This document shows positions 1-64,000 of a stretch of 64,000 nt of DNA, in pieces; the first letter of the stretch is position 1, and every line of letters starts with the position of its first letter. The stretch lies in the NCBI RefSeq assembly GCF_013407165.1, contig NZ_CP026994.1, positions 124,001-188,000 on the forward strand. The letters run 5' to 3'. The position numbers and the translations under genes were made by a program. The notes under the pieces were generated by a model. It made no database searches. It saw only the letters and a program-made list of their open reading frames with translations, and was not told the origin of the DNA. The DNA is from Nitrosopumilus oxyclinae (GTDB lineage Archaea > Thermoproteota > Nitrososphaeria > Nitrososphaerales > Nitrosopumilaceae).

Positions 1-30
1 ACTCATATGCGATCTTGTCGATCAGTTTTG

Positions 31-39
31 GTATTTAAA
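31..39 (-). promoter_or_regulatory. TATA box of a divergent gene leaving the window
   Basis: Read on the minus strand, the stretch is an A/T box of TTTAAATAC type. An ATG on the minus strand begins at position 6, about 28 bases downstream, which is the spacing of a leaderless archaeal transcript. Only two codons of that putative gene lie in the window, so its product cannot be named. The promoter is inferred from spacing and composition only. Confidence 0.4.
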
Positions 40-48
40 TCAGGTATG

Positions 49-82
49 CCTACCTCCTAAATCCCCCACGGGGGCAAGTAGG
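49..82. promoter_or_regulatory. GC-rich inverted repeat between two divergent promoters
   Basis: CCCCC at 63-67 faces GGGGG at 70-74 across two bases, and CCTAC at 49-53 faces GTAGG at 78-82. In such A/T-rich DNA this is conspicuous. It lies exactly between the minus TATA box (31-39) and the plus TATA box (90-96), so an operator shared by both genes is the simplest reading. A stem-loop in an upstream transcript is an alternative. No regulator is identified. Confidence 0.35.
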
Positions 83-89
83 AAATGGA

Positions 90-96
90 TTATATA
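90..96 (+). promoter_or_regulatory. TATA box of the radical SAM gene
   Basis: TTATATA is centred about 32 bases before the ATG at 125, so transcription probably starts within a few bases of the start codon. This is the near-leaderless arrangement common in thaumarchaea and supports the ATG at 125 as the start. Confidence 0.5.
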
Positions 97-124
97 CCAT
101 CTTGGAAAAATCAACAATACAGGC

Positions 125-1789
125 ATGGCACTAATTCAGATATCCAATCAATCAACTAAAAATTTAGGTAAGAAATCTACAATTAGATTCACTCAAAGTA
201 TCTGTCCAGACTGTAACATGATTCTGGATGCTGAAGTCTTTGAGAGAGATAACCAAGTGTTTATGTCAAAAGTTTGTCCAACCCACGGTGAATGTGAGGA
301 ATTATACTTTGGTTCTTATGAAATGTACAAAAAATTCAGTACATACTGGATGGATGGAAAAGGTGCTCATTCTCCAAATGTAATGATTGACAAATGTTCA
401 TGTCCAAACAACTGTGGATTATGTTCAAACCATTTGTCCCATAGTGGATTAGCAAACATGATTGTAACTAATAGATGTGATTTAACATGCTGGTACTGTT
501 TCTTTTATGTAAAGAAGGGACTTGAAGGTGCTTACATGTACGAGCCAGACCATACTCAAGTTAGAGGTATGATGAAAACTCTAAGAGCAGAGAGACCAAT
601 TCCAGGAAACTCTATGCAAATTACTGGCGGTGAACCAATGCTTAGAGAAGATATTGCTGATGTTATTAAAATTATGAAAGAAGAAGGTGTTGACCATATT
701 CAGATGAACACCAATGGTATTAGACATGCAATGGATCCAGAAGCAGCAAGAGAAGTTAGACTTGCTGGATGTAACAACTTGTATCTTTCCTTTGATGGTG
801 TAACTGCAAGAACAAACCCAAAGAACCACTGGGAAATTCCATATGCACTTGATAGTTGTAGAAAAACAGGTACTACAGTAGTATTTGTTCCAACAGTAAT
901 CAAATCAATTAACGACCACGAACTAGGTGGAATTATCAGATATGCACAAAAGAACATGGATGTAGTTCATGCAGTAAACTTCCAACCTGTATCATTAACT
1001 GGTAGAATGGGTAAAACTGAACGTGAAAAATACAGAATCACTGTTCCTGATTGTGTTCAAAGAATTGAAGAACAAACAAACGGTGAAGTAACTGTTGATG
1101 ATTGGTTCCCAGTCCCAAGTTGTATGCCACTAACTAATGTAATTGAAGCATTCTCAAGCAAACCAAAATATGAATTATCAATTCACTTTGCTTGTGGAGC
1201 AGGAACATACATCTTTGAAGATGCAGATACAAAGAAGTTTGTCCCATTAACAAAATTCTGTGACATTCAAGGAATGCTAGAATTATTTGAAGATAAAGCA
1301 GAAGAAATTCGTTCTGGTAAAAACAAGTACTTTACAATGCTTGAAGTTGTTAGAAAACTCAAAGGCTTTGTTGATACAAAGAAACAACCAGCAGGATTAG
1401 ATTTAGCAAAGATGTTTGGTAATATCCTAATGAAGAGATCATTTGATTCAGTTGGTTCATGGCATGTCAAAGGATTATTCCTTGGTATGATGCATTTCCA
1501 AGACAAATACAACGAAGACCTTGAAAGATTACAAAGATGTGATATTCACTATGTAACTCCAGACCTTAGAATAGTTCCATTCTGTGCATTCAATGTAATT
1601 CCAGAATGGTATAGAGATAGAATTCAAAAGAAATATTCTATCACTGTAGAGGAATGGGAAGAACGAGAAGGCGTTAAATTAGAAGATGGTCTATACAGAG
1701 GACTAATGAGACGTGGTGCAGGTGATGAACTTGCTGCTGGATGTGCAAAGAGTCAGATGTTCCATGATGCTTCTCAAGCAACAATGTAA
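125..1789 (+). CDS. tes: MJ0619-type radical SAM enzyme, probable tetraether lipid synthase (Tes)
   Basis: Radical SAM protein of 554 residues. The cluster motif CX3CX2C is C118, C122 and C125 (CDLTCWYC), followed by a GGEP motif near 170 that binds SAM. Ahead of the barrel are a CPDC pair at 27-30, C51 and a cysteine-dense CSCPNNCGLC at 91-100, which suggests extra metal or Fe-S sites; another Cys appears in FACGAGTY. This layout matches the MJ0619 family, whose characterised members join two archaeol chains by C-C bonds to make tetraether (GDGT) membrane lipids. Thaumarchaea make GDGTs and crenarchaeol, so the role fits. Paralogues in this family may act on other lipids, so the exact substrate is inferred. 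Confidence 0.75.
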   Translation: MALIQISNQSTKNLGKKSTIRFTQSICPDCNMILDAEVFERDNQVFMSKVCPTHGECEELYFGSYEMYKKFSTYWMDGKGAHSPNVMIDKCSCPNNCGLCSNHLSHSGLANMIVTNRCDLTCWYCFFYVKKGLEGAYMYEPDHTQVRGMMKTLRAERPIPGNSMQITGGEPMLREDIADVIKIMKEEGVDHIQMNTNGIRHAMDPEAAREVRLAGCNNLYLSFDGVTARTNPKNHWEIPYALDSCRKTGTTVVFVPTVIKSINDHELGGIIRYAQKNMDVVHAVNFQPVSLTGRMGKTEREKYRITVPDCVQRIEEQTNGEVTVDDWFPVPSCMPLTNVIEAFSSKPKYELSIHFACGAGTYIFEDADTKKFVPLTKFCDIQGMLELFEDKAEEIRSGKNKYFTMLEVVRKLKGFVDTKKQPAGLDLAKMFGNILMKRSFDSVGSWHVKGLFLGMMHFQDKYNEDLERLQRCDIHYVTPDLRIVPFCAFNVIPEWYRDRIQKKYSITVEEWEEREGVKLEDGLYRGLMRRGAGDELAAGCAKSQMFHDASQATM

Positions 1790-1808
1790 AAGAATTAAAT
1801 TTTATTTT

Positions 1809-2195
1809 CTAATTACTTCCATTTTCAATTGATTTTAGAAATTTTCTAAGATCCTCTACTTCTTTAGTAGATGCTTTTCCTTCTAAAAGATCTAAAAGAA
1901 TTCTAAAGTTTTTTGCCATCAATGGACTCTGTTTCATAGACTGTTCATGCTCAATCTTCATCTGAGTTTTTCTATGCCAATTACCAATCAATATGGCAGC
2001 TGGAATGTATGCTGCCAAAAATATGACCACAAACATCCAAAGATTAGAAAAAATCTCTCCTAAGGCATTAATTTGTTCAATTAACAATCTATAAAAAATT
2101 AAAACAAAATTTACAAATGACATTGCAAAAACAAGATACATTCCATGACCTTGACGGAAATCATACCAACGTCTTCTAAACCATGTATCGTTCAT
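1809..2195 (-). CDS. Small two-helix membrane protein, unknown function
   Basis: A protein of 128 residues with a basic start (FRRRWYDFRQGHG), two hydrophobic helices at about 18-40 and 50-72, and a charged cytoplasmic-looking tail rich in K and E ending in a predicted helix. The start is an ATG at 2195. It converges on the radical SAM gene with only 19 bases between the stop codons. No enzymatic motif is visible. It resembles short conserved membrane proteins of thaumarchaea, but I cannot name a family. Confidence 0.65.
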   Translation of the reverse strand: MNDTWFRRRWYDFRQGHGMYLVFAMSFVNFVLIFYRLLIEQINALGEIFSNLWMFVVIFLAAYIPAAILIGNWHRKTQMKIEHEQSMKQSPLMAKNFRILLDLLEGKASTKEVEDLRKFLKSIENGSN

Positions 2196-2267
2196 AATTT
2201 CTAGTAATTTAAAACAGAATTAAGAACTAACTAGTTTAATTTTTTTAATTTTTAGATGATGTTGAGT

Positions 2268-3308
2268 CTATTTTCTTCCATTAACACTATATCCGCTCTC
2301 AATTTCATTAAAATGGATGATTTTTAGTTTGACATCTTTGAACCACTTTCTAACTTCATTTTCAGAATGTCTGTATGCAAATTTTGGAAAATACCAATCA
2401 TAGTTTGTTGCTACACTTTGATCAAATGGTACATCTGGAGACCACCAACACTTTAGAAAATTCCAATACAAAAATCTCTGAACATCATATGTTCCTGCTT
2501 TAATTTTGAGAATAGGAATATCTTCAGTAATTGTAATTTTCTTTTTTAATTGAGAAAGACTCTTTCCTAATAATGCCATACTTTTAGAAAAATTCATACA
2601 TTGTTTTTCAGACATTTTAACTGTAGATTCTCTAATGTGATCATCTGCAAATTCTCGTAGAGGTCCTTTTTTCCTATAAACGTAAATTGAAATCATACCT
2701 TTCTTTGTCAATAATTTTGAGAGCATTTTGAATGAAGATTCAGTATCTTTGGTATGATGTAACACTTGATCAGAGCAAACAAAGTCAAAGAAATTTTTCT
2801 TAAATGGCAATTTTCTAATATCAGCCTGTAAAAAATGAATATTTTTTATTTTACCATATTTTTTATAAGCAAATTCTATACTTTCACTGGCATCAATTCC
2901 AAATACTTGAGAATTTGGGTTTGATGAAAATAATTTAGCACTGTTTCCAACTCCTGTTCCAGCATCAAGAATTTTAGAACGTGTTTTTAAAAAACTATTT
3001 AATTTGGAGGTTGATTTCCATCCAAATCTTTCTAAAAACCATTTTTTTTGACCTTCAATCCATTTTTTATTATGATATGATTTATTGAAATTTCTCCATT
3101 TAGATGAAAATGCATCTTCTGTTTTTATAAAATCTTTTTGTTTATCAGAAACAAGACGAGGTATTCCTCTAATTATTGAAAAACGATGTTTTTTAGAACA
3201 GGTTAAAACTCCTTCAATAATTTCATCTTTTTGTTTTTTCTTTATTTTTAATGAAAAATCTGTATGACATTCTGGACAAATAATCTGCTCTACTAGTTCT
3301 GATTTCAA
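2268..3308 (-). CDS. SAM-dependent methyltransferase with N-terminal Trm112-like zinc ribbon
   Basis: Residues 1-55 form a Trm112/UPF0434-like small domain with CPEC at 11-14 and a second Cys in TCSKKH, ending with the typical IIRGIPRLV segment. Residues 105-220 hold a class I methyltransferase core: DAGTGVGNSA is motif I and SDQVLHHT the downstream substrate loop. The C-terminal third is family specific. Genes of this build are common in surface-glycan clusters and usually methylate a sugar or lipid carrier, which is an inference here. The start codon is TTG. It is the first gene of the polysaccharide cluster and lies downstream of the asparagine-synthetase-like gene on the same strand. Confidence 0.75.
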   Translation of the reverse strand: MKSELVEQIICPECHTDFSLKIKKKQKDEIIEGVLTCSKKHRFSIIRGIPRLVSDKQKDFIKTEDAFSSKWRNFNKSYHNKKWIEGQKKWFLERFGWKSTSKLNSFLKTRSKILDAGTGVGNSAKLFSSNPNSQVFGIDASESIEFAYKKYGKIKNIHFLQADIRKLPFKKNFFDFVCSDQVLHHTKDTESSFKMLSKLLTKKGMISIYVYRKKGPLREFADDHIRESTVKMSEKQCMNFSKSMALLGKSLSQLKKKITITEDIPILKIKAGTYDVQRFLYWNFLKCWWSPDVPFDQSVATNYDWYFPKFAYRHSENEVRKWFKDVKLKIIHFNEIESGYSVNGRK

Positions 3309-3373
3309 CAGTAAATGTGATTTTTTGGGTAAATAAAAATTAGTTGTATTTATTCTATGAATTTTTAATTTTT

Positions 3374-4585
3374 TTAAATAGATAATTTTGTATTTGGATT
3401 CATTTCTTTAGTTATAAAAATTCTATACCAAATCTCAAATGCTAATAATCCTAAAAATTTATTGATATATCTTACATCTGGCTTTTCATCAAGTTTTTTA
3501 AGAGATTTTTTAATCCAGTCTTTACTGATCCATTTATCATTAACAATTCGTGCATTATCTAAATAATATTCACATATCTTTTTCCCATAAGAATTCCACA
3601 GATTTACAGTATTTACTGAAAAACCTTGTTTGTTTGGTGTGATAAGTTTTGGAGAAATGTGTTTTGCTAAAATTTCACGTAATGGAATTTTTCCAACGTT
3701 GTTATTAATATCATATTTTATAGAATTCTTTAGATGTGGAGCATATACCATTAATTCTTTTGATAAGATAGGTGTAATTGGTTTTAGATTAAAAAATTTA
3801 TTAAAACTACTATTCAATGGAATCCAGTTATACAACAATTTCCCATTAATATCTGCTAAAAATACTTGATCTAATGGAGATAATGAATTATCAAAATATG
3901 GAATAATTTTTGAATAAATCTCATTCCATGAAAAATTTGCGTTTAACCCAAATAATTCAGTTTGATCAGGAACCCAGTCACGTTGATGACATTCTAAATA
4001 TAATTTAGTTTTATCTAATGGTGTCATATTTGAAGTGAAATTGGTTAGAAATTTTTTATATCTGAAAGTGTATCCGCCAAATAATTCATCACCTCCATCT
4101 CCTGATACAAGTGTAGTTGAAAATTTTGAAGCAGTTTTTACTATATGAAACCAATGAGTATCCCAAAATGGCATTTTAACAATACTAATTGCTTTAGGAA
4201 GATCCTCTAGAAAATTTTCAATTGAAATAATATGGTGCTCTGCATTGAATTTATTTGCAATATTTGTAGCAATTCCTGTTTCATCAACACTGTCTGCAAA
4301 TTTTAAAGATATAGCATCAATTTTGATGTCAGGCATAGTCTTACGTAATAATGCCATTACAAGAACTGAATCCACTCCTCCACTTAGGGCCATCGAAATA
4401 TGTTGTTCATTAACTTCATTTTCAATTACAGATGAAATTGAATTTTCTATATATTGTAAATAATTAGGTTTTTCTTCAGGTACAAAGTCATCTACAACAA
4501 ATTTCTTTTTATCAATCTCCAATGATGGACAATACCTTAAACTCAAAACTTCTTTAATTGTTGAAGAATTATTGTCTATTTCCAA
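3374..4585 (-). CDS. Asparagine synthetase-like amidotransferase lacking the glutaminase domain
   Basis: A protein of 403 residues carrying only the C-terminal synthetase half of the AsnB family. The ATP pyrophosphatase loop SGGVDS is near residue 69, and GDGGDELFGGY, the second family signature, lies near 165. True AsnB starts with a catalytic Cys and an Ntn-type glutaminase domain of about 200 residues; neither is present and the protein starts with TTG at MEIDNN. It may take ammonia directly, which is plausible in an ammonia oxidiser, or use another glutaminase. In glycan clusters such proteins amidate uronic acids (WbpS type), and a UDP-sugar dehydrogenase that makes uronic acids is encoded nearby. 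Substrate unproven. Confidence 0.75.
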   Translation of the reverse strand: MEIDNNSSTIKEVLSLRYCPSLEIDKKKFVVDDFVPEEKPNYLQYIENSISSVIENEVNEQHISMALSGGVDSVLVMALLRKTMPDIKIDAISLKFADSVDETGIATNIANKFNAEHHIISIENFLEDLPKAISIVKMPFWDTHWFHIVKTASKFSTTLVSGDGGDELFGGYTFRYKKFLTNFTSNMTPLDKTKLYLECHQRDWVPDQTELFGLNANFSWNEIYSKIIPYFDNSLSPLDQVFLADINGKLLYNWIPLNSSFNKFFNLKPITPILSKELMVYAPHLKNSIKYDINNNVGKIPLREILAKHISPKLITPNKQGFSVNTVNLWNSYGKKICEYYLDNARIVNDKWISKDWIKKSLKKLDEKPDVRYINKFLGLLAFEIWYRIFITKEMNPNTKLSI

Positions 4586-4682
4586 GATTGAATACCTGAT
4601 AATACTTTGTATTTTTCTATGTTTATAAGATTCTATTTTTTTATTTCTTAAGACTTAAAGATGTGCTAGATTCAACAAACAC

Positions 4683-5582
4683 GTGAAATTTGTAATTACT
4701 GGTGGTGCGGGATTTATTGGAAGCCATATTGCAAAACATCTCATTAACAAAAATCACAAAGTAACTATTGTTGATAATTTCTCACGAGGAAGATTAGAAA
4801 ATTTATCTGGATTTGAAGAAAAAATTGAATTTCAAAAAATGGATATATTAAATTTAGACTCTTTAAAAAAAATAATTTCTGATTCTGATGGAATTTTTCA
4901 TCAGGCTGCTTTAACTTCTGTGCCTGAATCATTCATTCAGAAGGAAAAATATCATAATGTGAATGTAGTTGGAACTGAAAATATTTTTAAATTAGCAAAA
5001 GAATTTGAAAAAAAGGTTGTATATGCAAGTAGTTCCAGTGTATATGGAAATACTTCTGTGACTCCTATTACAGAAGATTTCGATAAAAATCCTATCAATC
5101 CATATGGAATAACAAAACTAGATGATGAAAAACTAGCAAAAAAATATCATGATTTAGGAGTTTCAATAATTGGTTTAAGATATTTCAATGTCTATGGAAT
5201 TGGTCAAACTAATGATTATGCAGGTGTGATTACAAAATTCTTTGATCAAATTAACTTAGATCAATCACCAATAGTTTTTGGTGATGGCTCCCATACGCGA
5301 GACTTTGTTTCCGTAGAAGATGTTGCTAAAGCTAATTTACTTTCAATGGAAAGCACAACTAGTTTTTCATTTCTAAACATTGGAACTGGGATTCCTACAT
5401 CTGTGAATGAATTAGCACAATTGATGATTAATCTTTCTGGAAAGCCCTTAGAAATCAAACATGATGAATTACCGCAAGGTGATGTTAAAGAAAGTCTTGC
5501 TGATGTATTCCTTGCAAAAAAACTAATTAATTGGAATTATGACATATCTTTAAAAGATGGTTTAAAAAAATATTTTTTTTAA
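4683..5582 (+). CDS. NAD-dependent sugar epimerase/dehydratase (GalE-like extended SDR)
   Basis: Extended short-chain dehydrogenase of 299 residues. The NAD-binding GGAGFIGSH is at 8-16, the catalytic serine region ASSSSVYG lies near 113-120, and the YxxxK motif is in NPYGITK. YFNVYG and GDGSHTRDFVSVED are further hallmarks of UDP-hexose 4-epimerases and related dehydratases. It starts with GTG at 4683. Its TAA stop interlocks with the stop of the convergent glycosyltransferase in a four-base TTAA. Expected job is interconversion of a UDP-activated sugar such as UDP-GlcNAc/GalNAc; the exact substrate cannot be read from sequence. Confidence 0.8.
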   Translation: MKFVITGGAGFIGSHIAKHLINKNHKVTIVDNFSRGRLENLSGFEEKIEFQKMDILNLDSLKKIISDSDGIFHQAALTSVPESFIQKEKYHNVNVVGTENIFKLAKEFEKKVVYASSSSVYGNTSVTPITEDFDKNPINPYGITKLDDEKLAKKYHDLGVSIIGLRYFNVYGIGQTNDYAGVITKFFDQINLDQSPIVFGDGSHTRDFVSVEDVAKANLLSMESTTSFSFLNIGTGIPTSVNELAQLMINLSGKPLEIKHDELPQGDVKESLADVFLAKKLINWNYDISLKDGLKKYFF

Positions 5583-6529
5583 GAATTTACTAAATTTTCA
5601 TAAAATTTAACATATTCTGGGAGTAGAACTTCCCATGTGAGATTATTTATTACAAATTCATAACCTGCATTCCCAAGTCTTGCTGCAGTTTCATTGTCTA
5701 CAAGTAATTCATTAATATTTTTTAGTAGTATTTCTGAATCATTCGGAGGAACAAGAATTCCTGTCACATTATTTGTGATTAATTCCGGAATTCCTCCAAC
5801 ATTAGTTGCAATGACTGGTATTTTGAGATAAAATGCTTCTTTAATTACCTGTGGAATACTCTCCATTCTTGAAGGTATCACTAGAATGCTAGATGCTTTA
5901 AGATTCTCCATTGCATCTTCCCATTTCATATCTGTACAATAGATTATTTTACCATTAATTTTTGGTTCAATCTCTTTTAGAACATCTATACCTTTTTCAT
6001 AACTATCTCTTCCAATGAAAATTATTTGCTTTTCATTTTTTTCTACATTTTTTAATTTTTCAAATTTTTTAATATCTAACGGAGCATAGAAAAATTCAAA
6101 ATTAGCATTTAATTTTTCTTTATACATTTTTTTAACAATTTTAGAATCAGTTGTAAGCTTGTCTGCCCATTTCAAAACTTTTGTTTCAGCAATTTTTGCA
6201 ATAGAATACATAGTTTTAGAATGTAATGCATCTACTTGTTCAGAATATATTCCGTGAATAGATAGGATTTTTTTCTTTGCTTTTGTATATTTCATAGCAA
6301 AAGCTGATGGAACATTAAATGCATGAACAATATCATATTTTTCTCCTTCTATCATTGCTTTCAAAGAACTTAATAATACAAAACTTGGATTCTTTAATTT
6401 TTTAATTGGTATGTGTGGTGTATGCATTAATTTTACATCAAATCCATGCTCTTGCAACTTTTCAGCAACTCTTGATGCATGTCCTCCAATCCCCCCAGAA
6501 TATTTTGGAGCGATAAATAGAATTTTCAT
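5579..6529 (-). CDS. GT4-family glycosyltransferase
   Basis: A GT-B fold glycosyltransferase of 316 residues. The N-terminal glycine-rich segment PKYSGGIGGHASR is the acceptor-side loop. The C-terminal half has FIGRDSYEKG and the nucleotide-sugar-binding region with the EX7E motif (ESIPQVIKEAF), then PVIATNVGGIPELI, typical of GT4. It transfers a sugar from a nucleotide donor to the growing lipid-linked glycan on the cytoplasmic face. No membrane segment is seen. Convergent with the epimerase, with overlapping stop codons. A TTGTAGAC element lies upstream at 6583-6590. Confidence 0.85.
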   Translation of the reverse strand: MKILFIAPKYSGGIGGHASRVAEKLQEHGFDVKLMHTPHIPIKKLKNPSFVLLSSLKAMIEGEKYDIVHAFNVPSAFAMKYTKAKKKILSIHGIYSEQVDALHSKTMYSIAKIAETKVLKWADKLTTDSKIVKKMYKEKLNANFEFFYAPLDIKKFEKLKNVEKNEKQIIFIGRDSYEKGIDVLKEIEPKINGKIIYCTDMKWEDAMENLKASSILVIPSRMESIPQVIKEAFYLKIPVIATNVGGIPELITNNVTGILVPPNDSEILLKNINELLVDNETAARLGNAGYEFVINNLTWEVLLPEYVKFYENLVNS

Positions 6530-6582
6530 TTCTTTACAAAAATTAATAAAATTCTTACCTTAATGAATATGCTCAGAATAAT

Positions 6583-6592
6583 TTGTAGACGA
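6583..6592. promoter_or_regulatory. TTGTAGACAA-like element, copy 1
   Basis: TTGTAGACGA, differing from the cluster consensus TTGTAGACAA at one base, lies in the divergent spacer between the glycosyltransferase (starting at 6529, minus) and wecB (starting at 6667, plus). It is one of six related sites, all inside spacers of the surface-glycan cluster. A transcription-factor site is inferred. Confidence 0.4.
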
Positions 6593-6666
6593 ATTAACAA
6601 AAAATCTATACAATCAAACTTTCTATACCAATAATAGTATCTATAGATAATAGAAGTTGAAATTAG

Positions 6667-7737
6667 ATGAAAGTAGCAATAGTTTTAGGAACAAGACCAG
6701 AAATCATTAAACTTGCACCAATTATTAGAAAAATTGGCTCCAAAAATTGTTCTTTTGTCTTTACTGGTCAACATTATGATAATAAGATGGGGATGAGTTT
6801 TATTCATGAATTAGGCTTGCAAAAACCCAATTATTCATTAAATATCACAAAATCTAATCCGTCACTCCAAATAAGTGAAATAATTGCCAAATTATCAAAA
6901 ATTCTACTTAAAGAAAAACCTGATACAGTAATGATTCAAGGTGATACTAATACTGTTTTAGCTGCTGGAATTTGTTCTCTTAAATCAAACATCCCAATTA
7001 GTCATGTTGAATCTGGATTAAGAAGTAATGATTGGAGAATGCCAGAAGAGCATAATAGAATTGCAGTGGATCATATTTCTGAATTATTATTTGCACCTAC
7101 TCAAAATACAAAATTAAATTTAAAATCTGAAAAAGTACATGGTAAAATATTTGTAACAGGGAATACTGTTATTGACGCAATCAATATTTATTCTAAAATT
7201 TCAAAAAAGAAATCAAAAATATCTATTCCGTCATCTGATTTCATTTTATTAACTCTCCATAGATCAGAAAATGTAGATAATAAAAAAATACTTTCTTCTA
7301 TAATAAAAGGACTAATTGATTCAAATGAGAATATTATATTTCCAATACATCCAAGAACAAAAAGACGTCTTCATGAATTTGGGTTATTCAACAAATTATA
7401 TCAAAATAAAAATATTCAAATTCTTGATACTGTAGGATATTTTGAAATCCTTGAACTAATGAAAAACTGTAGTTTTATTGTAACTGATTCAGGTGGAATT
7501 CAAGAAGAAGCTACTTCGCCAATGATTAGAAAGAAAGTTTTGGTAGTAAGAAAAACAACTGATCGACCTGAAGCTGTTGAAAATAAAATGGCTGAAATTA
7601 TTGGGTTAGATTACAAAAATATTTCAAATTTAATTAAAAAAACTATGAAAAATCCTAAACTTCATTCAAGAAAAACACCTTATGGAAAAGGTGATGCAAG
7701 TGAAAAAATTCTTAAAATTTTAAAAAGAAATTTTTAA
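6667..7737 (+). CDS. wecB: UDP-N-acetylglucosamine 2-epimerase
   Basis: Interconverts UDP-GlcNAc and UDP-ManNAc in the cytoplasm. The protein of 356 residues begins with the family signature LGTRPEIIKLAPI, followed by FTGQHYD, GDTNTVLA, HVESGLRS and MPEEHNRIAVD, which carry the catalytic and UDP-contacting residues of the non-hydrolysing epimerases. TDSGGIQEEA near 277 is the UDP-binding signature. Length is normal for the family (about 360-380). The product feeds the UDP-sugar dehydrogenase at 10061-11428, giving UDP-ManNAcA. Its stop overlaps that of the convergent glycosyltransferase through TTAA. Confidence 0.92.
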   Translation: MKVAIVLGTRPEIIKLAPIIRKIGSKNCSFVFTGQHYDNKMGMSFIHELGLQKPNYSLNITKSNPSLQISEIIAKLSKILLKEKPDTVMIQGDTNTVLAAGICSLKSNIPISHVESGLRSNDWRMPEEHNRIAVDHISELLFAPTQNTKLNLKSEKVHGKIFVTGNTVIDAINIYSKISKKKSKISIPSSDFILLTLHRSENVDNKKILSSIIKGLIDSNENIIFPIHPRTKRRLHEFGLFNKLYQNKNIQILDTVGYFEILELMKNCSFIVTDSGGIQEEATSPMIRKKVLVVRKTTDRPEAVENKMAEIIGLDYKNISNLIKKTMKNPKLHSRKTPYGKGDASEKILKILKRNF

Positions 7738-8876
7738 AATTTCTTAGTTTCTTCAATGATACTTTTTACAACATTATTCCATGAAAATTTTTGGACCATT
7801 TTTGATGACTGAATTCCCATGTTTTCAACTTTTTTTGGTTGATTTAATAATAAAATAATTTTCTCAGCCAAATCATTTGCATTTTCGATAAAATATCCGT
7901 TTTTTTTATTCTCTAAAACATCATCAGGAAGTGTTCCTTTTTGGGCTATAATGGGCAATGAAACTGCCATGTATTCTAAAACCTTTATTGGAAGAGCTCT
8001 TGATGTCACATCTGTTAATCTTAGAGGCCCAATTCCAATTGAAGCATCTGAAATATTTTCAGGGATTTGTTCTCTTTTAATCCAACCCTTAAATTCAACA
8101 GAATTTTCTAATTTATTTTCTATAACAATTTTTTTCAATTTTTCCATTTCAGTACCACTACCTAATAAAACAAATTTTGCATCTGGTATTTTTTTAATAA
8201 CAAATGGAATAGCTTCAAGCAATATGTCTAAACCTCTATGATAATACATTGCTCCTGCAAAAACGATTTTCTTTGGATCTTTTTCACTAGTAATATCAAA
8301 TAAAGATAAATCTACACCATTTGGAATTATTGAAATTTTTTCTGGTTTTACATTGTATTCATTAATAATAATTTTTTTTGTATCATTATTTGAAACAAGA
8401 ATTCTAGTTCCAGATCTAAGAGTTTTTCCATTGATCCTTTTTTCAATCTTTCGTTGTAATGATTTAATCCCAGATGCTTTTTCATAAATAGCATCATCTA
8501 CTTTTACAATAGATGGAATATCTAATTCTTTTGCAGCTTCAACTGCAGCTTTTGGGACTAGATGAAATGGATGAAATATTGTAAAAATAAAATCAAATTG
8601 ATTTGATTTACCTATTTCCATTGCAGTTTTTTTAATATTAGATTGGCATCGTCTTGCAGCTATTTTGATTTTATTTCGTGAGGGAGTTTCTGTTCGAATG
8701 ACTTTAATTTTTGAGTTTATTTTAGGATTAAATTGTTCACCATTCCAATCAAGATCAGGTGTGATTACTGTTACTTCATTTCCCAATTCAGCAAATTTAT
8801 TAATTATATCTGTAATTACCACAACACCTCCTCCACTAATTGGTGGAAAATGAAATACTAAGACTAGAATTTTCAC
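7734..8876 (-). CDS. GT4-family glycosyltransferase
   Basis: A 380-residue GT-B glycosyltransferase. PPISGGGVVVITD near the start is the glycine-rich acceptor loop; the C-terminal domain shows IPNGVDLSLF, VFAGAMYYHRGLD and a donor-binding region ending LPIKVLEYMAVSLPII, as in GT4 mannosyl- or GlcNAc-transferases. The start is GTG at 8876. Only seven bases separate it from the divergent toroid-fold gene at 8884, so the two promoters must overlap each other's coding starts or the true starts are further in. Confidence 0.85.
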   Translation of the reverse strand: MKILVLVFHFPPISGGGVVVITDIINKFAELGNEVTVITPDLDWNGEQFNPKINSKIKVIRTETPSRNKIKIAARRCQSNIKKTAMEIGKSNQFDFIFTIFHPFHLVPKAAVEAAKELDIPSIVKVDDAIYEKASGIKSLQRKIEKRINGKTLRSGTRILVSNNDTKKIIINEYNVKPEKISIIPNGVDLSLFDITSEKDPKKIVFAGAMYYHRGLDILLEAIPFVIKKIPDAKFVLLGSGTEMEKLKKIVIENKLENSVEFKGWIKREQIPENISDASIGIGPLRLTDVTSRALPIKVLEYMAVSLPIIAQKGTLPDDVLENKKNGYFIENANDLAEKIILLLNQPKKVENMGIQSSKMVQKFSWNNVVKSIIEETKKF

Positions 8877-8883
8877 TGTCTTT

Positions 8884-10056
8884 ATGCTTTTTAAGGAACA
8901 AAAAAAGTGTTACCTAGTATTGAGTTCTTCATTTGAAATAACAAAAAATTGGTTGCTAAATTCCGGAATTTTCACATCAGAACCATCAAATCCAAATTTT
9001 GGTGGAGTTCATTCTTTTTATGATGAAAAAAATAAAAAATTTGCATTTTTGTATCCAGAGATAACTGGATATTATGCAAGTACAATGAGATTTCTATATG
9101 AAAATGAAAAAAATGAAAAATATCTTAATTTTGCAAAAGCCTCATGTGATTGGTTAATTGATTTATATGAAAAATTTGGAGGAATAATACAAGGAATTTC
9201 ACCTGAAGGAATTACTAAAAAATATGTTTATTCTTTTGATACTGCAATTTGTTCAAAAGGACTATTGGATTGCTATATCATTTCAAAAGACAATAAATTT
9301 CTTGAATATGCACAAAAATTGAATAATTGGATTTTAACTAATACTCTTGAAAATGATGGTAGCATTAAACCAGTGAAGAATTTAGAAACTAACCAATTTG
9401 AAATTGATGATAAAGTTTGGTATAAAAAATCTGGCTGTTTACATATTAAATTAACAATCCCATTATTGCAACTTTATAAAATTACAAATGATGAAACTTC
9501 GTTAAATGCAGCAAAAAAAATTGCAAATTCTATAATTAATTTTCAACAATCTGATGGCAGTATTTTACTTCATCAAAATAACAAAGTAGTAAATCTTCAT
9601 ACAATGTTGTATGCACTTGAAGGATTAATCCATGCGTATAATGTCACAAGAGATGAAAACTATCTAAACTGTTGTAAAAAAGCTGTTAATTGGTGTGAAA
9701 ATCAAATTCAATCTGATGGCAGTATTGATTTGTGGTTTAATTCTCGATATCATTCAAAATCAAGCTATCCTATTGCTCAATTAATCAGATTAAAAATTCT
9801 TTTAGCAAAATTGGAACAAAAAAATCTTGATCAAATAACTAAAAAATTACAATTATTTTTACTTACTTTACAGGCACAAAATACAGATAAATCTATCAAT
9901 GGAGGATTTTATGAAGAATTTGGAAAAACTATTTTTGGATGGAAGAAAAATCTAAAAGTAAATTCATGGGCATCAATGTTTTCTTTACAAGCATTATTTT
10001 GGTTTGAAAATTTTTCAGAAATAAATTTTGAAAAGGAAGTTGAATTACTTTATTAG
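8884..10056 (+). CDS. Predicted alpha/alpha-toroid protein, possible glycan epimerase or hydrolase
   Basis: A 390-residue protein made of repeated helical hairpins, each with a D/G-rich turn: QQSDGSILL and IQSDGSIDLWF mark successive repeats, and GGFYEEFGKTIFGWKK closes the fold. This pattern is typical of six-hairpin (alpha/alpha)6 toroids, a group including D-glucuronyl C5-epimerases, N-acylglucosamine 2-epimerases and unsaturated glucuronyl hydrolases. No signal peptide is evident, so it may act on lipid-linked sugars in the cytoplasm. Given the nearby uronic acid genes, a C5-epimerase-like role is possible but not shown. The start at 8884 is seven bases from the divergent gene and may be too early. 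Confidence 0.6.
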   Translation: MLFKEQKKCYLVLSSSFEITKNWLLNSGIFTSEPSNPNFGGVHSFYDEKNKKFAFLYPEITGYYASTMRFLYENEKNEKYLNFAKASCDWLIDLYEKFGGIIQGISPEGITKKYVYSFDTAICSKGLLDCYIISKDNKFLEYAQKLNNWILTNTLENDGSIKPVKNLETNQFEIDDKVWYKKSGCLHIKLTIPLLQLYKITNDETSLNAAKKIANSIINFQQSDGSILLHQNNKVVNLHTMLYALEGLIHAYNVTRDENYLNCCKKAVNWCENQIQSDGSIDLWFNSRYHSKSSYPIAQLIRLKILLAKLEQKNLDQITKKLQLFLLTLQAQNTDKSINGGFYEEFGKTIFGWKKNLKVNSWASMFSLQALFWFENFSEINFEKEVELLY

Positions 10057-10060
10057 GATG

Positions 10061-11428
10061 CTAATTTCCTAAAAAGTCTAATTGAGACTTTGATTGAGGA
10101 TTTTTTTGTAATTTACTTTGACAATCATAGATAAAAGGAATTACTGAATTATCATAAATTTCTTTAATTCTTGTTTTAGATTCATCATGATGTTGAACTA
10201 CGCATAAACAACTAATTTCTTTTATTGATTCATCATCTATATTTTTCAAGTTTTTAAAATTTAATTCTGATATATGGTTTTCAATTAAATATTTTTTAGA
10301 CAAATTAGAATCAAAAAATGGATCATGTCCATAAACAATAAATCCACGTTTTTTCATTTCTTGAATTATTTTAAAACTTGGGGAATCCCTCATATCTTCT
10401 ACATTTGCTTTGTATGCTAAACCACATACAAGAACAATTTTTTTTAACCCCATTGCATTTATTTTATTTTCAATTGAATTGCAAATGTATTTTGGCATAT
10501 ACTCATTAATTTTTAATGCATGTTCAATAGTTTCAAAATTTGAATTTCTTTTTTTTGCCGATTCAAGTAAGAATCTAGGATCTTTAGGAATACAATGACC
10601 TCCTGCCCCTGCTCCTGGATAATGTGCTAAAAATCCAAATGGTTTTGTTGCAGCGGCATCAATTACTTCTTTCACATTTACCCCTAAACTATCACAAAGA
10701 ATTGCTAGTTCATTTACGAGTGTGATGTTTACTAAACGAAATGCATTTTCAAAAGATTTGACTATTTCTGCAACTTTATGAGTTGAAACTCTTAACAAAT
10801 TACCTTGATTTACATTTTCATAGATTTTTTTTGCAATTTTAAAAGTTAGATCATCTGAACAATAAATGACTCTGGGAATATTTTCAACTCCCCATTCTTT
10901 ATTTGCTGGATCAATTCGTTCAGGGCAAAAACATAATCCAAAATTATTTCCAACTTTAAATCCTTTAGATTCAATTATTTTTTGAACTTTTTCTGTAGTT
11001 CCTACTTCAATACTGCTTTCTAAAACTAACATATCTCCTGATTTGGCTTTTGAAAGAAATGAATTAACGGCAGATATTACAAAAATATCAGAATTTGTAT
11101 TTTTATCTGGTATTGGTGTTGGTACGCAGATAATACCGATCTTTGAATTAGAAGATTCTTCAGGATGTTTTTGTAATTTAATATTGGCATTCTCTCTACA
11201 TTTGAGGTATTCTGATTCTAAATTAATTTCAGAATCCATTAATTCATTATTTTCTAGTCTGTTAATTCTATCTGGATTGATATCTATGCCTATTATTTTT
11301 AAATCATTAGATGCAAGTCTTACAGTGAGTGGAAATCCCACATATCCTAAACCATAAATTTCAATACATGCAGATTTTAAATTAATTTGATCTAGTGTTT
11401 TTTCTAATGACATGATATTCTCTCTCAA
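10061..11428 (-). CDS. wecC: UDP-N-acetyl-mannosamine/UDP-sugar 6-dehydrogenase
   Basis: Two-step NAD-dependent oxidation of a UDP-sugar to its uronic acid. The Rossmann motif GLGYVGFPL is near 26, and the catalytic cysteine lies in AGAGGHCIPKDPRF near residue 276, with the C-terminal UDP-binding domain present (GLAYKANVEDMRDSP). At 455 residues it is full length. Because UDP-GlcNAc 2-epimerase (6667-7737) lies in the same cluster, UDP-ManNAcA is the likely product; UDP-GlcNAcA or UDP-GlcA are alternatives. Translation may begin at the second methionine (MSLEKT, position 11413) instead of MREN. A truncated relative is encoded at 26946-27764. Confidence 0.88.
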   Translation of the reverse strand: MRENIMSLEKTLDQINLKSACIEIYGLGYVGFPLTVRLASNDLKIIGIDINPDRINRLENNELMDSEINLESEYLKCRENANIKLQKHPEESSNSKIGIICVPTPIPDKNTNSDIFVISAVNSFLSKAKSGDMLVLESSIEVGTTEKVQKIIESKGFKVGNNFGLCFCPERIDPANKEWGVENIPRVIYCSDDLTFKIAKKIYENVNQGNLLRVSTHKVAEIVKSFENAFRLVNITLVNELAILCDSLGVNVKEVIDAAATKPFGFLAHYPGAGAGGHCIPKDPRFLLESAKKRNSNFETIEHALKINEYMPKYICNSIENKINAMGLKKIVLVCGLAYKANVEDMRDSPSFKIIQEMKKRGFIVYGHDPFFDSNLSKKYLIENHISELNFKNLKNIDDESIKEISCLCVVQHHDESKTRIKEIYDNSVIPFIYDCQSKLQKNPQSKSQLDFLGN

Positions 11429-11446
11429 TATTTTTGATATTAATTT

Positions 11447-12625
11447 TTAATTATTTCTTTCACGGCTGTTCATATGTTTGATTAATTCATTGTATATTTC
11501 AGCTTCTCTAGCCTCAATTCTTAATATATCGAATTCTTTTGATTTTTGAAGAGATTTTTTTGAAAGTTGTTCTTGGAGATTTTTGTCATCAAGTATCATT
11601 TTGAAATTATTTCCAAATGATATATTATCATTTTTAGAAAAAATAGCAACGTCTTCTAATCCTTCAGAATTACCTTTTTTGGGATGTGGAATTATAATAG
11701 GCAAACCTGCCGCCATTGCTTCAATTACTGGCATAGGGATACTTTCTATTTCTGAATTAAATGCTAAAGCAAATATTTTTGCCGATTTATAGTATTTCTG
11801 AATATTTTCATATAGAACTGATTTTTTTATGCTTACCTTGTTTTGAAGATCTAAATGTTTTATCAAATTATTTAATTCATCATATAGTTCCCCATTTCCA
11901 ATAATTAGTAAATGCCCATCTATTTTCTGCATAGATTTAATTAAGATTTTATGATTTTTTACAGGAGTTAAATTTCCCACAGATAAAATTAATGGTTGAG
12001 GAAGTGTATCTATGGATTCAGAATTAAAAAATCTATCACAATCCACTTTATTATGTAAAATTTCGGGTATTGTGGTGGAATGCTTCAAAACATAAGGTTC
12101 AATTATTTTATATACAATGGTAATTTTATTTGCAGATTTTAAAACAAATGGCTCAATAAATTTTTCAGTATATTTCAATTTTAAATATTTTTTAAAATCT
12201 TTCTTTTTTGCTAATTTTCTATTAGCATCATATTGTGTATGTAAAGATAAAAATAATGGAATTTTTAATTTTTGAGAACAATTTGCTGCTAACCATCCTT
12301 CAATTAATGGACTATATGCTCTTATGACGTTTGGATTGATCTCTTTAACAAGATTAATTATGCCACTTAAATTTTCTTTTTTATTTTTTAAATTAATTTT
12401 TCCAACACTGTGAATTTTTAATTTTGCAGTACCTACAATTTTCTGGATTTTTCCTTCATCAATATCTTTTTCAATTAATGATATACAATGAACTTCATCA
12501 AAAAAGTTTTTGGGATTAAAATATCTTTTTTTAATTTCTCCTTTTTTATAATAAGCAATTAGGGGATCATTTGGAAAAATACAAAGAATTCGTTTACTCA
12601 TCCTACAATAAATTATTGTATTCAT
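11447..12625 (-). CDS. GT4-family glycosyltransferase
   Basis: A 392-residue GT-B enzyme lying directly upstream of wecC on the same strand, 18 bases apart, probably co-transcribed. The C-terminal donor domain shows ILSVGNLTPVKNH, LLIIGNGELYDEL and the EX7E-containing segment IESIPMPVIEAMAAGLPII. The N-terminal domain has a less regular acceptor loop than its neighbours. Acceptor and donor sugars cannot be told from sequence. The start MNTIIYCRMSKR may be late by eight codons, with MSKR the alternative. Confidence 0.83.
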   Translation of the reverse strand: MNTIIYCRMSKRILCIFPNDPLIAYYKKGEIKKRYFNPKNFFDEVHCISLIEKDIDEGKIQKIVGTAKLKIHSVGKINLKNKKENLSGIINLVKEINPNVIRAYSPLIEGWLAANCSQKLKIPLFLSLHTQYDANRKLAKKKDFKKYLKLKYTEKFIEPFVLKSANKITIVYKIIEPYVLKHSTTIPEILHNKVDCDRFFNSESIDTLPQPLILSVGNLTPVKNHKILIKSMQKIDGHLLIIGNGELYDELNNLIKHLDLQNKVSIKKSVLYENIQKYYKSAKIFALAFNSEIESIPMPVIEAMAAGLPIIIPHPKKGNSEGLEDVAIFSKNDNISFGNNFKMILDDKNLQEQLSKKSLQKSKEFDILRIEAREAEIYNELIKHMNSRERNN

Positions 12626-12679
12626 TATTAAACCAAATGAGATTAATTTTCCTTCTAGGATTTACTATATTTTAGAATG

Positions 12680-12689
12680 TGTAGACAAA
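12680..12689. promoter_or_regulatory. TTGTAGACAA-like element, copy 2
   Basis: TGTAGACAA within GTGTAGACAA, nine of ten bases matching the consensus, lies between divergent genes starting at 12625 (minus) and 12791 (plus). It is followed by an A/T-rich stretch containing TTTTTAATAG that could be a TATA region. Confidence 0.4.
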
Positions 12690-12790
12690 TATTTTTAATA
12701 GATTTTATAACTTCATTAATTCATGTCAAATATAATTAGTCTTAACTATTCAAATATTTGCCAATTCTCTAAATTATTTCTTGGGAATAA

Positions 12791-13690
12791 GTGTTGAATA
12801 TGTATTCTGGAATAAATAATAGTAATAGAGAAAAAATTCGTGCATGTTTAGGTAATTCAAAACTCTATTCTGTAGCTAAACTGATACATAGTAAGTATGC
12901 AAAACTATCGTCAAATTATCATTCATTACCTGATTTTCTGATTATAGGTGCAGCAAAGTCTGGAACATCTTCTCTTTATGAATATCTAAATCAACATCCA
13001 TCAATTTTACCATGTGTAGTAAAAGAACCAAATTATTTTACTGCATATTATAATCGTGGATTGGATTGGTATAAATCCTGTTTTCCATTTAAAGCAAAAA
13101 GATTTTTTTGTCCAGAAAAAAAATTCCTTACTGGTGAAGCTACAGCTAGATATTATTGGTATCCATTTGCTCCAGAACGAGTCAAACAATTACTTCCTAA
13201 TTGTAAAATAATCCTTTTACTTCGGAATCCTGTTGAACGTAGTTATTCACATTATAAAATGAGATATAAAAATAAAATAATAGATCAAACTTTTGAACAA
13301 GAAATTCTTGATGAACCAAAACGTATTGAAGGTGAATGGGATAAAATGTTAAACGACGAAAATTACTTTAGCTTTAAATTTAATTCTAATGGATATTTGA
13401 CAAAAGGTCTATACATTAATTACATTACAAAATGGTTTGAATTATTTCCAAAAAAACAAATTTTAGTTATCAAAGCTGAGGATTTTTTTTCAAATCCAGA
13501 GAAAATAACTAATGAAACACTAGAATTTCTTGGTTTACCATCCATTAAATTAAAAAATTATGAAATTATGCGTAAAGGTTTAGATGATAAATTGACTTCT
13601 GACATTAGGAAAAAACTCATTGATTATTTCAAGCCTTATAATCAAAAACTCTATGATTTCTTGAATGTTGATTTTGGATGGGATAAATAG
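12791..13690 (+). CDS. PAPS-dependent sulfotransferase
   Basis: Transfers sulfate from PAPS to a hydroxyl, here probably on a surface glycan. The 299-residue protein has the 5'-phosphosulfate-binding loop GAAKSGTSS at 53-61 with its key lysine, a downstream KEPNYF segment and the 3'-phosphate-binding motif RNPVERSYSHY at 145-155. The closing segment KPYNQKLYDFLNVDFGW is shared with two other sulfotransferases in the cluster. The annotated GTG start gives MLNMYSG; an ATG three codons in (12800) is an alternative. Intact motifs suggest an active enzyme. Confidence 0.87.
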   Translation: MLNMYSGINNSNREKIRACLGNSKLYSVAKLIHSKYAKLSSNYHSLPDFLIIGAAKSGTSSLYEYLNQHPSILPCVVKEPNYFTAYYNRGLDWYKSCFPFKAKRFFCPEKKFLTGEATARYYWYPFAPERVKQLLPNCKIILLLRNPVERSYSHYKMRYKNKIIDQTFEQEILDEPKRIEGEWDKMLNDENYFSFKFNSNGYLTKGLYINYITKWFELFPKKQILVIKAEDFFSNPEKITNETLEFLGLPSIKLKNYEIMRKGLDDKLTSDIRKKLIDYFKPYNQKLYDFLNVDFGWDK

Positions 13691-13732
13691 TGATTTAATG
13701 TTGTTTGACTTTGTTTTAAAATTAATTAAGAT

Positions 13733-14887
13733 ATGACTTTACCCTTGTATATTTTTGTTATATGGGAAAATGGAAGAAGTAAAGAGAATTTTCTTTTGGA
13801 AGAAATTAAAAAAAAATTCATTATAAGAGATGTTTATGAAATTAAATGGGCTACAAAAAATTTTTCTGATAATATGAAGCGATTTTATGGTCCAAAATTA
13901 GGTAATGTATTAACAAAAACTAGTGATTGTGGTACTGGTCCTCTACTTCTTATCGTAATATCAGATCCTAACCCTAAATTTGGAAAAAGAAGAACATCAA
14001 ATGGGATGGAATTAGTAAATATCAATCTTTTTGATAATAAGAAATTGTATAGAAAATTAACTGGAGTGGGATATGCTATTCATAGTAGTATTACTGACAA
14101 AGAAACTAATGATGATCTTACAATGTTGTTAGGAAAGAATGTTAGTGATCTCTCAAAAAACCTCCCTAAAAATTGGGATGGTAAAATAAAAAAATTGGAA
14201 TCAGATCTAATTGGCCAAAATGAATGGAAAGACATGAATCAACTATTCTATGTTTTAAACTCCACAACAAATTATGTTGTATTAAGAAATTTCGAAAAAC
14301 TACCTGAAAACTATCAAAATTATGATCATAATGATATTGATATTTTAACTGATGATTTTTTGCGAATTCCATACATTGCAAATGGAGGCAAATCATCATT
14401 TAATAAAGAATTTCCACCATTTGTTAAGGTAGGAGGCAAATCAATAAAATTTGATTTTGGATATCCTGAAGATAATTATTTTGATAAAAAATGGGCATAT
14501 GATATTCTAAACAGACGAGTTTTTGAGCATGGGTTGTATATTCCATCTAAAGAAGATTATTTCTATAGTTTGTTTTATCATGCTGTATTTCATCAACAAA
14601 AAATCTCTGATGAATACAAAAATAAATTAACTAAACTTTCTATTGAACTTAAACTAAGTAAAATTAATTCTAGCATTTTTGATGATATTGAAGAATCAAA
14701 AAAATTTATAGAAAAATATATGAAAAATAAAGGTTATTTACACACATTTTCTAAAAAATATAGAATTTTTCATAATCCTGTTTTTAGATTAGTTAAAGTT
14801 GCAATACTTTTATGGAAAACACAAGGAATGAATTTTTTATTAACTGCGTCTAAAAATAAATTTAAAAAATTTATTAAATTTTCATAG
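13733..14887 (+). CDS. Two-part glycan-cluster protein with nucleotidyltransferase-like half
   Basis: A 384-residue protein. Residues 1-140 form a conserved-looking domain opening with LYIFVIWENGR and containing TKTSDCGTGPLLLIV and a histidine/NDD patch (HSSITDKETNDD). From about 165 onward there is a nucleotidyltransferase-like part: YDHNDIDILTDD resembles the metal-binding DxD of polymerase-beta-type nucleotidyltransferases, followed by SIKFDFGYP, and by DYFYSLFYHAVFHQ which resembles the C-terminal helix of uncharacterised nucleotidyltransferases in polysaccharide loci. A role in adding a phosphate-linked or nucleotidyl group to the glycan is inferred. I do not recognise a named family with certainty. 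Confidence 0.6.
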   Translation: MTLPLYIFVIWENGRSKENFLLEEIKKKFIIRDVYEIKWATKNFSDNMKRFYGPKLGNVLTKTSDCGTGPLLLIVISDPNPKFGKRRTSNGMELVNINLFDNKKLYRKLTGVGYAIHSSITDKETNDDLTMLLGKNVSDLSKNLPKNWDGKIKKLESDLIGQNEWKDMNQLFYVLNSTTNYVVLRNFEKLPENYQNYDHNDIDILTDDFLRIPYIANGGKSSFNKEFPPFVKVGGKSIKFDFGYPEDNYFDKKWAYDILNRRVFEHGLYIPSKEDYFYSLFYHAVFHQQKISDEYKNKLTKLSIELKLSKINSSIFDDIEESKKFIEKYMKNKGYLHTFSKKYRIFHNPVFRLVKVAILLWKTQGMNFLLTASKNKFKKFIKFS

Positions 14888-14905
14888 AAAAATATTATTC
14901 TTATT

Positions 14906-16417
14906 TCAAGATTTTTTATTTATTTTTCCAATAACTTCATTCAAAATTGCATTTACCAAGATTTTGGTTCTTTTGTCAATTAAATATGTAATACCTAGAT
15001 ATCCAACCATACTAACTATTCCATATGACAGTAGATGTGGTAAGAATTCATAGATGCTAATCTTATATTCTAAAAATTCTTCAATGAACATACTCATCAT
15101 TCCAAAAACTACGATGCTTGCAAGTAAATATTTCATGATACTAATTTTATCAATTTTTATTGTAAATGTGGTTTTTGTTAAATAAATCATGTAAAGTGTT
15201 ATTGGAATTTCAACAATCAAACTAACTAAGACCCAATAAAATACAAGCTCAATAGTAGAATTTGTTTGAAAAGATAAAATAAATAATAATAATATTAAAA
15301 CTCCAATGTAAACTCCTTGTTTGATATTATCTATTGTTGGAAATAACATAAGTTTACTTTTTAAATAATTTCTAGAGGAGATTAATTTTGGATCCTTATC
15401 GATCTTTTCCATTCCTAGATGTGTATCATAAAGTGCTTTGTTAATTGTAGTCAAAAATGCTCGAATGCTGATAACTATTACAATGGGGGCTGCAATCTCG
15501 TATATTGGATTTAACGCAAATAATGCAGGTCTTGCAAATGTAAAGGAAAATGCAATCAAAGGAAACGCAAAATATAATAATTTTATCAGGTTTTCTTGTA
15601 TGAATTCTTGTTTTTCACTTTGTAATAATTTTGGATAGAGTCCTTGATTAAATGATCTTACATGGTTTACCAAGAATCCAACTGTTCTTGCTGAAGTATA
15701 ATATGCGACACCTGTAACTGAGCCAGTCATTATAGAAAATATCGCTACATCAGATAATGCAAAAACTGCTGGTAGGGTCCTATACACCGGTAACCAAAAT
15801 AATTTAATCCATTTTTTTAGATATTTTATTTGAATCCTTGAACTTAAAATTTTTCTTGAAAAAAATACATGAACGCTAATTTTTATAATATATGCTACTG
15901 CTGATGCTAAAATAGCTCCTTCTACTCCAAAATTTAAAAAATAGACAAAAATTAGTCCTGAAGGTATCTTTGTTAATTCAAAAGCAAGAAATCCATAGCT
16001 TGCAGCTTGAGGTTTATGACCTAAATTAATTGCAACAGATGATTTCTCAAGAAAAAATAATGGAATTAAAACTGCTGCAAACAAAAGGACATCTACATTT
16101 GCATCTGATTGTATTCCTACGAAATAAGCTGCTAAAAGATAAATTATTAATCCTATTATACTAAGTGCACCACTAGAAAAAATAGCTGTGATAGCTGTCT
16201 TTTCACCTCTAGCTACTTCTCTTGTTACCCAATATGTTATAATTGGACTTATGATCATTGCATAAATTATTATCCCGTTTATCAACCCCCACGTTCCAAA
16301 TTCATCAATGGATAAGCTACGAGTAACAATTAATGTAAAAACTAAACCAGTGACAATACTAGTTAGATTAATTCCAAATGCAATAAGACCTGAATAGGTT
16401 ACTCTGATATCTGTCAA
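14906..16417 (-). CDS. Wzx-like polysaccharide flippase (MOP/MATE superfamily)
   Basis: A 503-residue polytopic membrane protein with about 12-14 hydrophobic helices and few charged residues outside short loops. The N-terminal segment GLVFTLIVTRSLSIDEFGTWG is a hallmark of the polysaccharide transporter (PST) branch of the MOP superfamily. It should flip the lipid-linked glycan across the cytoplasmic membrane. A longer hydrophilic insert around residues 325-355 is unusual but does not interrupt the frame. It sits in the middle of the glycosyltransferase cluster, which supports the assignment. Confidence 0.85.
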   Translation of the reverse strand: MTDIRVTYSGLIAFGINLTSIVTGLVFTLIVTRSLSIDEFGTWGLINGIIIYAMIISPIITYWVTREVARGEKTAITAIFSSGALSIIGLIIYLLAAYFVGIQSDANVDVLLFAAVLIPLFFLEKSSVAINLGHKPQAASYGFLAFELTKIPSGLIFVYFLNFGVEGAILASAVAYIIKISVHVFFSRKILSSRIQIKYLKKWIKLFWLPVYRTLPAVFALSDVAIFSIMTGSVTGVAYYTSARTVGFLVNHVRSFNQGLYPKLLQSEKQEFIQENLIKLLYFAFPLIAFSFTFARPALFALNPIYEIAAPIVIVISIRAFLTTINKALYDTHLGMEKIDKDPKLISSRNYLKSKLMLFPTIDNIKQGVYIGVLILLLFILSFQTNSTIELVFYWVLVSLIVEIPITLYMIYLTKTTFTIKIDKISIMKYLLASIVVFGMMSMFIEEFLEYKISIYEFLPHLLSYGIVSMVGYLGITYLIDKRTKILVNAILNEVIGKINKKS

Positions 16418-16520
16418 GATTCTAAATTATTTAATTTCATTGGTACACATGAATAATTGTATCTTTTAAAAACCTCTTTTTTCATTTGTTTATATTTTAT
16501 TTTAAAACTAATAGATTATT

Positions 16521-16530
16521 TTGTCTACAA
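16521..16530. promoter_or_regulatory. TTGTAGACAA element, copy 3 (exact, minus orientation)
   Basis: TTGTCTACAA, the exact reverse complement of the consensus, lies in the spacer between the flippase (starting at 16417, minus) and the FkbM methyltransferase (starting at 16612, plus), both outwardly transcribed. Confidence 0.45.
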
Positions 16531-16611
16531 ATTCTTTGTAATCACGTATAATCAAAAATGAATTCATCTAATTTATATGCAAAATTAAGATATTTGTAAT
16601 TAATTGAGAAT

Positions 16612-17565
16612 ATGAAAAAAAAAATCCATTCAATTAAAAAGGCATATTCATCATTTAATCAATATCGTGAAAGGTATGGATTTAATGTTGCATTCAGAGT
16701 TTTTCAACATTATGTTTTTCGTCTAATAAAGAGTGGTCAAAATAATCTAAATGAATCTACAATTACAATCAACGGAAGTAAAATGATCATGATTCCTAAT
16801 GATCCTGGAATTTCTACAGAATTATCCATATTCAAATGTCATGAACCAATTAACACACAAATCATTTCAAGAATTTTAAAAAAAGGAATGACATGTTTAG
16901 ACATAGGAGGAAATATCGGATATTATGTATTGTTGGAGAGAAAACTAGTAGGTGATGAAGGAAAAATTATTGTATTTGAGCCTTTACCAAGAAATTATCA
17001 ATATTTAGAAAAAAATATTCGACTTCAAAATGTCAAAAATATATCTGCATACAATTTTGCTTGTGGTGATAAAGAGGGTAAGGCTACTTTTTTCATCAAT
17101 AAAAAGTCAAATGGCTGTAAAGTTATTGCCGAGGGTGTATCTCCACCTGATCCTTCACTTGGCACATTAACTGAGGTTCCAATAAAAATCCTAGATCCTT
17201 TCATTGAGGAATTAAAATTAGAACAAGTTGATTTTATTAGAATGGATTCTGAAGGATACGAACTTCATATACTCAAAGGTTTAAGAAGAACTCTTCAAAA
17301 ATTTAAGCCTATTATCTCAATAGAACTCCATCGAAGACAACTAGGAATTGATGGAACTCGTGAATTTTTTGAATTGATGAAAGATTTAGATTATAAAATA
17401 GAATCTTATGTTTCACGTGATTTAGATATCCCAATAATTGGTAACATAAACTACGTCCAAAAACCTACTTTAGATGAATTAATGAAAATGAATGAAACTG
17501 GAGAAGTTGGAAGCTATCTAATGCTTAATCTTGTAAATAATTCAAAAGAAAGTGATAAACAATGA
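16612..17565 (+). CDS. FkbM-family methyltransferase
   Basis: SAM-dependent O-methyltransferase of 317 residues. Motif I is DIGGNIGYY near 97, followed by VFEPLPRNYQYLEKN (motif II of the FkbM family) and FIRMDSEGYELHILKG, the acidic/substrate motif. The N-terminal 60 residues are basic and family-variable. FkbM enzymes methylate sugars or macrolides; in this cluster the acceptor is probably a glycan hydroxyl. The stop overlaps the ATG of the next gene (ATGA at 17562-17565), implying translational coupling with the methyltransferase-sulfotransferase fusion. Confidence 0.85.
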   Translation: MKKKIHSIKKAYSSFNQYRERYGFNVAFRVFQHYVFRLIKSGQNNLNESTITINGSKMIMIPNDPGISTELSIFKCHEPINTQIISRILKKGMTCLDIGGNIGYYVLLERKLVGDEGKIIVFEPLPRNYQYLEKNIRLQNVKNISAYNFACGDKEGKATFFINKKSNGCKVIAEGVSPPDPSLGTLTEVPIKILDPFIEELKLEQVDFIRMDSEGYELHILKGLRRTLQKFKPIISIELHRRQLGIDGTREFFELMKDLDYKIESYVSRDLDIPIIGNINYVQKPTLDELMKMNETGEVGSYLMLNLVNNSKESDKQ

Positions 17566-19010
17566 CTAGACATTGGTTTACCACTTATCTAACTGATAAT
17601 TATTCTCAAAAGAAACATTTAGGACTTGATATTGGATGTGGAAAGCAACCGTATAAAGAAATCTACAATTGTGAATATGTTGGAATAGACATTCCTTTAG
17701 AACAAATGACTGATGTAAAAGAAAAGCCAAATTGTTTTGCAACTGGAGAAAATTTACCATTCAAAGACAATTCGTTTGATTTTGTTACCAGTTTTTCTGT
17801 AATTCCTTATGTTGAAAATATTGATAATTTTTTAAATGAGATGTATAGAGTTTGTAAAGACAATGCTTTTGTAGTTATCAGTATTATGAATCTTAGAGCA
17901 TTAGCTCGTGATCCTAATGGCCATTATCCAAATAAATTTTCTTCAAGTCAATTAGAAAAAAAATTATCTAAACATGGTTTTAAGTCAATTAAATTTAAAA
18001 ATCTTAAAGCATTATTTTGGTCTACATATTTTGATCTTACAAGTGTTTATTCATATGCGATTGTTAAATGTGTAAAGAATGAATCTAAATCTATAAAAAA
18101 CAATCAAACAAATGTATGGGCAAATACATCTACTCGACAATCAACTAGATCAAAATTGATGAGGAATCCAAAATTATATTCATTTTCTAGACAAGTATAC
18201 AGAAAATATTGCACTTTGACACAATCATTACACACTTTACCTACTTTTCTTATTATTGGAGCGGCTAAATGTGGTACATCATCTCTATATGATTATTTAA
18301 TGCAACATCCGTGTGTAGGTAATTCATTAACTAAACAAATTCATTTCTTTGATCGTTATTATGATAGACAAATTTCTTGGTACAAGGTGTGTTTTCCATT
18401 TGTATGGGAGAAATTTTTTATCGAAAAAATAAAACATAAAAATTTTGCTTCAGGTGAAGCAACTGCTCATTACATGACTCATCCATTAGCTGCTGTTAGA
18501 GCTCATAAAGTTGTACCTGACGCCAAAATTATTGTAATGCTTAGAAATCCTATTGATAGAGCATATTCACATTATCAAATGGAGAGAGAACATAAAAATG
18601 AAGATTTAACATTTGAAGATGCAATTGAAAAAGAATCTGAACGGATTAAAGGTGAAATTGAAGAAATGTTAAACAATAAAAATAATTCTGGCAGAAACTA
18701 TCCGCACAGAGCGTATATTAAATCTGGTGAGTATTTGGAACAAATAAAACCTTGGATGAAATTATATCCTAAAGAAAATTTTATGTTCATTAACAGTGAA
18801 GAATTCAACAAGAACCCTTCACTTGTTTATAATCAGGTACTGATTTTTTTAGGCTTAGATCCTTTTGAATTAAAAAATTATGAAAAAATACGTAAAAGAA
18901 AATATGAAAAAATGAATTCTGATGTTAGAAAAAAATTAATTGAATACTATAGGCCATATAATCAAAACCTTTTCAAATTTTTAGGAATTAATTTTAATTG
19001 GGATGAATAA
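17562..19010 (+). CDS. Methyltransferase-sulfotransferase fusion protein
   Basis: A 482-residue two-enzyme fusion. Residues 1-172 are a class I methyltransferase (GLDIGCGKQPY at 21-31, then GIDIPLEQM, ENLPFKDNSFDFV). A polar linker of about 25 residues follows. Residues 200-482 are a complete PAPS sulfotransferase: IIGAAKCGTSS at 231-241, RNPIDRAYSHY for the 3'-phosphate, and the shared ending RPYNQNLFKFLGINFNW. The sulfotransferase half even keeps the leader equivalent to the free-standing enzyme at 12791-13690 (NPKLYSFSRQVYRKY against NSKLYSVAKLIHSKY). It suggests that methylation and sulfation of the same glycan are coupled. No stop or frameshift lies at the junction. Confidence 0.85.
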   Translation: MTRHWFTTYLTDNYSQKKHLGLDIGCGKQPYKEIYNCEYVGIDIPLEQMTDVKEKPNCFATGENLPFKDNSFDFVTSFSVIPYVENIDNFLNEMYRVCKDNAFVVISIMNLRALARDPNGHYPNKFSSSQLEKKLSKHGFKSIKFKNLKALFWSTYFDLTSVYSYAIVKCVKNESKSIKNNQTNVWANTSTRQSTRSKLMRNPKLYSFSRQVYRKYCTLTQSLHTLPTFLIIGAAKCGTSSLYDYLMQHPCVGNSLTKQIHFFDRYYDRQISWYKVCFPFVWEKFFIEKIKHKNFASGEATAHYMTHPLAAVRAHKVVPDAKIIVMLRNPIDRAYSHYQMEREHKNEDLTFEDAIEKESERIKGEIEEMLNNKNNSGRNYPHRAYIKSGEYLEQIKPWMKLYPKENFMFINSEEFNKNPSLVYNQVLIFLGLDPFELKNYEKIRKRKYEKMNSDVRKKLIEYYRPYNQNLFKFLGINFNWDE

Positions 19011-19048
19011 TAGATGTTTAAAAAATATTATAAAAAATTAAAAGTATT

Positions 19049-20020
19049 GTGGATATGATATCGATAGATATACAGAATTTTCCAGATTCTAAATGGAATG
19101 AACGATTACTAACATCCAAATTAGGAACAGTTTATCAAACAAAAAATTTTGCTGACGCTCAAAGCCTCATTGGTGGAACTCCTAACTATATTTCTTTTTT
19201 AAATGAGACTGGAAAAATAGTTGCTCAATTATTGATTATTTCATATTCTAAATTTCAAAATAAAGGATCTATCGGAAAGATTTTAGGAAAGTTTTCTGGT
19301 TCTAAAGGTCAAACATACATCTGGGTTTATGGACCAGTTGTTTTTGATTTTGATTACTCTTTAGAGATCATTCAATCTTTGAAAAATTTCTTAATTTCTA
19401 AAAAATGGAAATTTCAAGGAAGTAACCACCCATTATCTAATGAATTCCTTTCTGAAATAGGTGAGCCATTTAAAATTCAAGACAGATCTACATTTCTAAT
19501 TAATCTATTAAATGATAAAGAAGACATTTGGAATAAAATGGACAAGCATTCAGTGCGAAAAAATATCAGTCGTTCTGAATCTAGAGGAGTTACTATTAAA
19601 AAAATGGTCAAATCTGATTTTTTATTATATCTTAAACTTTTTGAAGAAACTGGTAAAGTAACTCCATTTACATCAGATGAAATTGCTGAAAATTGGTGGG
19701 AACAAATGAAACCAGTTGGGCATAATGGTTTTCTAGCATATCAAGATACATCTCTAGTTGGGGCAATGGCAATTACTACTTTCAATGATTATGTAAATGA
19801 ATTTGGAATTGTTCGTTCTAGTCAAGATTACACTGAAAAATTATATTCTCAGGATCTCTTAAAATGGAAAATTATTGACTGGTCAATATTTGAAAATTTT
19901 AGATATTATGATCTTACAGGAGTTTTTCCAAATTCAAGTGATCAAAAAGAAATAGGCATATATCGATACAAAAAGAAATGGGGTGGGGAATTAACCAAAT
20001 GCAGTTTAATTACTTCATAA
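19049..20020 (+). CDS. FemAB/GNAT-fold aminoacyl- or acyltransferase
   Basis: A 323-residue protein resembling the FemAB family: WNERLLTSKLGTVYQTKNFAD near the start is the typical opening, and the second GNAT lobe carries DKHSVRKNISRSESRGV, the basic helix of the family, then YRYKKKWGGEL at the C-terminus, which matches the family's closing motif. FemX-type enzymes add amino acids from aminoacyl-tRNA to cell-wall precursors; archaeal and Gram-negative relatives occur in exopolysaccharide loci with unknown acyl groups. The annotated start is GTG; ATG two codons later (19055) is equally possible. Confidence 0.75.
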   Translation: MDMISIDIQNFPDSKWNERLLTSKLGTVYQTKNFADAQSLIGGTPNYISFLNETGKIVAQLLIISYSKFQNKGSIGKILGKFSGSKGQTYIWVYGPVVFDFDYSLEIIQSLKNFLISKKWKFQGSNHPLSNEFLSEIGEPFKIQDRSTFLINLLNDKEDIWNKMDKHSVRKNISRSESRGVTIKKMVKSDFLLYLKLFEETGKVTPFTSDEIAENWWEQMKPVGHNGFLAYQDTSLVGAMAITTFNDYVNEFGIVRSSQDYTEKLYSQDLLKWKIIDWSIFENFRYYDLTGVFPNSSDQKEIGIYRYKKKWGGELTKCSLITS

Positions 20021-20041
20021 AAAATTAATTTTTTGGAATTT

Positions 20042-20051
20042 TTGTAGACAA
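20042..20051. promoter_or_regulatory. TTGTAGACAA element, copy 4 (exact), next to a TATA box
   Basis: An exact consensus decamer sits five bases before TATTTATA (20057-20064), itself about 25 bases before the ATG at 20086. This is the clearest promoter context of the six copies and would place the element directly upstream of the TATA box, where an activator or a BRE-overlapping factor would bind. Confidence 0.5.
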
Positions 20052-20085
20052 CTTTCTATTTATACCCTAAAATCTACATCTTGAC

Positions 20086-20757
20086 ATGGGTGATTTAGGT
20101 CAAAAAATAAAGAACTATACAAGATCTATTAAAAGAAGAACTTTTGGAATTTCTTATGGTGAAACTTGGCAAGGACGAAATAACAAATTTTACGAACGTC
20201 TACATTCTACAGGTTTAATTGAGCATCAAAAATTTCTCTCATATTTAAAATCTAAGCAAGATGTTAAAACAATTCTTGAAATTGGTTGTGGTGCTGGAGT
20301 ATATCCAATAAAATACAAAGATATTTTTGAAAAATTCGAATATACTGGAATTGATATTTCCAAATCAGCTATAGAGTATTGTAAAAATCATTCTAACTTT
20401 AATTTCTTATGTGGAGATTTTCAGAAAATGATACTTTCAGAAAAATATGATTTAATATTTTCTCACGGTGTTATACATCATGTATATGATATCAATGAAT
20501 TCCTCTCAAAAATTGTAGAAAAATCTGAAAAATATGCTTACATTCTTTCAAGTTTAGGTTATTCTGATGAATTAGAAGATCATGAAATGGAATGGGCAGA
20601 AAAAGAAGCAGTTTACAACAGTATTTTATCATTAAAACAGGTAAATGACACTTTAATCAAAAGTGGTTTAAAAGAAAATCAGTTTTCAATAAATCCGTCT
20701 GAAACAGACTCTGAAAATTCTACAGGGACATTAATTGAAATTAATAAGACATTATAA
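20086..20757 (+). CDS. SAM-dependent methyltransferase, paralogue A
   Basis: A 223-residue class I methyltransferase. Motif I is LEIGCGAGVYP near 64-74, motif II GIDISKSAIEYC, and the acidic loop is SHGVIHHVYD. The basic N-terminus ends in YGETWQGRNN. A second gene of identical length at 21710-22381 shares the same architecture, and a stretch of about 100 bases around the SAM motifs is almost identical in both. The likely acceptor is the surface glycan. The two flank a sulfotransferase, giving an A-S-A' arrangement. Confidence 0.82.
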   Translation: MGDLGQKIKNYTRSIKRRTFGISYGETWQGRNNKFYERLHSTGLIEHQKFLSYLKSKQDVKTILEIGCGAGVYPIKYKDIFEKFEYTGIDISKSAIEYCKNHSNFNFLCGDFQKMILSEKYDLIFSHGVIHHVYDINEFLSKIVEKSEKYAYILSSLGYSDELEDHEMEWAEKEAVYNSILSLKQVNDTLIKSGLKENQFSINPSETDSENSTGTLIEINKTL

Positions 20758-20774
20758 TACAAATTACTTTTAGC

Positions 20775-21611
20775 ATGAATTCTATAAATCGTTTAAGAAG
20801 AAAATTTCATACTGTATTTAATGAATCAACAAATTCGATTAGAGTTATGCCTGATTTTATTGTATGTGGTACATCATTTTGTGCAAAAACTTTTCTATAT
20901 AATAATATCAATCAGCATAAATTAATTTTAAATAATCTTAGAGAGGAATCTGGGTTTTTTCTAGATACAAATGAAAATGGATTAAATTGGTACAAATCCA
21001 ATTTTCCTTCATTTTATTATAAAAAATTATTTGAAGCCATTTATGGAAAAACTTCATTTGTTGGTGAAACAGTAAACTTGCCTGGGTATTTTGTACCAAA
21101 ACGAGTTTTTAACATACTTAAAAATCCAAAAATAATTGTAATTTTACGAAATCCTGTAGATAGAGCATTTGCTAGATATTTAGAAGAAATTAGGAATGGA
21201 AATGAAACAAAATCATTTGAAGATGCGTTAGAAAATGAATTAAATCTTATAAAAAACCATGAAGAAGAAATTATAAAAACTAAGTCACCTTTAGAATTAC
21301 GTAATCTCTTTCTCTATAGGTTGGAAGGATTATACATAGAATACTTGAAACAATGGAATGAATATTTCCCAATAAAAAATATGCATATAGTAAAAGCTGA
21401 AAGTTTATTCTCTGAACCTCTTGATACAGTTAACAAATGCTTTGATTTTTTGGGTATTGAACATATTAAAAAAATAACATTATCAGAAAAAAATAATGAA
21501 AAAAATAAACTTGTTTTGAAAAAAGAAACTCGAGATAAACTATCAGAATATTTTGAAGGTTATAACCAAAAATTATATCAATTTCTCGGTATAGATTTTG
21601 GATGGGCTTGA
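20775..21611 (+). CDS. Sulfotransferase-like protein with altered PAPS loop
   Basis: A 278-residue homologue of the other two sulfotransferases in the cluster. The overall fold markers are kept: LRNPVDRAFARY (3'-phosphate motif), EALYGKTSFVGE-like strand and the ending EGYNQKLYQFLGIDFGW. However, the 5'-phosphosulfate loop, GAAKSGTSS in its relatives, reads GTSFCAKTF at 32-40, so the key lysine aligns with F35. The next lysine, K38, is shifted by three. Either the enzyme uses another donor, K38 compensates, or it is inactive or regulatory. The reading frame is intact. Confidence 0.72.
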   Translation: MNSINRLRRKFHTVFNESTNSIRVMPDFIVCGTSFCAKTFLYNNINQHKLILNNLREESGFFLDTNENGLNWYKSNFPSFYYKKLFEAIYGKTSFVGETVNLPGYFVPKRVFNILKNPKIIVILRNPVDRAFARYLEEIRNGNETKSFEDALENELNLIKNHEEEIIKTKSPLELRNLFLYRLEGLYIEYLKQWNEYFPIKNMHIVKAESLFSEPLDTVNKCFDFLGIEHIKKITLSEKNNEKNKLVLKKETRDKLSEYFEGYNQKLYQFLGIDFGWA

Positions 21612-21709
21612 ATCTTTGAAAAGCATTCACATGTTTTAATTTTCAAAATAATGTTAATTCAAAAATTAAAAAAACATTTGTTTATATTCTAAATTTTTTA
21701 TATGATTGT

Positions 21710-22381
21710 ATGGTTTTTGGAAAAAAATTTCAAAAATACTATAGAGCTTTGAGAAGAAGAACCATTGGATTTCAATATGGTGATATATGGCAGGGTAAAA
21801 ATGCTGAAAAGTGGTATGAATCTACAGATAGCATCTATCCATTAGTGCATAATGATTTCTTAAATTATTTGAGCGATAAACATGACATTAAATCTGTCTT
21901 AGAAGTTGGTTGTGGACCTGGAGTATATCCAATAAAATATAAAGATATTTTTGAAAAATTCGAATATACTGGAATTGATATTTCCAAATCAGCCATAGAG
22001 TATTGCAAAACTCATTCAGATTTTAATTTCTTATGTGATGATTTTATTCAAATTGACTTTCCTAAAAAATTTGACTTTGTTTTTTCGCGTTCAGTAATAG
22101 ATCATGTTTATGATATTGATCAATTTTTACTAAAAACTGTAAATCTGACTAAAAAATACGCTTACATCTATGCATATAGAGGATTTTTTCCAACTTCTGA
22201 AAATCATGACTCTAAATTAGACAAAAATGGAAGTTATTATGTTAATGCATTATCAAAGAAACAATTAGAAAAAACATTATTAAAAAGTGGTTTAGATAAA
22301 ACTGAATTCATTATACGTTCTCAGGAGAGTGGTCATAATGAGTGGAACATTGGCACTATAATTGAAATAAATAAAATTTAA
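21710..22381 (+). CDS. SAM-dependent methyltransferase, paralogue B
   Basis: A 223-residue paralogue of the gene at 20086-20757. Motif I is LEVGCGPGVYP and motif II GIDISKSAIEYC. The DNA from about 21938 to 22040 is nearly identical to the same part of paralogue A, while the flanking N- and C-terminal thirds have diverged strongly. The substrate loop changes from SHGVIHHVYD to SRSVIDHVYD, so acceptor preference may differ. The uneven similarity points to gene conversion after an older duplication. Confidence 0.82.
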   Translation: MVFGKKFQKYYRALRRRTIGFQYGDIWQGKNAEKWYESTDSIYPLVHNDFLNYLSDKHDIKSVLEVGCGPGVYPIKYKDIFEKFEYTGIDISKSAIEYCKTHSDFNFLCDDFIQIDFPKKFDFVFSRSVIDHVYDIDQFLLKTVNLTKKYAYIYAYRGFFPTSENHDSKLDKNGSYYVNALSKKQLEKTLLKSGLDKTEFIIRSQESGHNEWNIGTIIEINKI

Positions 22382-22385
22382 TTTT

Positions 22386-23096
22386 TTAAATTGAAATCTT
22401 TTTTTTTAAATTTTGAATGGTAAATGTATCTTTATTTTCAAGATGTGAAATAATTTCTTCTAAAAAGTCTTTTGCACCATTTTTATTTTTATTAATGTAA
22501 TTTTTTATATTATTTTCATTTACATTGTTTAACCCTACCTCTTCTTTTAGACTGTTATACTGATTCATTTTTCTTGAATTCAAATAAACATGAATGGGAT
22601 GAAAATTAAAAATTTTTAGACCTTCTTTGTGAAATAATGGATTATCCAAAGACCATTTGTATTCTTCATCCATTTCAACATCATCCTCCCAAAAATATGG
22701 AAAACGATAAAGATTAAAAAATTTAGAATAATGAGATGTTAGGTTAGGTGTTTTTGATAATAAAATTGATACATCATTTTCAATACCATACTCTTGAAAT
22801 TTTTTTAAAAGTGGTGTTGATTGATAAAGCCCATGTGTTCTAATTGATTTTGCTTCTGGAATAATTTCTTTGAGGTATTTTAGAACTGAATCTATATCAT
22901 TACCATGTGAGGAGTTTGGAAAAAAATTTGGATGAATTCCAACTTCAAAGAGTGGATTTTTTCTTAATTTTTGTACAGTTGGAGAATCATTGGTAATAAA
23001 AAAAACTGCTTTTACATTTTTTTCATTAAATAAATTTACTACATCATCTAAAATAAAATCTGGTACCCAATCACAATCTAAAGTAATTACAAACAA
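22386..23096 (-). CDS. NodB-like polysaccharide deacetylase
   Basis: A 236-residue protein beginning directly with the catalytic strand VITLDCDW, in which one aspartate would bind metal; VGIHPNFF supplies the first histidine and SIRTHGLY the arginine/histidine motif 3, with FNFHPIHVYLN as the C-terminal motif. This order fits carbohydrate esterase 4 (NodB) deacetylases, which remove N- or O-acetyl groups from glycans. No signal peptide is present, so it should act inside the cell. The only start in frame before the motif is TTG at 23096; a stop codon lies nine codons further up. Convergent with paralogue B. Confidence 0.72.
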   Translation of the reverse strand: MFVITLDCDWVPDFILDDVVNLFNEKNVKAVFFITNDSPTVQKLRKNPLFEVGIHPNFFPNSSHGNDIDSVLKYLKEIIPEAKSIRTHGLYQSTPLLKKFQEYGIENDVSILLSKTPNLTSHYSKFFNLYRFPYFWEDDVEMDEEYKWSLDNPLFHKEGLKIFNFHPIHVYLNSRKMNQYNSLKEEVGLNNVNENNIKNYINKNKNGAKDFLEEIISHLENKDTFTIQNLKKKISI

Positions 23097-23158
23097 ACTA
23101 TTTGTTAATACAACTGTTTTTTATTATATCTATTGTAGTATATTTTATCAATATCCCT

Positions 23159-24253
23159 CTATATTGAATTTATTTTTTCTTTAATAATCTCAAATTTGAC
23201 CTTATTCAATACAGAATCATAAAGATAGATGTATTTTTTAATAATTTTTTGGGGATCGTGATGTTTTAAAAGCCATTTTCTAGAATCCTTCCCAATTTTT
23301 TCACATAATTTAGGATCATCTGCTAATTTAGATAGAGCTTGATATACTTCATCTTCAGTATTTGCATTAACAATTGGTGGGATTTCTTTATAGTATTCTT
23401 CATAAAGTAAGGTATTGACATACTGAATTAGCGGTTTTTCACAAGCCATGGCCTCTTGTCCAATCATTCCTGTTGAACCGAGGTTAAAATAATCTACAAC
23501 TACATCTGATTGATGATAATATTGTAACATTTCATTTTGACCTAATCTGTTAGGAAGAATTTTAACTTTTTCTTTTACATTTTCTATAATGTTAATTGAT
23601 TTTTGATAATCTTTGCCATGATTAATTATTATTAATTGAACATTATTTCGTTCTTTTGCAAATCGTACAAATGCATTAAGAAATTTATCGTTTCCTTTAA
23701 CTAGCCAATCGTGTCTGGTTGGATGAAAAATTGTAAATTTATTGTTTGATTTTATTAAATTATTTTCTAATTTGTATTTATTATAATCCCATAACAATGG
23801 CAAAAAAATAGTTTTTTTTAATTTCAATTTTTTAACTGATGGATACATGTATAATCCTGGAACTATGATGAGTTTTGCTTTTTTATATGCTCTACGAAGT
23901 AAAAATGCTTTTAGATTATTTTGATGTGCAAGTTCTATAATGTCTGAACCAGTTGCAAAAACTATGTATGGTTTTCTTGAAAACATTGAAAAAATTGGTA
24001 ATTCTGTGGATGCTTGAATTAGATCATATTTACGCATAATATTGATAACATTCCATTTCCAATTTTTATTTGAACCATCCCACGTTTTTACCCAATTTGG
24101 ATATTCCTTCAAATCAGGATCAAATTTTAACGGATCTTCACTTATTTCTGGTTTTTTTCTAAATAATAATTCTGCAGAAATACCATTTTCCCTTAGAAGT
24201 TTTGTTAAAAAATATCCATGATTCACTAAATTTCCCGCAATTAATATTTTCAT
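23159..24253 (-). CDS. Glycosyltransferase, GT4-like
   Basis: A 364-residue GT-B protein. The N-terminal domain is short on acceptor-loop glycines (GNLVNHGYFLTK), and the donor domain has FHPTRHDWLVKGNDKFL, the site where GT4 enzymes contact the phosphates, and STGMIGQEAMACEKPLI, an EX7E-like segment. IVFATGSDII marks the domain boundary. Donor and acceptor are unknown. A TTGTCTACAA element lies about 35 bases upstream of the start codon on this strand (24288-24297). Confidence 0.78.
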   Translation of the reverse strand: MKILIAGNLVNHGYFLTKLLRENGISAELLFRKKPEISEDPLKFDPDLKEYPNWVKTWDGSNKNWKWNVINIMRKYDLIQASTELPIFSMFSRKPYIVFATGSDIIELAHQNNLKAFLLRRAYKKAKLIIVPGLYMYPSVKKLKLKKTIFLPLLWDYNKYKLENNLIKSNNKFTIFHPTRHDWLVKGNDKFLNAFVRFAKERNNVQLIIINHGKDYQKSINIIENVKEKVKILPNRLGQNEMLQYYHQSDVVVDYFNLGSTGMIGQEAMACEKPLIQYVNTLLYEEYYKEIPPIVNANTEDEVYQALSKLADDPKLCEKIGKDSRKWLLKHHDPQKIIKKYIYLYDSVLNKVKFEIIKEKINSI

Positions 24254-24287
24254 TATGATAATTGATTTTTTTAATTATTATTTAATT

Positions 24288-24297
24288 TTGTAGACAA
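24288..24297. promoter_or_regulatory. TTGTAGACAA element, copy 5 (exact)
   Basis: An exact consensus decamer lies between two minus-strand genes, 35 bases upstream of the ATG of the glycosyltransferase at 24253 and just after the stop of the SDR gene at 24310. It is followed on the minus strand by A/T-rich DNA (AAATTAAATAATAA) that could serve as TATA box. Confidence 0.45.
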
Positions 24298-24309
24298 TAA
24301 TTTTTTAAT

Positions 24310-25248
24310 TTATTCATTTAATGCCCATTGAAGATATTTGTTAACTCCTTCCTCTAAACTAATCTGTGGTTTATATCCTAAAATTTTTTTAGCATACGAA
24401 ATATCTGCAAAATGCCTTCTAACATCACCCTTTCTTTCTTTTTTATATAAAATCTTACTGCTAACACTAGTTTCTGTAATGCCTGAATATTGTTTTATCA
24501 TCATCTTTGCAACTTGATTAATTGATGTCTCTTTTCCTTGTCCAATATTTAGTGCCTTTCCGATTGCTTTAGTTCTCTTATCTGCAAGAAAAATACCATT
24601 AACTGTATCTTCTACATAAGTAAGATCTCTAGTTTGTTTACCATTTCCAAATATTATGGGTGGTTTTCTTTTTGTAATTCGATGATAAAAGTTTGGTATA
24701 GCTGCTGCATAAACATCATCTCTCATGTAAGGTCCATAACAATTAAACGGTCTTACAATTACCATTTTCAATCCATCTGATTCATGTAAACTTTGTACAT
24801 AATATTCTGATGCTGCTTTAGATGCTGCATATACAGTGGTTGGAAAGAAAGTATGTGATTCATTCATAGGTACATTTTGTGCTGTACCATACGACTCACT
24901 AGAAGAAACATGAATTAATTTTTTCTTTAATTGAGTACATGTTTTTGCAACTATTAATGTCCCTAAACCATTTACTTTAACCACTTCTTCTGGGTTATCA
25001 AATGACATTGGAAGAGGTTTCACTGCTAAATTAAATACAACATCTGCTTTACTGCAACTTTTAGCAAATTTTGCTTCGTTTAGTATGGAACCTTTAATAA
25101 AATTAATTTTTTTAGGTAGATTTTTCTTTCCACTTCCATTTGATAAGTCATCATAAACAATCACCTTGTAATTTTCATGTAATAGCTTTTTAACTAAATG
25201 TGAACCGATAAATCCTGCTCCTCCTGTAACTAATGCAACTCTGCTCAT
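24310..25248 (-). CDS. NAD-dependent nucleotide-sugar epimerase/dehydratase (extended SDR)
   Basis: A 312-residue extended SDR. GGAGFIGSHL (8-17) binds NAD; SSSESYG supplies the catalytic serine/threonine region; YAASKAASEYY carries the YxxxK pair; RPFNCYGPYMRDD and GNGKQTRDLTYVEDT are typical of UDP-glucose epimerases, UDP-xylose synthases and dTDP-glucose 4,6-dehydratases. With the aminotransferase (25769) and GNAT acetyltransferase (25307) immediately upstream on the same strand, it may make a keto-sugar that is then aminated and acetylated. This pathway is an inference from order. Confidence 0.8.
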   Translation of the reverse strand: MSRVALVTGGAGFIGSHLVKKLLHENYKVIVYDDLSNGSGKKNLPKKINFIKGSILNEAKFAKSCSKADVVFNLAVKPLPMSFDNPEEVVKVNGLGTLIVAKTCTQLKKKLIHVSSSESYGTAQNVPMNESHTFFPTTVYAASKAASEYYVQSLHESDGLKMVIVRPFNCYGPYMRDDVYAAAIPNFYHRITKRKPPIIFGNGKQTRDLTYVEDTVNGIFLADKRTKAIGKALNIGQGKETSINQVAKMMIKQYSGITETSVSSKILYKKERKGDVRRHFADISYAKKILGYKPQISLEEGVNKYLQWALNE

Positions 25249-25306
25249 AAACTCATCAACCTTGATAACTTAAAATGTGTTTTTACCATAATTTTAAAAT
25301 GTAAAA

Positions 25307-25714
25307 TTATTCATCATTATTTAGTTCATAGTGATTGTAAATATGACCAAAACCACATTTAGTATATAATTTAATTGAGTCTTGATTATTTGGATTAATA
25401 TTTGCATAATATTTTTTTTCAGGATTTAACCTGATAATTTCTCTTATAGCTTTACTTGCAAATCCATTCCTTTGATATTTTTTAAGAATAAATGTTCCAA
25501 TTCCATTATTATGATCTAAATTAATACTACCTACTTTTTCATTTTCATGTTCTATAATATACCATTTTTTGTATGGTTTTGAATTTACAAATTCTACATG
25601 CTGTTTATATTCAGTTTTGTTATTATTAGAAAAATTAGTAGTTTCGTTTCGTTCATTTAAAATTCCAAATAAAAATTTAATGTCTTCATTTGAAATTTCT
25701 CTTAGTGTAATCAT
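25307..25714 (-). CDS. GNAT-family N-acetyltransferase
   Basis: A 135-residue single GNAT domain. The acetyl-CoA-binding turn is KYQRNGFASKAI (Q/RxxGxA type) near 79-90, and the final strand-helix NPNNQDSIKLYTKCGF is the classical closing motif of RimJ-like and sugar-amine acetyltransferases. It lies between the DegT aminotransferase and the SDR epimerase on the same strand, so N-acetylation of a newly formed amino sugar is the most likely job. Confidence 0.8.
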   Translation of the reverse strand: MITLREISNEDIKFLFGILNERNETTNFSNNNKTEYKQHVEFVNSKPYKKWYIIEHENEKVGSINLDHNNGIGTFILKKYQRNGFASKAIREIIRLNPEKKYYANINPNNQDSIKLYTKCGFGHIYNHYELNNDE

Positions 25715-25768
25715 CTAACTAATTATAATATAATCTAAAAATAAGTGTTCAGCATCATTTTTTAATGA

Positions 25769-26851
25769 TTATTTTATAACATTCTTAATAATTCTACAAA
25801 TTCTTTCTTGATCTTTTTCATTTAATTCCTTATGAAGAGGTAATGATATTGAATTTTTAAACAGGAAATTAGAATTTTTCAAATCTTGATTTTGAGATAA
25901 TTTTTGAAAAATTGGTAAACAGTGAAGTGCATATGTTCCTATTTGACTTTCAATGTTGTTTAATTCCAATTCTTTAATTATTTTATTTCTCATGTTTGGT
26001 TTTGTAACTATGCATGTATATGATTGATATGTGTGCAATGAATTAGGAGTTTGCTCTTGTGGTTTAATATAATCTATTTTTGATAATAATTCATTGTAGA
26101 TTTTTGCATTTATTTTTCTATTTTTAATAATTTTATCTAGTTTTTTAAGTTGGGATAATCCCACTGCACTTTGAATATCTGATAATTTATAATTTGTACC
26201 TAAATTTATAAAATTATTTTTAATTTTTCCAAATGCTTTAAATGATCTCATCTTATCGTTTAATTTTTTATTGTTTGTTGTAATCATTCCTCCTTCCCCA
26301 GTTGTAATAATTTTTCTAGGATGAAAACTAAAACAACTAATATCTGCCAACTCTCCTACGAACTTATTGCCAATTTTTGTACCTAAATTAGTTGCAGCAT
26401 CTTCTATTATCCAAAAACCTTGTTTCTTTAGTTTGTAAAAATCTAAATCAAGTGGGTTTCCAAATAATGACACTGGACACACAAACTCATCATTTTTCTT
26501 CATAGAATTTTCAATTATTTCTCTTGTTACATTCATTCTATACTTGTTAACATCTACAAGTACTGGAATTCCACCAGCTTGTATGATTGCTAAGGCTGTT
26601 GCTGGAAATGTAAAATCAGAAACAAGCACTCTTTTATTTTTTACATTCAATACTTCAAAGGCTGTATGTAATGCAGTAGTGGCAGATGTAGTTGCAATAG
26701 CATATTTTGAATGTACATATGATGAAATCTTTTTTTCAAATTTTTGAGTAACTTTTCCCTCTGTCAGAAATTTGGAATTAATTACTTTTTCAATTTCTTT
26801 AATTTCTTCAGAATCTACATTTGGCCTCATTAAATATATCCGCTTTTTCAT
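25769..26851 (-). CDS. DegT/DnrJ/EryC1/StrS-family sugar aminotransferase
   Basis: PLP-dependent amination of a nucleotide keto-sugar. In this 360-residue protein the PLP lysine is in CFSFHPRKIITTGEGGM near 185-200; IEDAATNLG carries the aspartate that contacts the PLP ring nitrogen, and NYKLSDIQSAVGLSQL is the standard dimer-interface signature. It is the first gene of a minus-strand series (aminotransferase, GNAT, SDR) fitting synthesis of an N-acetylated amino sugar. Length is normal. A TTGTAGACAA copy lies in the divergent promoter region upstream. Confidence 0.88.
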   Translation of the reverse strand: MKKRIYLMRPNVDSEEIKEIEKVINSKFLTEGKVTQKFEKKISSYVHSKYAIATTSATTALHTAFEVLNVKNKRVLVSDFTFPATALAIIQAGGIPVLVDVNKYRMNVTREIIENSMKKNDEFVCPVSLFGNPLDLDFYKLKKQGFWIIEDAATNLGTKIGNKFVGELADISCFSFHPRKIITTGEGGMITTNNKKLNDKMRSFKAFGKIKNNFINLGTNYKLSDIQSAVGLSQLKKLDKIIKNRKINAKIYNELLSKIDYIKPQEQTPNSLHTYQSYTCIVTKPNMRNKIIKELELNNIESQIGTYALHCLPIFQKLSQNQDLKNSNFLFKNSISLPLHKELNEKDQERICRIIKNVIK

Positions 26852-26895
26852 AATTCTGACAATATTGAATATTATTTAGGCAATAATAAGGAATA

Positions 26896-26905
26896 TTGTA
26901 GACAA
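26896..26905. promoter_or_regulatory. TTGTAGACAA element, copy 6 (exact)
   Basis: An exact consensus decamer is placed between the divergent aminotransferase (start 26851, minus) and truncated dehydrogenase (start 26946 or 26955, plus), about 40-45 bases from either start codon. Confidence 0.45.
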
Positions 26906-26945
26906 GTAATAGCAAAAACTAATAATTCTTTAATTATTTCATCTT

Positions 26946-27764
26946 GTGTATCAAATGAAAAAACAAAAGGATGTTGTTGCTGGTTTAGGAGAAATTGGTT
27001 TACCTATTTTCAAACTATTATCTAAAACTCGTTATGTGGTTGGATACGATATTAATCCAAAACTAACTGATGAAAGAAAATATAATAAGAATACCGACAA
27101 TGAAACTATTTTTCTTCACATTTGTATTCCTTTTTCTGATAAATTTAAAAATAATGTTATTAATCTAAACAAAAAATTTCAGCCTAAATGTATTGTAATT
27201 CATAGTACTGTTAGTCCACACACTACTAAAAATATCCAATCTGCTTTAAAAATACCAATAATTTACAGTGCAACTAGAGGAGTACATAGTAGAATGCTTT
27301 CTGATCTTAAGAAATATACAAAATTTTATGCATTAGAAAAAAACGCTCCTAAAAAACAATGGGCTTCTTTAGAATTTTCAAAATTAATGAAAAAATGTAA
27401 TGTTAAAACAAAAAAATTGTCTGATGCTTTAACCCTGGAATTAGCCAAGATTGTTGTTGATACATCATACTATGGTTGGTTGATAAATTATGCTCAAATT
27501 TCAAATCTTATTGCTAAAAAACATAAAATTGATTATGATGAAATGTGGTCATTCTCAGATGAAATTCAAAAACATTTGGGAAATAGACCAAAAATGTTTC
27601 CTGGTTTTATTGGAGGACATTGTGTAATTCCTAACCTTAGTTTAATCAATGAAGATTCTTTATGGGAAATTGAAAAAATTAATAATTTTTATTCAAAAAA
27701 AGTTAAAGATGCAAAAACTATTTCAAAAAAATATACTAAAGTTAAAAAATCCTACAATAAATAA
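26946..27764 (+). CDS. Reduced UDP-sugar dehydrogenase-like protein with catalytic cysteine, no C-terminal domain
   Basis: A 272-residue protein with an NAD-binding fold (VAGLGEIGLPIFKLL, then YDINPK) and a central helical dimer domain that ends in FIGGHCVIPN, aligning with the catalytic GGHCIPKDP of UDP-glucose/UDP-ManNAc dehydrogenases. The roughly 100-residue UDP-binding third domain present in wecC of this cluster is absent; the protein ends in a short basic tail. The early part also lacks the canonical glutamate and threonine motif spacing of the family. It could be a dehydrogenase using another substrate, or a degenerate relative. The GTG start at 26946 may be replaced by ATG at 26955. 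Confidence 0.6.
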   Translation: MYQMKKQKDVVAGLGEIGLPIFKLLSKTRYVVGYDINPKLTDERKYNKNTDNETIFLHICIPFSDKFKNNVINLNKKFQPKCIVIHSTVSPHTTKNIQSALKIPIIYSATRGVHSRMLSDLKKYTKFYALEKNAPKKQWASLEFSKLMKKCNVKTKKLSDALTLELAKIVVDTSYYGWLINYAQISNLIAKKHKIDYDEMWSFSDEIQKHLGNRPKMFPGFIGGHCVIPNLSLINEDSLWEIEKINNFYSKKVKDAKTISKKYTKVKKSYNK

Positions 27765-27808
27765 TTGTTAAAAATATTTTTCTATCAAAAAAGATTCTAA
27801 ATTCTTTA

Positions 27809-28822
27809 TTAATTTAGTTTATTCTTGATATATTCAATTGCGTTTACTGGAGTTGGATCAACTTTTAATTTTATTGCAAGATAAATACTGGCATAATCTA
27901 AAAGATAAATCAAACAAATAATTTTTGTTAGTATATTTCCATTTTCACTTATAATTTCTTTATAATCAATTTTTTTTTCAGAAAAAAATTCTTTCAAAAT
28001 TTCCCACCTTTCTTTTGTTTTTTCATAATCTTTTTGACCTCTAATTAATATTGGTTGAAAATTATTTTGTTTATCCCATGTTACAATTCCGTTATGACAT
28101 GATTCTATTACGTCTTCTATAACCGCTTGAATTTTAGAATTTTCTTGTAGGGAATTTTTAAATCTAATTGCTACTGGTTCTAATCCCCATGGATAATAAA
28201 TTACTGGGGTATCTTTAATCCATTCAGATATTTGAATAGATGGATTTTCTTTTGAAATTTTTTTTGAATTTATTTTTATTGACATATTTTCTAATTCTTT
28301 TATAGATTCTATGATATCTTTTTCTTCAATTGGAATAATTGGTTTTAAAACATGTAGCATTGAATAAAGAAATGAAGTAAATGATGCTCTAGGAGAATGA
28401 TATTTTTTTATGTTTCTATGTGGAATATTTTTTTCATTACAAATATCTTTTATTTTACCCCCATCAGAAAAAACTATGATTTTTGAATTGATTTCTATAG
28501 CGTTTTTAAGCATTGAAATTGTTTCAACAGTATTTCCAGATATACTAATTACAACTACTACTGAATTATTTGTAACCGTTTTTGGAAGATGATATCCTTT
28601 TACAACAGTTACATGTGTGCTAGTTTTTGATAATATTGCTGAAAATATATCACCGATTGCACCAGAACCACCCATTCCTGCAAAAACTATGTGAGGACAT
28701 TTAGTAAATTCAATTTGAGAAAGATCTGAAAAATAGTTTTTTCTAGCAATTTCTGGCCATCTATCATATACTTTATGCATTCCTTGAGAATCAAATTTCT
28801 CTAATGATGACTGATCAATCAA
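27809..28822 (-). CDS. Phosphoglucose/phosphomannose isomerase (PGI/PMI family)
   Basis: Interconverts glucose-6-P or mannose-6-P with fructose-6-P, linking gluconeogenesis to sugar-nucleotide supply. The 337-residue protein has two SIS domains: FAGMGGSGAIGD near 47-58 and VVVISISGNTVETISM are the sugar-phosphate-binding loops, and ESCHNGIVTWD near 240 contains the conserved histidine used in archaeal bifunctional PGI/PMI. The start is TTG at 28822, although MHKVYDRWPE fourteen codons later would also fit the family. It closes the surface-glycan cluster. Confidence 0.83.
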   Translation of the reverse strand: MIDQSSLEKFDSQGMHKVYDRWPEIARKNYFSDLSQIEFTKCPHIVFAGMGGSGAIGDIFSAILSKTSTHVTVVKGYHLPKTVTNNSVVVVISISGNTVETISMLKNAIEINSKIIVFSDGGKIKDICNEKNIPHRNIKKYHSPRASFTSFLYSMLHVLKPIIPIEEKDIIESIKELENMSIKINSKKISKENPSIQISEWIKDTPVIYYPWGLEPVAIRFKNSLQENSKIQAVIEDVIESCHNGIVTWDKQNNFQPILIRGQKDYEKTKERWEILKEFFSEKKIDYKEIISENGNILTKIICLIYLLDYASIYLAIKLKVDPTPVNAIEYIKNKLN

Positions 28823-28889
28823 TAATCAACATAAAATTTTTGAGGATATAACAGTTCAATTGAGTAAAAACTAATTATTTTAAATATGG

Positions 28890-29969
28890 ATGAAAATTTT
28901 TCATTCTATGGATAAAAATATTGCAATTGATTCTTCTCTTAGAACTGTTGAATGGAAAGACAACAAAGTAGTGATGATTGAGCAAACAAAGCTACCTAAT
29001 GAACTAATTTTTGTAGAATATGATGATTTTAATCAAGTTGCAAATGCTATCAAAACTTTGATAGTTAGAGGTGCACCTGCAATTGGAGTATCTGGCGCAT
29101 TTGGATTGGGATTAGCTGCTTTACAAAGCAAGGCAACAACAAAAGAAGAATTGCTATCTGATTTGGAAGATGCAAGAAAAATACTTTTTGCAACCAGACC
29201 TACTGCAGTAAATTTAGGATGGGGATTGGAAAAAATAATGAATGTTGCAAAAACTGGAGAAACAGCAGAACAAATTAGAGAAATAGTAATTTCTACTGCT
29301 AAAAAAATGGCCGAAGAAGATATTCAAATAAACAAAGCTATGGGAAAAAATGGTGCAATTCTTTTTGATAATAATGATACTATAATGACTCACTGTAATG
29401 CTGGAGCTTTAGCTACTGTAGCATATGGAACCGCATTAGGTGTAATTCGTGCAACAAGGGAGAGTGGAAAAAATGTAAAAGTCATAGCAACTGAAACAAG
29501 ACCAATTCAACAGGGTTCAAGATTAACTGCATTTGAGTTAAAACATGATGGTTTTGATGTTAGTCTAGTTCCTGATACTGCTGTAGGGTATTCAATGGCA
29601 AATGGATTGGTGAATAAAGTTGTAGTTGGAGCTGATAGAATTGTAAAAACTGGCCATGTCTTTAATAAAATTGGAACATATCAGGTAGCAACAATGGCCA
29701 AACAACATGGAATCCCATTTTATGTAGCCGCGCCATTATCTACAATTGACTTGAAAACAAAGGCTGAAGATGTAATAATTGAAATGAGAAAAGGATCTGA
29801 GGTTACAGGAATTGGTGATAAAAAAACTGCACCTGACGATATTGGTGTAATTAATCCTGCATTTGATATGACTCCACCTGAGCTGATTTCTGGTATAATC
29901 ACTGAAAAAGGTGTGGCTACTGCACCGTATGAGAAGTCAATTCCAAAATTATTTGAAGCTAATAATTAG
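28890..29969 (+). CDS. mtnA: S-methyl-5-thioribose-1-phosphate isomerase family protein
   Basis: A 359-residue member of the aldose-phosphate isomerase/eIF2B-like family. VRGAPAIGVSGAFGLGLA near 60-77 and ATETRPIQQGSRLTAFEL near 200-217 are MtnA signatures, and VGADRIVKTGHVFNKIGTY holds the catalytic aspartate. MtnA isomerises methylthioribose-1-P in methionine salvage; archaeal relatives include ribose-1,5-bisphosphate isomerase, but that enzyme is usually shorter (about 320) and lacks the N-terminal DxSLRTVEWKD-like start seen here (LRTVEWKDNKVV). MtnA is therefore preferred. No other salvage gene is adjacent. Confidence 0.82.
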   Translation: MKIFHSMDKNIAIDSSLRTVEWKDNKVVMIEQTKLPNELIFVEYDDFNQVANAIKTLIVRGAPAIGVSGAFGLGLAALQSKATTKEELLSDLEDARKILFATRPTAVNLGWGLEKIMNVAKTGETAEQIREIVISTAKKMAEEDIQINKAMGKNGAILFDNNDTIMTHCNAGALATVAYGTALGVIRATRESGKNVKVIATETRPIQQGSRLTAFELKHDGFDVSLVPDTAVGYSMANGLVNKVVVGADRIVKTGHVFNKIGTYQVATMAKQHGIPFYVAAPLSTIDLKTKAEDVIIEMRKGSEVTGIGDKKTAPDDIGVINPAFDMTPPELISGIITEKGVATAPYEKSIPKLFEANN

Positions 29970-30005
29970 AAAGTTTTTATTGTTTTTCAAACTGCCGTAT
30001 ACAAT

Positions 30006-30644
30006 ATGAGTACTGTTTCTGCACAAGCAATTGAGGATTCTCTAAAACAATGTATGGATCCTGAAGTACCTCTAAACATTGTAGAAATGGGGTTAATTTA
30101 TGGAATTGATGTTACAGAAAATAATGATGTTAATATCAAAATGACAATGACGACTCAAGGTTGTCCTTTACATGAAACTTTGGTTGAAGATGCTACAAGA
30201 TTTGCTAAAAAGGTTCCTGGAGTAAATAATGTCAAAATTGACATTGTATGGGAACCTGCATGGTCAATGGACAAAATGACTGAAGAAGGAAAATTAAAAA
30301 TTAAGAATATGGGGGCGGCTATGAATACACCTGCACCAATAAATTATGAAACAGCATTACCTCAAGGAGTTGGGAAACTAGTCCAACAAGATGATGGATC
30401 AATGGTTCTAGCAAATGAACATGAGCAAGGCTTTATGGTAAATCAAGCAATTGTAGATTTTTGGAAGTCGTGTAATGGAGAACGTAAAGTAACAGAACTA
30501 GTAGAAGTATTTGCCCAACAAACAGGATTACAAAGAAAACAAGTTGAAAAAGAAGTTATGCAATTATTACAACAGCTTCGTGATGGTGGTTTAATTGCAA
30601 TTGCTGGACAACCTGACACTCCAAATGTTGAATTTAAAAAATAA
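30006..30644 (+). CDS. MIP18/SufT-type Fe-S assembly domain fused to PqqD-like winged helix
   Basis: A 212-residue two-domain protein. Residues 5-100 are the MIP18 (DUF59) domain of Fe-S cluster assembly factors: DPEVPLNIVEMGLIY and MTTQGCPLHETL with its conserved cysteine. A linker rich in A and P follows, then a PqqD-like helical domain at about 140-205 (FMVNQAIVDFWKSCNGERKV, then LLQQLRDGGLI). PqqD domains bind peptide substrates for radical SAM enzymes, so this protein may deliver clusters to, or recruit, a partner protein. It lies 36 bases after the MtnA gene and may be co-transcribed. Confidence 0.8.
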   Translation: MSTVSAQAIEDSLKQCMDPEVPLNIVEMGLIYGIDVTENNDVNIKMTMTTQGCPLHETLVEDATRFAKKVPGVNNVKIDIVWEPAWSMDKMTEEGKLKIKNMGAAMNTPAPINYETALPQGVGKLVQQDDGSMVLANEHEQGFMVNQAIVDFWKSCNGERKVTELVEVFAQQTGLQRKQVEKEVMQLLQQLRDGGLIAIAGQPDTPNVEFKK

Positions 30645-30646
30645 TT

Positions 30647-31045
30647 TTAATCTAATCCTTCTTTAGGTCTACCAACTTTTTTCTTTGTTTTAGGTCTACC
30701 AACTTTACGTTCTTTTCTTATATTTTTGGTTTTATTTTTAAAATCCATTCCCTTTTCAAAAAACTCCAATATCAAAATTTTTACCATTTTTGAAATTTTT
30801 TGTTCAATGTTTCGTTGATATTCGGGACTGTTTAGAATTTCTCCGATATTCTTTCCACCAATTTTGATATCTTTTTCTTCTAACGCATCTGCAACTAACT
30901 CTTTTGCAAATGTCAAACCTACATAGAATTTTACGCCTGAACGAATAATTTCATTATAACTTAAACCATATTGTTCTTTTATTCTCTCAATTTCATTAAA
31001 TTCATCATCTGGAAATCTAGCTCTTAGAGTACTCCATTCTGTCAT
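30647..31045 (-). CDS. Ribbon-helix-helix-like DNA-binding protein with two AT-hook-like motifs
   Basis: A 132-residue protein. The N-terminal 45 residues (STLRARFPDDEFNEIERIKE, then LSYNEIIRSGVKFYV) have the strand-helix-helix pattern of RHH/CopG regulators. A helical middle follows. The C-terminus is strongly basic with KVGRPKTKKKVGRPKEG, two copies of the GRP core of AT-hooks separated by six residues. Minor-groove binding in A/T-rich DNA would suit this genome. It converges on the MIP18 fusion two bases from its stop. Targets unknown. Confidence 0.65.
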   Translation of the reverse strand: MTEWSTLRARFPDDEFNEIERIKEQYGLSYNEIIRSGVKFYVGLTFAKELVADALEEKDIKIGGKNIGEILNSPEYQRNIEQKISKMVKILILEFFEKGMDFKNKTKNIRKERKVGRPKTKKKVGRPKEGLD

Positions 31046-31090
31046 ATATTAGAAAACTAATCTATCCTAATAACTTCTTAGATCGTTATT

Positions 31091-31738
31091 TTAAAATACA
31101 TAATTTGAATTTGCACCATCAAAGTTTATTGTGACTCCTGAAAGATATTTAATATTATTTTGAATTATTGATTTTACAAAATTTCCAATCTCTTCAGGAT
31201 CTCCTAGTCGTTTCATAGGTAATGTCTTTTCAAATTCTTTAACATTTTCAATTAATTCATGAGTTCTATCTGTATTGATTGGACCTGGTGCAATGTTAAT
31301 ACAACTAATGTTTTTTTGGGCATATTCCTTACTTAATACTTTGAAAACTTCAGCAAATGCAGCACGATATGCAGATGATATTATTAGTTTAGCATTTGGT
31401 TCTTTGATAACACTAGAACTTATCAAAAAAATATACCCGTTATCATTTACTTTGATCTTTTGTAAAATTGTACAAAACCCTACAAATAATTGATTATGAT
31501 ACAAATTCCAGTCATCTTTAGTAATAATATTGAATGGTTTTGGAGGTGGACCTCCTGTGTTTAAAACTAAAATATCTGTTTGATTATGTTTCTCTAAGAA
31601 TTTATTCACACTATTCAAATCTGAAGTATCAATATCGTTTTTAGATGCTGCAAAAACATCAATTTGGATTGTTTTTAACGATTCTGCTATAGCTTTTCCT
31701 ATTCCTCTAGAACCTCCTAAAACAATAGCATTACTCAT
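31091..31738 (-). CDS. Short-chain dehydrogenase/reductase with atypical active site
   Basis: A 215-residue classical-size SDR. The cofactor loop is LGGSRGIGKAI, followed by LVLNTGGPPP at the NAG position and ISSSVI for the catalytic serine. Where a YxxxK motif is expected the protein reads SSAYRAAFAEVFKVL, so tyrosine is present but the lysine is replaced by F; the arginine after Tyr resembles the 'RAA/RLA' subgroup of SDRs. APGPINTDRT closes the cofactor pocket. It may reduce a keto group, but the substrate is unknown. The start is ATG at 31738. Confidence 0.75.
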   Translation of the reverse strand: MSNAIVLGGSRGIGKAIAESLKTIQIDVFAASKNDIDTSDLNSVNKFLEKHNQTDILVLNTGGPPPKPFNIITKDDWNLYHNQLFVGFCTILQKIKVNDNGYIFLISSSVIKEPNAKLIISSAYRAAFAEVFKVLSKEYAQKNISCINIAPGPINTDRTHELIENVKEFEKTLPMKRLGDPEEIGNFVKSIIQNNIKYLSGVTINFDGANSNYVF

Positions 31739-31781
31739 GACATTTATTGAAACAACCTACTAAAATTCTTTGATTTTAGAT

Positions 31782-33254
31782 TTAAAAACGGAAATAAATA
31801 AAGTCTTCAGGATTTCCATCAAAAAAGAAAACAATTAAAGATAAAATTATAGCTAAAATAATCCCCCAATATTTTAATTTTAGATTTATAATTATTTTTA
31901 TTAAATCTGATTTTCTAAATGAAATATAATGTAAAATAATAAATCCTATCATAAACCCAATTGGTATTTTGTAAGCTAATAAAATTTCAATAATTTCATC
32001 AAATTCAAAATCAAAGAAAATGTACTTTGACATTGAGTAGATCATTCCTTCTGTATCATGAACTCTAAATGGAATCCATGCTAAAAATACAAAATATTGC
32101 GTAATTAATATTGAAATAATTTTTCCTGTTTTTGTTCTAACAAATTCACTATTTGCTATTCTTGGAAATTTATTTGCAATAACTCTGTGAATTACTAAAT
32201 ATACTCCATGTAACATTCCCCAAATTACAAAATTCCATGATGCTCCGTGCCAAAGACCTCCAAGAAACATCACTGTCAATAAATTGAAATACGTTCTACC
32301 TGAACCTTTCTTACTTCCACCTAATGGAATGTATAGGTAATCTCTTAACCATGATGACAATGAGATATGCCATCTTCTCCAAAAGTCAGATGGTGAGATT
32401 GCAAAATATGGTTTGTTAAAGTTTCTTGGAATCTTAAATCCTAGAATTAGTGCTGCACCAATTGCAATATCAGAATATCCTGAAAAATCTCCATAGATTT
32501 GAATTCCAAATGCTATCGTACCTAACCATATTTCAAAGGAGCTTGCTTCAATAGGATTTGTAAAAATTGCATTAACTAATGGTGCAATATTGTCTGCAAA
32601 AAACATCTTTTTGAGAAAACCAAATGCCATTATTGTGATTCCTAGTTTTAGATTGGAATTGTGAATGATGATTTGTTTTAGATTGATTTTGGATGTACTG
32701 TCTTCTATTTTTTCACGTAGCTGTGGGAGAAATTCTGATGCACGAATAATTGGCCCTGCAACTAGTTGAGGGAAAAATGCCACAAAAAGAGCAAACTCTC
32801 TTAATGATTTACTTGGTTCCAGTTTTCCACGGTATACATCAACTGTGTAACTGATTGTTTGAAAAGTATAAAATGAAATTCCAATTGGCAATGCCAACTC
32901 CAAAAATGGAATACCTCCCCCAATATTGATCTGATTTCCTAAAATATTGAATTGCATGATTGCAAAATCTGCATATTTAAAGAATCCTAGTAGTCCTAAA
33001 TTACCAGCCAGACTTGTAATCAAAAGTATTTTCTTTCTCTGCTTGTTTTGAGTTGTCCAAATTAGTTTTGCAATGTAATAGTCTAGTAATGTGGAAAATA
33101 TCAATAATGAAAGTAGATAGTTACTTGAAAAGTAAAAGAAAAAGTAACTTGAAAATACAATAAACAAATGTTGAAATTTTTTATGTTTGATGATTGTGAT
33201 TACAGTTAACACAGCAACAAAAAAAATAATAAATTCAATTGAATTGAATAACAT
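31782..33254 (-). CDS. MBOAT-family membrane O-acyltransferase (AlgI/DltB-like)
   Basis: A 490-residue polytopic membrane protein. The family signature is complete: QLVAGPIIRASEFLPQL near 166-182, RRWHISLSSWLRDYLYIPLGG near 290-310 and the catalytic histidine in FLGGLWHGASWNFVIWG near 330. MBOAT proteins of this branch move acyl groups across the membrane onto extracellular polysaccharides (alginate acetylation by AlgI, D-alanylation by DltB). The upstream gene overlaps by one base (TAATG) and encodes an SGNH-like partner, as in those systems. The likely acceptor is the surface glycan made by the upstream cluster. Confidence 0.88.
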   Translation of the reverse strand: MLFNSIEFIIFFVAVLTVITIIKHKKFQHLFIVFSSYFFFYFSSNYLLSLLIFSTLLDYYIAKLIWTTQNKQRKKILLITSLAGNLGLLGFFKYADFAIMQFNILGNQINIGGGIPFLELALPIGISFYTFQTISYTVDVYRGKLEPSKSLREFALFVAFFPQLVAGPIIRASEFLPQLREKIEDSTSKINLKQIIIHNSNLKLGITIMAFGFLKKMFFADNIAPLVNAIFTNPIEASSFEIWLGTIAFGIQIYGDFSGYSDIAIGAALILGFKIPRNFNKPYFAISPSDFWRRWHISLSSWLRDYLYIPLGGSKKGSGRTYFNLLTVMFLGGLWHGASWNFVIWGMLHGVYLVIHRVIANKFPRIANSEFVRTKTGKIISILITQYFVFLAWIPFRVHDTEGMIYSMSKYIFFDFEFDEIIEILLAYKIPIGFMIGFIILHYISFRKSDLIKIIINLKLKYWGIILAIILSLIVFFFDGNPEDFIYFRF

Positions 33255-34174
33255 TATTTTGTAATTTCCTGAATTATAATTTGAGCTAATTCGTGACTAA
33301 AAATTATAGCTTTTTCGTTGTATGCAACATGTGTTGTATCTCTCCAAATTGGTAAATCTGAAAATTTATTTGAAAAATCATAAATTTTTACATCAAATTC
33401 TTGCTCAACATTTAATAAAATCTGATAAAAATTATTTTTCTCATTATCTGGAATTTCGTCTAAAGCAATTTTATGATGAGGAGTTAAAATAATTATAATT
33501 TCTATATTATTTTCTTTGAGTTTTTTAATTATTGATTTAAAATACTCTACTTGCTCATTTTTTTCAATTGGAATTAAAATTTTCCCAAATGTTTCTTCAT
33601 TACTTTTTAATTTATCTTCATCTAAAATTATTTCTTGATTTCTATTTGAAAATATTGATGTATTTGGATATGGAACAGTTGATTTTTCATTTTTTGTAAA
33701 TATATCAATTACAACTGCCCTTAAAGCTTCTAATGTAGTTAATTTTGGGTTCAAAGTTTCTAATTCAGTTGTATCCAAAGGAATAATGTCAATTAATTTT
33801 ATTTCTGATTTCTTTTTTTCATTTTGCAATAAATTAAAGTCTCTAAAACCAATTCCATAAACAATCAATTCCGGGTTGATCTTCAAATCTTTGTCTATAT
33901 TTAACGATCTTCTCTTAGGTGTATCTGCATTTTCTGCCATATTGAAAAGCAAATATTCATTTGAATGATTTTCAATCTTTTCTGTAATGTATGTAGAATT
34001 TAATTGTACCATGTGACTAGAACCATAAATCAAAATTTTCTTTTTTGACAAATCAAACTCTTGTGAATAAAATTTATCTTCTGAAATATTTGAAAACATA
34101 CTATTGAAATAAAATAATCCTGAAAAAACAATGATGAATATCATTAATAGAACTAAACCAATTCTTCCATTCAT
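33254..34174 (-). CDS. Membrane-anchored SGNH/DltD-like acyltransferase partner of MBOAT
   Basis: A 306-residue protein with an N-terminal signal anchor (LVLLMIFIIVFSGLFYF) and an extracellular domain. ILIYGSSHMV near 48-57 resembles the SGNH/DltD block I with the nucleophile serine; FRDFNLL and LTPHHK are possible later blocks; WRDTTHVAYNEKA near 277-289 provides the DxxH pair. Such proteins receive acyl groups from MBOAT partners and pass them to glycan. It is upstream of the MBOAT gene with a one-base overlap. Family level is inferred from motifs and neighbour. Confidence 0.7.
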   Translation of the reverse strand: MNGRIGLVLLMIFIIVFSGLFYFNSMFSNISEDKFYSQEFDLSKKKILIYGSSHMVQLNSTYITEKIENHSNEYLLFNMAENADTPKRRSLNIDKDLKINPELIVYGIGFRDFNLLQNEKKKSEIKLIDIIPLDTTELETLNPKLTTLEALRAVVIDIFTKNEKSTVPYPNTSIFSNRNQEIILDEDKLKSNEETFGKILIPIEKNEQVEYFKSIIKKLKENNIEIIIILTPHHKIALDEIPDNEKNNFYQILLNVEQEFDVKIYDFSNKFSDLPIWRDTTHVAYNEKAIIFSHELAQIIIQEITK

Positions 34175-34292
34175 AATTTATTTCAATAAACCAACAGATG
34201 ATTAGAATTTAAATTAATTAAAATATTTTCACTAATATTTTTCACTGATTTTTCTCAAATTAGGCATAGAATGTCCTATTAAAATAATTAGT

Positions 34293-35189
34293 ATGATTAA
34301 TTCTATGAATTTCTACGAATCCCTCTTAAACAATTTCTCATTTCTGAAATTAATGACGAAGCTACTTTACGCCTCAATTCTCACTGCTGTATTTGCAATG
34401 TCTGTTTTGACACCTAATGCCTTTGCACAGTCTGATTTTAATAGAATTGATGGTGATGAAATAAAAAATAGTTCTATCTCACAAGACATACTTGCAAAAA
34501 TAGAATTCTCAAAACAACAGTTTCTAAAAGCAAAAGAGGTTGAAAAAACCCGTAACGCTCACCAAAAGTTCATTGATGAGCAACGAATTATTGCTGAAAA
34601 ATCTTTAGAAGAAGAAATTCAAAGAATGAATCAAAGTTACAAAGCATTCACACCAAAGAATGCATTTGCAAGCTATGTTTCAAAGCTAAATGCTACAGAT
34701 CATGGGATATTTTGGGATCAATTTGATTATCTTCAAGCAAAAATCACTTTGGCAAAAGATGCAAGAGACTCTGTTCTCAAACAAGGCGGTACATTTTCTG
34801 AAGCCATGAAACAATATGTCAAGTATGCAAAGATGCCTAAAGTTGAAATGCAAAATATTGTTCGTGATCTCAATGTAAAGCATAACCTTGCAGATGCTAA
34901 AATTCAGTCATATTTTGACATTAACGGAAAATTGCCAAGATACGATAATGATTTAGAATCTCCATGTTATGGATGTAATGAGAAAATTTCTAAACTGCAG
35001 ATTAGCTCTGAACAATCAGTTCCAATAAAGAGAGTTGTTTTAGAACAAAAACCTACAAAAATTAATGATCTAAGAGAGTCTTTATCAGAACTTCAAAGTG
35101 ATTTTTTGAAATCAAGGGATGTCATAGCACAAAAAAAAATGGTTTTTGAGATGAACAATATAATAAAGAATATTCAAGAACTCAAATAA
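34293..35189 (+). CDS. Secreted coiled-coil protein, unknown function
   Basis: A 298-residue exported protein. The signal peptide is MTKLLYASILTAVFAMSVLTPNAFA with cleavage after AFA, beginning at residue 21; the 20 residues before it are probably not translated, because the TATA-like ATTAAAATAATT (34278-34289) is too close to the first ATG. The start is thus more likely 34353. The mature part is charged and helical with long K/E/Q coiled-coil stretches and one CYGC pair near 230. No catalytic motif. It may be a structural or surface-associated protein of thaumarchaea. Confidence 0.7.
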   Translation: MINSMNFYESLLNNFSFLKLMTKLLYASILTAVFAMSVLTPNAFAQSDFNRIDGDEIKNSSISQDILAKIEFSKQQFLKAKEVEKTRNAHQKFIDEQRIIAEKSLEEEIQRMNQSYKAFTPKNAFASYVSKLNATDHGIFWDQFDYLQAKITLAKDARDSVLKQGGTFSEAMKQYVKYAKMPKVEMQNIVRDLNVKHNLADAKIQSYFDINGKLPRYDNDLESPCYGCNEKISKLQISSEQSVPIKRVVLEQKPTKINDLRESLSELQSDFLKSRDVIAQKKMVFEMNNIIKNIQELK

Positions 35190-35248
35190 TCAAACATCTT
35201 TTTATTTTTTCTACTAAAATTATGATTTAATTAGAATATTTTTCCTAC

Positions 35249-35509
35249 TTAGATCTCTTTAATTTCTGTTATAGTGCCTAGTACTGAATCCATCTTTATG
35301 ATTGCCTTTTTTTCATCCCATCCTAGTGCAACATACCAATCTCCTGCATCATCATGGTACTTTGTCTCGAGAGTCTTGATATCATCAGGTTTCACATCAT
35401 ATTTTTTGGCAACACCTGAAATTGCAAGTGCAATTGCATCCTTTTCTTTTTCTAGGCGTCTTTTCATTAATCCTATTCCTGGACTCATATTTTTTCTACA
35501 ATGTTTCAT
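35249..35509 (-). CDS. Small protein, unknown function
   Basis: An 86-residue protein with a basic N-terminal helix (GLMKRRLEKEKDAIALAI) and a C-terminal segment DWYVALGWDEKKAIIKMD that has a beta-hairpin look, loosely like a PepSY unit (W-V, then DG/DS turn). The ORF opens MKHCRKNMSPG; the second methionine at 35488 is an equally good start. No partner is evident. Assignment as a real gene rests on its coherent composition and its place between well-spaced genes. Confidence 0.55.
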   Translation of the reverse strand: MKHCRKNMSPGIGLMKRRLEKEKDAIALAISGVAKKYDVKPDDIKTLETKYHDDAGDWYVALGWDEKKAIIKMDSVLGTITEIKEI

Positions 35510-35607
35510 CTAATATAGTTAATTCATGAAATTACCCATAGCTTTGAACTTTTCTAATTGATCTCTTTACAATATTTCAAATAGCTCTATGATATTGTAG
35601 AAACAAA

Positions 35608-36201
35608 ATGAAACTAATCACAAGACTGACAAACTCTACAATTGCAAAATCAAGTACACTTGTTTCACTAGTCTCAATTTTAGCAGTAATTGGTCCAATT
35701 GTAATTGTTTCAGCAGGATTTTGGGATGCTATATCTCATCTTCAAAAAGAACCAGAGTTTTTCTGGAGTCCATCTCACATTGTAGTGTACTTTGGAGTTT
35801 CAATGACTAGTTGTGCTGCAATTATGGGAAGCATGTTGATAATTAGAAGATCAGTACGTGGTTCTCTTAAAACTGGAATTAAACTAGTCATTACAGGTTC
35901 TATATTACAAATTGTTTCAGGTTTTGGGGATTCTTTGTCTCATGATCTATTTGGAATTGATGGATTAATTTCATGGTCGCATCAACCCCTTGAACTAGGT
36001 CTAGTACTTGCATCACTAGGGGCAGTTTTGATATTAAAAAATAGAGAACATACCAAACTCAAAATATTCCTACCATTCTCAATTGTAGCCTTTTTGTTTT
36101 TTAGCACTTGGCTGATTTTTAATCTAGTGTTGTTTTTTGGGCATACGATCCAATGTATACAAATCTATGAGATATTTTCTTCTGGTTGCTCTATTTTGTA
36201 A
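35608..36201 (+). CDS. Polytopic membrane protein, unknown function
   Basis: A 197-residue protein with about five hydrophobic helices. A conserved-looking extracytoplasmic loop, GFWDAISHLQKEPEFFWSPSH, joins the first two, and a second histidine-bearing loop contains GDSLSHDLFG and SWSHQPLELG. Paired His residues at helix ends resemble metal or heme contacts in some membrane oxidoreductases, but nothing more specific can be said. Its 3' end overlaps the convergent membrane protein gene by 37 bases. Confidence 0.65.
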   Translation: MKLITRLTNSTIAKSSTLVSLVSILAVIGPIVIVSAGFWDAISHLQKEPEFFWSPSHIVVYFGVSMTSCAAIMGSMLIIRRSVRGSLKTGIKLVITGSILQIVSGFGDSLSHDLFGIDGLISWSHQPLELGLVLASLGAVLILKNREHTKLKIFLPFSIVAFLFFSTWLIFNLVLFFGHTIQCIQIYEIFSSGCSIL

Positions 36202-36656
36202 TTTTTAATTTTCATATATGACATAATCATCATTACTAAAGCACCAACAAGAACCATTATTCCTGATGGAAGCATTTTTTGAGAGTTTGTATTTCCAAAT
36301 TCTGTTTCTATGTCAATTTGATTTTTGGCAATATTTGTAATCTTTAATGTGTATTCTCCATTTTCATTAAAATCAAAATATCCTACTGATAATTTTGTTT
36401 TTACCATTTGTTCTGCAATTACATTCTCTTTGTTATCTAATATCTGAACAAAAATCTCCTCACCTTCAAATTCAGGCATGTATAATTTGTAATATCCAAT
36501 GTCTATTCCAAAAAATTCTGATTTTACTTCAAAAGAATTTGATTGTTTTAGTATAATAGAATCATATCTTTTTTCAGTTTCATCAAAAATAAACGCCGTC
36601 CACACTATCCCAACTATCACTAATACTAATCCGAGTTTGAATGGAGATATCTTCAT
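36165..36656 (-). CDS. Membrane-anchored protein, unknown function
   Basis: A 163-residue protein with one N-terminal helix (LGLVLVIVGIVWTAFIF) and one near the C-terminus (GIMVLVGALVMMIMSYM). The intervening 90 residues form a beta-rich domain (YYKLYMPEFEGEEIFVQIL, NENGEYTLKI) resembling an extracellular Ig-like or lipoprotein fold. The ending is acidic. No known family is recognised. The tail overlaps the convergent gene by 37 bases, so one of the two stops may be superfluous to function. Confidence 0.6.
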   Translation of the reverse strand: MKISPFKLGLVLVIVGIVWTAFIFDETEKRYDSIILKQSNSFEVKSEFFGIDIGYYKLYMPEFEGEEIFVQILDNKENVIAEQMVKTKLSVGYFDFNENGEYTLKITNIAKNQIDIETEFGNTNSQKMLPSGIMVLVGALVMMIMSYMKIKNYKIEQPEENIS

Positions 36657-36699
36657 TTCACCATGTTGAGAAATAATTTACTTTATAAGATAATCTAAA

Positions 36700-36773
36700 G
36701 GGCTCGGAGGGCTTCGATCCCTCGACCTAGCGGTTCGAAGCCGCTCGCACTATCCAGACTGTGCAACGAGTCC
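36700..36773 (-). tRNA. tRNA-Arg (anticodon TCG)
   Basis: The minus strand folds as a 74-base tRNA: acceptor GGACTCG/CGAGCCC, D-arm GCAC/GTGC with GG in the loop and A14/A21, anticodon stem AGCGG/CCGCT around CTTCGAA (TCG, reading CGA), variable loop AGGTC and T-arm GAGGG/CCCTC. No intron. Two oddities are visible: pair 3-70 is A-C instead of Watson-Crick, and T-loop position 54 is A (ATCGAAG), so T54-A58 pairing is lost. Confidence 0.88.
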
Positions 36774-36817
36774 AAACAAGTAAGATTTTAACGGGTCTAA
36801 ATATCTGTCTAGATACT

Positions 36818-38002
36818 TTGAAAGTATCAAAAAAAGTAGTTGGAGTCGAATATGCAATTAGAGATATCGTTCTAGCTGCTAGAAAAGTTGAACAAACAGG
36901 AATGAAAGTTGATTATCTCAACATTGGTGACCCAGTTCAATTTGGATTTCAGCCTCCTAATAATGTAAAACAAGCTTTGATTGATGCAATTAACAATGGA
37001 AATAATTTTTACTCTTCATCTGAAGGTCTTTTAGAATTAAGACAAGAAATTGCCAAAAAAGAAAATGCCAAAGGACTTTCAATTAATGCTGATGATATTC
37101 TAATCACAAATGGAGTTTCTGAAGGACTTGATATGGTGATATCTTCAATAGTTGAAGAAGGTGATGAGGTATTACTACCTGGGCCATACTATCCTCCATA
37201 TGCCTCCTATGTTCGATTGCATGGTGGAGTACCTGTAGAGTTTGCAGTAGACTTGAATAATTCTATACCAATTATTGAAGACATTAAATCAAAAATTACA
37301 TCAAAGACTGTCGCAATCTGTTTGATTAGTCCTAATAATCCAACTGGAGTTGTATTCAATGAAAAAGCACTCAAAGATCTTGTAGATCTTGCAAATGAGC
37401 ATAATCTTTACATAATTTGTGATGAGATTTATGATCAAATAGTATTTGATGAAAAATTCGTAGGGATTGGGAAAGTAGCTGGTGATTCACCTGTCATTGT
37501 TCTAAATGGATTCTCCAAAGTCCATCTAATGTCTGGATGGAGGATTGGATATATTGCATTTAATCAATCACCTCAACTTGTCGAATTACGAGAACATTTA
37601 CCAAAATTGGCAAGAGTAAGAATTGCAACTAGCCTTCCAGTCCAGTATGCAGCATTGGAATCTCTTCGTGGCCCTCAAGAATACATTGGTAATTTTGTTT
37701 CAGAAATGAAAAAACATCGAGACTTGGTTGTTAAACGACTAAATGAAATGCCTGGACTATCTTGTTCTAATCCAAAAGGCGCATTTTATGCATTCCCAAA
37801 AATTGAAGATAACAAATTTGGAACTGATAAGGAGTTTGTAACTAAACTGTTAGAACAAAAAGGTGTACTAACTGTTCATGGTTCTGGATTTGGTGAACAA
37901 TATGGAAGTGGACATTTCAGATTGGTATATTTGCCAAATCTTGAAATATTAAATTCTGCAATGAACAAAATTGAAGAGTTTGTTAGTAATTCCAAACAGT
38001 AA
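36818..38002 (+). CDS. PLP-dependent aminotransferase, class I (aspartate/alanine type)
   Basis: A protein of 394 residues in this model. The reading frame is open from 36761, but that start would overlap the tRNA-Arg gene, so I place the start at the TTG at 36818 (MKVSKKVVGVEYAIRD), which matches the usual N-terminus. NIGDPVQFGFQPP and NGVSEGLDMV are class I/II signatures, ISPNNPTG binds substrate, and the PLP lysine is in NGFSKVHLMSGWRIG. Alanine, aspartate or branched amino acids are possible substrates. It converges on the PPOX gene with a 20-base overlap. Confidence 0.85.
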   Translation: MKVSKKVVGVEYAIRDIVLAARKVEQTGMKVDYLNIGDPVQFGFQPPNNVKQALIDAINNGNNFYSSSEGLLELRQEIAKKENAKGLSINADDILITNGVSEGLDMVISSIVEEGDEVLLPGPYYPPYASYVRLHGGVPVEFAVDLNNSIPIIEDIKSKITSKTVAICLISPNNPTGVVFNEKALKDLVDLANEHNLYIICDEIYDQIVFDEKFVGIGKVAGDSPVIVLNGFSKVHLMSGWRIGYIAFNQSPQLVELREHLPKLARVRIATSLPVQYAALESLRGPQEYIGNFVSEMKKHRDLVVKRLNEMPGLSCSNPKGAFYAFPKIEDNKFGTDKEFVTKLLEQKGVLTVHGSGFGEQYGSGHFRLVYLPNLEILNSAMNKIEEFVSNSKQ

Positions 38003-38384
38003 ACTTTTCAGGAATAATCTCTATAATACAATCTGTATTCTCTAGTAGTTCTTTTGCAGATTTGTTCTCTAAGTCTTTAAAATATCTTAATAGAATTTTT
38101 TTGGCAGTTGTTTTGACTTTGGCATTATCTAAAATTAAATTGGCATTTCCTTGTACTAGTACCCCGTAAATGTTTGGTGCATTAACTCCAACATCTACAC
38201 AACATGAGACTCTTTGGTTTTTCTTAACATTTTGCGCCTTTTGTGTTTTAGTGTTTGTTCCAATATAGAATTTTTTTCCACTATATCTATACCAAACAGG
38301 CGCAATATGTGGAGTTTTATTTTTACCAATTGTTGCTAATCGTAATATCTTTTGCTCTTTAAGAAATTCATCTCTTTTCTTCAT
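37983..38384 (-). CDS. Pyridoxamine 5'-phosphate oxidase-like flavin/F420-binding protein
   Basis: A 133-residue split-barrel protein. KILRLATIGKNKTPHIAPVWY near 12-32 and FYIGTNTKTQKAQNV are the cofactor-binding strands of PPOX/F420-dependent reductases. The cofactor is probably F420, as thaumarchaea make it and an F420:NADP reductase is encoded nearby on the same strand; FMN or heme are alternatives. The substrate is unknown. Its start overlaps the end of the next upstream small membrane gene by 17 bases, indicating one transcript. Confidence 0.75.
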   Translation of the reverse strand: MKKRDEFLKEQKILRLATIGKNKTPHIAPVWYRYSGKKFYIGTNTKTQKAQNVKKNQRVSCCVDVGVNAPNIYGVLVQGNANLILDNAKVKTTAKKILLRYFKDLENKSAKELLENTDCIIEIIPEKFTVWNY

Positions 38385-38601
38385 GTTTTCTAAATCCTAA
38401 CGCTATCATAAAAATCCCAAAGCATAACATTGCAACTGACACTTTTTCATTAGTAAATTCTGCATTAAACAAAAAATCTTCAACAAAATCTATTCCCCAT
38501 ATGAGTAATTGCTGTATGAGAACTATTCCTCCCATAACACAGAAAAGCAAACCAATTGCAGTAAACCAATTTTTACCCCGTCTGTAATATTCGTGACTCA
38601 T
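38368..38601 (-). CDS. Small two-helix membrane protein
   Basis: A 77-residue protein with two hydrophobic helices (AIGLLFCVMGGIVLIQQLLI and VSVAMLCFGIFMIALGF). No domain is recognised. It lies between npdG and the PPOX gene on the same strand, overlapping the latter by 17 bases, and is likely translated from the same message. Confidence 0.6.
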   Translation of the reverse strand: MSHEYYRRGKNWFTAIGLLFCVMGGIVLIQQLLIWGIDFVEDFLFNAEFTNEKVSVAMLCFGIFMIALGFRKHEEKR

Positions 38602-38616
38602 GATAAGTGATGGAAT

Positions 38617-39288
38617 TTAGATAATTTTGATACCTGGATTCTTTATCTTGTTTCTAATCATTGCATTAAGCAGTAATGGTGTAGACATTTCTGCAAGGTA
38701 TGATAACTCAATTGGTCCCAAGTAAATTGCTCTTAATCCTTTAATTTCATCAATCAAACTATTTACTACTACAACTGATTCTTTATCATCTCCACAAACA
38801 AAGATATCATAATCTAATTCTAGTGTTGGATTGATTAACTTCTTTTCAGAAATTACATGAAATGCAGATACAAGTTTTGACTTATCTTTCATATGTTCTA
38901 AAACTAGTTTGTATGAAAATGGTTTGTTGTCTTTAATTGAAACACACTCAAATCCAACATCAGTCTTTGTCATTGGAACAATTGGAGATACAACTACACA
39001 ACTATCTTTTACTTGTGATAATATTCCTGAGCATACTGTATCAATATTTTCATACGGAATTGATAAAATTAAAACATCACTTTCTTTTGCAACTGAAACA
39101 TTATCGTTTCCAGATATAGTTCCTTTAATTTCTCCAAATGCTTCTTTTGCAAGATTAGTATATTCTACAGCTGATTCAGATGCTCTTGAAGCATCTCTTG
39201 AACCAATTATTATATCGTTGTTTTGAGACCATCTTAGAGCAAAGCCTTTGCCCATTCCACCAGTTCCGCCAATAATTCCAACTTTCAT
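38617..39288 (-). CDS. npdG: F420-dependent NADP reductase
   Basis: Transfers hydride between F420H2 and NADP+ in the cytoplasm. The 223-residue protein starts with the dinucleotide loop GIIGGTGGMGKGFALRW and has the NADP-phosphate motif GSRDASRA at 31-38, then LILSIPYEN. PLLLNAMIRNKIKNPGIKI near the C-terminus is typical of archaeal Fno/NpdG. Size and motif order match. Two same-strand genes downstream (membrane protein, PPOX) could share its promoter. Confidence 0.86.
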   Translation of the reverse strand: MKVGIIGGTGGMGKGFALRWSQNNDIIIGSRDASRASESAVEYTNLAKEAFGEIKGTISGNDNVSVAKESDVLILSIPYENIDTVCSGILSQVKDSCVVVSPIVPMTKTDVGFECVSIKDNKPFSYKLVLEHMKDKSKLVSAFHVISEKKLINPTLELDYDIFVCGDDKESVVVVNSLIDEIKGLRAIYLGPIELSYLAEMSTPLLLNAMIRNKIKNPGIKII

Positions 39289-39339
39289 GATAATCTACCT
39301 GCCAATGTTATTATTATCTCTATTTGAAAATCGATCAAT

Positions 39340-39963
39340 TTGGGACAGATTATCTTCCTTAGACATGGGCAGGCAACAAATAACACTGAAAGAATACTAG
39401 CTGGAAGAACAGAAGGTGTTCCATTAACTGATACTGGGATTCAACAAGCAGAACATACTGCTGAATTATTAAAACACATGAATGTCTCTGCAATTTATTC
39501 TAGTCCAATACAGAGAGCAAAACATACTGCTGAAATTGTAGGAGAACATAATTCAATTGATGTTACAATTGATGAGCGATTAATTGAACTTGACATGGGA
39601 AAATTTACTGGAATGCCATATGATGAGATTTTTACCAGTCATGGAAATGTCTTTATGAAATTTTACAATGGAGAATTAGAAATTGCTCATAATGGAGTAG
39701 AGACTTTTGACCAAGTCAAAAAACGTGTTTTAGGAATTGTAGATCATGTAACTGAAAAACATCCTGATGAAAATGTGGTTCTTGTAACTCATATGGATCC
39801 AATCAAAGCAATGCTTTCAACTATTGTAGATTTGTCACCTACCAATCTTTTTGAATTAATCATTGCAAATGCTTCCCTTAACATCTTTAGAGAAAAAGAA
39901 CAAAAATTCTCACTATCTGGACTTAATGTAATGCATCCATCTCGATTCGATCAGGGTTGGTAG
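39340..39963 (+). CDS. Histidine phosphatase family protein (phosphoglycerate-mutase-like)
   Basis: A 207-residue member of the histidine phosphatase superfamily: the phospho-accepting histidine is in FLRHGQATNN near 6-15, the second arginine in SSPIQRAKHTAEI, and the acid/base histidine in VLVTHMDPIKAML. It may act on a sugar phosphate, phosphoglycerate or alpha-ribazole phosphate; cobalamin is made by thaumarchaea, but nothing nearby fixes the role. The start is TTG at 39340. It precedes the cytochrome oxidase operon. Confidence 0.82.
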   Translation: MGQIIFLRHGQATNNTERILAGRTEGVPLTDTGIQQAEHTAELLKHMNVSAIYSSPIQRAKHTAEIVGEHNSIDVTIDERLIELDMGKFTGMPYDEIFTSHGNVFMKFYNGELEIAHNGVETFDQVKKRVLGIVDHVTEKHPDENVVLVTHMDPIKAMLSTIVDLSPTNLFELIIANASLNIFREKEQKFSLSGLNVMHPSRFDQGW

Positions 39964-39981
39964 CTAATAATCTTGAAAACC

Positions 39982-39990
39982 CTTAAATAG
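39982..39990 (+). promoter_or_regulatory. TATA box of the cytochrome oxidase operon
   Basis: CTTAAATAG is centred about 33 bases before the ATG at 40019, preceded by AAAACC that can serve as BRE. The promoter of the CoxG-like gene at 44301-44315 has the similar block AAAACCTTTAAAT. Transcription likely starts within about ten bases of the ATG. Confidence 0.5.
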
Positions 39991-40018
39991 AAATTATAGG
40001 CCACGTCATTCAATCGCT

Positions 40019-40279
40019 ATGAAGAAATTCGTTGGGTTATTCTTAGTATTGGCAGTTTTGATGGTAATACCAGCTGTAGACTTATCATTTGCTGCAGGTG
40101 ATGAACCAGGAGAATATCTTGACCGTAGAGTGCTTATTTGGAATTTATTTTATAAATTAATGACAGTTGGATTTACTGTGGGTGCAGTTGTATCTGGGAC
40201 AATTATTTGGCAATGTTGGAGATTCAGAGAATCTCATCCAAATGCAAAACCAACTCCATATGAGGGCACGGACTGGTAA
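40019..40279 (+). CDS. Cytochrome oxidase subunit II N-terminal membrane part (split subunit)
   Basis: An 86-residue protein: signal-like helix (VGLFLVLAVLMVIPAVDLSFA) followed by YLDRRVLIWNLFYKLMTVGFTVGAVVSGTIIWQCWRF with a second helix. This layout is what the first membrane hairpin of subunit II looks like, but the CuA domain is missing and encoded separately by the next gene at 40282, two bases downstream. It probably stands in for the missing transmembrane helix in the oxidase complex. First gene of the oxidase operon. Confidence 0.75.
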   Translation: MKKFVGLFLVLAVLMVIPAVDLSFAAGDEPGEYLDRRVLIWNLFYKLMTVGFTVGAVVSGTIIWQCWRFRESHPNAKPTPYEGTDW

Positions 40280-40281
40280 TA

Positions 40282-40713
40282 ATGGGTGGACACTCTAATT
40301 GGCCAGAATGGATTTACGTAGGTGTTGTAGTGGCATTAATGGTTTGGGTTGGAGCAGAAGCATGGGAAGCAGAAAGATTGGTAGAGCATGTTCCAGAAGA
40401 TGCTAAAATAATTATTGTAACAGGACAACAATGGTTCTGGACTTTTGAACATGAAGATGGTACTAAAGAAATTGGAGAACTACATGTTGAAGTTGGAAAA
40501 GCTTACAAATTTGAAATTCATTCTAAAGATGTAAACCATTCTTTTAACATTCACGATTATGTTGTTTTAATGGATGCAATTCCTGGCAGAGTAAACACTG
40601 TATGGTTTGCTCCAACTGAAGCAGGAACTCATGATATTCAATGCAGAGAATATTGCGGATTAATTCACTATAATATGCGTGGAACTTTAATTGTGGAGGA
40701 TCCAAAAGCTTGA
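40282..40713 (+). CDS. coxB: Cytochrome c oxidase subunit II CuA domain protein
   Basis: A 143-residue subunit II carrying one membrane helix (WIYVGVVVALMVWVGAEA) and the periplasmic cupredoxin. The CuA ligands are visible: DVNHSFNI (first His), QCREYCGLIHYNM (Cys-x3-Cys, His, Met). GQQWFWTFEH is the electron-entry tryptophan region. It accepts electrons, probably from small blue copper proteins, as thaumarchaea rely on copper rather than cytochrome c. Directly follows the gene encoding the other helix. Confidence 0.92.
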   Translation: MGGHSNWPEWIYVGVVVALMVWVGAEAWEAERLVEHVPEDAKIIIVTGQQWFWTFEHEDGTKEIGELHVEVGKAYKFEIHSKDVNHSFNIHDYVVLMDAIPGRVNTVWFAPTEAGTHDIQCREYCGLIHYNMRGTLIVEDPKA

Positions 40714-40762
40714 CAACGCTTTTATCTCAACTTTCAATGTGCAACTTTGAGGAGATTATCTA

Positions 40763-42289
40763 ATGGTTCTAGAATTACAAAAGCCACGTCCAATTTGGCA
40801 AATAATGTTCTCAACACATCACACTGATGTTGGTTTACTCTATCTAATTTCATCACTAGCATTCTTGTTCTTAGGTGGTTCCTTAGCTCTTGCAATTAGA
40901 GCAGAATTGTTCTTACCTGGTGCACAAATTATTGGTGATGCTATGACCTTTAACAGAATTTTTACGGTTCACGGTACAACGTTAATTTTCTTGTTTATCA
41001 TTCCGTTTGCATCTGCAGTTGGTAACTACTACGTTCCAATTATGGTCAGATACAAAGACATGGCCTATCCAAAACTTAATGCAATTGCATTTTGGATGAT
41101 TCCTCCAGCTGGTGCGCTCATCTGGTTGGGATTTGCAGACTTTACTTGGTATGCAACACCTCCATATTCTATTATTAGTGCTCCTGGTCCTGCTGCAGAC
41201 ATGTGGATATTTGGATTGAAAATTTTAGGTATCTCATCAGTACTTGGTGCAATTAACTTTGTAGTTACAATTCTCAAATGTAAGCATCCTGACATGTCAA
41301 TTGGTCAGGTTCCATTGTTAGCATGGTCTTTCTTATCATCATCTTTGATTATCCTTGTTGCAATTCCAACATTTGCAGCAGCACTTTTGATGTTGTTAAC
41401 TGACAGACTTGGAGTAAGTGGATTCTTCAATCCTGCAATGGGTGGAGATCCTATTGCATATGCCCACTTGTTTTGGTTTACATTCCATCCTGAAGTGTAT
41501 GTATTGGTAATTCCTGCAATTGGTATGATGTATGAAATCATTCCAAGATTTTCAAGAAAACCAATTTACAGTTACAACTCTGGTGTCTTTGCATTTGTTT
41601 TGTTATCTATTGTCGGTTTCTCCTCATGGGCTCACCATATGTACGCAACCGGAATGTCATTTACTGAAAAAACTGTATTTATGGTAGGAACTCTTGCAGC
41701 AGTTCCAGCATCTGCCATGCACGTATTCAACTTTGTAGCAACAATGTGGAATGGTAGAATCAAATTCTCAACCCCAATGATGTGGGCAGTTGGTGGTATT
41801 GCATTATTCTTCTCTGCAGGTGCAGGTGGCGTTGCAAATGCTGCTATGCCATTAGACTTTACAACACACGATACATACTGGGTAGTAGGTCACTTCCATC
41901 TCTTTGTGATGGGTACAATTGCATTTGGATCAATTGGTTTCCTATACTACATGTTCCCATATGTAACTGGAAGAATGTATAATGAAACAATGGGTAAAAT
42001 TCATTTTATAATGTCTTTTGTAGGAACTGTTCTAGTGTTCTTTACCCAGCACGTACTTGGCTTGTATGGAATGCCAAGAAGAATTTTCGATTATCCGCCA
42101 ATCCCAGAATGGATTGCTATGAACCAAATTGCAACAGTAGGAGCAATGATTATTGGTGTCAGTATGGCAATCTTCTTAGCAAACATGATTTACAGTTCTG
42201 GAAAAGGAAAACTTGCAAATACCGAAGACCCATTTGGAGTCGGTGGCAAGTATTACTATCCATTTGAGGCAAAGAACCCATCACATTAG
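40763..42289 (+). CDS. coxA: Heme-copper oxidase subunit I
   Basis: A 508-residue protein with 12 predicted helices. Heme and CuB ligands are present: FTVHGTTLIF (low-spin heme His), HPEVYVLV (His-Tyr pair of CuB), SWAHHMY (two CuB His), and GHFHLFVMGT (heme a3 and a His). The HPEVY pattern places it in the type A branch. It reduces oxygen to water and pumps protons, the final step of the ammonia-oxidising respiratory chain. A Shine-Dalgarno-like GAGGAGA lies 7-13 bases before the ATG at 40763, which decides the start. Confidence 0.95.
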   Translation: MVLELQKPRPIWQIMFSTHHTDVGLLYLISSLAFLFLGGSLALAIRAELFLPGAQIIGDAMTFNRIFTVHGTTLIFLFIIPFASAVGNYYVPIMVRYKDMAYPKLNAIAFWMIPPAGALIWLGFADFTWYATPPYSIISAPGPAADMWIFGLKILGISSVLGAINFVVTILKCKHPDMSIGQVPLLAWSFLSSSLIILVAIPTFAAALLMLLTDRLGVSGFFNPAMGGDPIAYAHLFWFTFHPEVYVLVIPAIGMMYEIIPRFSRKPIYSYNSGVFAFVLLSIVGFSSWAHHMYATGMSFTEKTVFMVGTLAAVPASAMHVFNFVATMWNGRIKFSTPMMWAVGGIALFFSAGAGGVANAAMPLDFTTHDTYWVVGHFHLFVMGTIAFGSIGFLYYMFPYVTGRMYNETMGKIHFIMSFVGTVLVFFTQHVLGLYGMPRRIFDYPPIPEWIAMNQIATVGAMIIGVSMAIFLANMIYSSGKGKLANTEDPFGVGGKYYYPFEAKNPSH

Positions 42290-42301
42290 GAGATATATGA
42301 A

Positions 42302-43273
42302 ATGAGTCACGATAATTCCCAAATTTACAGAACAACTCCAGCCAGAACTGGAAAAATGATGATTATCATGTTAGGCATCTGCATTGTTGGTGGAGCAATC
42401 TTCTTTTCAATGTGGGACTATTGGATATCAGAACCAGCCCCAGTTGTAGCAATGATGGCAGGTGATTCAGGTTCTGCAGGTCCAGCAGCTCACACAGGTG
42501 CAACCCTGACACAAGATCTTCATTTTATTGAATCATCTGACTTTAGGACTTTGGCGTTTAATGCATTGCCAGGTGAACCTGATAATAATCCAACAATCAA
42601 TATGGAAGTTGGAGACAAAGTAATCTTTAATGTAGATAATGCCGGAAAATCATTCCACTCCTTTGGTGTAACGCCTTTAGATGAAGGCTTTGGAGGAGTT
42701 GTTGCAGGAAGCGAAGTTGCAACAGCATCAAATCCATTAAAACCAGGTGAAAGTGGTTCTTCAGAATTTATCGCAGGTGAAGATGGAGTTTATTATTACA
42801 TTTGTACAGTTCCAGGTCACCGAGAACAAGGAATGGTGGGTAAAATCATTGTAGGGGATGTTTCAGTTGAAGAAGAAGTAATGGAGGCAGTACCAGAACC
42901 AGAGGTAATGGAAAAAGAAATGGCCGCCCCAGAACCAGAGGTAATGGAAAAAGAAATGGCCCCAGAACCTGTAGCATTTGATGGTACAATATCTCTCCCA
43001 GATGGTTCCGGAGTTCCGGGATGTGATGACACAAATGAATGCTATATTCCATATCATGTTACAGTTTCAGCAGGTGAAGAAATTACTTGGTCAAATGATG
43101 ACTCTGCAGCACACACCGTTACAAGTGGATTACCAGGAGCTCCTGATGGAATCTTTGATAGTAGTTTGTTTATGGCAGGTGGTACTTTCTCAGTTACATT
43201 AGATGACGCAGGTGAATATCCTTACTATTGTATGGTACATCCTTGGATGACAGGTATAATAACAGTAAATTAG
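42302..43273 (+). CDS. Membrane-anchored protein with two cupredoxin domains
   Basis: A 323-residue protein with an N-terminal helix (MMIIMLGICIVGGAIFF) and two blue-copper domains outside. Domain 1 (about 95-185) has FHSFGV and CTVPGHREQGM (Cys, His, Met ligands); domain 2 (about 230-320) has AAHTV and CMVHPWM. Between them is an acidic linker containing a duplicated PEPEVMEKEMA unit. Being directly after coxA, it is a plausible electron donor or accessory subunit for the oxidase. SD AGGAG lies shortly before the ATG at 42302. The two-domain build implies possible electron relay. Confidence 0.87.
   Translation: MSHDNSQIYRTTPARTGKMMIIMLGICIVGGAIFFSMWDYWISEPAPVVAMMAGDSGSAGPAAHTGATLTQDLHFIESSDFRTLAFNALPGEPDNNPTINMEVGDKVIFNVDNAGKSFHSFGVTPLDEGFGGVVAGSEVATASNPLKPGESGSSEFIAGEDGVYYYICTVPGHREQGMVGKIIVGDVSVEEEVMEAVPEPEVMEKEMAAPEPEVMEKEMAPEPVAFDGTISLPDGSGVPGCDDTNECYIPYHVTVSAGEEITWSNDDSAAHTVTSGLPGAPDGIFDSSLFMAGGTFSVTLDDAGEYPYYCMVHPWMTGIITVN
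42893..42961 (+). repeat. Tandem 36-base repeat coding the cupredoxin linker
   Basis: A 36-base unit (42893-42928) is followed by a second copy of 33 bases (42929-42961), the shared part being identical by eye. It encodes PEPEVMEKEMA-A followed by PEPEVMEKEM-A. The in-frame length suggests a linker that can expand or contract by slippage without breaking the gene. Confidence 0.85.
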
Positions 43274-43284
43274 AATAGAAAATA

Positions 43285-43728
43285 TTGGCAATACAATATC
43301 TTGCATTAACAACATTGATTGTTTTGTATTCGCTGATGTTTATTGGTGGATATATTTCCGCAGCAGGACTTGGATTAACTTGTCCTGAGTGGCCTTTATG
43401 TCCAAACGGTGTGATGCCTTCTGAAGAATATCTTGTTGAATGGGTTCACAGAACAACTGCTGCAACCACTGGAGCATTAGTAATTGCAACTATGGTTGCT
43501 AGTCTTATCAACAAGAATTCTGATTTGAAAATCAAAATTACCAGTTCCCTTGCAACTGGATTAGTCATTACTCAAATTACATTAGGTGCATTGGTAATTG
43601 ATACTAAACTTCATGCAGTTCTAGTTGCAATTCATTTAGGAATAGGAATTTGGCTATTTGCTATGGTGTTACTAACTGTATTATTTGCATTTAGAATAGC
43701 AAAATCCTCAAAATCTATTCCTGCTTAG
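43285..43728 (+). CDS. ctaA: Half-size heme A synthase (CtaA-type, four helices)
   Basis: A 147-residue membrane protein with four helices. LGLTCPEWPLCPNG near 30-43 holds the paired-cysteine motif of CtaA, WVHRTTAATTGALV has the heme-ligand histidine after the second region and KLHAVLVAIHLGIG a further histidine pair. Canonical CtaA/Cox15 have eight helices; half-size versions are known from archaea such as Aeropyrum and probably form dimers. It would make heme A for subunit I. The start is TTG at 43285, eleven bases after the cupredoxin stop. Confidence 0.82.
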   Translation: MAIQYLALTTLIVLYSLMFIGGYISAAGLGLTCPEWPLCPNGVMPSEEYLVEWVHRTTAATTGALVIATMVASLINKNSDLKIKITSSLATGLVITQITLGALVIDTKLHAVLVAIHLGIGIWLFAMVLLTVLFAFRIAKSSKSIPA

Positions 43729-44242
43729 ATTTTTTTAAAATTTTTGGCAAGTAAATATACAACATTACTCCTAAAAATACAAAAGCACCTGTAGTTATTG
43801 CACCAATGAAGAGTATTCCAAATGGACTCTGTGTTCCCATGTTAAATGTATAAGTTAAGACTCTACTAGATCCTTCCATATCATACAAATCAACTTTAAC
43901 AATATGATTTCCTATATTTTTCCAAACATAATCAAAATCCCAATGAGAACCTTCTACTGATGTTGGAGGAATTGCATCTATTTGTTGATCGTTATAGTAC
44001 ACTCTAATGCCCATTGTAAAATTATCCACTTCTTCATAATCAAATCCTTTTGTTACTTTGATTAGAAATTGAGATGGTTCATCAATTTGTGGAAATTCTG
44101 GTGCTGTGGCTACTTGGACTCTGTAATCACCTAAAGATTGCTCTGCAGAATTAAACATGGAATGCGCATAAACTGAATCCAATCCAGAATATGATGAAAA
44201 TATAAAAAGAAAAATCAAGAAAATTGATCGCTTTTTTACCAT
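43715..44242 (-). CDS. Exported membrane-anchored protein, unknown function
   Basis: A 175-residue protein with signal peptide (IFLIFLFIFSSYSGLDSVYA), a beta-rich extracellular domain (GDYRVQVATAPEFPQIDEPSQFLIKVT), and a C-terminal anchor helix (FGILFIGAITTGAFVFLGVMLYIYL). The domain looks Ig-like, as in FixH/YtkA-type or copper-handling proteins; AHSMFN immediately after the cleavage site places a His and Met at the mature N-terminus, as in CopC-like sites. It converges on ctaA with a 14-base overlap. Copper handling is only a suggestion. Confidence 0.62.
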   Translation of the reverse strand: MVKKRSIFLIFLFIFSSYSGLDSVYAHSMFNSAEQSLGDYRVQVATAPEFPQIDEPSQFLIKVTKGFDYEEVDNFTMGIRVYYNDQQIDAIPPTSVEGSHWDFDYVWKNIGNHIVKVDLYDMEGSSRVLTYTFNMGTQSPFGILFIGAITTGAFVFLGVMLYIYLPKILKKSKQE

Positions 44243-44338
44243 TTAAAATATCTGCAAACTCGATGAATATATTGTAAATCAATTTTAATAGGAAAATCTT
44301 CAAAACCTTTAAATCCTTATTGGCAAGAAACTCAATCG

Positions 44339-44941
44339 TTGACCCTCGTAACAAAATCAATCGATATTAAAACACCTGTAGAGAATGTTTTCACCTACTT
44401 TGCAAGACCAGAACATGTTTCTGATCAAATCAAAAATGACACAGTAGGTATGACAGTCGTTCCTATGGACATCAAAGAAGGGATGGGTGTTGGTACAACC
44501 TTTAGAATTATCGGTGACTTTAGCGGAAAACGTTTAGAGTGGGATTGTGAGACAACTGAATTCATTAAAAATGAGAGAATCACTGCCAAGCAAATTGAAG
44601 GCCCTTTCAAGAACTGGCAAATTACCAACGAATTCAAAGCATTAGGTAATAATCTTACAAGAGTAACCATGTCAGTAGACTATGATATGCCATTTGGTCC
44701 TCTGGGAGCTATTTTGGATAAAGCAAAATTTGCAAAATCTGCTGAAAAAGGAATGGAAACTGCTCTTTACAACGTTAGAGGATTACTAGAAGGAAACGGT
44801 TCAATTCCAGTATACATTACATTAGATGCATACCAAAAACTTCTAGCCGAAAAGAAAAAGATGAATGATGTTCCAGTTTCAACTGCACTTACTGCAATCA
44901 TTGAAAAATACAATGAAATTGAAGCTAAAGCACAAAACTAA
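44339..44941 (+). CDS. CoxG/SRPBCC-fold protein
   Basis: A 200-residue START-like (SRPBCC) protein. IDIKTPVENVFTYFARPEH at the start and GVGTTFRI, MSVDYDMPFGPLGAIL in the middle are typical of polyketide-cyclase/CoxG domains, which bind lipids or cofactors. A C-terminal tail of about 40 residues is extra and helical. The start is TTG at 44339 with a TATA-like TTTAAA at 44308-44313. It may be coupled to the oxidase genes upstream, but it has its own promoter. Confidence 0.72.
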   Translation: MTLVTKSIDIKTPVENVFTYFARPEHVSDQIKNDTVGMTVVPMDIKEGMGVGTTFRIIGDFSGKRLEWDCETTEFIKNERITAKQIEGPFKNWQITNEFKALGNNLTRVTMSVDYDMPFGPLGAILDKAKFAKSAEKGMETALYNVRGLLEGNGSIPVYITLDAYQKLLAEKKKMNDVPVSTALTAIIEKYNEIEAKAQN

Positions 44942-45000
44942 ATTTTCATTTATTTTAAAATCTTAAGATTAATAACAACTCTGGGCATATCTATTTTGGT

Positions 45001-45074
45001 GGGTCTATGGCGCAGCCAGGTAGCGCACCGGACTCTTAATCCGGTTGTCAAGGGTCCGAATCCCTTTAGACCCG
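45001..45074 (+). tRNA. tRNA-Lys (anticodon CTT)
   Basis: Acceptor GGGTCTA/TAGACCC, D-arm GCGC/GCGC with GG in the loop, anticodon stem CCGGA/TCCGG with loop CTCTTAA (CTT), variable TTGTC, T-arm AAGGG/CCCTT with loop TCCGAAT, G73. All stems are Watson-Crick. No intron. 74 bases. Confidence 0.95.
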
Positions 45075-45114
45075 CTTTTAATTTCTATAGATAATTTTTT
45101 GAAAAAAACTATTG

Positions 45115-45492
45115 CTATACTTTAATTTCTGTATACTTTTTTGCCAACTCTAATAATTCATCAACACCAAGTGGTTTTGAAATAACTTTGATCAATCCTT
45201 GTCTGATTGCTTCTTGACTTTTAGGTTCAAACTCTGAGAAACCAGTTACGATAACGACATTTGCATTTGCATCTATTTCCTTAATCTGCTTGAATGCTTG
45301 ATATCCATCAAGAATGGGCATGTCTCCATCCATGATTACAAGAGAAGGTCTTTTTTCTATGTATTTTCTAACTCCTTCTTCACCATCAAATGCCGTATCT
45401 ACATCAAATTCATGTAATTCTAAAATTTCTTTGTAGATTCCAATTAAATCTACATCATCCTCTACTACTAGAATTGTTCTACCCATGCCCAA
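45115..45492 (-). CDS. CheY-like response regulator
   Basis: A 125-residue stand-alone receiver domain. The acidic pair is in VVEDDVDLIG, the phosphorylated aspartate in LVIMDGDMPILDGY near 54, and the conserved lysine in ISKPLGVDEL. No DNA-binding output domain follows, so it probably signals by protein contact. The start codon is 172 bases from the divergent sensor kinase at 45664, which suggests that the two form a two-component system. Confidence 0.88.
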   Translation of the reverse strand: MGMGRTILVVEDDVDLIGIYKEILELHEFDVDTAFDGEEGVRKYIEKRPSLVIMDGDMPILDGYQAFKQIKEIDANANVVIVTGFSEFEPKSQEAIRQGLIKVISKPLGVDELLELAKKYTEIKV

Positions 45493-45520
45493 ATACTATA
45501 CTCATACTTTATTATTAAAC

Positions 45521-45616
45521 AATACGTAAGTAAAAAATATGACACATTCCTAATTATCTATGAATTTTGTCAATGGTTTTTAAGGAAAAATGCAATTGAA
45601 ATTACTTGAATACGTA
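45521..45616. promoter_or_regulatory. Repeated AATACGTA sites in the divergent two-component spacer
   Basis: AATACGTA occurs at 45521-45528 and 45609-45616, the TACGTA core being a palindrome each time, in the spacer between the response regulator and the kinase. They may be binding sites for a regulator of both genes; the first is near the response regulator and the second near the kinase. Confidence 0.3.
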
Positions 45617-45663
45617 TATGCTAGATATTTTGGAAAACATATGAAGTTAAGAGGATACATGAA

Positions 45664-47463
45664 ATGAGTCAAAAAGATACTATATCAAAAATTGCAATTG
45701 ATAGTAACAAGAATACTATTGTTGGTCTTGTTATTGTAATGATTGCAATTACGGCAATCTATCAGTTAAGACCTTTTTTAGATGATACTCAATTCTCATA
45801 TATTGCAATCCCGGCATATGCAATTCTTCCAGGATTAGTTACGCTTTATTCTACCTTACTTGCAATAAAACTTTACAAACGAAATAGCTATCAGGCAAAA
45901 GGATTCATTTTATTTGCTATAGCTGCTGCATTTTGGTTTATTGCAGAACAAATTTGGCAATTATATGATCATGTATGGGAAGGCGCCCCATTCCCATCTG
46001 AAGCTGACATTTTCTATATCGCTGCATATCCATTAATGACTATTTTTCTATTCATGTCCTTAAAACCTGTTCTAAGAAAAACCGGAAGAAATGTTTGGTT
46101 GTTTGCAATCGGATTGGCAATTTCATTTTTGATTCCTTCTGTTTTAGCTGCATATGATGATATGTTTGAAGAAGAAGCATTTGCAACCTCAATTGCTCTT
46201 TTATATCCAATTCTAGGTGCTATTCAAGTTGTTCCAGCAATTGTTGGTATCATGTATCTTACAAAACAGGGAGCAAGTCTTTCATGGATGTTAATTTTGT
46301 TTGGTTTTATTATTTATACAATAGCTGATACATTTTTCTTATTTGCAGAACTTGATGGGACCTACTATGATGGACATCCTGTGGATCTGTTATGGCTTTA
46401 CACCTATGTTCTGATAGTTTTTGCATTTCACATTCGTCTAAAAATTGCAAATATTCCAGGCGAACAAAACAGTTCGATGTTCTTCTCTGAAAATGTAAAG
46501 TTTGAAACTATTAGTAAATTTGGAATTCCATTAACATTGGCAATAGTTTGTATGGTAATTTTCATGGCTTTAATTCATTCAATATTTATTGAAACTGATC
46601 AAGCCTCTTCAAATCAAACTATAATGTTGGGTGTTGTTGCAATGTTGGCAGTATTTGCAGCCATAGTTATCACAATCAACAAAAATCTTTCACGTCTTGT
46701 AAAAATGAGAACCAATGAACTTATTGAACAACGAGATAATCTGGAAAATCTTATTGAAGAGAAAACACATGAAATTTTAAAATCTGAACGATTATCTGCA
46801 ATAGGTGAATTATCTGGTCGTCTTGCACATGATTTGAGAAACCCTTTATCCGTAATGAAAATGTCCCTAGATTTAATCAAACAATCACCTGCAGATTCAA
46901 AATTATCTGATGAGACTGTGATAAAACGTATGAACTTAATTGAAAAAAGCATTGATAGAATTTCCCATCAAGTTGATGATGTTTTAGGCTATGTTAGAAA
47001 CTCTCCTCTAAATTTGAAAAATGTTTCATTAAAGGAACTTGTTCAAAGTTCTATAGATAAAGTGAATATCCCAAATGATGTAGAAATCAAATTGGATAAA
47101 AATGATGTAAAAGTTGACTGTGATATAGTCAAACTTGATGCCGTGTTTATCAATCTAATAGTTAATTCAATTCAAGCAATGCCTAATGGAGGAAAAATTG
47201 AAATTAAAATATCTGAACAAAGCAACTTGGCAGTTTTAAAATTCATTGATTCAGGAGAGGGAATTTCTGATGAAAATAAATCTAAAATCTTTGAGCCTTT
47301 GTTTACAACTAAGCAAAAAGGTACTGGGTTAGGGTTGGCCAGCTGTAAAAATATTGTTGAGCAGCATCAGGGAGAGATTTCTATAGAGAATAATCCAACT
47401 ACTTTTACAATTCTTCTACCCAAAATTCTTACTATATCACAAGTAAAATTACAAACAAAATAA
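45664..47463 (+). CDS. Membrane sensor histidine kinase
   Basis: A 599-residue kinase. Residues 20-345 hold about nine hydrophobic helices (a membrane-embedded sensor, not an extracellular one), then a short coiled coil (LIEQRDNLENLIEEKT). The H-box is GRLAHDLRNPLSVMKM near 388, the N-box NLIVNSIQAMPNGG, G1 FIDSGEGISDEN and G2 KGTGLGLASC. The ATG at 45664 follows a purine-rich AGAGGA. Histidine kinases are few in thaumarchaea, and the signal is unknown; the divergent CheY-like protein is the natural partner. Confidence 0.9.
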   Translation: MSQKDTISKIAIDSNKNTIVGLVIVMIAITAIYQLRPFLDDTQFSYIAIPAYAILPGLVTLYSTLLAIKLYKRNSYQAKGFILFAIAAAFWFIAEQIWQLYDHVWEGAPFPSEADIFYIAAYPLMTIFLFMSLKPVLRKTGRNVWLFAIGLAISFLIPSVLAAYDDMFEEEAFATSIALLYPILGAIQVVPAIVGIMYLTKQGASLSWMLILFGFIIYTIADTFFLFAELDGTYYDGHPVDLLWLYTYVLIVFAFHIRLKIANIPGEQNSSMFFSENVKFETISKFGIPLTLAIVCMVIFMALIHSIFIETDQASSNQTIMLGVVAMLAVFAAIVITINKNLSRLVKMRTNELIEQRDNLENLIEEKTHEILKSERLSAIGELSGRLAHDLRNPLSVMKMSLDLIKQSPADSKLSDETVIKRMNLIEKSIDRISHQVDDVLGYVRNSPLNLKNVSLKELVQSSIDKVNIPNDVEIKLDKNDVKVDCDIVKLDAVFINLIVNSIQAMPNGGKIEIKISEQSNLAVLKFIDSGEGISDENKSKIFEPLFTTKQKGTGLGLASCKNIVEQHQGEISIENNPTTFTILLPKILTISQVKLQTK

Positions 47464-47465
47464 AA

Positions 47466-48032
47466 TTACAATTTTTTTAGTAATGTAAATCTAGGTTTAT
47501 CTGGTTCTATGTCCTCATGCATATCCACATTGCTGACAAATTTGACTTTATAGTTTAACCATCTATTTTGCATGTTGCGCGATTTTTGATTTTCGTCAAT
47601 CTTTTTTTCAATTTCATCAAATTTTTCACAATTCATTATCCATCGTCTTGAAACTCTAAACATTTCTGCAATTCCTTTTTCTAATGTATCGTCATTTAGA
47701 TAATTCATTAATCCATGAGTGAAAACAAAATCTATTGATGAATCCTCAAAAGGAAGATCAGTTATTGACCCATTTTTGAAATTTCCATTTGGCACTTTTT
47801 CTTTTGCTATATCTAATGCGTGATCATTTAGATCAATGCCTCCAAATTGAATTGTATCTGGAAATAGTTTTAGATCTATTCCTGTACCGCAACCAATCTC
47901 TAAAACACTTGCACAACGTAACGAGATAGCTAAATCTCGAACAAATTTTGCAAATTCTTCATTATATCTTGATTCGTTCTCATCTGAATATTTGTCCCAA
48001 AATTCTTTATTGTAATTCATAATATTTTTCAA
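47466..48032 (-). CDS. SAM-dependent methyltransferase
   Basis: A 188-residue class I methyltransferase. Motif I is LEIGCGTGIDLKLF near 40-53, motif II GGIDLNDHALDIA, motif III DLPFEDSSIDFVFTHG. The C-terminus (NRWLNYKVKFV) is atypical. It converges on the kinase gene two bases from its stop. Substrate unknown. Confidence 0.78.
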   Translation of the reverse strand: MKNIMNYNKEFWDKYSDENESRYNEEFAKFVRDLAISLRCASVLEIGCGTGIDLKLFPDTIQFGGIDLNDHALDIAKEKVPNGNFKNGSITDLPFEDSSIDFVFTHGLMNYLNDDTLEKGIAEMFRVSRRWIMNCEKFDEIEKKIDENQKSRNMQNRWLNYKVKFVSNVDMHEDIEPDKPRFTLLKKL

Positions 48033-48058
48033 ACAAAGCTGTATTTGATATTAGTTGT

Positions 48059-48220
48059 TTAGTGCTGACATTTACAAGGAATAAGTTTTGTATCGAATGT
48101 ACAATCATGAGGCCCATCTGATTTTCCTTGTGTAGGAATTTCCTTCATACAATCATCATGACGACCTTTTCTACAAAACCAACAAATTTCTTGAGTTTCC
48201 CCTGGAGAGCACGAATCCAT
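48059..48220 (-). CDS. Small cysteine-rich protein, probable zinc-binding
   Basis: A 53-residue ORF too short for a 60-residue cutoff. It starts with ATG at 48220 and ends with TAA at 48059. Seven cysteines and three histidines occur in the order MDSC, then EICWFC (CxxC), HDDC, PHDC, and IPCKCQH (CxC) at the end. The pattern is typical of a zinc ribbon or two-site zinc-binding peptide. It lies between the methyltransferase and ilvE on the same strand, with a 26-base and a 40-base spacer. Coding status rests on composition and the intact frame. Confidence 0.6.
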   Translation of the reverse strand: MDSCSPGETQEICWFCRKGRHDDCMKEIPTQGKSDGPHDCTFDTKLIPCKCQH

Positions 48221-48260
48221 AATTTCTAGTCCTTGTTGCAGGTAAAAAACTTCATGGAAT

Positions 48261-49175
48261 TTAGATAAATGTCAACCAAGGCAAGAATCTTTCATCTTTA
48301 CCCATGACTACGTCAGTAAATGATTTTTGTAGTGCTTTGGTAATGCTGCCCATCTTTCCATTTCCAATTTTTACTTTGTCTATCTGAGTTACTGACTTTA
48401 CTTCGGCTGCAGTACCTGTCATAAAAATTTCATCTGCATTGTAAAGATCATCTCGTTCCAAATCACGTTCAATTACAAATCCACCATTCTCTTCAATAAT
48501 CTGAATGATACTATCTCTGGTAATTCCCTCCAGTCCTCCTGCTGAAAGTGGAGGGGTTTGAATAATATCATCTTTAATTATGAAAATATTTTCAGCACTA
48601 CCTTCTGCAACTTTACCATGATAGTTTAACATGATTGCTTCATCATATCCATTTTCTAATGCTTCCATTCTTGCAAGTGCAGCATTTGCATAGTTTGATG
48701 CAGCTTTTGCTTGCATTGGCTGAGATCTTGAATCTATTTTGGTCCAACTAGATACTTTACATTTTGCTCCTGAAAATTTACCCGCTTTTGATTCTCCCAT
48801 CTTCCATTCCCAGCAAGCAATTGAAACATCTACTTTGTTTGTAGTAGGAGTTAATCCCATTGTTCCGTATCCATAATATGCCAGTGGCCTAATGTATGAC
48901 TCTTTGAGTCCTCCTACTTGAACTGTTTTTACAATTGCATCTGAAATTACTTTTTTTGAGAATTGCATTTTCATAGAATATAATTTTGCAGATTTGAAAA
49001 ATCTATCAACATGTTCTGGTAATCTGAAAATTGCAGATCCATTTGGGGTATCATAGCATCTAATTCCTTCAAAAATTGATGTTGAATAGTGTAATGCGTG
49101 AGTTAAAACGTGAACTTTGGCATCTTTGAATGGCACTAATTTCCCATTCATCCATATTTTACCAATCTCTTTCAT
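48261..49175 (-). CDS. ilvE: Branched-chain amino acid aminotransferase
   Basis: Final transamination of valine, leucine and isoleucine synthesis. The 304-residue class IV PLP enzyme has YSTSIFEGIRCYDT near 28-42, IRPLAYYGYG near 96-105, the PLP lysine in QAKAASNYANAAL near 157, and GKVAEGSAENIFII. Length matches IlvE (about 300). The start is ATG at 49175. Confidence 0.93.
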   Translation of the reverse strand: MKEIGKIWMNGKLVPFKDAKVHVLTHALHYSTSIFEGIRCYDTPNGSAIFRLPEHVDRFFKSAKLYSMKMQFSKKVISDAIVKTVQVGGLKESYIRPLAYYGYGTMGLTPTTNKVDVSIACWEWKMGESKAGKFSGAKCKVSSWTKIDSRSQPMQAKAASNYANAALARMEALENGYDEAIMLNYHGKVAEGSAENIFIIKDDIIQTPPLSAGGLEGITRDSIIQIIEENGGFVIERDLERDDLYNADEIFMTGTAAEVKSVTQIDKVKIGNGKMGSITKALQKSFTDVVMGKDERFLPWLTFI

Positions 49176-49271
49176 AGGAGAGCAAAAAATCTATGCTAAT
49201 TTAAAGAATTATTTTTCTTACTAATTTTGAGCCACCTTAAACTACATATCTGATTAGTCGTAAATTATACC

Positions 49272-49478
49272 ATGGAATGGATTTTGGGCTTTGCTGGAAT
49301 AATTTTACTTGTCATAGGCTTGGTTGGTCAGGCATTTGAAATGAGAAAAATTCGATTAACTACATACAAAGATGAAGATTTAGGCTCAGCAAATATTTTC
49401 ATGAATAAGAGAAATTACAAGTGGTATGCCTTGTTGGGAATAGGTATCATTCTTTGGTATGTAGCTGAGCGTATGTGA
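49272..49478 (+). CDS. Small membrane protein, unknown function
   Basis: A 68-residue protein with two hydrophobic helices (WILGFAGIILLVIGLVGQAF and WYALLGIGIILWYVAERM) joined by a polar stretch containing KDEDLGSANIFMNKRN. No family is recognised. It starts with ATG at 49272 and lies upstream of the structured RNA candidate on the same strand. Confidence 0.6.
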   Translation: MEWILGFAGIILLVIGLVGQAFEMRKIRLTTYKDEDLGSANIFMNKRNYKWYALLGIGIILWYVAERM

Positions 49479-49500
49479 ACAGATCTATATGGATCAGGTC

Positions 49501-49506
49501 TATATA
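49501..49506 (+). promoter_or_regulatory. TATA box upstream of the structured RNA candidate
   Basis: TATATA lies about 27 bases before 49530, where the G/C-rich structured region begins. With no start codon in a meaningful frame downstream, the promoter would drive a non-coding RNA. Confidence 0.35.
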
Positions 49507-49527
49507 CTAGAAACTTCAACTTATAGT

Positions 49528-49619
49528 ATCGCGTGTTTTGGGTAACGCCGGACTAACTCTAGATAAAGGTCCAAGAATAAACCCACGATGGCGGTTTACA
49601 GGTGAAAGCCCGTAACGCC
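49528..49619 (+). ncRNA. Candidate structured RNA with competing helices
   Basis: A G/C-rich island in A/T-rich DNA. TGGGT (49539-49543) can pair with ACCCA (49580-49584) around hairpin GGAC/GTCC (49550-49553 with 49569-49572). Further on, GGCGGTTTAC (49590-49599) pairs with GTAACGCC (49612-49619), with two bulges, around GGT-GAAA-GCC, a GNRA tetraloop hairpin. GTAACGCC occurs identically at 49542-49549, so the same arm has two possible partners. It lies between a small membrane gene and the 3' end of aspartate kinase. Family not recognised. Confidence 0.45.
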
Positions 49620-49627
49620 AATTTACA

Positions 49628-51043
49628 TTATTCAAAATTTATGTTTGAAATTTCTTGATGAATTGCCTTGATGGCTTTTGCAATATTGTCATGTGTATCT
49701 TCTACAACGATAATTATTCGTGATGTTTCCTCTTGTGCATCCATGTTCAATATGTTTAATCCAGATTCACCAATTTTTGCACTAGTTCTAGATGCTACTT
49801 GCTGAACTCTCCACATTTCATCTCCGATTAGTGTAATGACTCCTCTGTTGAATGTAATGGTGGCAAGTGAATCAAAAGCTAAAAGATATTTTTCATTTCT
49901 TTTCACATATTCTCCATCTAAAAACAATATTCTTGAAAATTCAATTCCATCTTTTGTAAATGGTGATAGAATAACAAATTCACTATAATGTTTGTCTTTT
50001 TCTAGAGATGTTAATAATTTTTGAATAGCACTTGTCTCGATTCTAAAAATAGCACAATTTTCTTTTCCTGTAACTATTTTTATTGGATGTCCTTTTTGTT
50101 CCTCTAAATTTCTCTTAATAGTAGTTATTTTTTCTGGGACTTTCATATTAGTAATAGTAATTGGTATGTCTACACCATTTTCAACAATTTCTTTAATTGC
50201 AATTGGATCTAAAATCTTCATCCCAAACATTCCTGCAAGTCTTGCTTCGTTATATGACAATTGAGTAATTTCTCTTAGATCAGAATCAACAATTTTTGGA
50301 TCTGCTGAAACCACTGAACTGTCTTTTTCAAAATCTATACTGGTTTCATATTTTTTATGAAATAATATTCCTAGATCTGCTGCTGTTCTATCTGAACCAC
50401 CACGCTCGTATGTTGTAGTGATATTGTCTACAGTTTTTCCAATAAATCCGCCTATGGTGACTACCTCATTATTCTCTACAAGATCTACAGTTTTGTTCAT
50501 TCTCTCTCTAGATTCTGCAGCAAGAAAATTTGTAAATTCTATATTTTTATCTGTGATGATCGGCCAATCATCAAATTTTACTGCTTCAGATTTGATATTA
50601 TTACTTCGTAGGATGTGGTTCATTACGTGAGACATTAAAATCTCGCCTGAAAATGCTAATGCTTTAGAACGTACTTCATTTGCAAATTCTTTATTCTTAT
50701 AGGCCTCATCTAGTGCACTTTGTGCTTTTTCAAGATGATAATCAATTGTTTTTATACAATTTTCCTTATTATTCTCATCTACTTTTTCCAGAATTTTTTG
50801 ATAAGTTGATTTTACAATATCTAAAGATGGTTTTTCTCCCTTCTCTGCATTTCTACCCTGCTCCAAAACAACATCAGTCAATGAACGTTTTTTTTCATTG
50901 TAAATTGTTAGTGGTGCTGAAAAGACTGCAATCACTTTGGAGTCTGTTTTTAATTTATCAACTCTTTGAATAATTTTTGCAATAAATTCACCATTTGGAC
51001 CTAGTGCACTGCCACCAAATTTGGCAACTATTAGTTTAGTCAT
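49628..51043 (-). CDS. lysC: Aspartate kinase
   Basis: Phosphorylates aspartate, the first step of the lysine, threonine and methionine branch. The 471-residue protein begins KFGGSALGPNGEF, the kinase phosphate loop, and has TYERGGSDRTAADLG and KILDPIAIKEIVENG of the amino-acid kinase fold. Two ACT repeats at about 310-470 (ITLIGDEMWRVQQVA, GLNILNMDAQEETSRIIIVV) give feedback control. Start ATG at 51043. It is transcribed toward the structured RNA candidate. Confidence 0.92.
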   Translation of the reverse strand: MTKLIVAKFGGSALGPNGEFIAKIIQRVDKLKTDSKVIAVFSAPLTIYNEKKRSLTDVVLEQGRNAEKGEKPSLDIVKSTYQKILEKVDENNKENCIKTIDYHLEKAQSALDEAYKNKEFANEVRSKALAFSGEILMSHVMNHILRSNNIKSEAVKFDDWPIITDKNIEFTNFLAAESRERMNKTVDLVENNEVVTIGGFIGKTVDNITTTYERGGSDRTAADLGILFHKKYETSIDFEKDSSVVSADPKIVDSDLREITQLSYNEARLAGMFGMKILDPIAIKEIVENGVDIPITITNMKVPEKITTIKRNLEEQKGHPIKIVTGKENCAIFRIETSAIQKLLTSLEKDKHYSEFVILSPFTKDGIEFSRILFLDGEYVKRNEKYLLAFDSLATITFNRGVITLIGDEMWRVQQVASRTSAKIGESGLNILNMDAQEETSRIIIVVEDTHDNIAKAIKAIHQEISNINFE

Positions 51044-51088
51044 AGTACTTTAACAAATCAAAATCGCCTTCTATTAAGCATTTGATTG

Positions 51089-52105
51089 TTATTTTGTTAA
51101 TTTTTGAATAATCTCAGCTGCAATCTTTGCACCTGTTGTGTTTACTTTAATTCGTTTTTCTTCTAGTTTTTTTAGAATTAATTCTTGTAATCTGTCTAGA
51201 TCCTCAAAAACAAAACCTACCTCCCTTGCATTATCTTCTTGCTCAAAATGTCCCTTTATTGGTATGAATATTGCTGGAGTGCCATATGCCTTAGCCTCAT
51301 CTATTGTTGATTTTCCTGCCAATGAAATAATTACATCTGCTGCAAAAATTAATTCATGCAAGTTATCTACAAATCCTAGATTTCTTACATTTTCATATTT
51401 TTTGTTTACTGCTGGTCCTGAAACTAAAACTATGTCCAGCTCTTGATTAATTTTTAAGATACTCTCTAATGCTTTTTCAATTAGAAATAATCCTGCACTT
51501 GTACCGCCAATTGATATGAGTATGGTTTTTTTTCCAAAAGAAAACTTTTTTCTTAATTCATCTCTGGTTGAATTTATTTGTCTAACTATGGGTCCAACCA
51601 TTTTGACATTATCATAGTCATCTCCGATCTCTGGAAATATTACAACGTCGCATTTTTTTATAATTTCTTGCATTGATTTATTCATCTTTTTTTCTATAAA
51701 TGATGCTATACCTTTAGTGAAATGTGTCTCAAAAACATCAGTAACTAATACTGTTGGGATTTTGATATTTTGTGCAACAGTTAGTGATGCAAAATCTTCA
51801 TCACTAATTAGCAAATCTGGTTTATCTTTTTGAAGTAATTCTTCTGAAATGTTTTTACAATCTCTATAATATTGATAATAATTCCACAACCACTTTGCTG
51901 GATTCTTTAAAGTACCATTTTCAATAATGAAAGATGGTGGATTATAAAGATCTTGTACTTTGAAATTTAATTTTTTTAGAATATTAGCAGCGCCACTACC
52001 TGTGATAAAATTTGTTGAAATATTTTCAAAATTATTTACAATTGCAATGTCTCGAGTTACATGACCCAATCCGATTGGACTGGAAAAAAAACTATAATCA
52101 TTCAT
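51089..52105 (-). CDS. Glycosyltransferase, GT28/MurG-like
   Basis: A 338-residue GT-B protein. SSPIGLGHVTRDI near 8-20 is the glycine-rich acceptor loop of MurG/MGT-type enzymes; ISIGGTSAGLFLIEKAL near 200 and the donor region SLAGKSTIDEAKAYGTPAIFIPIKGHFEQEDNA near 275 are typical of GT28 C-terminal domains with the GxxxxxE/Q ending. Substrate unknown; it is outside the glycan cluster and lies next to aspartate kinase with 45 bases between. The start ATG at 52105 is 80 bases before tRNA-Val. Confidence 0.75.
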   Translation of the reverse strand: MNDYSFFSSPIGLGHVTRDIAIVNNFENISTNFITGSGAANILKKLNFKVQDLYNPPSFIIENGTLKNPAKWLWNYYQYYRDCKNISEELLQKDKPDLLISDEDFASLTVAQNIKIPTVLVTDVFETHFTKGIASFIEKKMNKSMQEIIKKCDVVIFPEIGDDYDNVKMVGPIVRQINSTRDELRKKFSFGKKTILISIGGTSAGLFLIEKALESILKINQELDIVLVSGPAVNKKYENVRNLGFVDNLHELIFAADVIISLAGKSTIDEAKAYGTPAIFIPIKGHFEQEDNAREVGFVFEDLDRLQELILKKLEEKRIKVNTTGAKIAAEIIQKLTK

Positions 52106-52154
52106 GATTTTCTTGATTTCTTATCAAATTTCTAGATTTTCTCTTGTCTCAAAG

Positions 52155-52160
52155 TTTAAA
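52155..52160 (+). promoter_or_regulatory. TATA box of tRNA-Val
   Basis: TTTAAA at 52155-52160 lies about 27 bases before the first base of the tRNA at 52185, the normal archaeal distance. Confidence 0.45.
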
Positions 52161-52184
52161 TGGATTTTAACAAGGTAGGTTTCT

Positions 52185-52259
52185 GGGCTCATAGTCCAGG
52201 TCGGTTATGACGTCGCCCTTACACGGCGAAGATCCGGGGTTCAAATCCCCGTGGGCCCA
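52185..52259 (+). tRNA. tRNA-Val (anticodon TAC)
   Basis: Acceptor GGGCTCA/TGGGCCC with a T5-G68 wobble, D-arm with GG, anticodon stem TCGCC/GGCGA and loop CTTACAC (TAC), variable loop, T-arm CGGGG/CCCCG with loop TTCAAAT, A73. 75 bases, no intron. Confidence 0.94.
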
Positions 52260-52262
52260 TTT

Positions 52263-52778
52263 TTATCCTATTTTACAACAACTTTTACTTTGTAGCCCTC
52301 TTGCAATCCACCAAATTGAAAAAATTAAAACTCCTACTGAAATGAACTTTAATTCTAATCCCTGCATTGGAAATAATGATAATCCTCCAACTGCGCCTAA
52401 AATTACTGCTAAAGGTGCAGTGCATGCAGGACATCCGGGTGTAAATGCTGCAAATGCTCCACCCAATACGGCTGATGAATTTGATTTGACAGAATTCATC
52501 ATCTTCATTCTCTTAATCTTAAATGCCATCATTGCAAAATTGATTCCAGCTAGAGACGAAATTCCAACTGTTAATCCAACTGATGCTAAAATATAGTAAG
52601 GCATTATCTCCATTGTAGTATTCAAGTGAGATGGTAGCATTGACATTGTCAAAAAGTAATAGATTATTCCTAGCCCTGTACCGCTAATTATTGCAATGGC
52701 AGCATATCTTTTTATTTTTAACACATTTGAAATCAATTGAATTTTACTTTCCAAGTAAGTCAATTCACAATTCATCAT
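52263..52778 (-). CDS. Polytopic membrane protein with GCPACT motif
   Basis: A 171-residue protein with four hydrophobic helices. The third is preceded by FAAFTPGCPACTAPLAVILG, a CxxC inside the membrane region, and the C-terminus ends in SCCKIG, a further Cys pair. The build resembles small membrane proteins of disulfide or metal handling, but no family name can be assigned. Convergent with tRNA-Val, ending four bases after it. Confidence 0.62.
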   Translation of the reverse strand: MMNCELTYLESKIQLISNVLKIKRYAAIAIISGTGLGIIYYFLTMSMLPSHLNTTMEIMPYYILASVGLTVGISSLAGINFAMMAFKIKRMKMMNSVKSNSSAVLGGAFAAFTPGCPACTAPLAVILGAVGGLSLFPMQGLELKFISVGVLIFSIWWIARGLQSKSCCKIG

Positions 52779-52835
52779 ATTTTAACTATATTTGATTAAC
52801 AAAAGACTATTAGCCATAAACTACTCTTCAAAAAT

Positions 52836-53087
52836 ATGACTGAATTTTCATCTGAAGAAAAAACTATTCTTGTTCAATATGGGATAAAAAAATATGAAAA
52901 TGAAGCAATTGTAAATGAAAAACTAAAAACCATTTTATCTGAAAAAGATATTCAAAGAAACATAGATACTCTGATTGGAACTCAACGAGTTAGAAGAATA
53001 GGCCCTGAAATTCTTCAAAACAATGAAAGCCATACTGAATTACCAGATTTACCAGATAATCTAAAATCTATAATTGACATTCTTTAG
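52836..53087 (+). CDS. Small soluble protein, unknown function
   Basis: An 83-residue helical protein (FSSEEKTILVQYGIKKYENEA, then LSEKDIQRNIDTLIGTQRVRRIGPEIL). The charged helical pattern suggests a small binding protein. ATG start at 52836. No known motif. Confidence 0.55.
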   Translation: MTEFSSEEKTILVQYGIKKYENEAIVNEKLKTILSEKDIQRNIDTLIGTQRVRRIGPEILQNNESHTELPDLPDNLKSIIDIL

Positions 53088-53127
53088 ATAAAGAATTCTT
53101 AAATTACTCTGATTCCTTGATTCAAAT

Positions 53128-53580
53128 ATGAACAAGCTTGTTTTATTTTCAAGTATTTTGGTTTTGACATTTCTATTGACATTCTCTATTGATTCTGCTT
53201 TTGCCCATCCACATCCTGGCCAAATAATGATCAACGGCCATTCTCATGAGCCTCAAACTGAAATTATTTCACTTGGTGGAAATATTGCACTAGAAAAATC
53301 CACTATATTTTTCCATTCTTCTGAAGATAATACTTTACCCTGGGCATTTGTTGAAGGAAAGATTGCAAATCATGTTGAAGGTTATCCAGTAATTATTCAA
53401 ATTTTTAAAGAAAATGATGCTGTTCATTTTGCTCAGACAGATGTGAGTTCAAATGGTAATTATGAATACAAGTTTAGAGTTTTAAAATCTGAAAATGGTA
53501 TTACTAGTAAAATCTTTGCTGGTGATTATTCAGTAAAAATCTTCAAAGTAGTATACATGTATCCAGAAAACCTAATTTAG
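53128..53580 (+). CDS. Exported histidine-rich beta protein, unknown function
   Basis: A 150-residue protein with a signal peptide (LVLFSSILVLTFLLTFSIDSAFA). The mature N-terminus begins HPHPGQIMINGHSHEP, five histidines in 14 residues, a likely metal-binding segment. A beta-sandwich-like domain follows (PVIIQIFKENDAVHFAQTDV, YEYKFRV) resembling a carbohydrate- or FN3-type fold. Its stop overlaps the convergent radical SAM gene by four bases. Confidence 0.65.
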   Translation: MNKLVLFSSILVLTFLLTFSIDSAFAHPHPGQIMINGHSHEPQTEIISLGGNIALEKSTIFFHSSEDNTLPWAFVEGKIANHVEGYPVIIQIFKENDAVHFAQTDVSSNGNYEYKFRVLKSENGITSKIFAGDYSVKIFKVVYMYPENLI

Positions 53581-54458
53581 AATCCACGTAATCCTTCTGG
53601 GCGTACAGTCTCTGGATGTTGCTTCATCCATTCTACCTTATCTAACATTGCTTGTTTGTCTTGAGGAAATGTTCCTTTCACTGTATATGCATTTGAACCA
53701 TGATTTACTCTGAAAACAATCTCTTCTTTAGTATCAATCTGATTAATCAAATCATATAGTTCTTCTAATGATTCATCGTCATCAATTTTGGTAAATTCCC
53801 CTTCATACTTGTCAATAAATTCTTGTTTAATTCCATTTTCTAGATAGAGAGTTAAAGCACCAACATAATTAGGAGAGCAAGCACTAATGACTTCAGCAGT
53901 ACCTTTGATATGCTCTTTTGAGTATTTCTTTCCACCCAGTCCTAAAATCACCATACATGACATTACGTATCCAGCTTCTTTTGCTTTGTTCACTGATTTG
54001 ATAATTGTTTTTGCAATTGCACCTTTTGTTACTTTTTTTAGAACAATATCTGAGCCACTTTCAATTCCTAAGTAGAACATATCAAGTCCTGCTTCATTCA
54101 TTTTCTTTAACTCTTCAGATGTTTTCTTTAAAATATTCATAGGCATTGCATAACATGAAATTCTTTCAATGTTTTGAAATTTCTCTCTAATGTATTTTAC
54201 AATTTTAATCATATATTCTGAATCAAGATTTAGTGCATCACCATCTGCAAGGAATACTCGTCTTGTATCTGGTTGATAACCTGCCATCATATCAATTTCA
54301 GCTTTCACATCTTCCCATGATCTTTCAGAATATTCTTTTGATCTATACATATCACAGAATGAGCATTCGTTAAATGAACATCCTAATGTTACTTGGAAAA
54401 TTAAAGATCTAGCTTCTGATGGTGGTCTATACAGAGGCGCATCATAATTTAACATCAT
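53577..54458 (-). CDS. Radical SAM protein of the MiaB/ELP3-like group
   Basis: A 293-residue protein. The Fe-S motif is CSFNECSFCDMY near 27-38, spaced CX4CX2C rather than CX3CX2C, a known variant in uncharacterised radical SAM proteins. FLADGDALNLD and FYLGIESGSDIVLKKVTKG follow in the barrel. Substrate unknown. The gene converges on the exported protein gene. Confidence 0.78.
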   Translation of the reverse strand: MMLNYDAPLYRPPSEARSLIFQVTLGCSFNECSFCDMYRSKEYSERSWEDVKAEIDMMAGYQPDTRRVFLADGDALNLDSEYMIKIVKYIREKFQNIERISCYAMPMNILKKTSEELKKMNEAGLDMFYLGIESGSDIVLKKVTKGAIAKTIIKSVNKAKEAGYVMSCMVILGLGGKKYSKEHIKGTAEVISACSPNYVGALTLYLENGIKQEFIDKYEGEFTKIDDDESLEELYDLINQIDTKEEIVFRVNHGSNAYTVKGTFPQDKQAMLDKVEWMKQHPETVRPEGLRGF

Positions 54459-54559
54459 TTTTTATCCACTCAAAATTGCCTGATTATGTTTTTTATACTT
54501 TCTACTTTTCTTATCTCAGAATACCTTTTAGTAGTAAATATGGAGGAATTTTGTAACAT

Positions 54560-54862
54560 ATGGCCAATGATTCTGATGCAAAAAGACTCTTGTGGTTTGT
54601 ATTTGCAGGTTCTAGAGGCGGATTGAATCGATTAAAAATAATTTCTAAACTAAAGGAAAGTCCATTTAACACAAATCAATTAGCAAAGGAAATGGGTCTT
54701 GATTACAAGGCCATTCAGCATCATATCAGAGTATTAGAAAAAAATAACATGATCACTAAAGTTGGTGAAAAATACAATGTAACCTATTTTATCTCAACTT
54801 ATCTTGAAGTCAATATGGAGGCATTTGAAGAAATTGCAAGGAAATTGGACAAAAGTAAATAA
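54560..54862 (+). CDS. Winged-helix transcriptional regulator (ArsR-like)
   Basis: A 100-residue protein with LNRLKIISKLKESPFNTNQLAKEMGLDYKAIQHHIRVLEKNNMI, the helix-turn-helix and wing of the ArsR/MarR-type fold, then a wing KVGEKYNVTYF. No metal-site cysteines are seen. It is the first gene of a plus-strand group with two small membrane proteins and RNase HI, which it may regulate. Confidence 0.75.
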   Translation: MANDSDAKRLLWFVFAGSRGGLNRLKIISKLKESPFNTNQLAKEMGLDYKAIQHHIRVLEKNNMITKVGEKYNVTYFISTYLEVNMEAFEEIARKLDKSK

Positions 54863-54887
54863 AAGCTCTAGAGGTGTTTTACACTAA

Positions 54888-55172
54888 ATGGAATCTACTT
54901 CTCTAGTACTATCTATTGTTTCAATTGCTAATATGGGTATACTTGGAATTCTAATCTGTATATTTGGAAAGATGTATGGGAGTACTCGGGCCCAGCTTCC
55001 ATTAGGTATGATAGTTGTTGCAGGTATGTTATTTTTGCATAATGTCATTGGTGCATTAGCTTATTTTTCAATGGAGGAGATTTTCTCACATGAAATATTC
55101 CCATACATGTTAGGAGTAGGAATTGCAGAACTTGCAGGATTGATAATATTTCTAAAAATTACTTTAGACTAA
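54888..55172 (+). CDS. Three-helix membrane protein, unknown function
   Basis: A 94-residue protein with three hydrophobic helices and short loops (TRAQLPLGMIVVAG). It follows the winged-helix regulator by 25 bases on the same strand; together they may be one regulated unit. ATG at 54888. Confidence 0.58.
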   Translation: MESTSLVLSIVSIANMGILGILICIFGKMYGSTRAQLPLGMIVVAGMLFLHNVIGALAYFSMEEIFSHEIFPYMLGVGIAELAGLIIFLKITLD

Positions 55173-55207
55173 TCTTAGTTTATTTGTAACAAAAATGAAT
55201 CAATTAT

Positions 55208-55651
55208 GTGTTACAAGAATATCTAAAATTAAACAAAAATGTTCTCATAGCATTTGCAGCATCAATAATTATTTCAGCTGTTATTGCTCAAGTTTTATCT
55301 GACCAAGATGATATTCTTAACACTACATATACTACAATTGCAGATTATGCAATTTATTTTTCAGTTTTTAGTAGCTTATTTTACTTTGATAACAGGAAAA
55401 AATATCGATTAGAATCTGGAAAAACTGATACTGTAAAACTAAAACAAGATTTAAAAAAATTAATCACTTCACTGGGAATTGCTGAAGTTGTTTACACTAT
55501 AGTTAGATGGGCTTTACAGTATTATTTACTAACAATAAACTATGATCCTTATTTAGCATCAATTTTATCGCAAGGAATATCTACAATTATTTACATGATG
55601 GTGCTAAATCTAACTGTAAAGATAACAAGGTTGTATAAAGATGGCAATTAG
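55208..55651 (+). CDS. Membrane protein, unknown function
   Basis: A 147-residue protein with about four helices. The frame starts at GTG 55208 (MLQEYLKLNKN); an overlapping ATG is out of frame. A charged loop (NRKKYRLESGKTDTVKLKQDLKKL) separates helices. It overlaps the RNase H gene by 11 bases. No known family. Confidence 0.58.
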   Translation: MLQEYLKLNKNVLIAFAASIIISAVIAQVLSDQDDILNTTYTTIADYAIYFSVFSSLFYFDNRKKYRLESGKTDTVKLKQDLKKLITSLGIAEVVYTIVRWALQYYLLTINYDPYLASILSQGISTIIYMMVLNLTVKITRLYKDGN

Positions 55652-55997
55652 CATTTACGTTGATGGTTCTGGTGGAACTAGTAGTGGGTATGGATATTTT
55701 GTTAAAGAGACTGGGGAATCCTTTTATGAAAAAAAATCTGATCTGACAAACAATCAGGCTGAATATCTAGCAATAATTTCTGCATTGAACAAATATGTTG
55801 ATTCAAATGATGAAATTACAATTTACAGTGATTCAAAGAATACCGTAAACCAACTAAATCATGAATTTGCAATAAATAATGAAGCACTAAGAAATCTGGC
55901 TAGAGAAGCGTGGGAACTAATTGGAAAATTTTCTAATTTATCCATTGTTTGGGTTCCAAGAAAAGAGAATTTAGCAGGAAAAATGCTGGGAAGCTAA
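55641..55997 (+). CDS. rnhA: RNase HI family protein, last active-site Asp replaced
   Basis: A 118-residue RNase H fold protein, shorter than bacterial RNase HI (about 150). Active-site residues are D8 (IYVDGSG), E (NNQAEYLA) and D (IYSDSKN). The fourth expected aspartate, usually in N-x-x-A-D near the C-terminus, reads KENLAGKMLG, so Gly takes its place. The C-terminal histidine loop is also missing. It could still cut RNA/DNA hybrids weakly or be a non-canonical nuclease. Overlaps the upstream membrane gene by 11 bases. Confidence 0.82.
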   Translation: MAISIYVDGSGGTSSGYGYFVKETGESFYEKKSDLTNNQAEYLAIISALNKYVDSNDEITIYSDSKNTVNQLNHEFAINNEALRNLAREAWELIGKFSNLSIVWVPRKENLAGKMLGS

Positions 55998-56060
55998 AAA
56001 CTAGAGATCAGAAATTTCCAAGAATAACTTTATTATACAAAATCTCAGATTGAATTTATT

Positions 56061-58157
56061 ATGGCAGATTCTGTTATCTTATCACCAAAATCTATTGCAG
56101 TGATTGGTGCATCTGATAAGAGAGGAAGTGTTGGTGCTACAATTACATCAAACATTATGAATGGTTTCAAAGGAACAGTTTACCCAATTAGTCCATCTAG
56201 AGATACAGTATTTTACAAAAAAGCCTACAAGTCTGTTTTAGATGTTCCAAAACCAATTGATCTTGCAGTTATTGTAATCAAAAACACATTGGTTGCACCT
56301 GTATTAGAAGAATGTGGAAAGAAAAAAGTCAAAGGCGTTATAATTATCACAGCAGGTTTCAAAGAAGTTGATGAAGAAGGAGCTAAACGAGAACAAGAAA
56401 TTAAAGACATAGCTAAAAAATACAAAATCCAAATCATTGGACCTAACTGTCTTGGTGTCATGAATCTTGATCCGAAGACAATGATGAATTCTACTTTCCT
56501 TAAAGTAACACCAAAATCTGGAAAAATTGCACTTGTATCACAAAGTGGTGCAATATGTGCAGCATTAGTTGAAGATGCCAGTGCACAGGGAATTGGATTT
56601 TCTGCAGTGGTTAGTCTTGGTAACAAAGCTGTAATGAGCGAAGTTGATATTCTAAAAATTCTTGCAAATCATAAGCAAACCGAAGTTATTGTAATGTATC
56701 TTGAAGACATGGGAGACGGTCAAGAATTCCTTAAAGTTTGTAAAAATATTACTAAAAAACTCAAAAAACCTGTTCTTGTACTCAAATCAGGACGTAGTCC
56801 AGAAGGTGCAAAAGCTGCAATGTCTCATACTGGAGCCTTGATGGGCTCTGATGAAATCTATGATGCATTACTCAAACAATCAGGTGCTATTCGAGTTGAT
56901 ACAATGGAGGAACTCTTTGACTATGCAACAGCATTTTCAAAACAACCCCTTCCAGCAGGAGGTGACTTAGTGATTGTTTCAAATGCAGGAGGTCCTGCAA
57001 TTATCTCAACCGATGCATGCTCAAAGATGAATATTAAGATGGCAGATATTACTAGTGTCCGGAAAAAAATTGATGCAGTAATTCCACCTTGGGGAAGTTC
57101 TAGAAATCCTGTTGATATTGTTGGTGATGCTGATTTTAATAGATTCCATAATGTTTTGGATCGTGTGTTGACTCATCCCAAAGTTGGCTCTGTTATCTCA
57201 ATGTGCACGCCATCTGGAACACTAGACTATGATAAATTAGCAGAAGTAATTGTTACAATGTCTAAAAAATACAAAAAGACAATGCTTGCAAGTTTAATGG
57301 GATTAGATGAAGGAATTACAAATAGAGAAATTTTAGCAAAGGGTAATGTTCCATATTATAATTATGCAGAAGGTGCAATCAGAACTCTTTCTGCAATGAT
57401 TAAATTTTCAAACTGGGTTAAATCTCCAAATGGAAAAATTACTAAATTCAAAGTAAACAAAACTAAAGCAAAAGCAATTTTTGATAAAGTAAAAAAAGAA
57501 AAGCGACCAAACCTCTTAGAGGAAGAAGGACAAGAAGTTCTCAAAGCATATGGTTTACCTTTACCAAAAAGTGCACTTGCTAAAAATGAAGTAGAGGCAG
57601 TAAAAATTGCAAAGAAGATTGGTTATCCTGTTGTAATGAAGATTGCATCTCCACAAATTATTCACAAATCCGATGCAGGTGGTGTTAAAGTTAATTTAAC
57701 AAATGATTCTGAAATAAAAGAAGCTTACAAAACAATTATCAAAAATGCTAAAAAATACAACAGTAAAGCTGAGATTAAAGGCGTACTGATTGTAGAGATG
57801 GTAAAAGGTGGTAAAGAACTCATCATAGGCTCAAAACTTGAACCTGGATTTGGTCCTGTTATCATGCTTGGGATGGGAGGAATCTATGTTGAAGTTCTCA
57901 AAGATGTGACATTCAAACTAGCTCCTGTAACTAATCTAGAGGCTGATGACATGATTGCATCAATTAAGACCCAAAAATTACTACAAGGTGTTAGAGGCGA
58001 AAAGCCATCTGATATTGCAAAACTCTCTGAATGTATACAACGATTATCCCAACTAGTTTCAGACTTTAAAGAGATCAAAGAATTAGACATGAACCCTGTT
58101 CTAGTCATGGAAAAAGGAAAAGGATGTAGAATTCTTGATGTCCGAATAGGCCTCTGA
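56061..58157 (+). CDS. ADP-forming acyl-CoA synthetase, probable 4-hydroxybutyryl-CoA synthetase
   Basis: A 698-residue fused two-subunit synthetase. Residues 1-460 carry the CoA-binding domain (IAVIGASDKRGSVG), the succinyl-CoA-ligase-like part and the phospho-histidine loop KAAMSHTGALMGSDE; residues 480-698 are an ATP-grasp domain (YPVVMKIASPQIIHKSDAGGV, ELIIGSKLEPGFGP). Because the next gene, 73 bases away, is 4-hydroxybutyryl-CoA dehydratase, the enzyme most likely activates 4-hydroxybutyrate (or 3-hydroxypropionate) in the energy-efficient thaumarchaeal carbon-fixation cycle. ADP formation costs one phosphoanhydride bond instead of two. Confidence 0.85.
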   Translation: MADSVILSPKSIAVIGASDKRGSVGATITSNIMNGFKGTVYPISPSRDTVFYKKAYKSVLDVPKPIDLAVIVIKNTLVAPVLEECGKKKVKGVIIITAGFKEVDEEGAKREQEIKDIAKKYKIQIIGPNCLGVMNLDPKTMMNSTFLKVTPKSGKIALVSQSGAICAALVEDASAQGIGFSAVVSLGNKAVMSEVDILKILANHKQTEVIVMYLEDMGDGQEFLKVCKNITKKLKKPVLVLKSGRSPEGAKAAMSHTGALMGSDEIYDALLKQSGAIRVDTMEELFDYATAFSKQPLPAGGDLVIVSNAGGPAIISTDACSKMNIKMADITSVRKKIDAVIPPWGSSRNPVDIVGDADFNRFHNVLDRVLTHPKVGSVISMCTPSGTLDYDKLAEVIVTMSKKYKKTMLASLMGLDEGITNREILAKGNVPYYNYAEGAIRTLSAMIKFSNWVKSPNGKITKFKVNKTKAKAIFDKVKKEKRPNLLEEEGQEVLKAYGLPLPKSALAKNEVEAVKIAKKIGYPVVMKIASPQIIHKSDAGGVKVNLTNDSEIKEAYKTIIKNAKKYNSKAEIKGVLIVEMVKGGKELIIGSKLEPGFGPVIMLGMGGIYVEVLKDVTFKLAPVTNLEADDMIASIKTQKLLQGVRGEKPSDIAKLSECIQRLSQLVSDFKEIKELDMNPVLVMEKGKGCRILDVRIGL

Positions 58158-58200
58158 TCGCACTTTATTCCTAGAGTTTAACCTGAATTGATTTAGAATA

Positions 58201-58206
58201 TTTATA
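58201..58206 (+). promoter_or_regulatory. TATA box of the 4-hydroxybutyryl-CoA dehydratase gene
   Basis: TTTATA lies about 28 bases before the ATG at 58231, so transcription starts close to the start codon. This indicates that the dehydratase has its own promoter in addition to any read-through from the synthetase gene. Confidence 0.5.
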
Positions 58207-58230
58207 CAAGATAAAAATCAATAATGTAGC

Positions 58231-59757
58231 ATGGCTAATGTCTTAAAGACAATTAGAACAGGTGATGATTACATTGAAAGTCTTAGAGGTCGAGATCTCA
58301 AAATTTACCTCTTTGGAGAATTAGTTAAAGAACCAGTCGATCATCCAATGATTAGACCATCAATTAATGCCGTTGCAGAAACTTATGATCTTGCAGTTCG
58401 TGAAGAAGGATTAGCTTCTGCTGATTCATCAATTACTGGATTGAAAGTTAATCGATTTTTACACATTGCTGAAAGTGCAGAAGATTTAGTTTTACAAAAT
58501 AAAATGCAGAGAAAACTTGGACAAAACACTGGAACATGCTTCCAAAGATGTGTCGGAATGGATGCCTTGAACTCTTTGCACTCCACTACATTTGAAATTG
58601 ATGAAAAACATGGAACAGATTATCATAAAAGATTTTTAGAATTTGTAAAAATGGTACAACAAGAAAATCTTGTAATCGGTGGTGCCATGACTGATCCTAA
58701 AGGTGATAGAAGTAAAGGTCCTGCAGAACAAGATGATCCTGATTTATTTACAAGAATTGTAAAAACTGATGAAAATGGAGTTTATGTTTCAGGTGCAAAA
58801 GCACATCAGACTGGTTGTATCAACTCTCACTGGATTATCTTAATGCCAACAATTAGACTAACAGAAAATGATAAAGACTGGGCAATTGTTGGAGCAGTTC
58901 CTGCAGATGTTAAAGGTGTCACTTACATTTACGGTAGACAATCTTGCGACACAAGAAGTATGGAGGAAGGTGATATTGACGATGGTAATGCAAAGTTTGG
59001 AGGACAAGAAGCATTAATGATTTTAGATAATGTGTTTATTCCATGGGATAAAATTTTCATGAACGGTGAATTTGAATTTGCAGCTATGCTTGTAGAGAGA
59101 TTCACATGTTATCACAGACGCAGTTATGTATGTAAAACAGGTCTAGGTGATGTATTAATTGGTGCTGCAGCAACAATTGCAGATTATAATGGCATTCCAA
59201 AAGTCTCCCACATTAAAGATAAAATTATTGAGATGACTCATCTTAATGAAACAATATTTGCTGCAGGTATTGCATCATCTCACCAAGGACAAAAGATGAA
59301 GTCAGGTGTTTTCTTAAATGATGATATGCTTGCACAGGTTTGTAAACATAATGTTACTCGATTCCCATATGAGATTAGTAGACTGGCACAAGATATTGCA
59401 GGCGGACTAGTAGTTACGTTACCTTCAGAGAAGGACTTTAGACATCCAGAAGCAGGACCTCTACTCAAAAAGTATCTTGTTGGAAGAAAAGGAGTAGATG
59501 TAGAAAACAGAATGAGAATTTTAAGATTAATTGAAAATATGACTTTGGGTAGAAATGCAGTAGGATATCTTACAGAATCTATGCATGGTGCAGGCTCACC
59601 ACAGGCCCAAAGAATTCAAATCCAAAGACAGATGCAAGTAGGTTACAAAAAGAATTTGGCTAAAAATTTGGCAGGAATCACAAATGATATTGTAGAACCA
59701 AAAGAACCATCTGAATACTTTAAGCGAGTATTCAAAACCAAAGACTCTGTTCTTTAG
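58231..59757 (+). CDS. abfD: 4-hydroxybutyryl-CoA dehydratase
   Basis: Radical dehydration of 4-hydroxybutyryl-CoA to crotonyl-CoA, the key step of the 3-hydroxypropionate/4-hydroxybutyrate cycle. The 508-residue flavoprotein has the [4Fe-4S] ligands in TCFQRCVGMD (C103 and C107) and in YHRRSYVCKTG (H295 and C301 as candidates). HQTGCINSHW and the acyl-CoA-dehydrogenase-type helical C-terminus also fit. Length agrees with the clostridial and archaeal enzyme (about 490-510). The gene follows the acyl-CoA synthetase. Fe-S radical chemistry makes it oxygen sensitive in clostridia; the thaumarchaeal version must tolerate air. Confidence 0.95.
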   Translation: MANVLKTIRTGDDYIESLRGRDLKIYLFGELVKEPVDHPMIRPSINAVAETYDLAVREEGLASADSSITGLKVNRFLHIAESAEDLVLQNKMQRKLGQNTGTCFQRCVGMDALNSLHSTTFEIDEKHGTDYHKRFLEFVKMVQQENLVIGGAMTDPKGDRSKGPAEQDDPDLFTRIVKTDENGVYVSGAKAHQTGCINSHWIILMPTIRLTENDKDWAIVGAVPADVKGVTYIYGRQSCDTRSMEEGDIDDGNAKFGGQEALMILDNVFIPWDKIFMNGEFEFAAMLVERFTCYHRRSYVCKTGLGDVLIGAAATIADYNGIPKVSHIKDKIIEMTHLNETIFAAGIASSHQGQKMKSGVFLNDDMLAQVCKHNVTRFPYEISRLAQDIAGGLVVTLPSEKDFRHPEAGPLLKKYLVGRKGVDVENRMRILRLIENMTLGRNAVGYLTESMHGAGSPQAQRIQIQRQMQVGYKKNLAKNLAGITNDIVEPKEPSEYFKRVFKTKDSVL

Positions 59758-59866
59758 AAAACCATTTCATATATTCTGTCTTTAAGTAAAACATATTTTC
59801 ATCAAACTAGCTTGTAATTGATCTTACTGACAGGTCTTTAAGTACAAACAATTCTTGTTTTTACTA

Positions 59867-60778
59867 ATGACAAATACAAACCTAGTACGAAAAAGTACTA
59901 TCTTACCACTCCTGTTGGGTATAGGATTATTGTCTGCAACACCATTCATGATAAATGCAAGCGCAGACTTTTTACCAACTGTACCCGTTCCGGATGATGC
60001 AATACTTCCTGATATTTCACCTGGTGTTCCAAAACATCTGAATATTCATAATCAACAGCAAGATGAATATCTAAGATTTACAAATGTCTGGGGAAATGTT
60101 GGTGTTGGTGGTTTGGAATTTGAACCAATAATTGAAGTTCCAGATCCAGTTGAAGGTACAGTTACACAAGCATTCCAAAATCTTTACAATGAAGAAGGTG
60201 AATTCAGACATTCAATTCCACCTGTATGGAATGAAATTGTAACAGAATTTACATTTCATGACACTCATAACCATTGGCACATTGATGGTGTTGGAGAATT
60301 TGCAGTAAGAGAAATAACTACTGATACTGAAGGGAATGAAATTCCTGGAGATATTGTCACTTTACCAAGTGGTGATGAAGCAGCTGCAATCAAAGTAGGA
60401 TTCTGTATTTCAGATGTCTACAAAATTAACGGCGGAAATCCAGCAACATCTCAAAAATGGTATTGGGAATGTGAAGTAGGATTCCAAGGAATTCAACCTG
60501 GTTGGATTGATCAATATCATCAATCAACTGATGATAATGAAATAAACATTACAGGTCTTCCAAATGGAGAATACTTCCTAACACACACATGGAATCCAGA
60601 AGAATTCTTTGTTGATGATAATGATCAAAATGATCAATCATGGATCAAATTCAAATTATCACAAGACAACAATGGAAATGGAAACAGAAAGATTACTGAA
60701 ATGGGGTCATTTGCTCCTGAATGCAATCCTGATGGTTCAACTCCTGGAATGTGTGGAGACGTTTCAAAGAACTCTTAG
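59867..60778 (+). CDS. Secreted lysyl-oxidase-like copper protein
   Basis: A 303-residue exported protein. The frame is open from 59855, but the TATA-like TCTTTAAGTA near 59835-59844 places the transcript start at about 59865, so ATG 59867 is chosen (MTNTNLVRKST, then a signal peptide to NASA). Residues 70-300 show the lysyl oxidase fold, including HDTHNHWHIDGVGEF with the histidine cluster that binds copper in lysyl oxidases, and cysteine pairs (VGFCISD, YWECEVGF, APECNPD, GMCGD). It may oxidise amines or cross-link surface proteins. Its stop overlaps the CFI-box gene by four bases. Confidence 0.82.
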   Translation: MTNTNLVRKSTILPLLLGIGLLSATPFMINASADFLPTVPVPDDAILPDISPGVPKHLNIHNQQQDEYLRFTNVWGNVGVGGLEFEPIIEVPDPVEGTVTQAFQNLYNEEGEFRHSIPPVWNEIVTEFTFHDTHNHWHIDGVGEFAVREITTDTEGNEIPGDIVTLPSGDEAAAIKVGFCISDVYKINGGNPATSQKWYWECEVGFQGIQPGWIDQYHQSTDDNEINITGLPNGEYFLTHTWNPEEFFVDDNDQNDQSWIKFKLSQDNNGNGNRKITEMGSFAPECNPDGSTPGMCGDVSKNS

Positions 60779-61629
60779 TTCTTTTTTCTTTTATTTTTTA
60801 TTTGATGTAACAGCATAGCTGGTGCAGCTACATACATTCCCAAATTCATCAAAATCACACCTATTCCATACCCTAGTACCTCAGAGTCTGTTTCTGCATA
60901 TGACATTACATGTAGGGTTGATAGCAATGGAGTAATTCCAATTTTTACCATCTCTTTGAAAATAGGATTTTCTCTTTCCATGTCTGCGATATGTGGTGAG
61001 AATGAATAGTAGAATTCATTGAATCCAGTCATAAATGATGTCCCTGAATCAGTACTCATCAATTGATTGTCTCTGATTTCTCTTAACAATTGAACTTGTG
61101 GTGCCATCTCAGAACCATATGCAGCAGTTGCAATCAGACAACCTCCACCTTCTGAATCGCTAATTTGTTTTTCTTCAGTATTTTTTGTTTCAGTTTTATT
61201 TTCATTTGATTCTTCTACTGGTGATTCATCTACAATTAATTTTTCTAATTCTTTTTGTTGTTGAGCTAGTTCTTGTGGAATTTCTTTAATGTTTACAGAT
61301 TTTGTATCTATTTTTCCTTCTTTTGCTTCTTTAGTACTTTCTTGAATTTCTAAGATATAGTACATTCTACTTTGTTCAATTAATTTTTGATATCTGTCTG
61401 GCTCTGAATACAACCACAAATCATCATTGTACAAATTTCCACACAGTCTGGATTCTATAGAATGTTGATGATGCTCAAAAAAATCATTTTTCATGTAATA
61501 GTACAGTTGGTAATTCTCTTCACACCATTCTATTCCGTTTAATGTCAAGCCTGCAGTATCACGAAATGGAGTTTGTGCGTATGCAGAACTAATTACAAAA
61601 ATTATTGAAAAAACAAGTAAATATTTCAA
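60775..61629 (-). CDS. Exported CFI-box-CTERM-type membrane protein
   Basis: A 284-residue protein with signal peptide (YLLVFSIIFVISSAYA), an extracellular domain (WCEENYQLYYYM, SRLCGNLYNDD) and a charged linker. Then comes GGGCLIATAAYGSEMAPQVQLLRE near 163-186, the CFI-box motif (CxIATAAYG), followed by a hydrophobic helix and a basic tail ending KNKRKKN. CFI-box domains are C-terminal processing or sorting signals in archaea and some bacteria. It converges on the lysyl-oxidase-like gene. Confidence 0.8.
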   Translation of the reverse strand: MKYLLVFSIIFVISSAYAQTPFRDTAGLTLNGIEWCEENYQLYYYMKNDFFEHHQHSIESRLCGNLYNDDLWLYSEPDRYQKLIEQSRMYYILEIQESTKEAKEGKIDTKSVNIKEIPQELAQQQKELEKLIVDESPVEESNENKTETKNTEEKQISDSEGGGCLIATAAYGSEMAPQVQLLREIRDNQLMSTDSGTSFMTGFNEFYYSFSPHIADMERENPIFKEMVKIGITPLLSTLHVMSYAETDSEVLGYGIGVILMNLGMYVAAPAMLLHQIKNKRKKN

Positions 61630-61648
61630 TTAGGAAATTTCTTTTCTG

Positions 61649-61770
61649 CTACTTGATAAGTGATTCTACTCTTGAAACAAATAATTCATGAGGATCCTTT
61701 TTTAGTAAATTTGACGTAAGTATACTACCAAGCAAGCAGGACGATCTATTGCTCTTGTCATATGGGGCAT
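61649..61770 (-). pseudogene. Possible decayed or frameshifted small gene
   Basis: On the minus strand, an ATG at 61770 opens a 22-codon frame (MPHMTRAIDRPACLVVYLRQIY) that stops at 61702. A neighbouring frame continues as SNLLKKDPHELFVSRV down to a stop at 61649, with peptide-like composition. One base of frame change near GTATAC would join them. A single-base indel, or sequence noise, could explain it. Support is weak. Confidence 0.22.
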
Positions 61771-61786
61771 ATGTGAACCTGTTTGC
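61732..61786. repeat. Nested inverted repeat (possible RNA hairpin or cruciform)
   Basis: GCAAGCAGG at 61732-61740 pairs with CCTGTTTGC at 61778-61786 (nine pairs, one G-T). Inside it, CATATG-GGG-CATATG at 61759-61773 forms a perfect six-pair hairpin. It lies in the spacer between two minus-strand genes and overlaps the possible decayed small gene. Confidence 0.45.
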
Positions 61787-61813
61787 CTGAATATTACAAA
61801 ATCAAATCTTTTT

Positions 61814-62578
61814 CTATTTCTTCTTTGGAACTTCTTTTTCTTTTGATTCTATTTTATCATCAATGGAATCTTCAATCTCTTCAAATTTTTCATCAATTTC
61901 TTCTGTTTTTGTTTGACTTTCTGGTTCATCTGTATCGTCTAACTCCTCGACATCATCAGTCTTGTCCACATGTTCAGAATATTCAGAATCTTTTTCAATT
62001 TTATCAATGTTTGATAGTTCCTCAATCGTATCAGGATTTACTGAATCTAGAGGATCTGTAAGTGAGAGTTTTTTTTCATTTTTCTTCTTTACAAATTGCT
62101 TTACTACCATTATTCCAATGACTATTGCAATTATGGCATAGTTGATTGGCGGCTTTAGTAATTGTGTGATATATCCTACTTGAGGTAAAGTATATGCTAC
62201 TTTTCCTATGTACTCTTCATCTGTGATTGGAAAGTCAGTTCCTGGAATTGATGCTGGATTTGCATCTCCTTTAGTTCTAATTGTTTTAGGATCATCTTCC
62301 ATTATTGACGCTACTCTGTGAACAATCACTCTGTCATGATCTGATGGCCGATTAAACACAATGATGTCGCCTACCTCAATTTCTTCAAAAGATACATGAC
62401 CTGAAACTATCAATACATCATATACTTCTAAAACTGGAATCATACTCCCACTTGCTACAACATAAAATGGATTTTGTGTTCCAAATGCTACTTGTAGACC
62501 AATCCAAATTACTAAAACCCCTACTGCGACAATTATGATGTCTTTTACTACTCCTTTAGGGATTGATCTTTTTGCCAA
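61814..62578 (-). CDS. Signal peptidase I (S26, archaeal/ER type)
   Basis: A 254-residue membrane protease that removes signal peptides. The catalytic serine is in VASGSMIPVL near 40, and the base is histidine in HDRVIVHRV (archaeal Ser-His type instead of the bacterial Ser-Lys), with DDPKTIRTKGDANPA as the usual third box. Two membrane helices (IIIVAVGVLVIWIGL and YAIIAIVIGIMVVKQF) surround it. The last 85 residues are an unusual acidic cytoplasmic tail (EEL, DDTDEPES and so on). Secreted proteins in this window would be its substrates. Confidence 0.9.
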   Translation of the reverse strand: MAKRSIPKGVVKDIIIVAVGVLVIWIGLQVAFGTQNPFYVVASGSMIPVLEVYDVLIVSGHVSFEEIEVGDIIVFNRPSDHDRVIVHRVASIMEDDPKTIRTKGDANPASIPGTDFPITDEEYIGKVAYTLPQVGYITQLLKPPINYAIIAIVIGIMVVKQFVKKKNEKKLSLTDPLDSVNPDTIEELSNIDKIEKDSEYSEHVDKTDDVEELDDTDEPESQTKTEEIDEKFEEIEDSIDDKIESKEKEVPKKK

Positions 62579-62619
62579 TTACATTATCGCCTTAGTATCA
62601 TTGATTAATTTACTAGTTA

Positions 62620-63354
62620 TCAGATTTTGTTACCGCAGTCTTCACAGAATTTGGAACCTTCTTTGTTTACAAATCCACAGCTAGAACATTTTCCTGGTTG
62701 AGTTGCAACTTCAGGTTTTCCTAAAAGAACCACTTCACCAATTTTTTTAATACTGCTCCATGGAATACTTCCTTCTGTTCCATCTTCTTTAGTAATTACT
62801 AAAACCATAGATTGTGTAGAGTCAATTCCAACTTGCTTTGCAGTTCCTAACTTGTTTGCATTCTCATCAAATACAGGTTTTCCTTCAATAGATGTAACTG
62901 AAGTGGATGAACCTGGTTGTGTTACTGTTGGTTCTGGGGTTGTTTGAGGTTCTGAAACTTGTTGCTTTATTTCTGGTTGTGTACTTTGAACTTGAGGTTC
63001 TAGGGGTTTTGCAACTCCGACTTCACCTGCTTCATCTTGTTTCTTAAAGTCTCTATATTCTGCAATTGATGCATTACATGAATTACAAATGTATTGACCT
63101 CGTTCTGCAAGAATTAAATTTTCTGCAACTTCTTCATTTGGATTCTCAAACTCAATTTTTGGAGGACCCTCAAATTCTTTCTCACAAGTATTGCAAAAAT
63201 GTTTAGTAATTTTATCTGTATCCAATCTTCCTATTGGTGCTAAAAATAGATCAGGCCCGCCTAGATTCCCTTTCATCTGTTGTTCATCAGTAACGGTTGC
63301 CATAACATAGCCTCCAGATCCTCTTAATTTTTTAAGTCTAAGTTCAGAACTCAT
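62620..63354 (-). CDS. PRC-barrel protein with zinc ribbons
   Basis: A 244-residue protein. The N-terminal part has CNTC near 54 and CNSC near 92, forming one zinc site. A proline/glutamine linker follows (about 115-155). A PRC-barrel-like region (GKPVFDENANKLGTAKQVGID, SIPWSSIKKIGEVVLL) precedes a zinc ribbon at the C-terminus (CSSCGFVNKEGSKFCEDCG). PRC barrels in archaea occur in RNA- and cell-division-associated proteins (CdpB). Function unknown; the start ATG is at 63354. Confidence 0.72.
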   Translation of the reverse strand: MSSELRLKKLRGSGGYVMATVTDEQQMKGNLGGPDLFLAPIGRLDTDKITKHFCNTCEKEFEGPPKIEFENPNEEVAENLILAERGQYICNSCNASIAEYRDFKKQDEAGEVGVAKPLEPQVQSTQPEIKQQVSEPQTTPEPTVTQPGSSTSVTSIEGKPVFDENANKLGTAKQVGIDSTQSMVLVITKEDGTEGSIPWSSIKKIGEVVLLGKPEVATQPGKCSSCGFVNKEGSKFCEDCGNKI

Positions 63355-63469
63355 AACTGAGATTTAGCAAAACGTCATTTAAGTATATATCAAAATTAAT
63401 TTTCCAACTAAAAATACGGTGTTAATTCTGGTGAACGTTTTTAGGTACGTGCAATAAATTAATCTTAGA

Positions 63470-63796
63470 ATGGCTGTAACACAAATTTCAGATGCAAAAT
63501 CATGGGAAGTCGATGTGATAAATTCTGACATTCCTGTATTTGTAGACTTTTGGGCCGAATGGTGTGGTCCATGTAGAATGGTAGGTCCAGTAGTTGAAGA
63601 ACTGGCAGCTGACTATGATGGCAAAGTAAAATTTGTCAAGGTTAACGTTGATGAGGCCAATGAACTGGCATCGAAATACAATGTATTTAGTATTCCAACT
63701 TTAATCCTCCTTAACAAAGGAGAAATCGTTAGTCAGCAAGTTGGTGCTGCATCTAAAGAATCATACCAAAGTATGATTGATAGAGCACTCGCATAA
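63470..63796 (+). CDS. trxA: Thioredoxin
   Basis: A 108-residue protein of normal thioredoxin size. The active site is WAEWCGPCRM near 28-37, and the cis-proline is in FSIPTLILL near 73. It reduces protein disulfides in the cytoplasm. ATG at 63470. The promoter region has a TATA-like TTTTTAGGTA about 30 bases before the ATG. Confidence 0.95.
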   Translation: MAVTQISDAKSWEVDVINSDIPVFVDFWAEWCGPCRMVGPVVEELAADYDGKVKFVKVNVDEANELASKYNVFSIPTLILLNKGEIVSQQVGAASKESYQSMIDRALA

Positions 63797-63862
63797 TTTC
63801 AAACACGTTTTTCCTCTTTTTTGATCCTAAAGTAATTAATATTCCAAAAATTAACTGAGATT

Positions 63863-64000
63863 ATGTCATTTGGTGAAGTAGATACTCTCAACATGCTCTT
63901 TGACAAATTACAGAATTTGTTTGATGAATCCCAAGGATACTATGAATCATTTCTAGATACAAACAACATGTACAAGAAAGGTCAACTCAGTGACAAAGAA
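63863..64000 (+). CDS. Partial gene cut by window end
   Basis: From ATG 63863 the frame stays open for 46 codons to the last base (MSFGEVDTLNMLFDKLQNLF, then DESQGYYES, then TNNMYKKGQLSDKE). The start looks like a helical protein, the continuation is outside the window. No family can be recognised. Confidence 0.55.
   Translation, partial: MSFGEVDTLNMLFDKLQNLFDESQGYYESFLDTNNMYKKGQLSDKE

Follow-up and report, generated by a model that had tools for sequence, protein, structure and literature searches.

A structured RNA gene almost certainly lies at positions 49530–49625 of the forward (+) strand of the window (the whole stretch of 64,000 nucleotides of Nitrosopumilus oxyclinae DNA that was analysed), encoding a predicted non-coding RNA of about 95 nt with inferred ends. 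The explanation that accounts best for the data overall, and which is considered moderately probable, is a stand-alone, pseudoknotted small RNA of the Nitrosopumilus family that has its own promoter, dimerizes through a kissing loop and acts in trans. According to this scheme the molecule would be transcribed as a small non-coding RNA and fold into a helix P1, an H-type pseudoknot whose long loop carries a second helix (P2), and a hairpin (P3) at the 3' end. The hexamer in the P2 loop would pair with the identical hexamer of a second molecule to give a symmetric kissing-loop dimer, the conserved purines beside it stacking in the manner of retroviral dimer initiation sites, and the resulting rigid dimer would act in trans, as a regulator or as the RNA component of a complex with protein, and not as a cis switch of lysC.

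BLAST searches with positions 49480–49640 detected the locus in 79 of the 95 genomes of the genus (53 of 56 among those of good quality), with one locus in most of them, and a covariance model (R1) matched 193 of 250 genomes of the family, covering 17 of 22 genera and normally with a single copy per genome. Conservation in related genomes had been named beforehand as a check on the earlier note and is confirmed by these counts. Across an alignment of 80 loci the core is hardly variable and the 3' hairpin varies by compensation. Two class-wide samples, of 300 and 400 genomes, gave no match outside the family, and the phage records and viral contigs searched held no copies. A pattern scan of genome contigs returned at least 120 stretches and, among the matches listed, all belong to Nitrosopumilales or to unplaced thaumarchaeal bins. 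One copy (L076, genome G011) is decaying, with P1 broken and the loop hexamer UCUAGA still present.

The G/C-rich block that first drew attention in this A/T-rich DNA has a G+C content of 50% vs. 30% for the whole window, and the conserved unit is wider than that block (approximately 49482–49625, promoter included). Its fold as a single sequence is ordinary (z -0.97); the block is regarded as more than chance because of its conservation and the compensatory changes across relatives, and not because of fold energy. The earlier proposal of a structured RNA is upheld. A protein-coding gene, the other explanation singled out in advance, was rejected: an open frame of about 30 codons occurs in the window, but relatives carry stops and indels of 1–2 bases and the substitutions follow base pairing.

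The RNA also falls outside the known families, as had been suggested. A tRNA search of the block gave no match, no Rfam 15 family was recovered at gathering score, nor up to E 10 for the short region, and Rfam 15 and literature searches yielded no description of this RNA. Thaumarchaeal transcripts have been mapped, and the non-coding RNAs described in the available part of that work are other ones (PMC5069720). With regard to guide RNAs, the ACA box that the H/ACA class has just 3' of its hairpin is not borne out (the window reads TTTACATT, as do some relatives, and others have TTTCATT or TTCACT). For the C/D class, which has a C box RUGAUGA and a D box CUGA, the one C-like sequence, AUGAUGG, lacks conservation and, by inspection, a D box is absent from the aligned sequences. 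The archaeal RNase P RNA (RF00373, E 2.5e-56) and SRP RNA (RF01857, E 2.2e-26) are likewise single-copy structured RNAs, but both are located elsewhere in the genome, so this RNA is neither of them.

Upstream alignment across genera shows that positions -31 to -25 are the most conserved. They correspond to a TATA-box-like element (CTATATA at 49500–49506, CTAAATA in most relatives; the TATATA box itself at 49501–49506) that lies 25–31 bases before the core and, given the usual archaeal spacing, places the probable transcript start close to 49530. Just upstream of this element is a dyad, GATCTATATAGATC (GATCTATATGGATC in the window, 49482–49495), which is conserved across genera and is the sole match with up to one mismatch in its own genome. 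A dedicated regulator possibly binds there; the idea of an operator used genome-wide was rejected, as there is one site in the genome. The RNA was assigned to the + strand because of the position of the TATA box and of the many G-U pairs, each of which would turn into an A-C mismatch on the opposite strand (e.g., one P2 pair is U-G in 58 of 69 rows).

At almost every locus the gene converges on lysC, with ilvE and usually a small membrane gene upstream, in agreement with the placement between the membrane gene and lysC given in the earlier note, and no co-directional downstream gene is present at the locus. Loci that lack the membrane gene or have another in its stead (L003, L022, L124, and L130) retain both the RNA and the TATA box, which argues that the RNA is not the 3' end of that gene and bears out the promoter of its own that had been postulated.

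The core comprises three predicted helices. P1 (GCGU/ACGC, 49531–49534 with 49545–49548) is paired in 99.6% of cells and, being almost invariant, is consistent with the data but beyond test by covariation. P2 (GGAC(U)/(G)GUCC, 49550–49554 with 49568–49572) is paired in 99.1% of cells and shows changes on both sides in four of its five pairs. The pseudoknot (UGGGU/ACCCA, 49539–49543 with 49581–49585), which joins the P1 loop to the 3' side, is very probably real: its second pair is G-C, A-U or C-G and never broken, although the outer pair fails in 17 of 69 rows. Among 93 distinct cores its strands read UGGGU/ACCC, AGGGU/ACCC, UCGGU/ACCG, UAGGU/ACCU, and GAGGU/ACCU, and the three inner pairs are complementary except for one U-to-A change. 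Taken over the 69 distinct rows of the core alignment, 98.1% of cells are paired, eight pairs changed on both sides and double-change cells number 48 vs. 10.3 in shuffles and 0–3 in controls with slid partners; the structure beats both kinds of control on every measure. The likely topology is an H-type pseudoknot with a U-rich loop 1 and an A-rich loop 3 that carries P2. Base triples are common in pseudoknots of this kind, and the nearly invariant A-rich joining strand AAGAAUAA (49573–49580, alignment A3) is possibly the minor-groove strand of the pseudoknot, with a triple-helix role.

P3 (UGGCG...CGCCA with a GAAA loop, 49589–49620) is the 3' terminal hairpin and shows compensatory changes in all outer pairs. 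The full model including P3 contains 123 double-change cells vs. 25.8 expected from shuffles, in an alignment that was fitted to the structure and hence leans toward it. The hairpin refolds in nearly all of 77 representatives, paralogues included, with a mean z of -3.9 against mononucleotide shuffles. Comparison among relatives thus shows compensatory changes behind each of the predicted P2, pseudoknot and P3 pairings. A Nitrosopelagicus-like copy (L170:151–239) carries, in place of P3, a hairpin whose loop includes nine consecutive U.

The apical loop of P2 contains the palindromic hexamer UCUAGA (49558–49563), the proposed site of the symmetric contact. The hexamer is self-complementary in all 171 distinct locus instances with a pattern-found core and palindromic in all 93 distinct cores, which comprise UCUAGA (85), UCAUGA (5), UCGCGA (1), CCUAGG (1), and AUCGAU (1, from L314). 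The central adjacent bases 3 and 4 are UA, AU or GC, and no half-changed hexamer was found. The type I variants need four independent changes on the lysC tree and two further changes occurred in paralogues (CCUAGG and AUCGAU), about six in total. The constraint appears specific to the hexamer since the base directly before it varies freely; purines flank it, with A at -2 in 91 of 92. Bases 3 and 4 change together and, being adjacent, cannot pair in cis, so the pattern is best read as trans pairing between identical loops. A symmetric kissing-loop homodimer is therefore considered fairly probable on the basis of covariation, against which stand the weak self-pairing of UCUAGA (-5.2 kcal/mol as a bare duplex), the small number of changes and the predominance of UCUAGA among the rows.

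The alternative that survives best, though rather unlikely, is a monomeric structured RNA whose palindrome is kept for a dimeric protein site at the DNA level or for an RNA-binding homodimer. The scarcity of hexamer variants would suit it, and the promoter does carry a DNA dyad; however, the palindrome is in the loop that caps a covarying helix, and its centre changes freely yet only jointly, which a sequence-specific protein contact does not explain. The homodimer also has precedents. Dimers of the OLE and GOLLD RNAs were argued from adjacent-base covariation in palindromic kissing loops (PMC12286853), and the same signature, an apical-loop palindrome with adjacent compensatory substitutions, was found here for a predicted symmetric kissing loop. 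Those RNAs are large, ornate and bacterial, with solved homo-oligomers, and have no sequence or secondary-structure resemblance to the archaeal RNA, which is of about 95 nt and whose dimer we only infer. The dimerization initiation site of HIV-1 has a 9-nt loop in a viral genome, whereas the loop here measures approximately 13–15 nt and belongs to a stand-alone cellular RNA with a pseudoknot. The two share a six-base apical-loop palindrome with conserved flanking purines, which the HIV-1 site requires (PMC7357161).

The arrangement of the core also recalls the fluoride and preQ1-III aptamers. These are H-type pseudoknots with an inner hairpin, a U-rich loop 1 and an A-rich loop 3, and in them, as here, a 3' strand that follows the second hairpin is the partner of the P1 loop. 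The compact pseudoknotted core and its many invariant unpaired bases could belong to an unrecognized riboswitch aptamer or self-cleaving ribozyme, but this is improbable in a stand-alone gene with no downstream gene to control and no match to an Rfam model even at E 10, and a transcript predicted to begin at the core has no leader to cleave.

An antisense or 3'-end regulator of the convergent lysC is very improbable. It would agree with the most frequent arrangement, tail to tail with the RNA end about 10 bases from the lysC stop; nevertheless, the gap is 200–1300 bases in L113, L120, L125, and L128, no lysC adjoins the RNA in L114, and type II copies are located elsewhere. A trans-acting or protein-bound role of the proposed dimer is tentatively favoured instead, since the gene stands alone, survives changes in its neighbourhood and has its own promoter and a unique dyad.

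The weakest alternative is the riboswitch-like mechanism of the earlier note, in which the arm GGCGGTTTAC (49590–49599) alternates between two copies of GTAACGCC. The elements on which it was built (both copies, at 49542–49549 and 49612–49619, the arm, the GGT-GAAA-GCC hairpin and the TATATA box) were all found at the stated positions, and the window has three copies of GTAACGCC in all, where shuffling predicts 0.06. In the window and its near relatives both copies are indeed possible partners of the arm (about -9 and -11.5 kcal/mol in the window, and about -9 to -12 kcal/mol for the helix with the first copy within the genus). As a conserved mechanism, mutually exclusive helices are hardly credible and were refuted: in several distant genera the helix with the first copy falls to about -1 to -4 kcal/mol while P3 holds at about -13 to -23 kcal/mol, only P3 is conserved by compensation (the second copy co-varies with its arm inside it), and nothing co-directional lies downstream for a switch to control. 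Its role in P1, and its place beside the pseudoknot, keep the first copy fixed throughout the family; since the alternative helix is lost elsewhere, the repeat is a property of the lineage and not a mechanism, and the joint presence of the two copies, one locked in P1 and the other part of P3, is a coincidence of this lineage.

Ammonia-oxidizing archaea belong to the most numerous cells of the ocean, and literature searches turned up no account of a small RNA peculiar to this group. The present RNA is conserved family-wide, can be tested in cultured Nitrosopumilus and is of a size suited to NMR and in vitro work. Functional RNA oligomers are seldom seen in nature (PMC7357161). RNA quaternary structure backed by evolution is known from viral genomes and from a small number of large bacterial RNAs, and the dimer, if true, would extend it to a small archaeal RNA. 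There is about an even chance that this is a new family of archaeal small RNAs needing kissing-loop homodimerization beside a triple-helix-type pseudoknot, in which the self-recognizing palindromes of the paralogues (CCUAGG and AUCGAU) may allow them to form separate dimers within a single cell.

These paralogues retain the core. Type II copies (L133, L134, L313, L314, L315, and more weakly L316) have their own promoters and keep the core with their own pseudoknot letters (UCGGU/ACCG in the better ones) and palindrome (AUCGAU in one genus), without P3, and the L132 paralogue combines GAGGU/ACCU and CCUAGG with a different hairpin. The core is thus taken as the functional unit, as divergent paralogues retain it and lose P3. 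A second undescribed dispersed non-coding element, RNA-B (GCCCAUGCAAAAUCCCGGUUGGUUUCCUUUAGAG...CUCAGGGGGUAGAGGUG...), was also observed (e.g., L133:2180–2320 and L356–L366). It is absent from the Nitrosopumilus oxyclinae genome and has no Rfam match, and its tally of 49 of 250 genomes includes hits from the type II core portion of the query as well. A fusion of the type II core with RNA-B was rejected, as other RNA-B copies have unrelated upstream sequence. In Nitrosopumilus, RNA-B occurs in up to three copies per genome.
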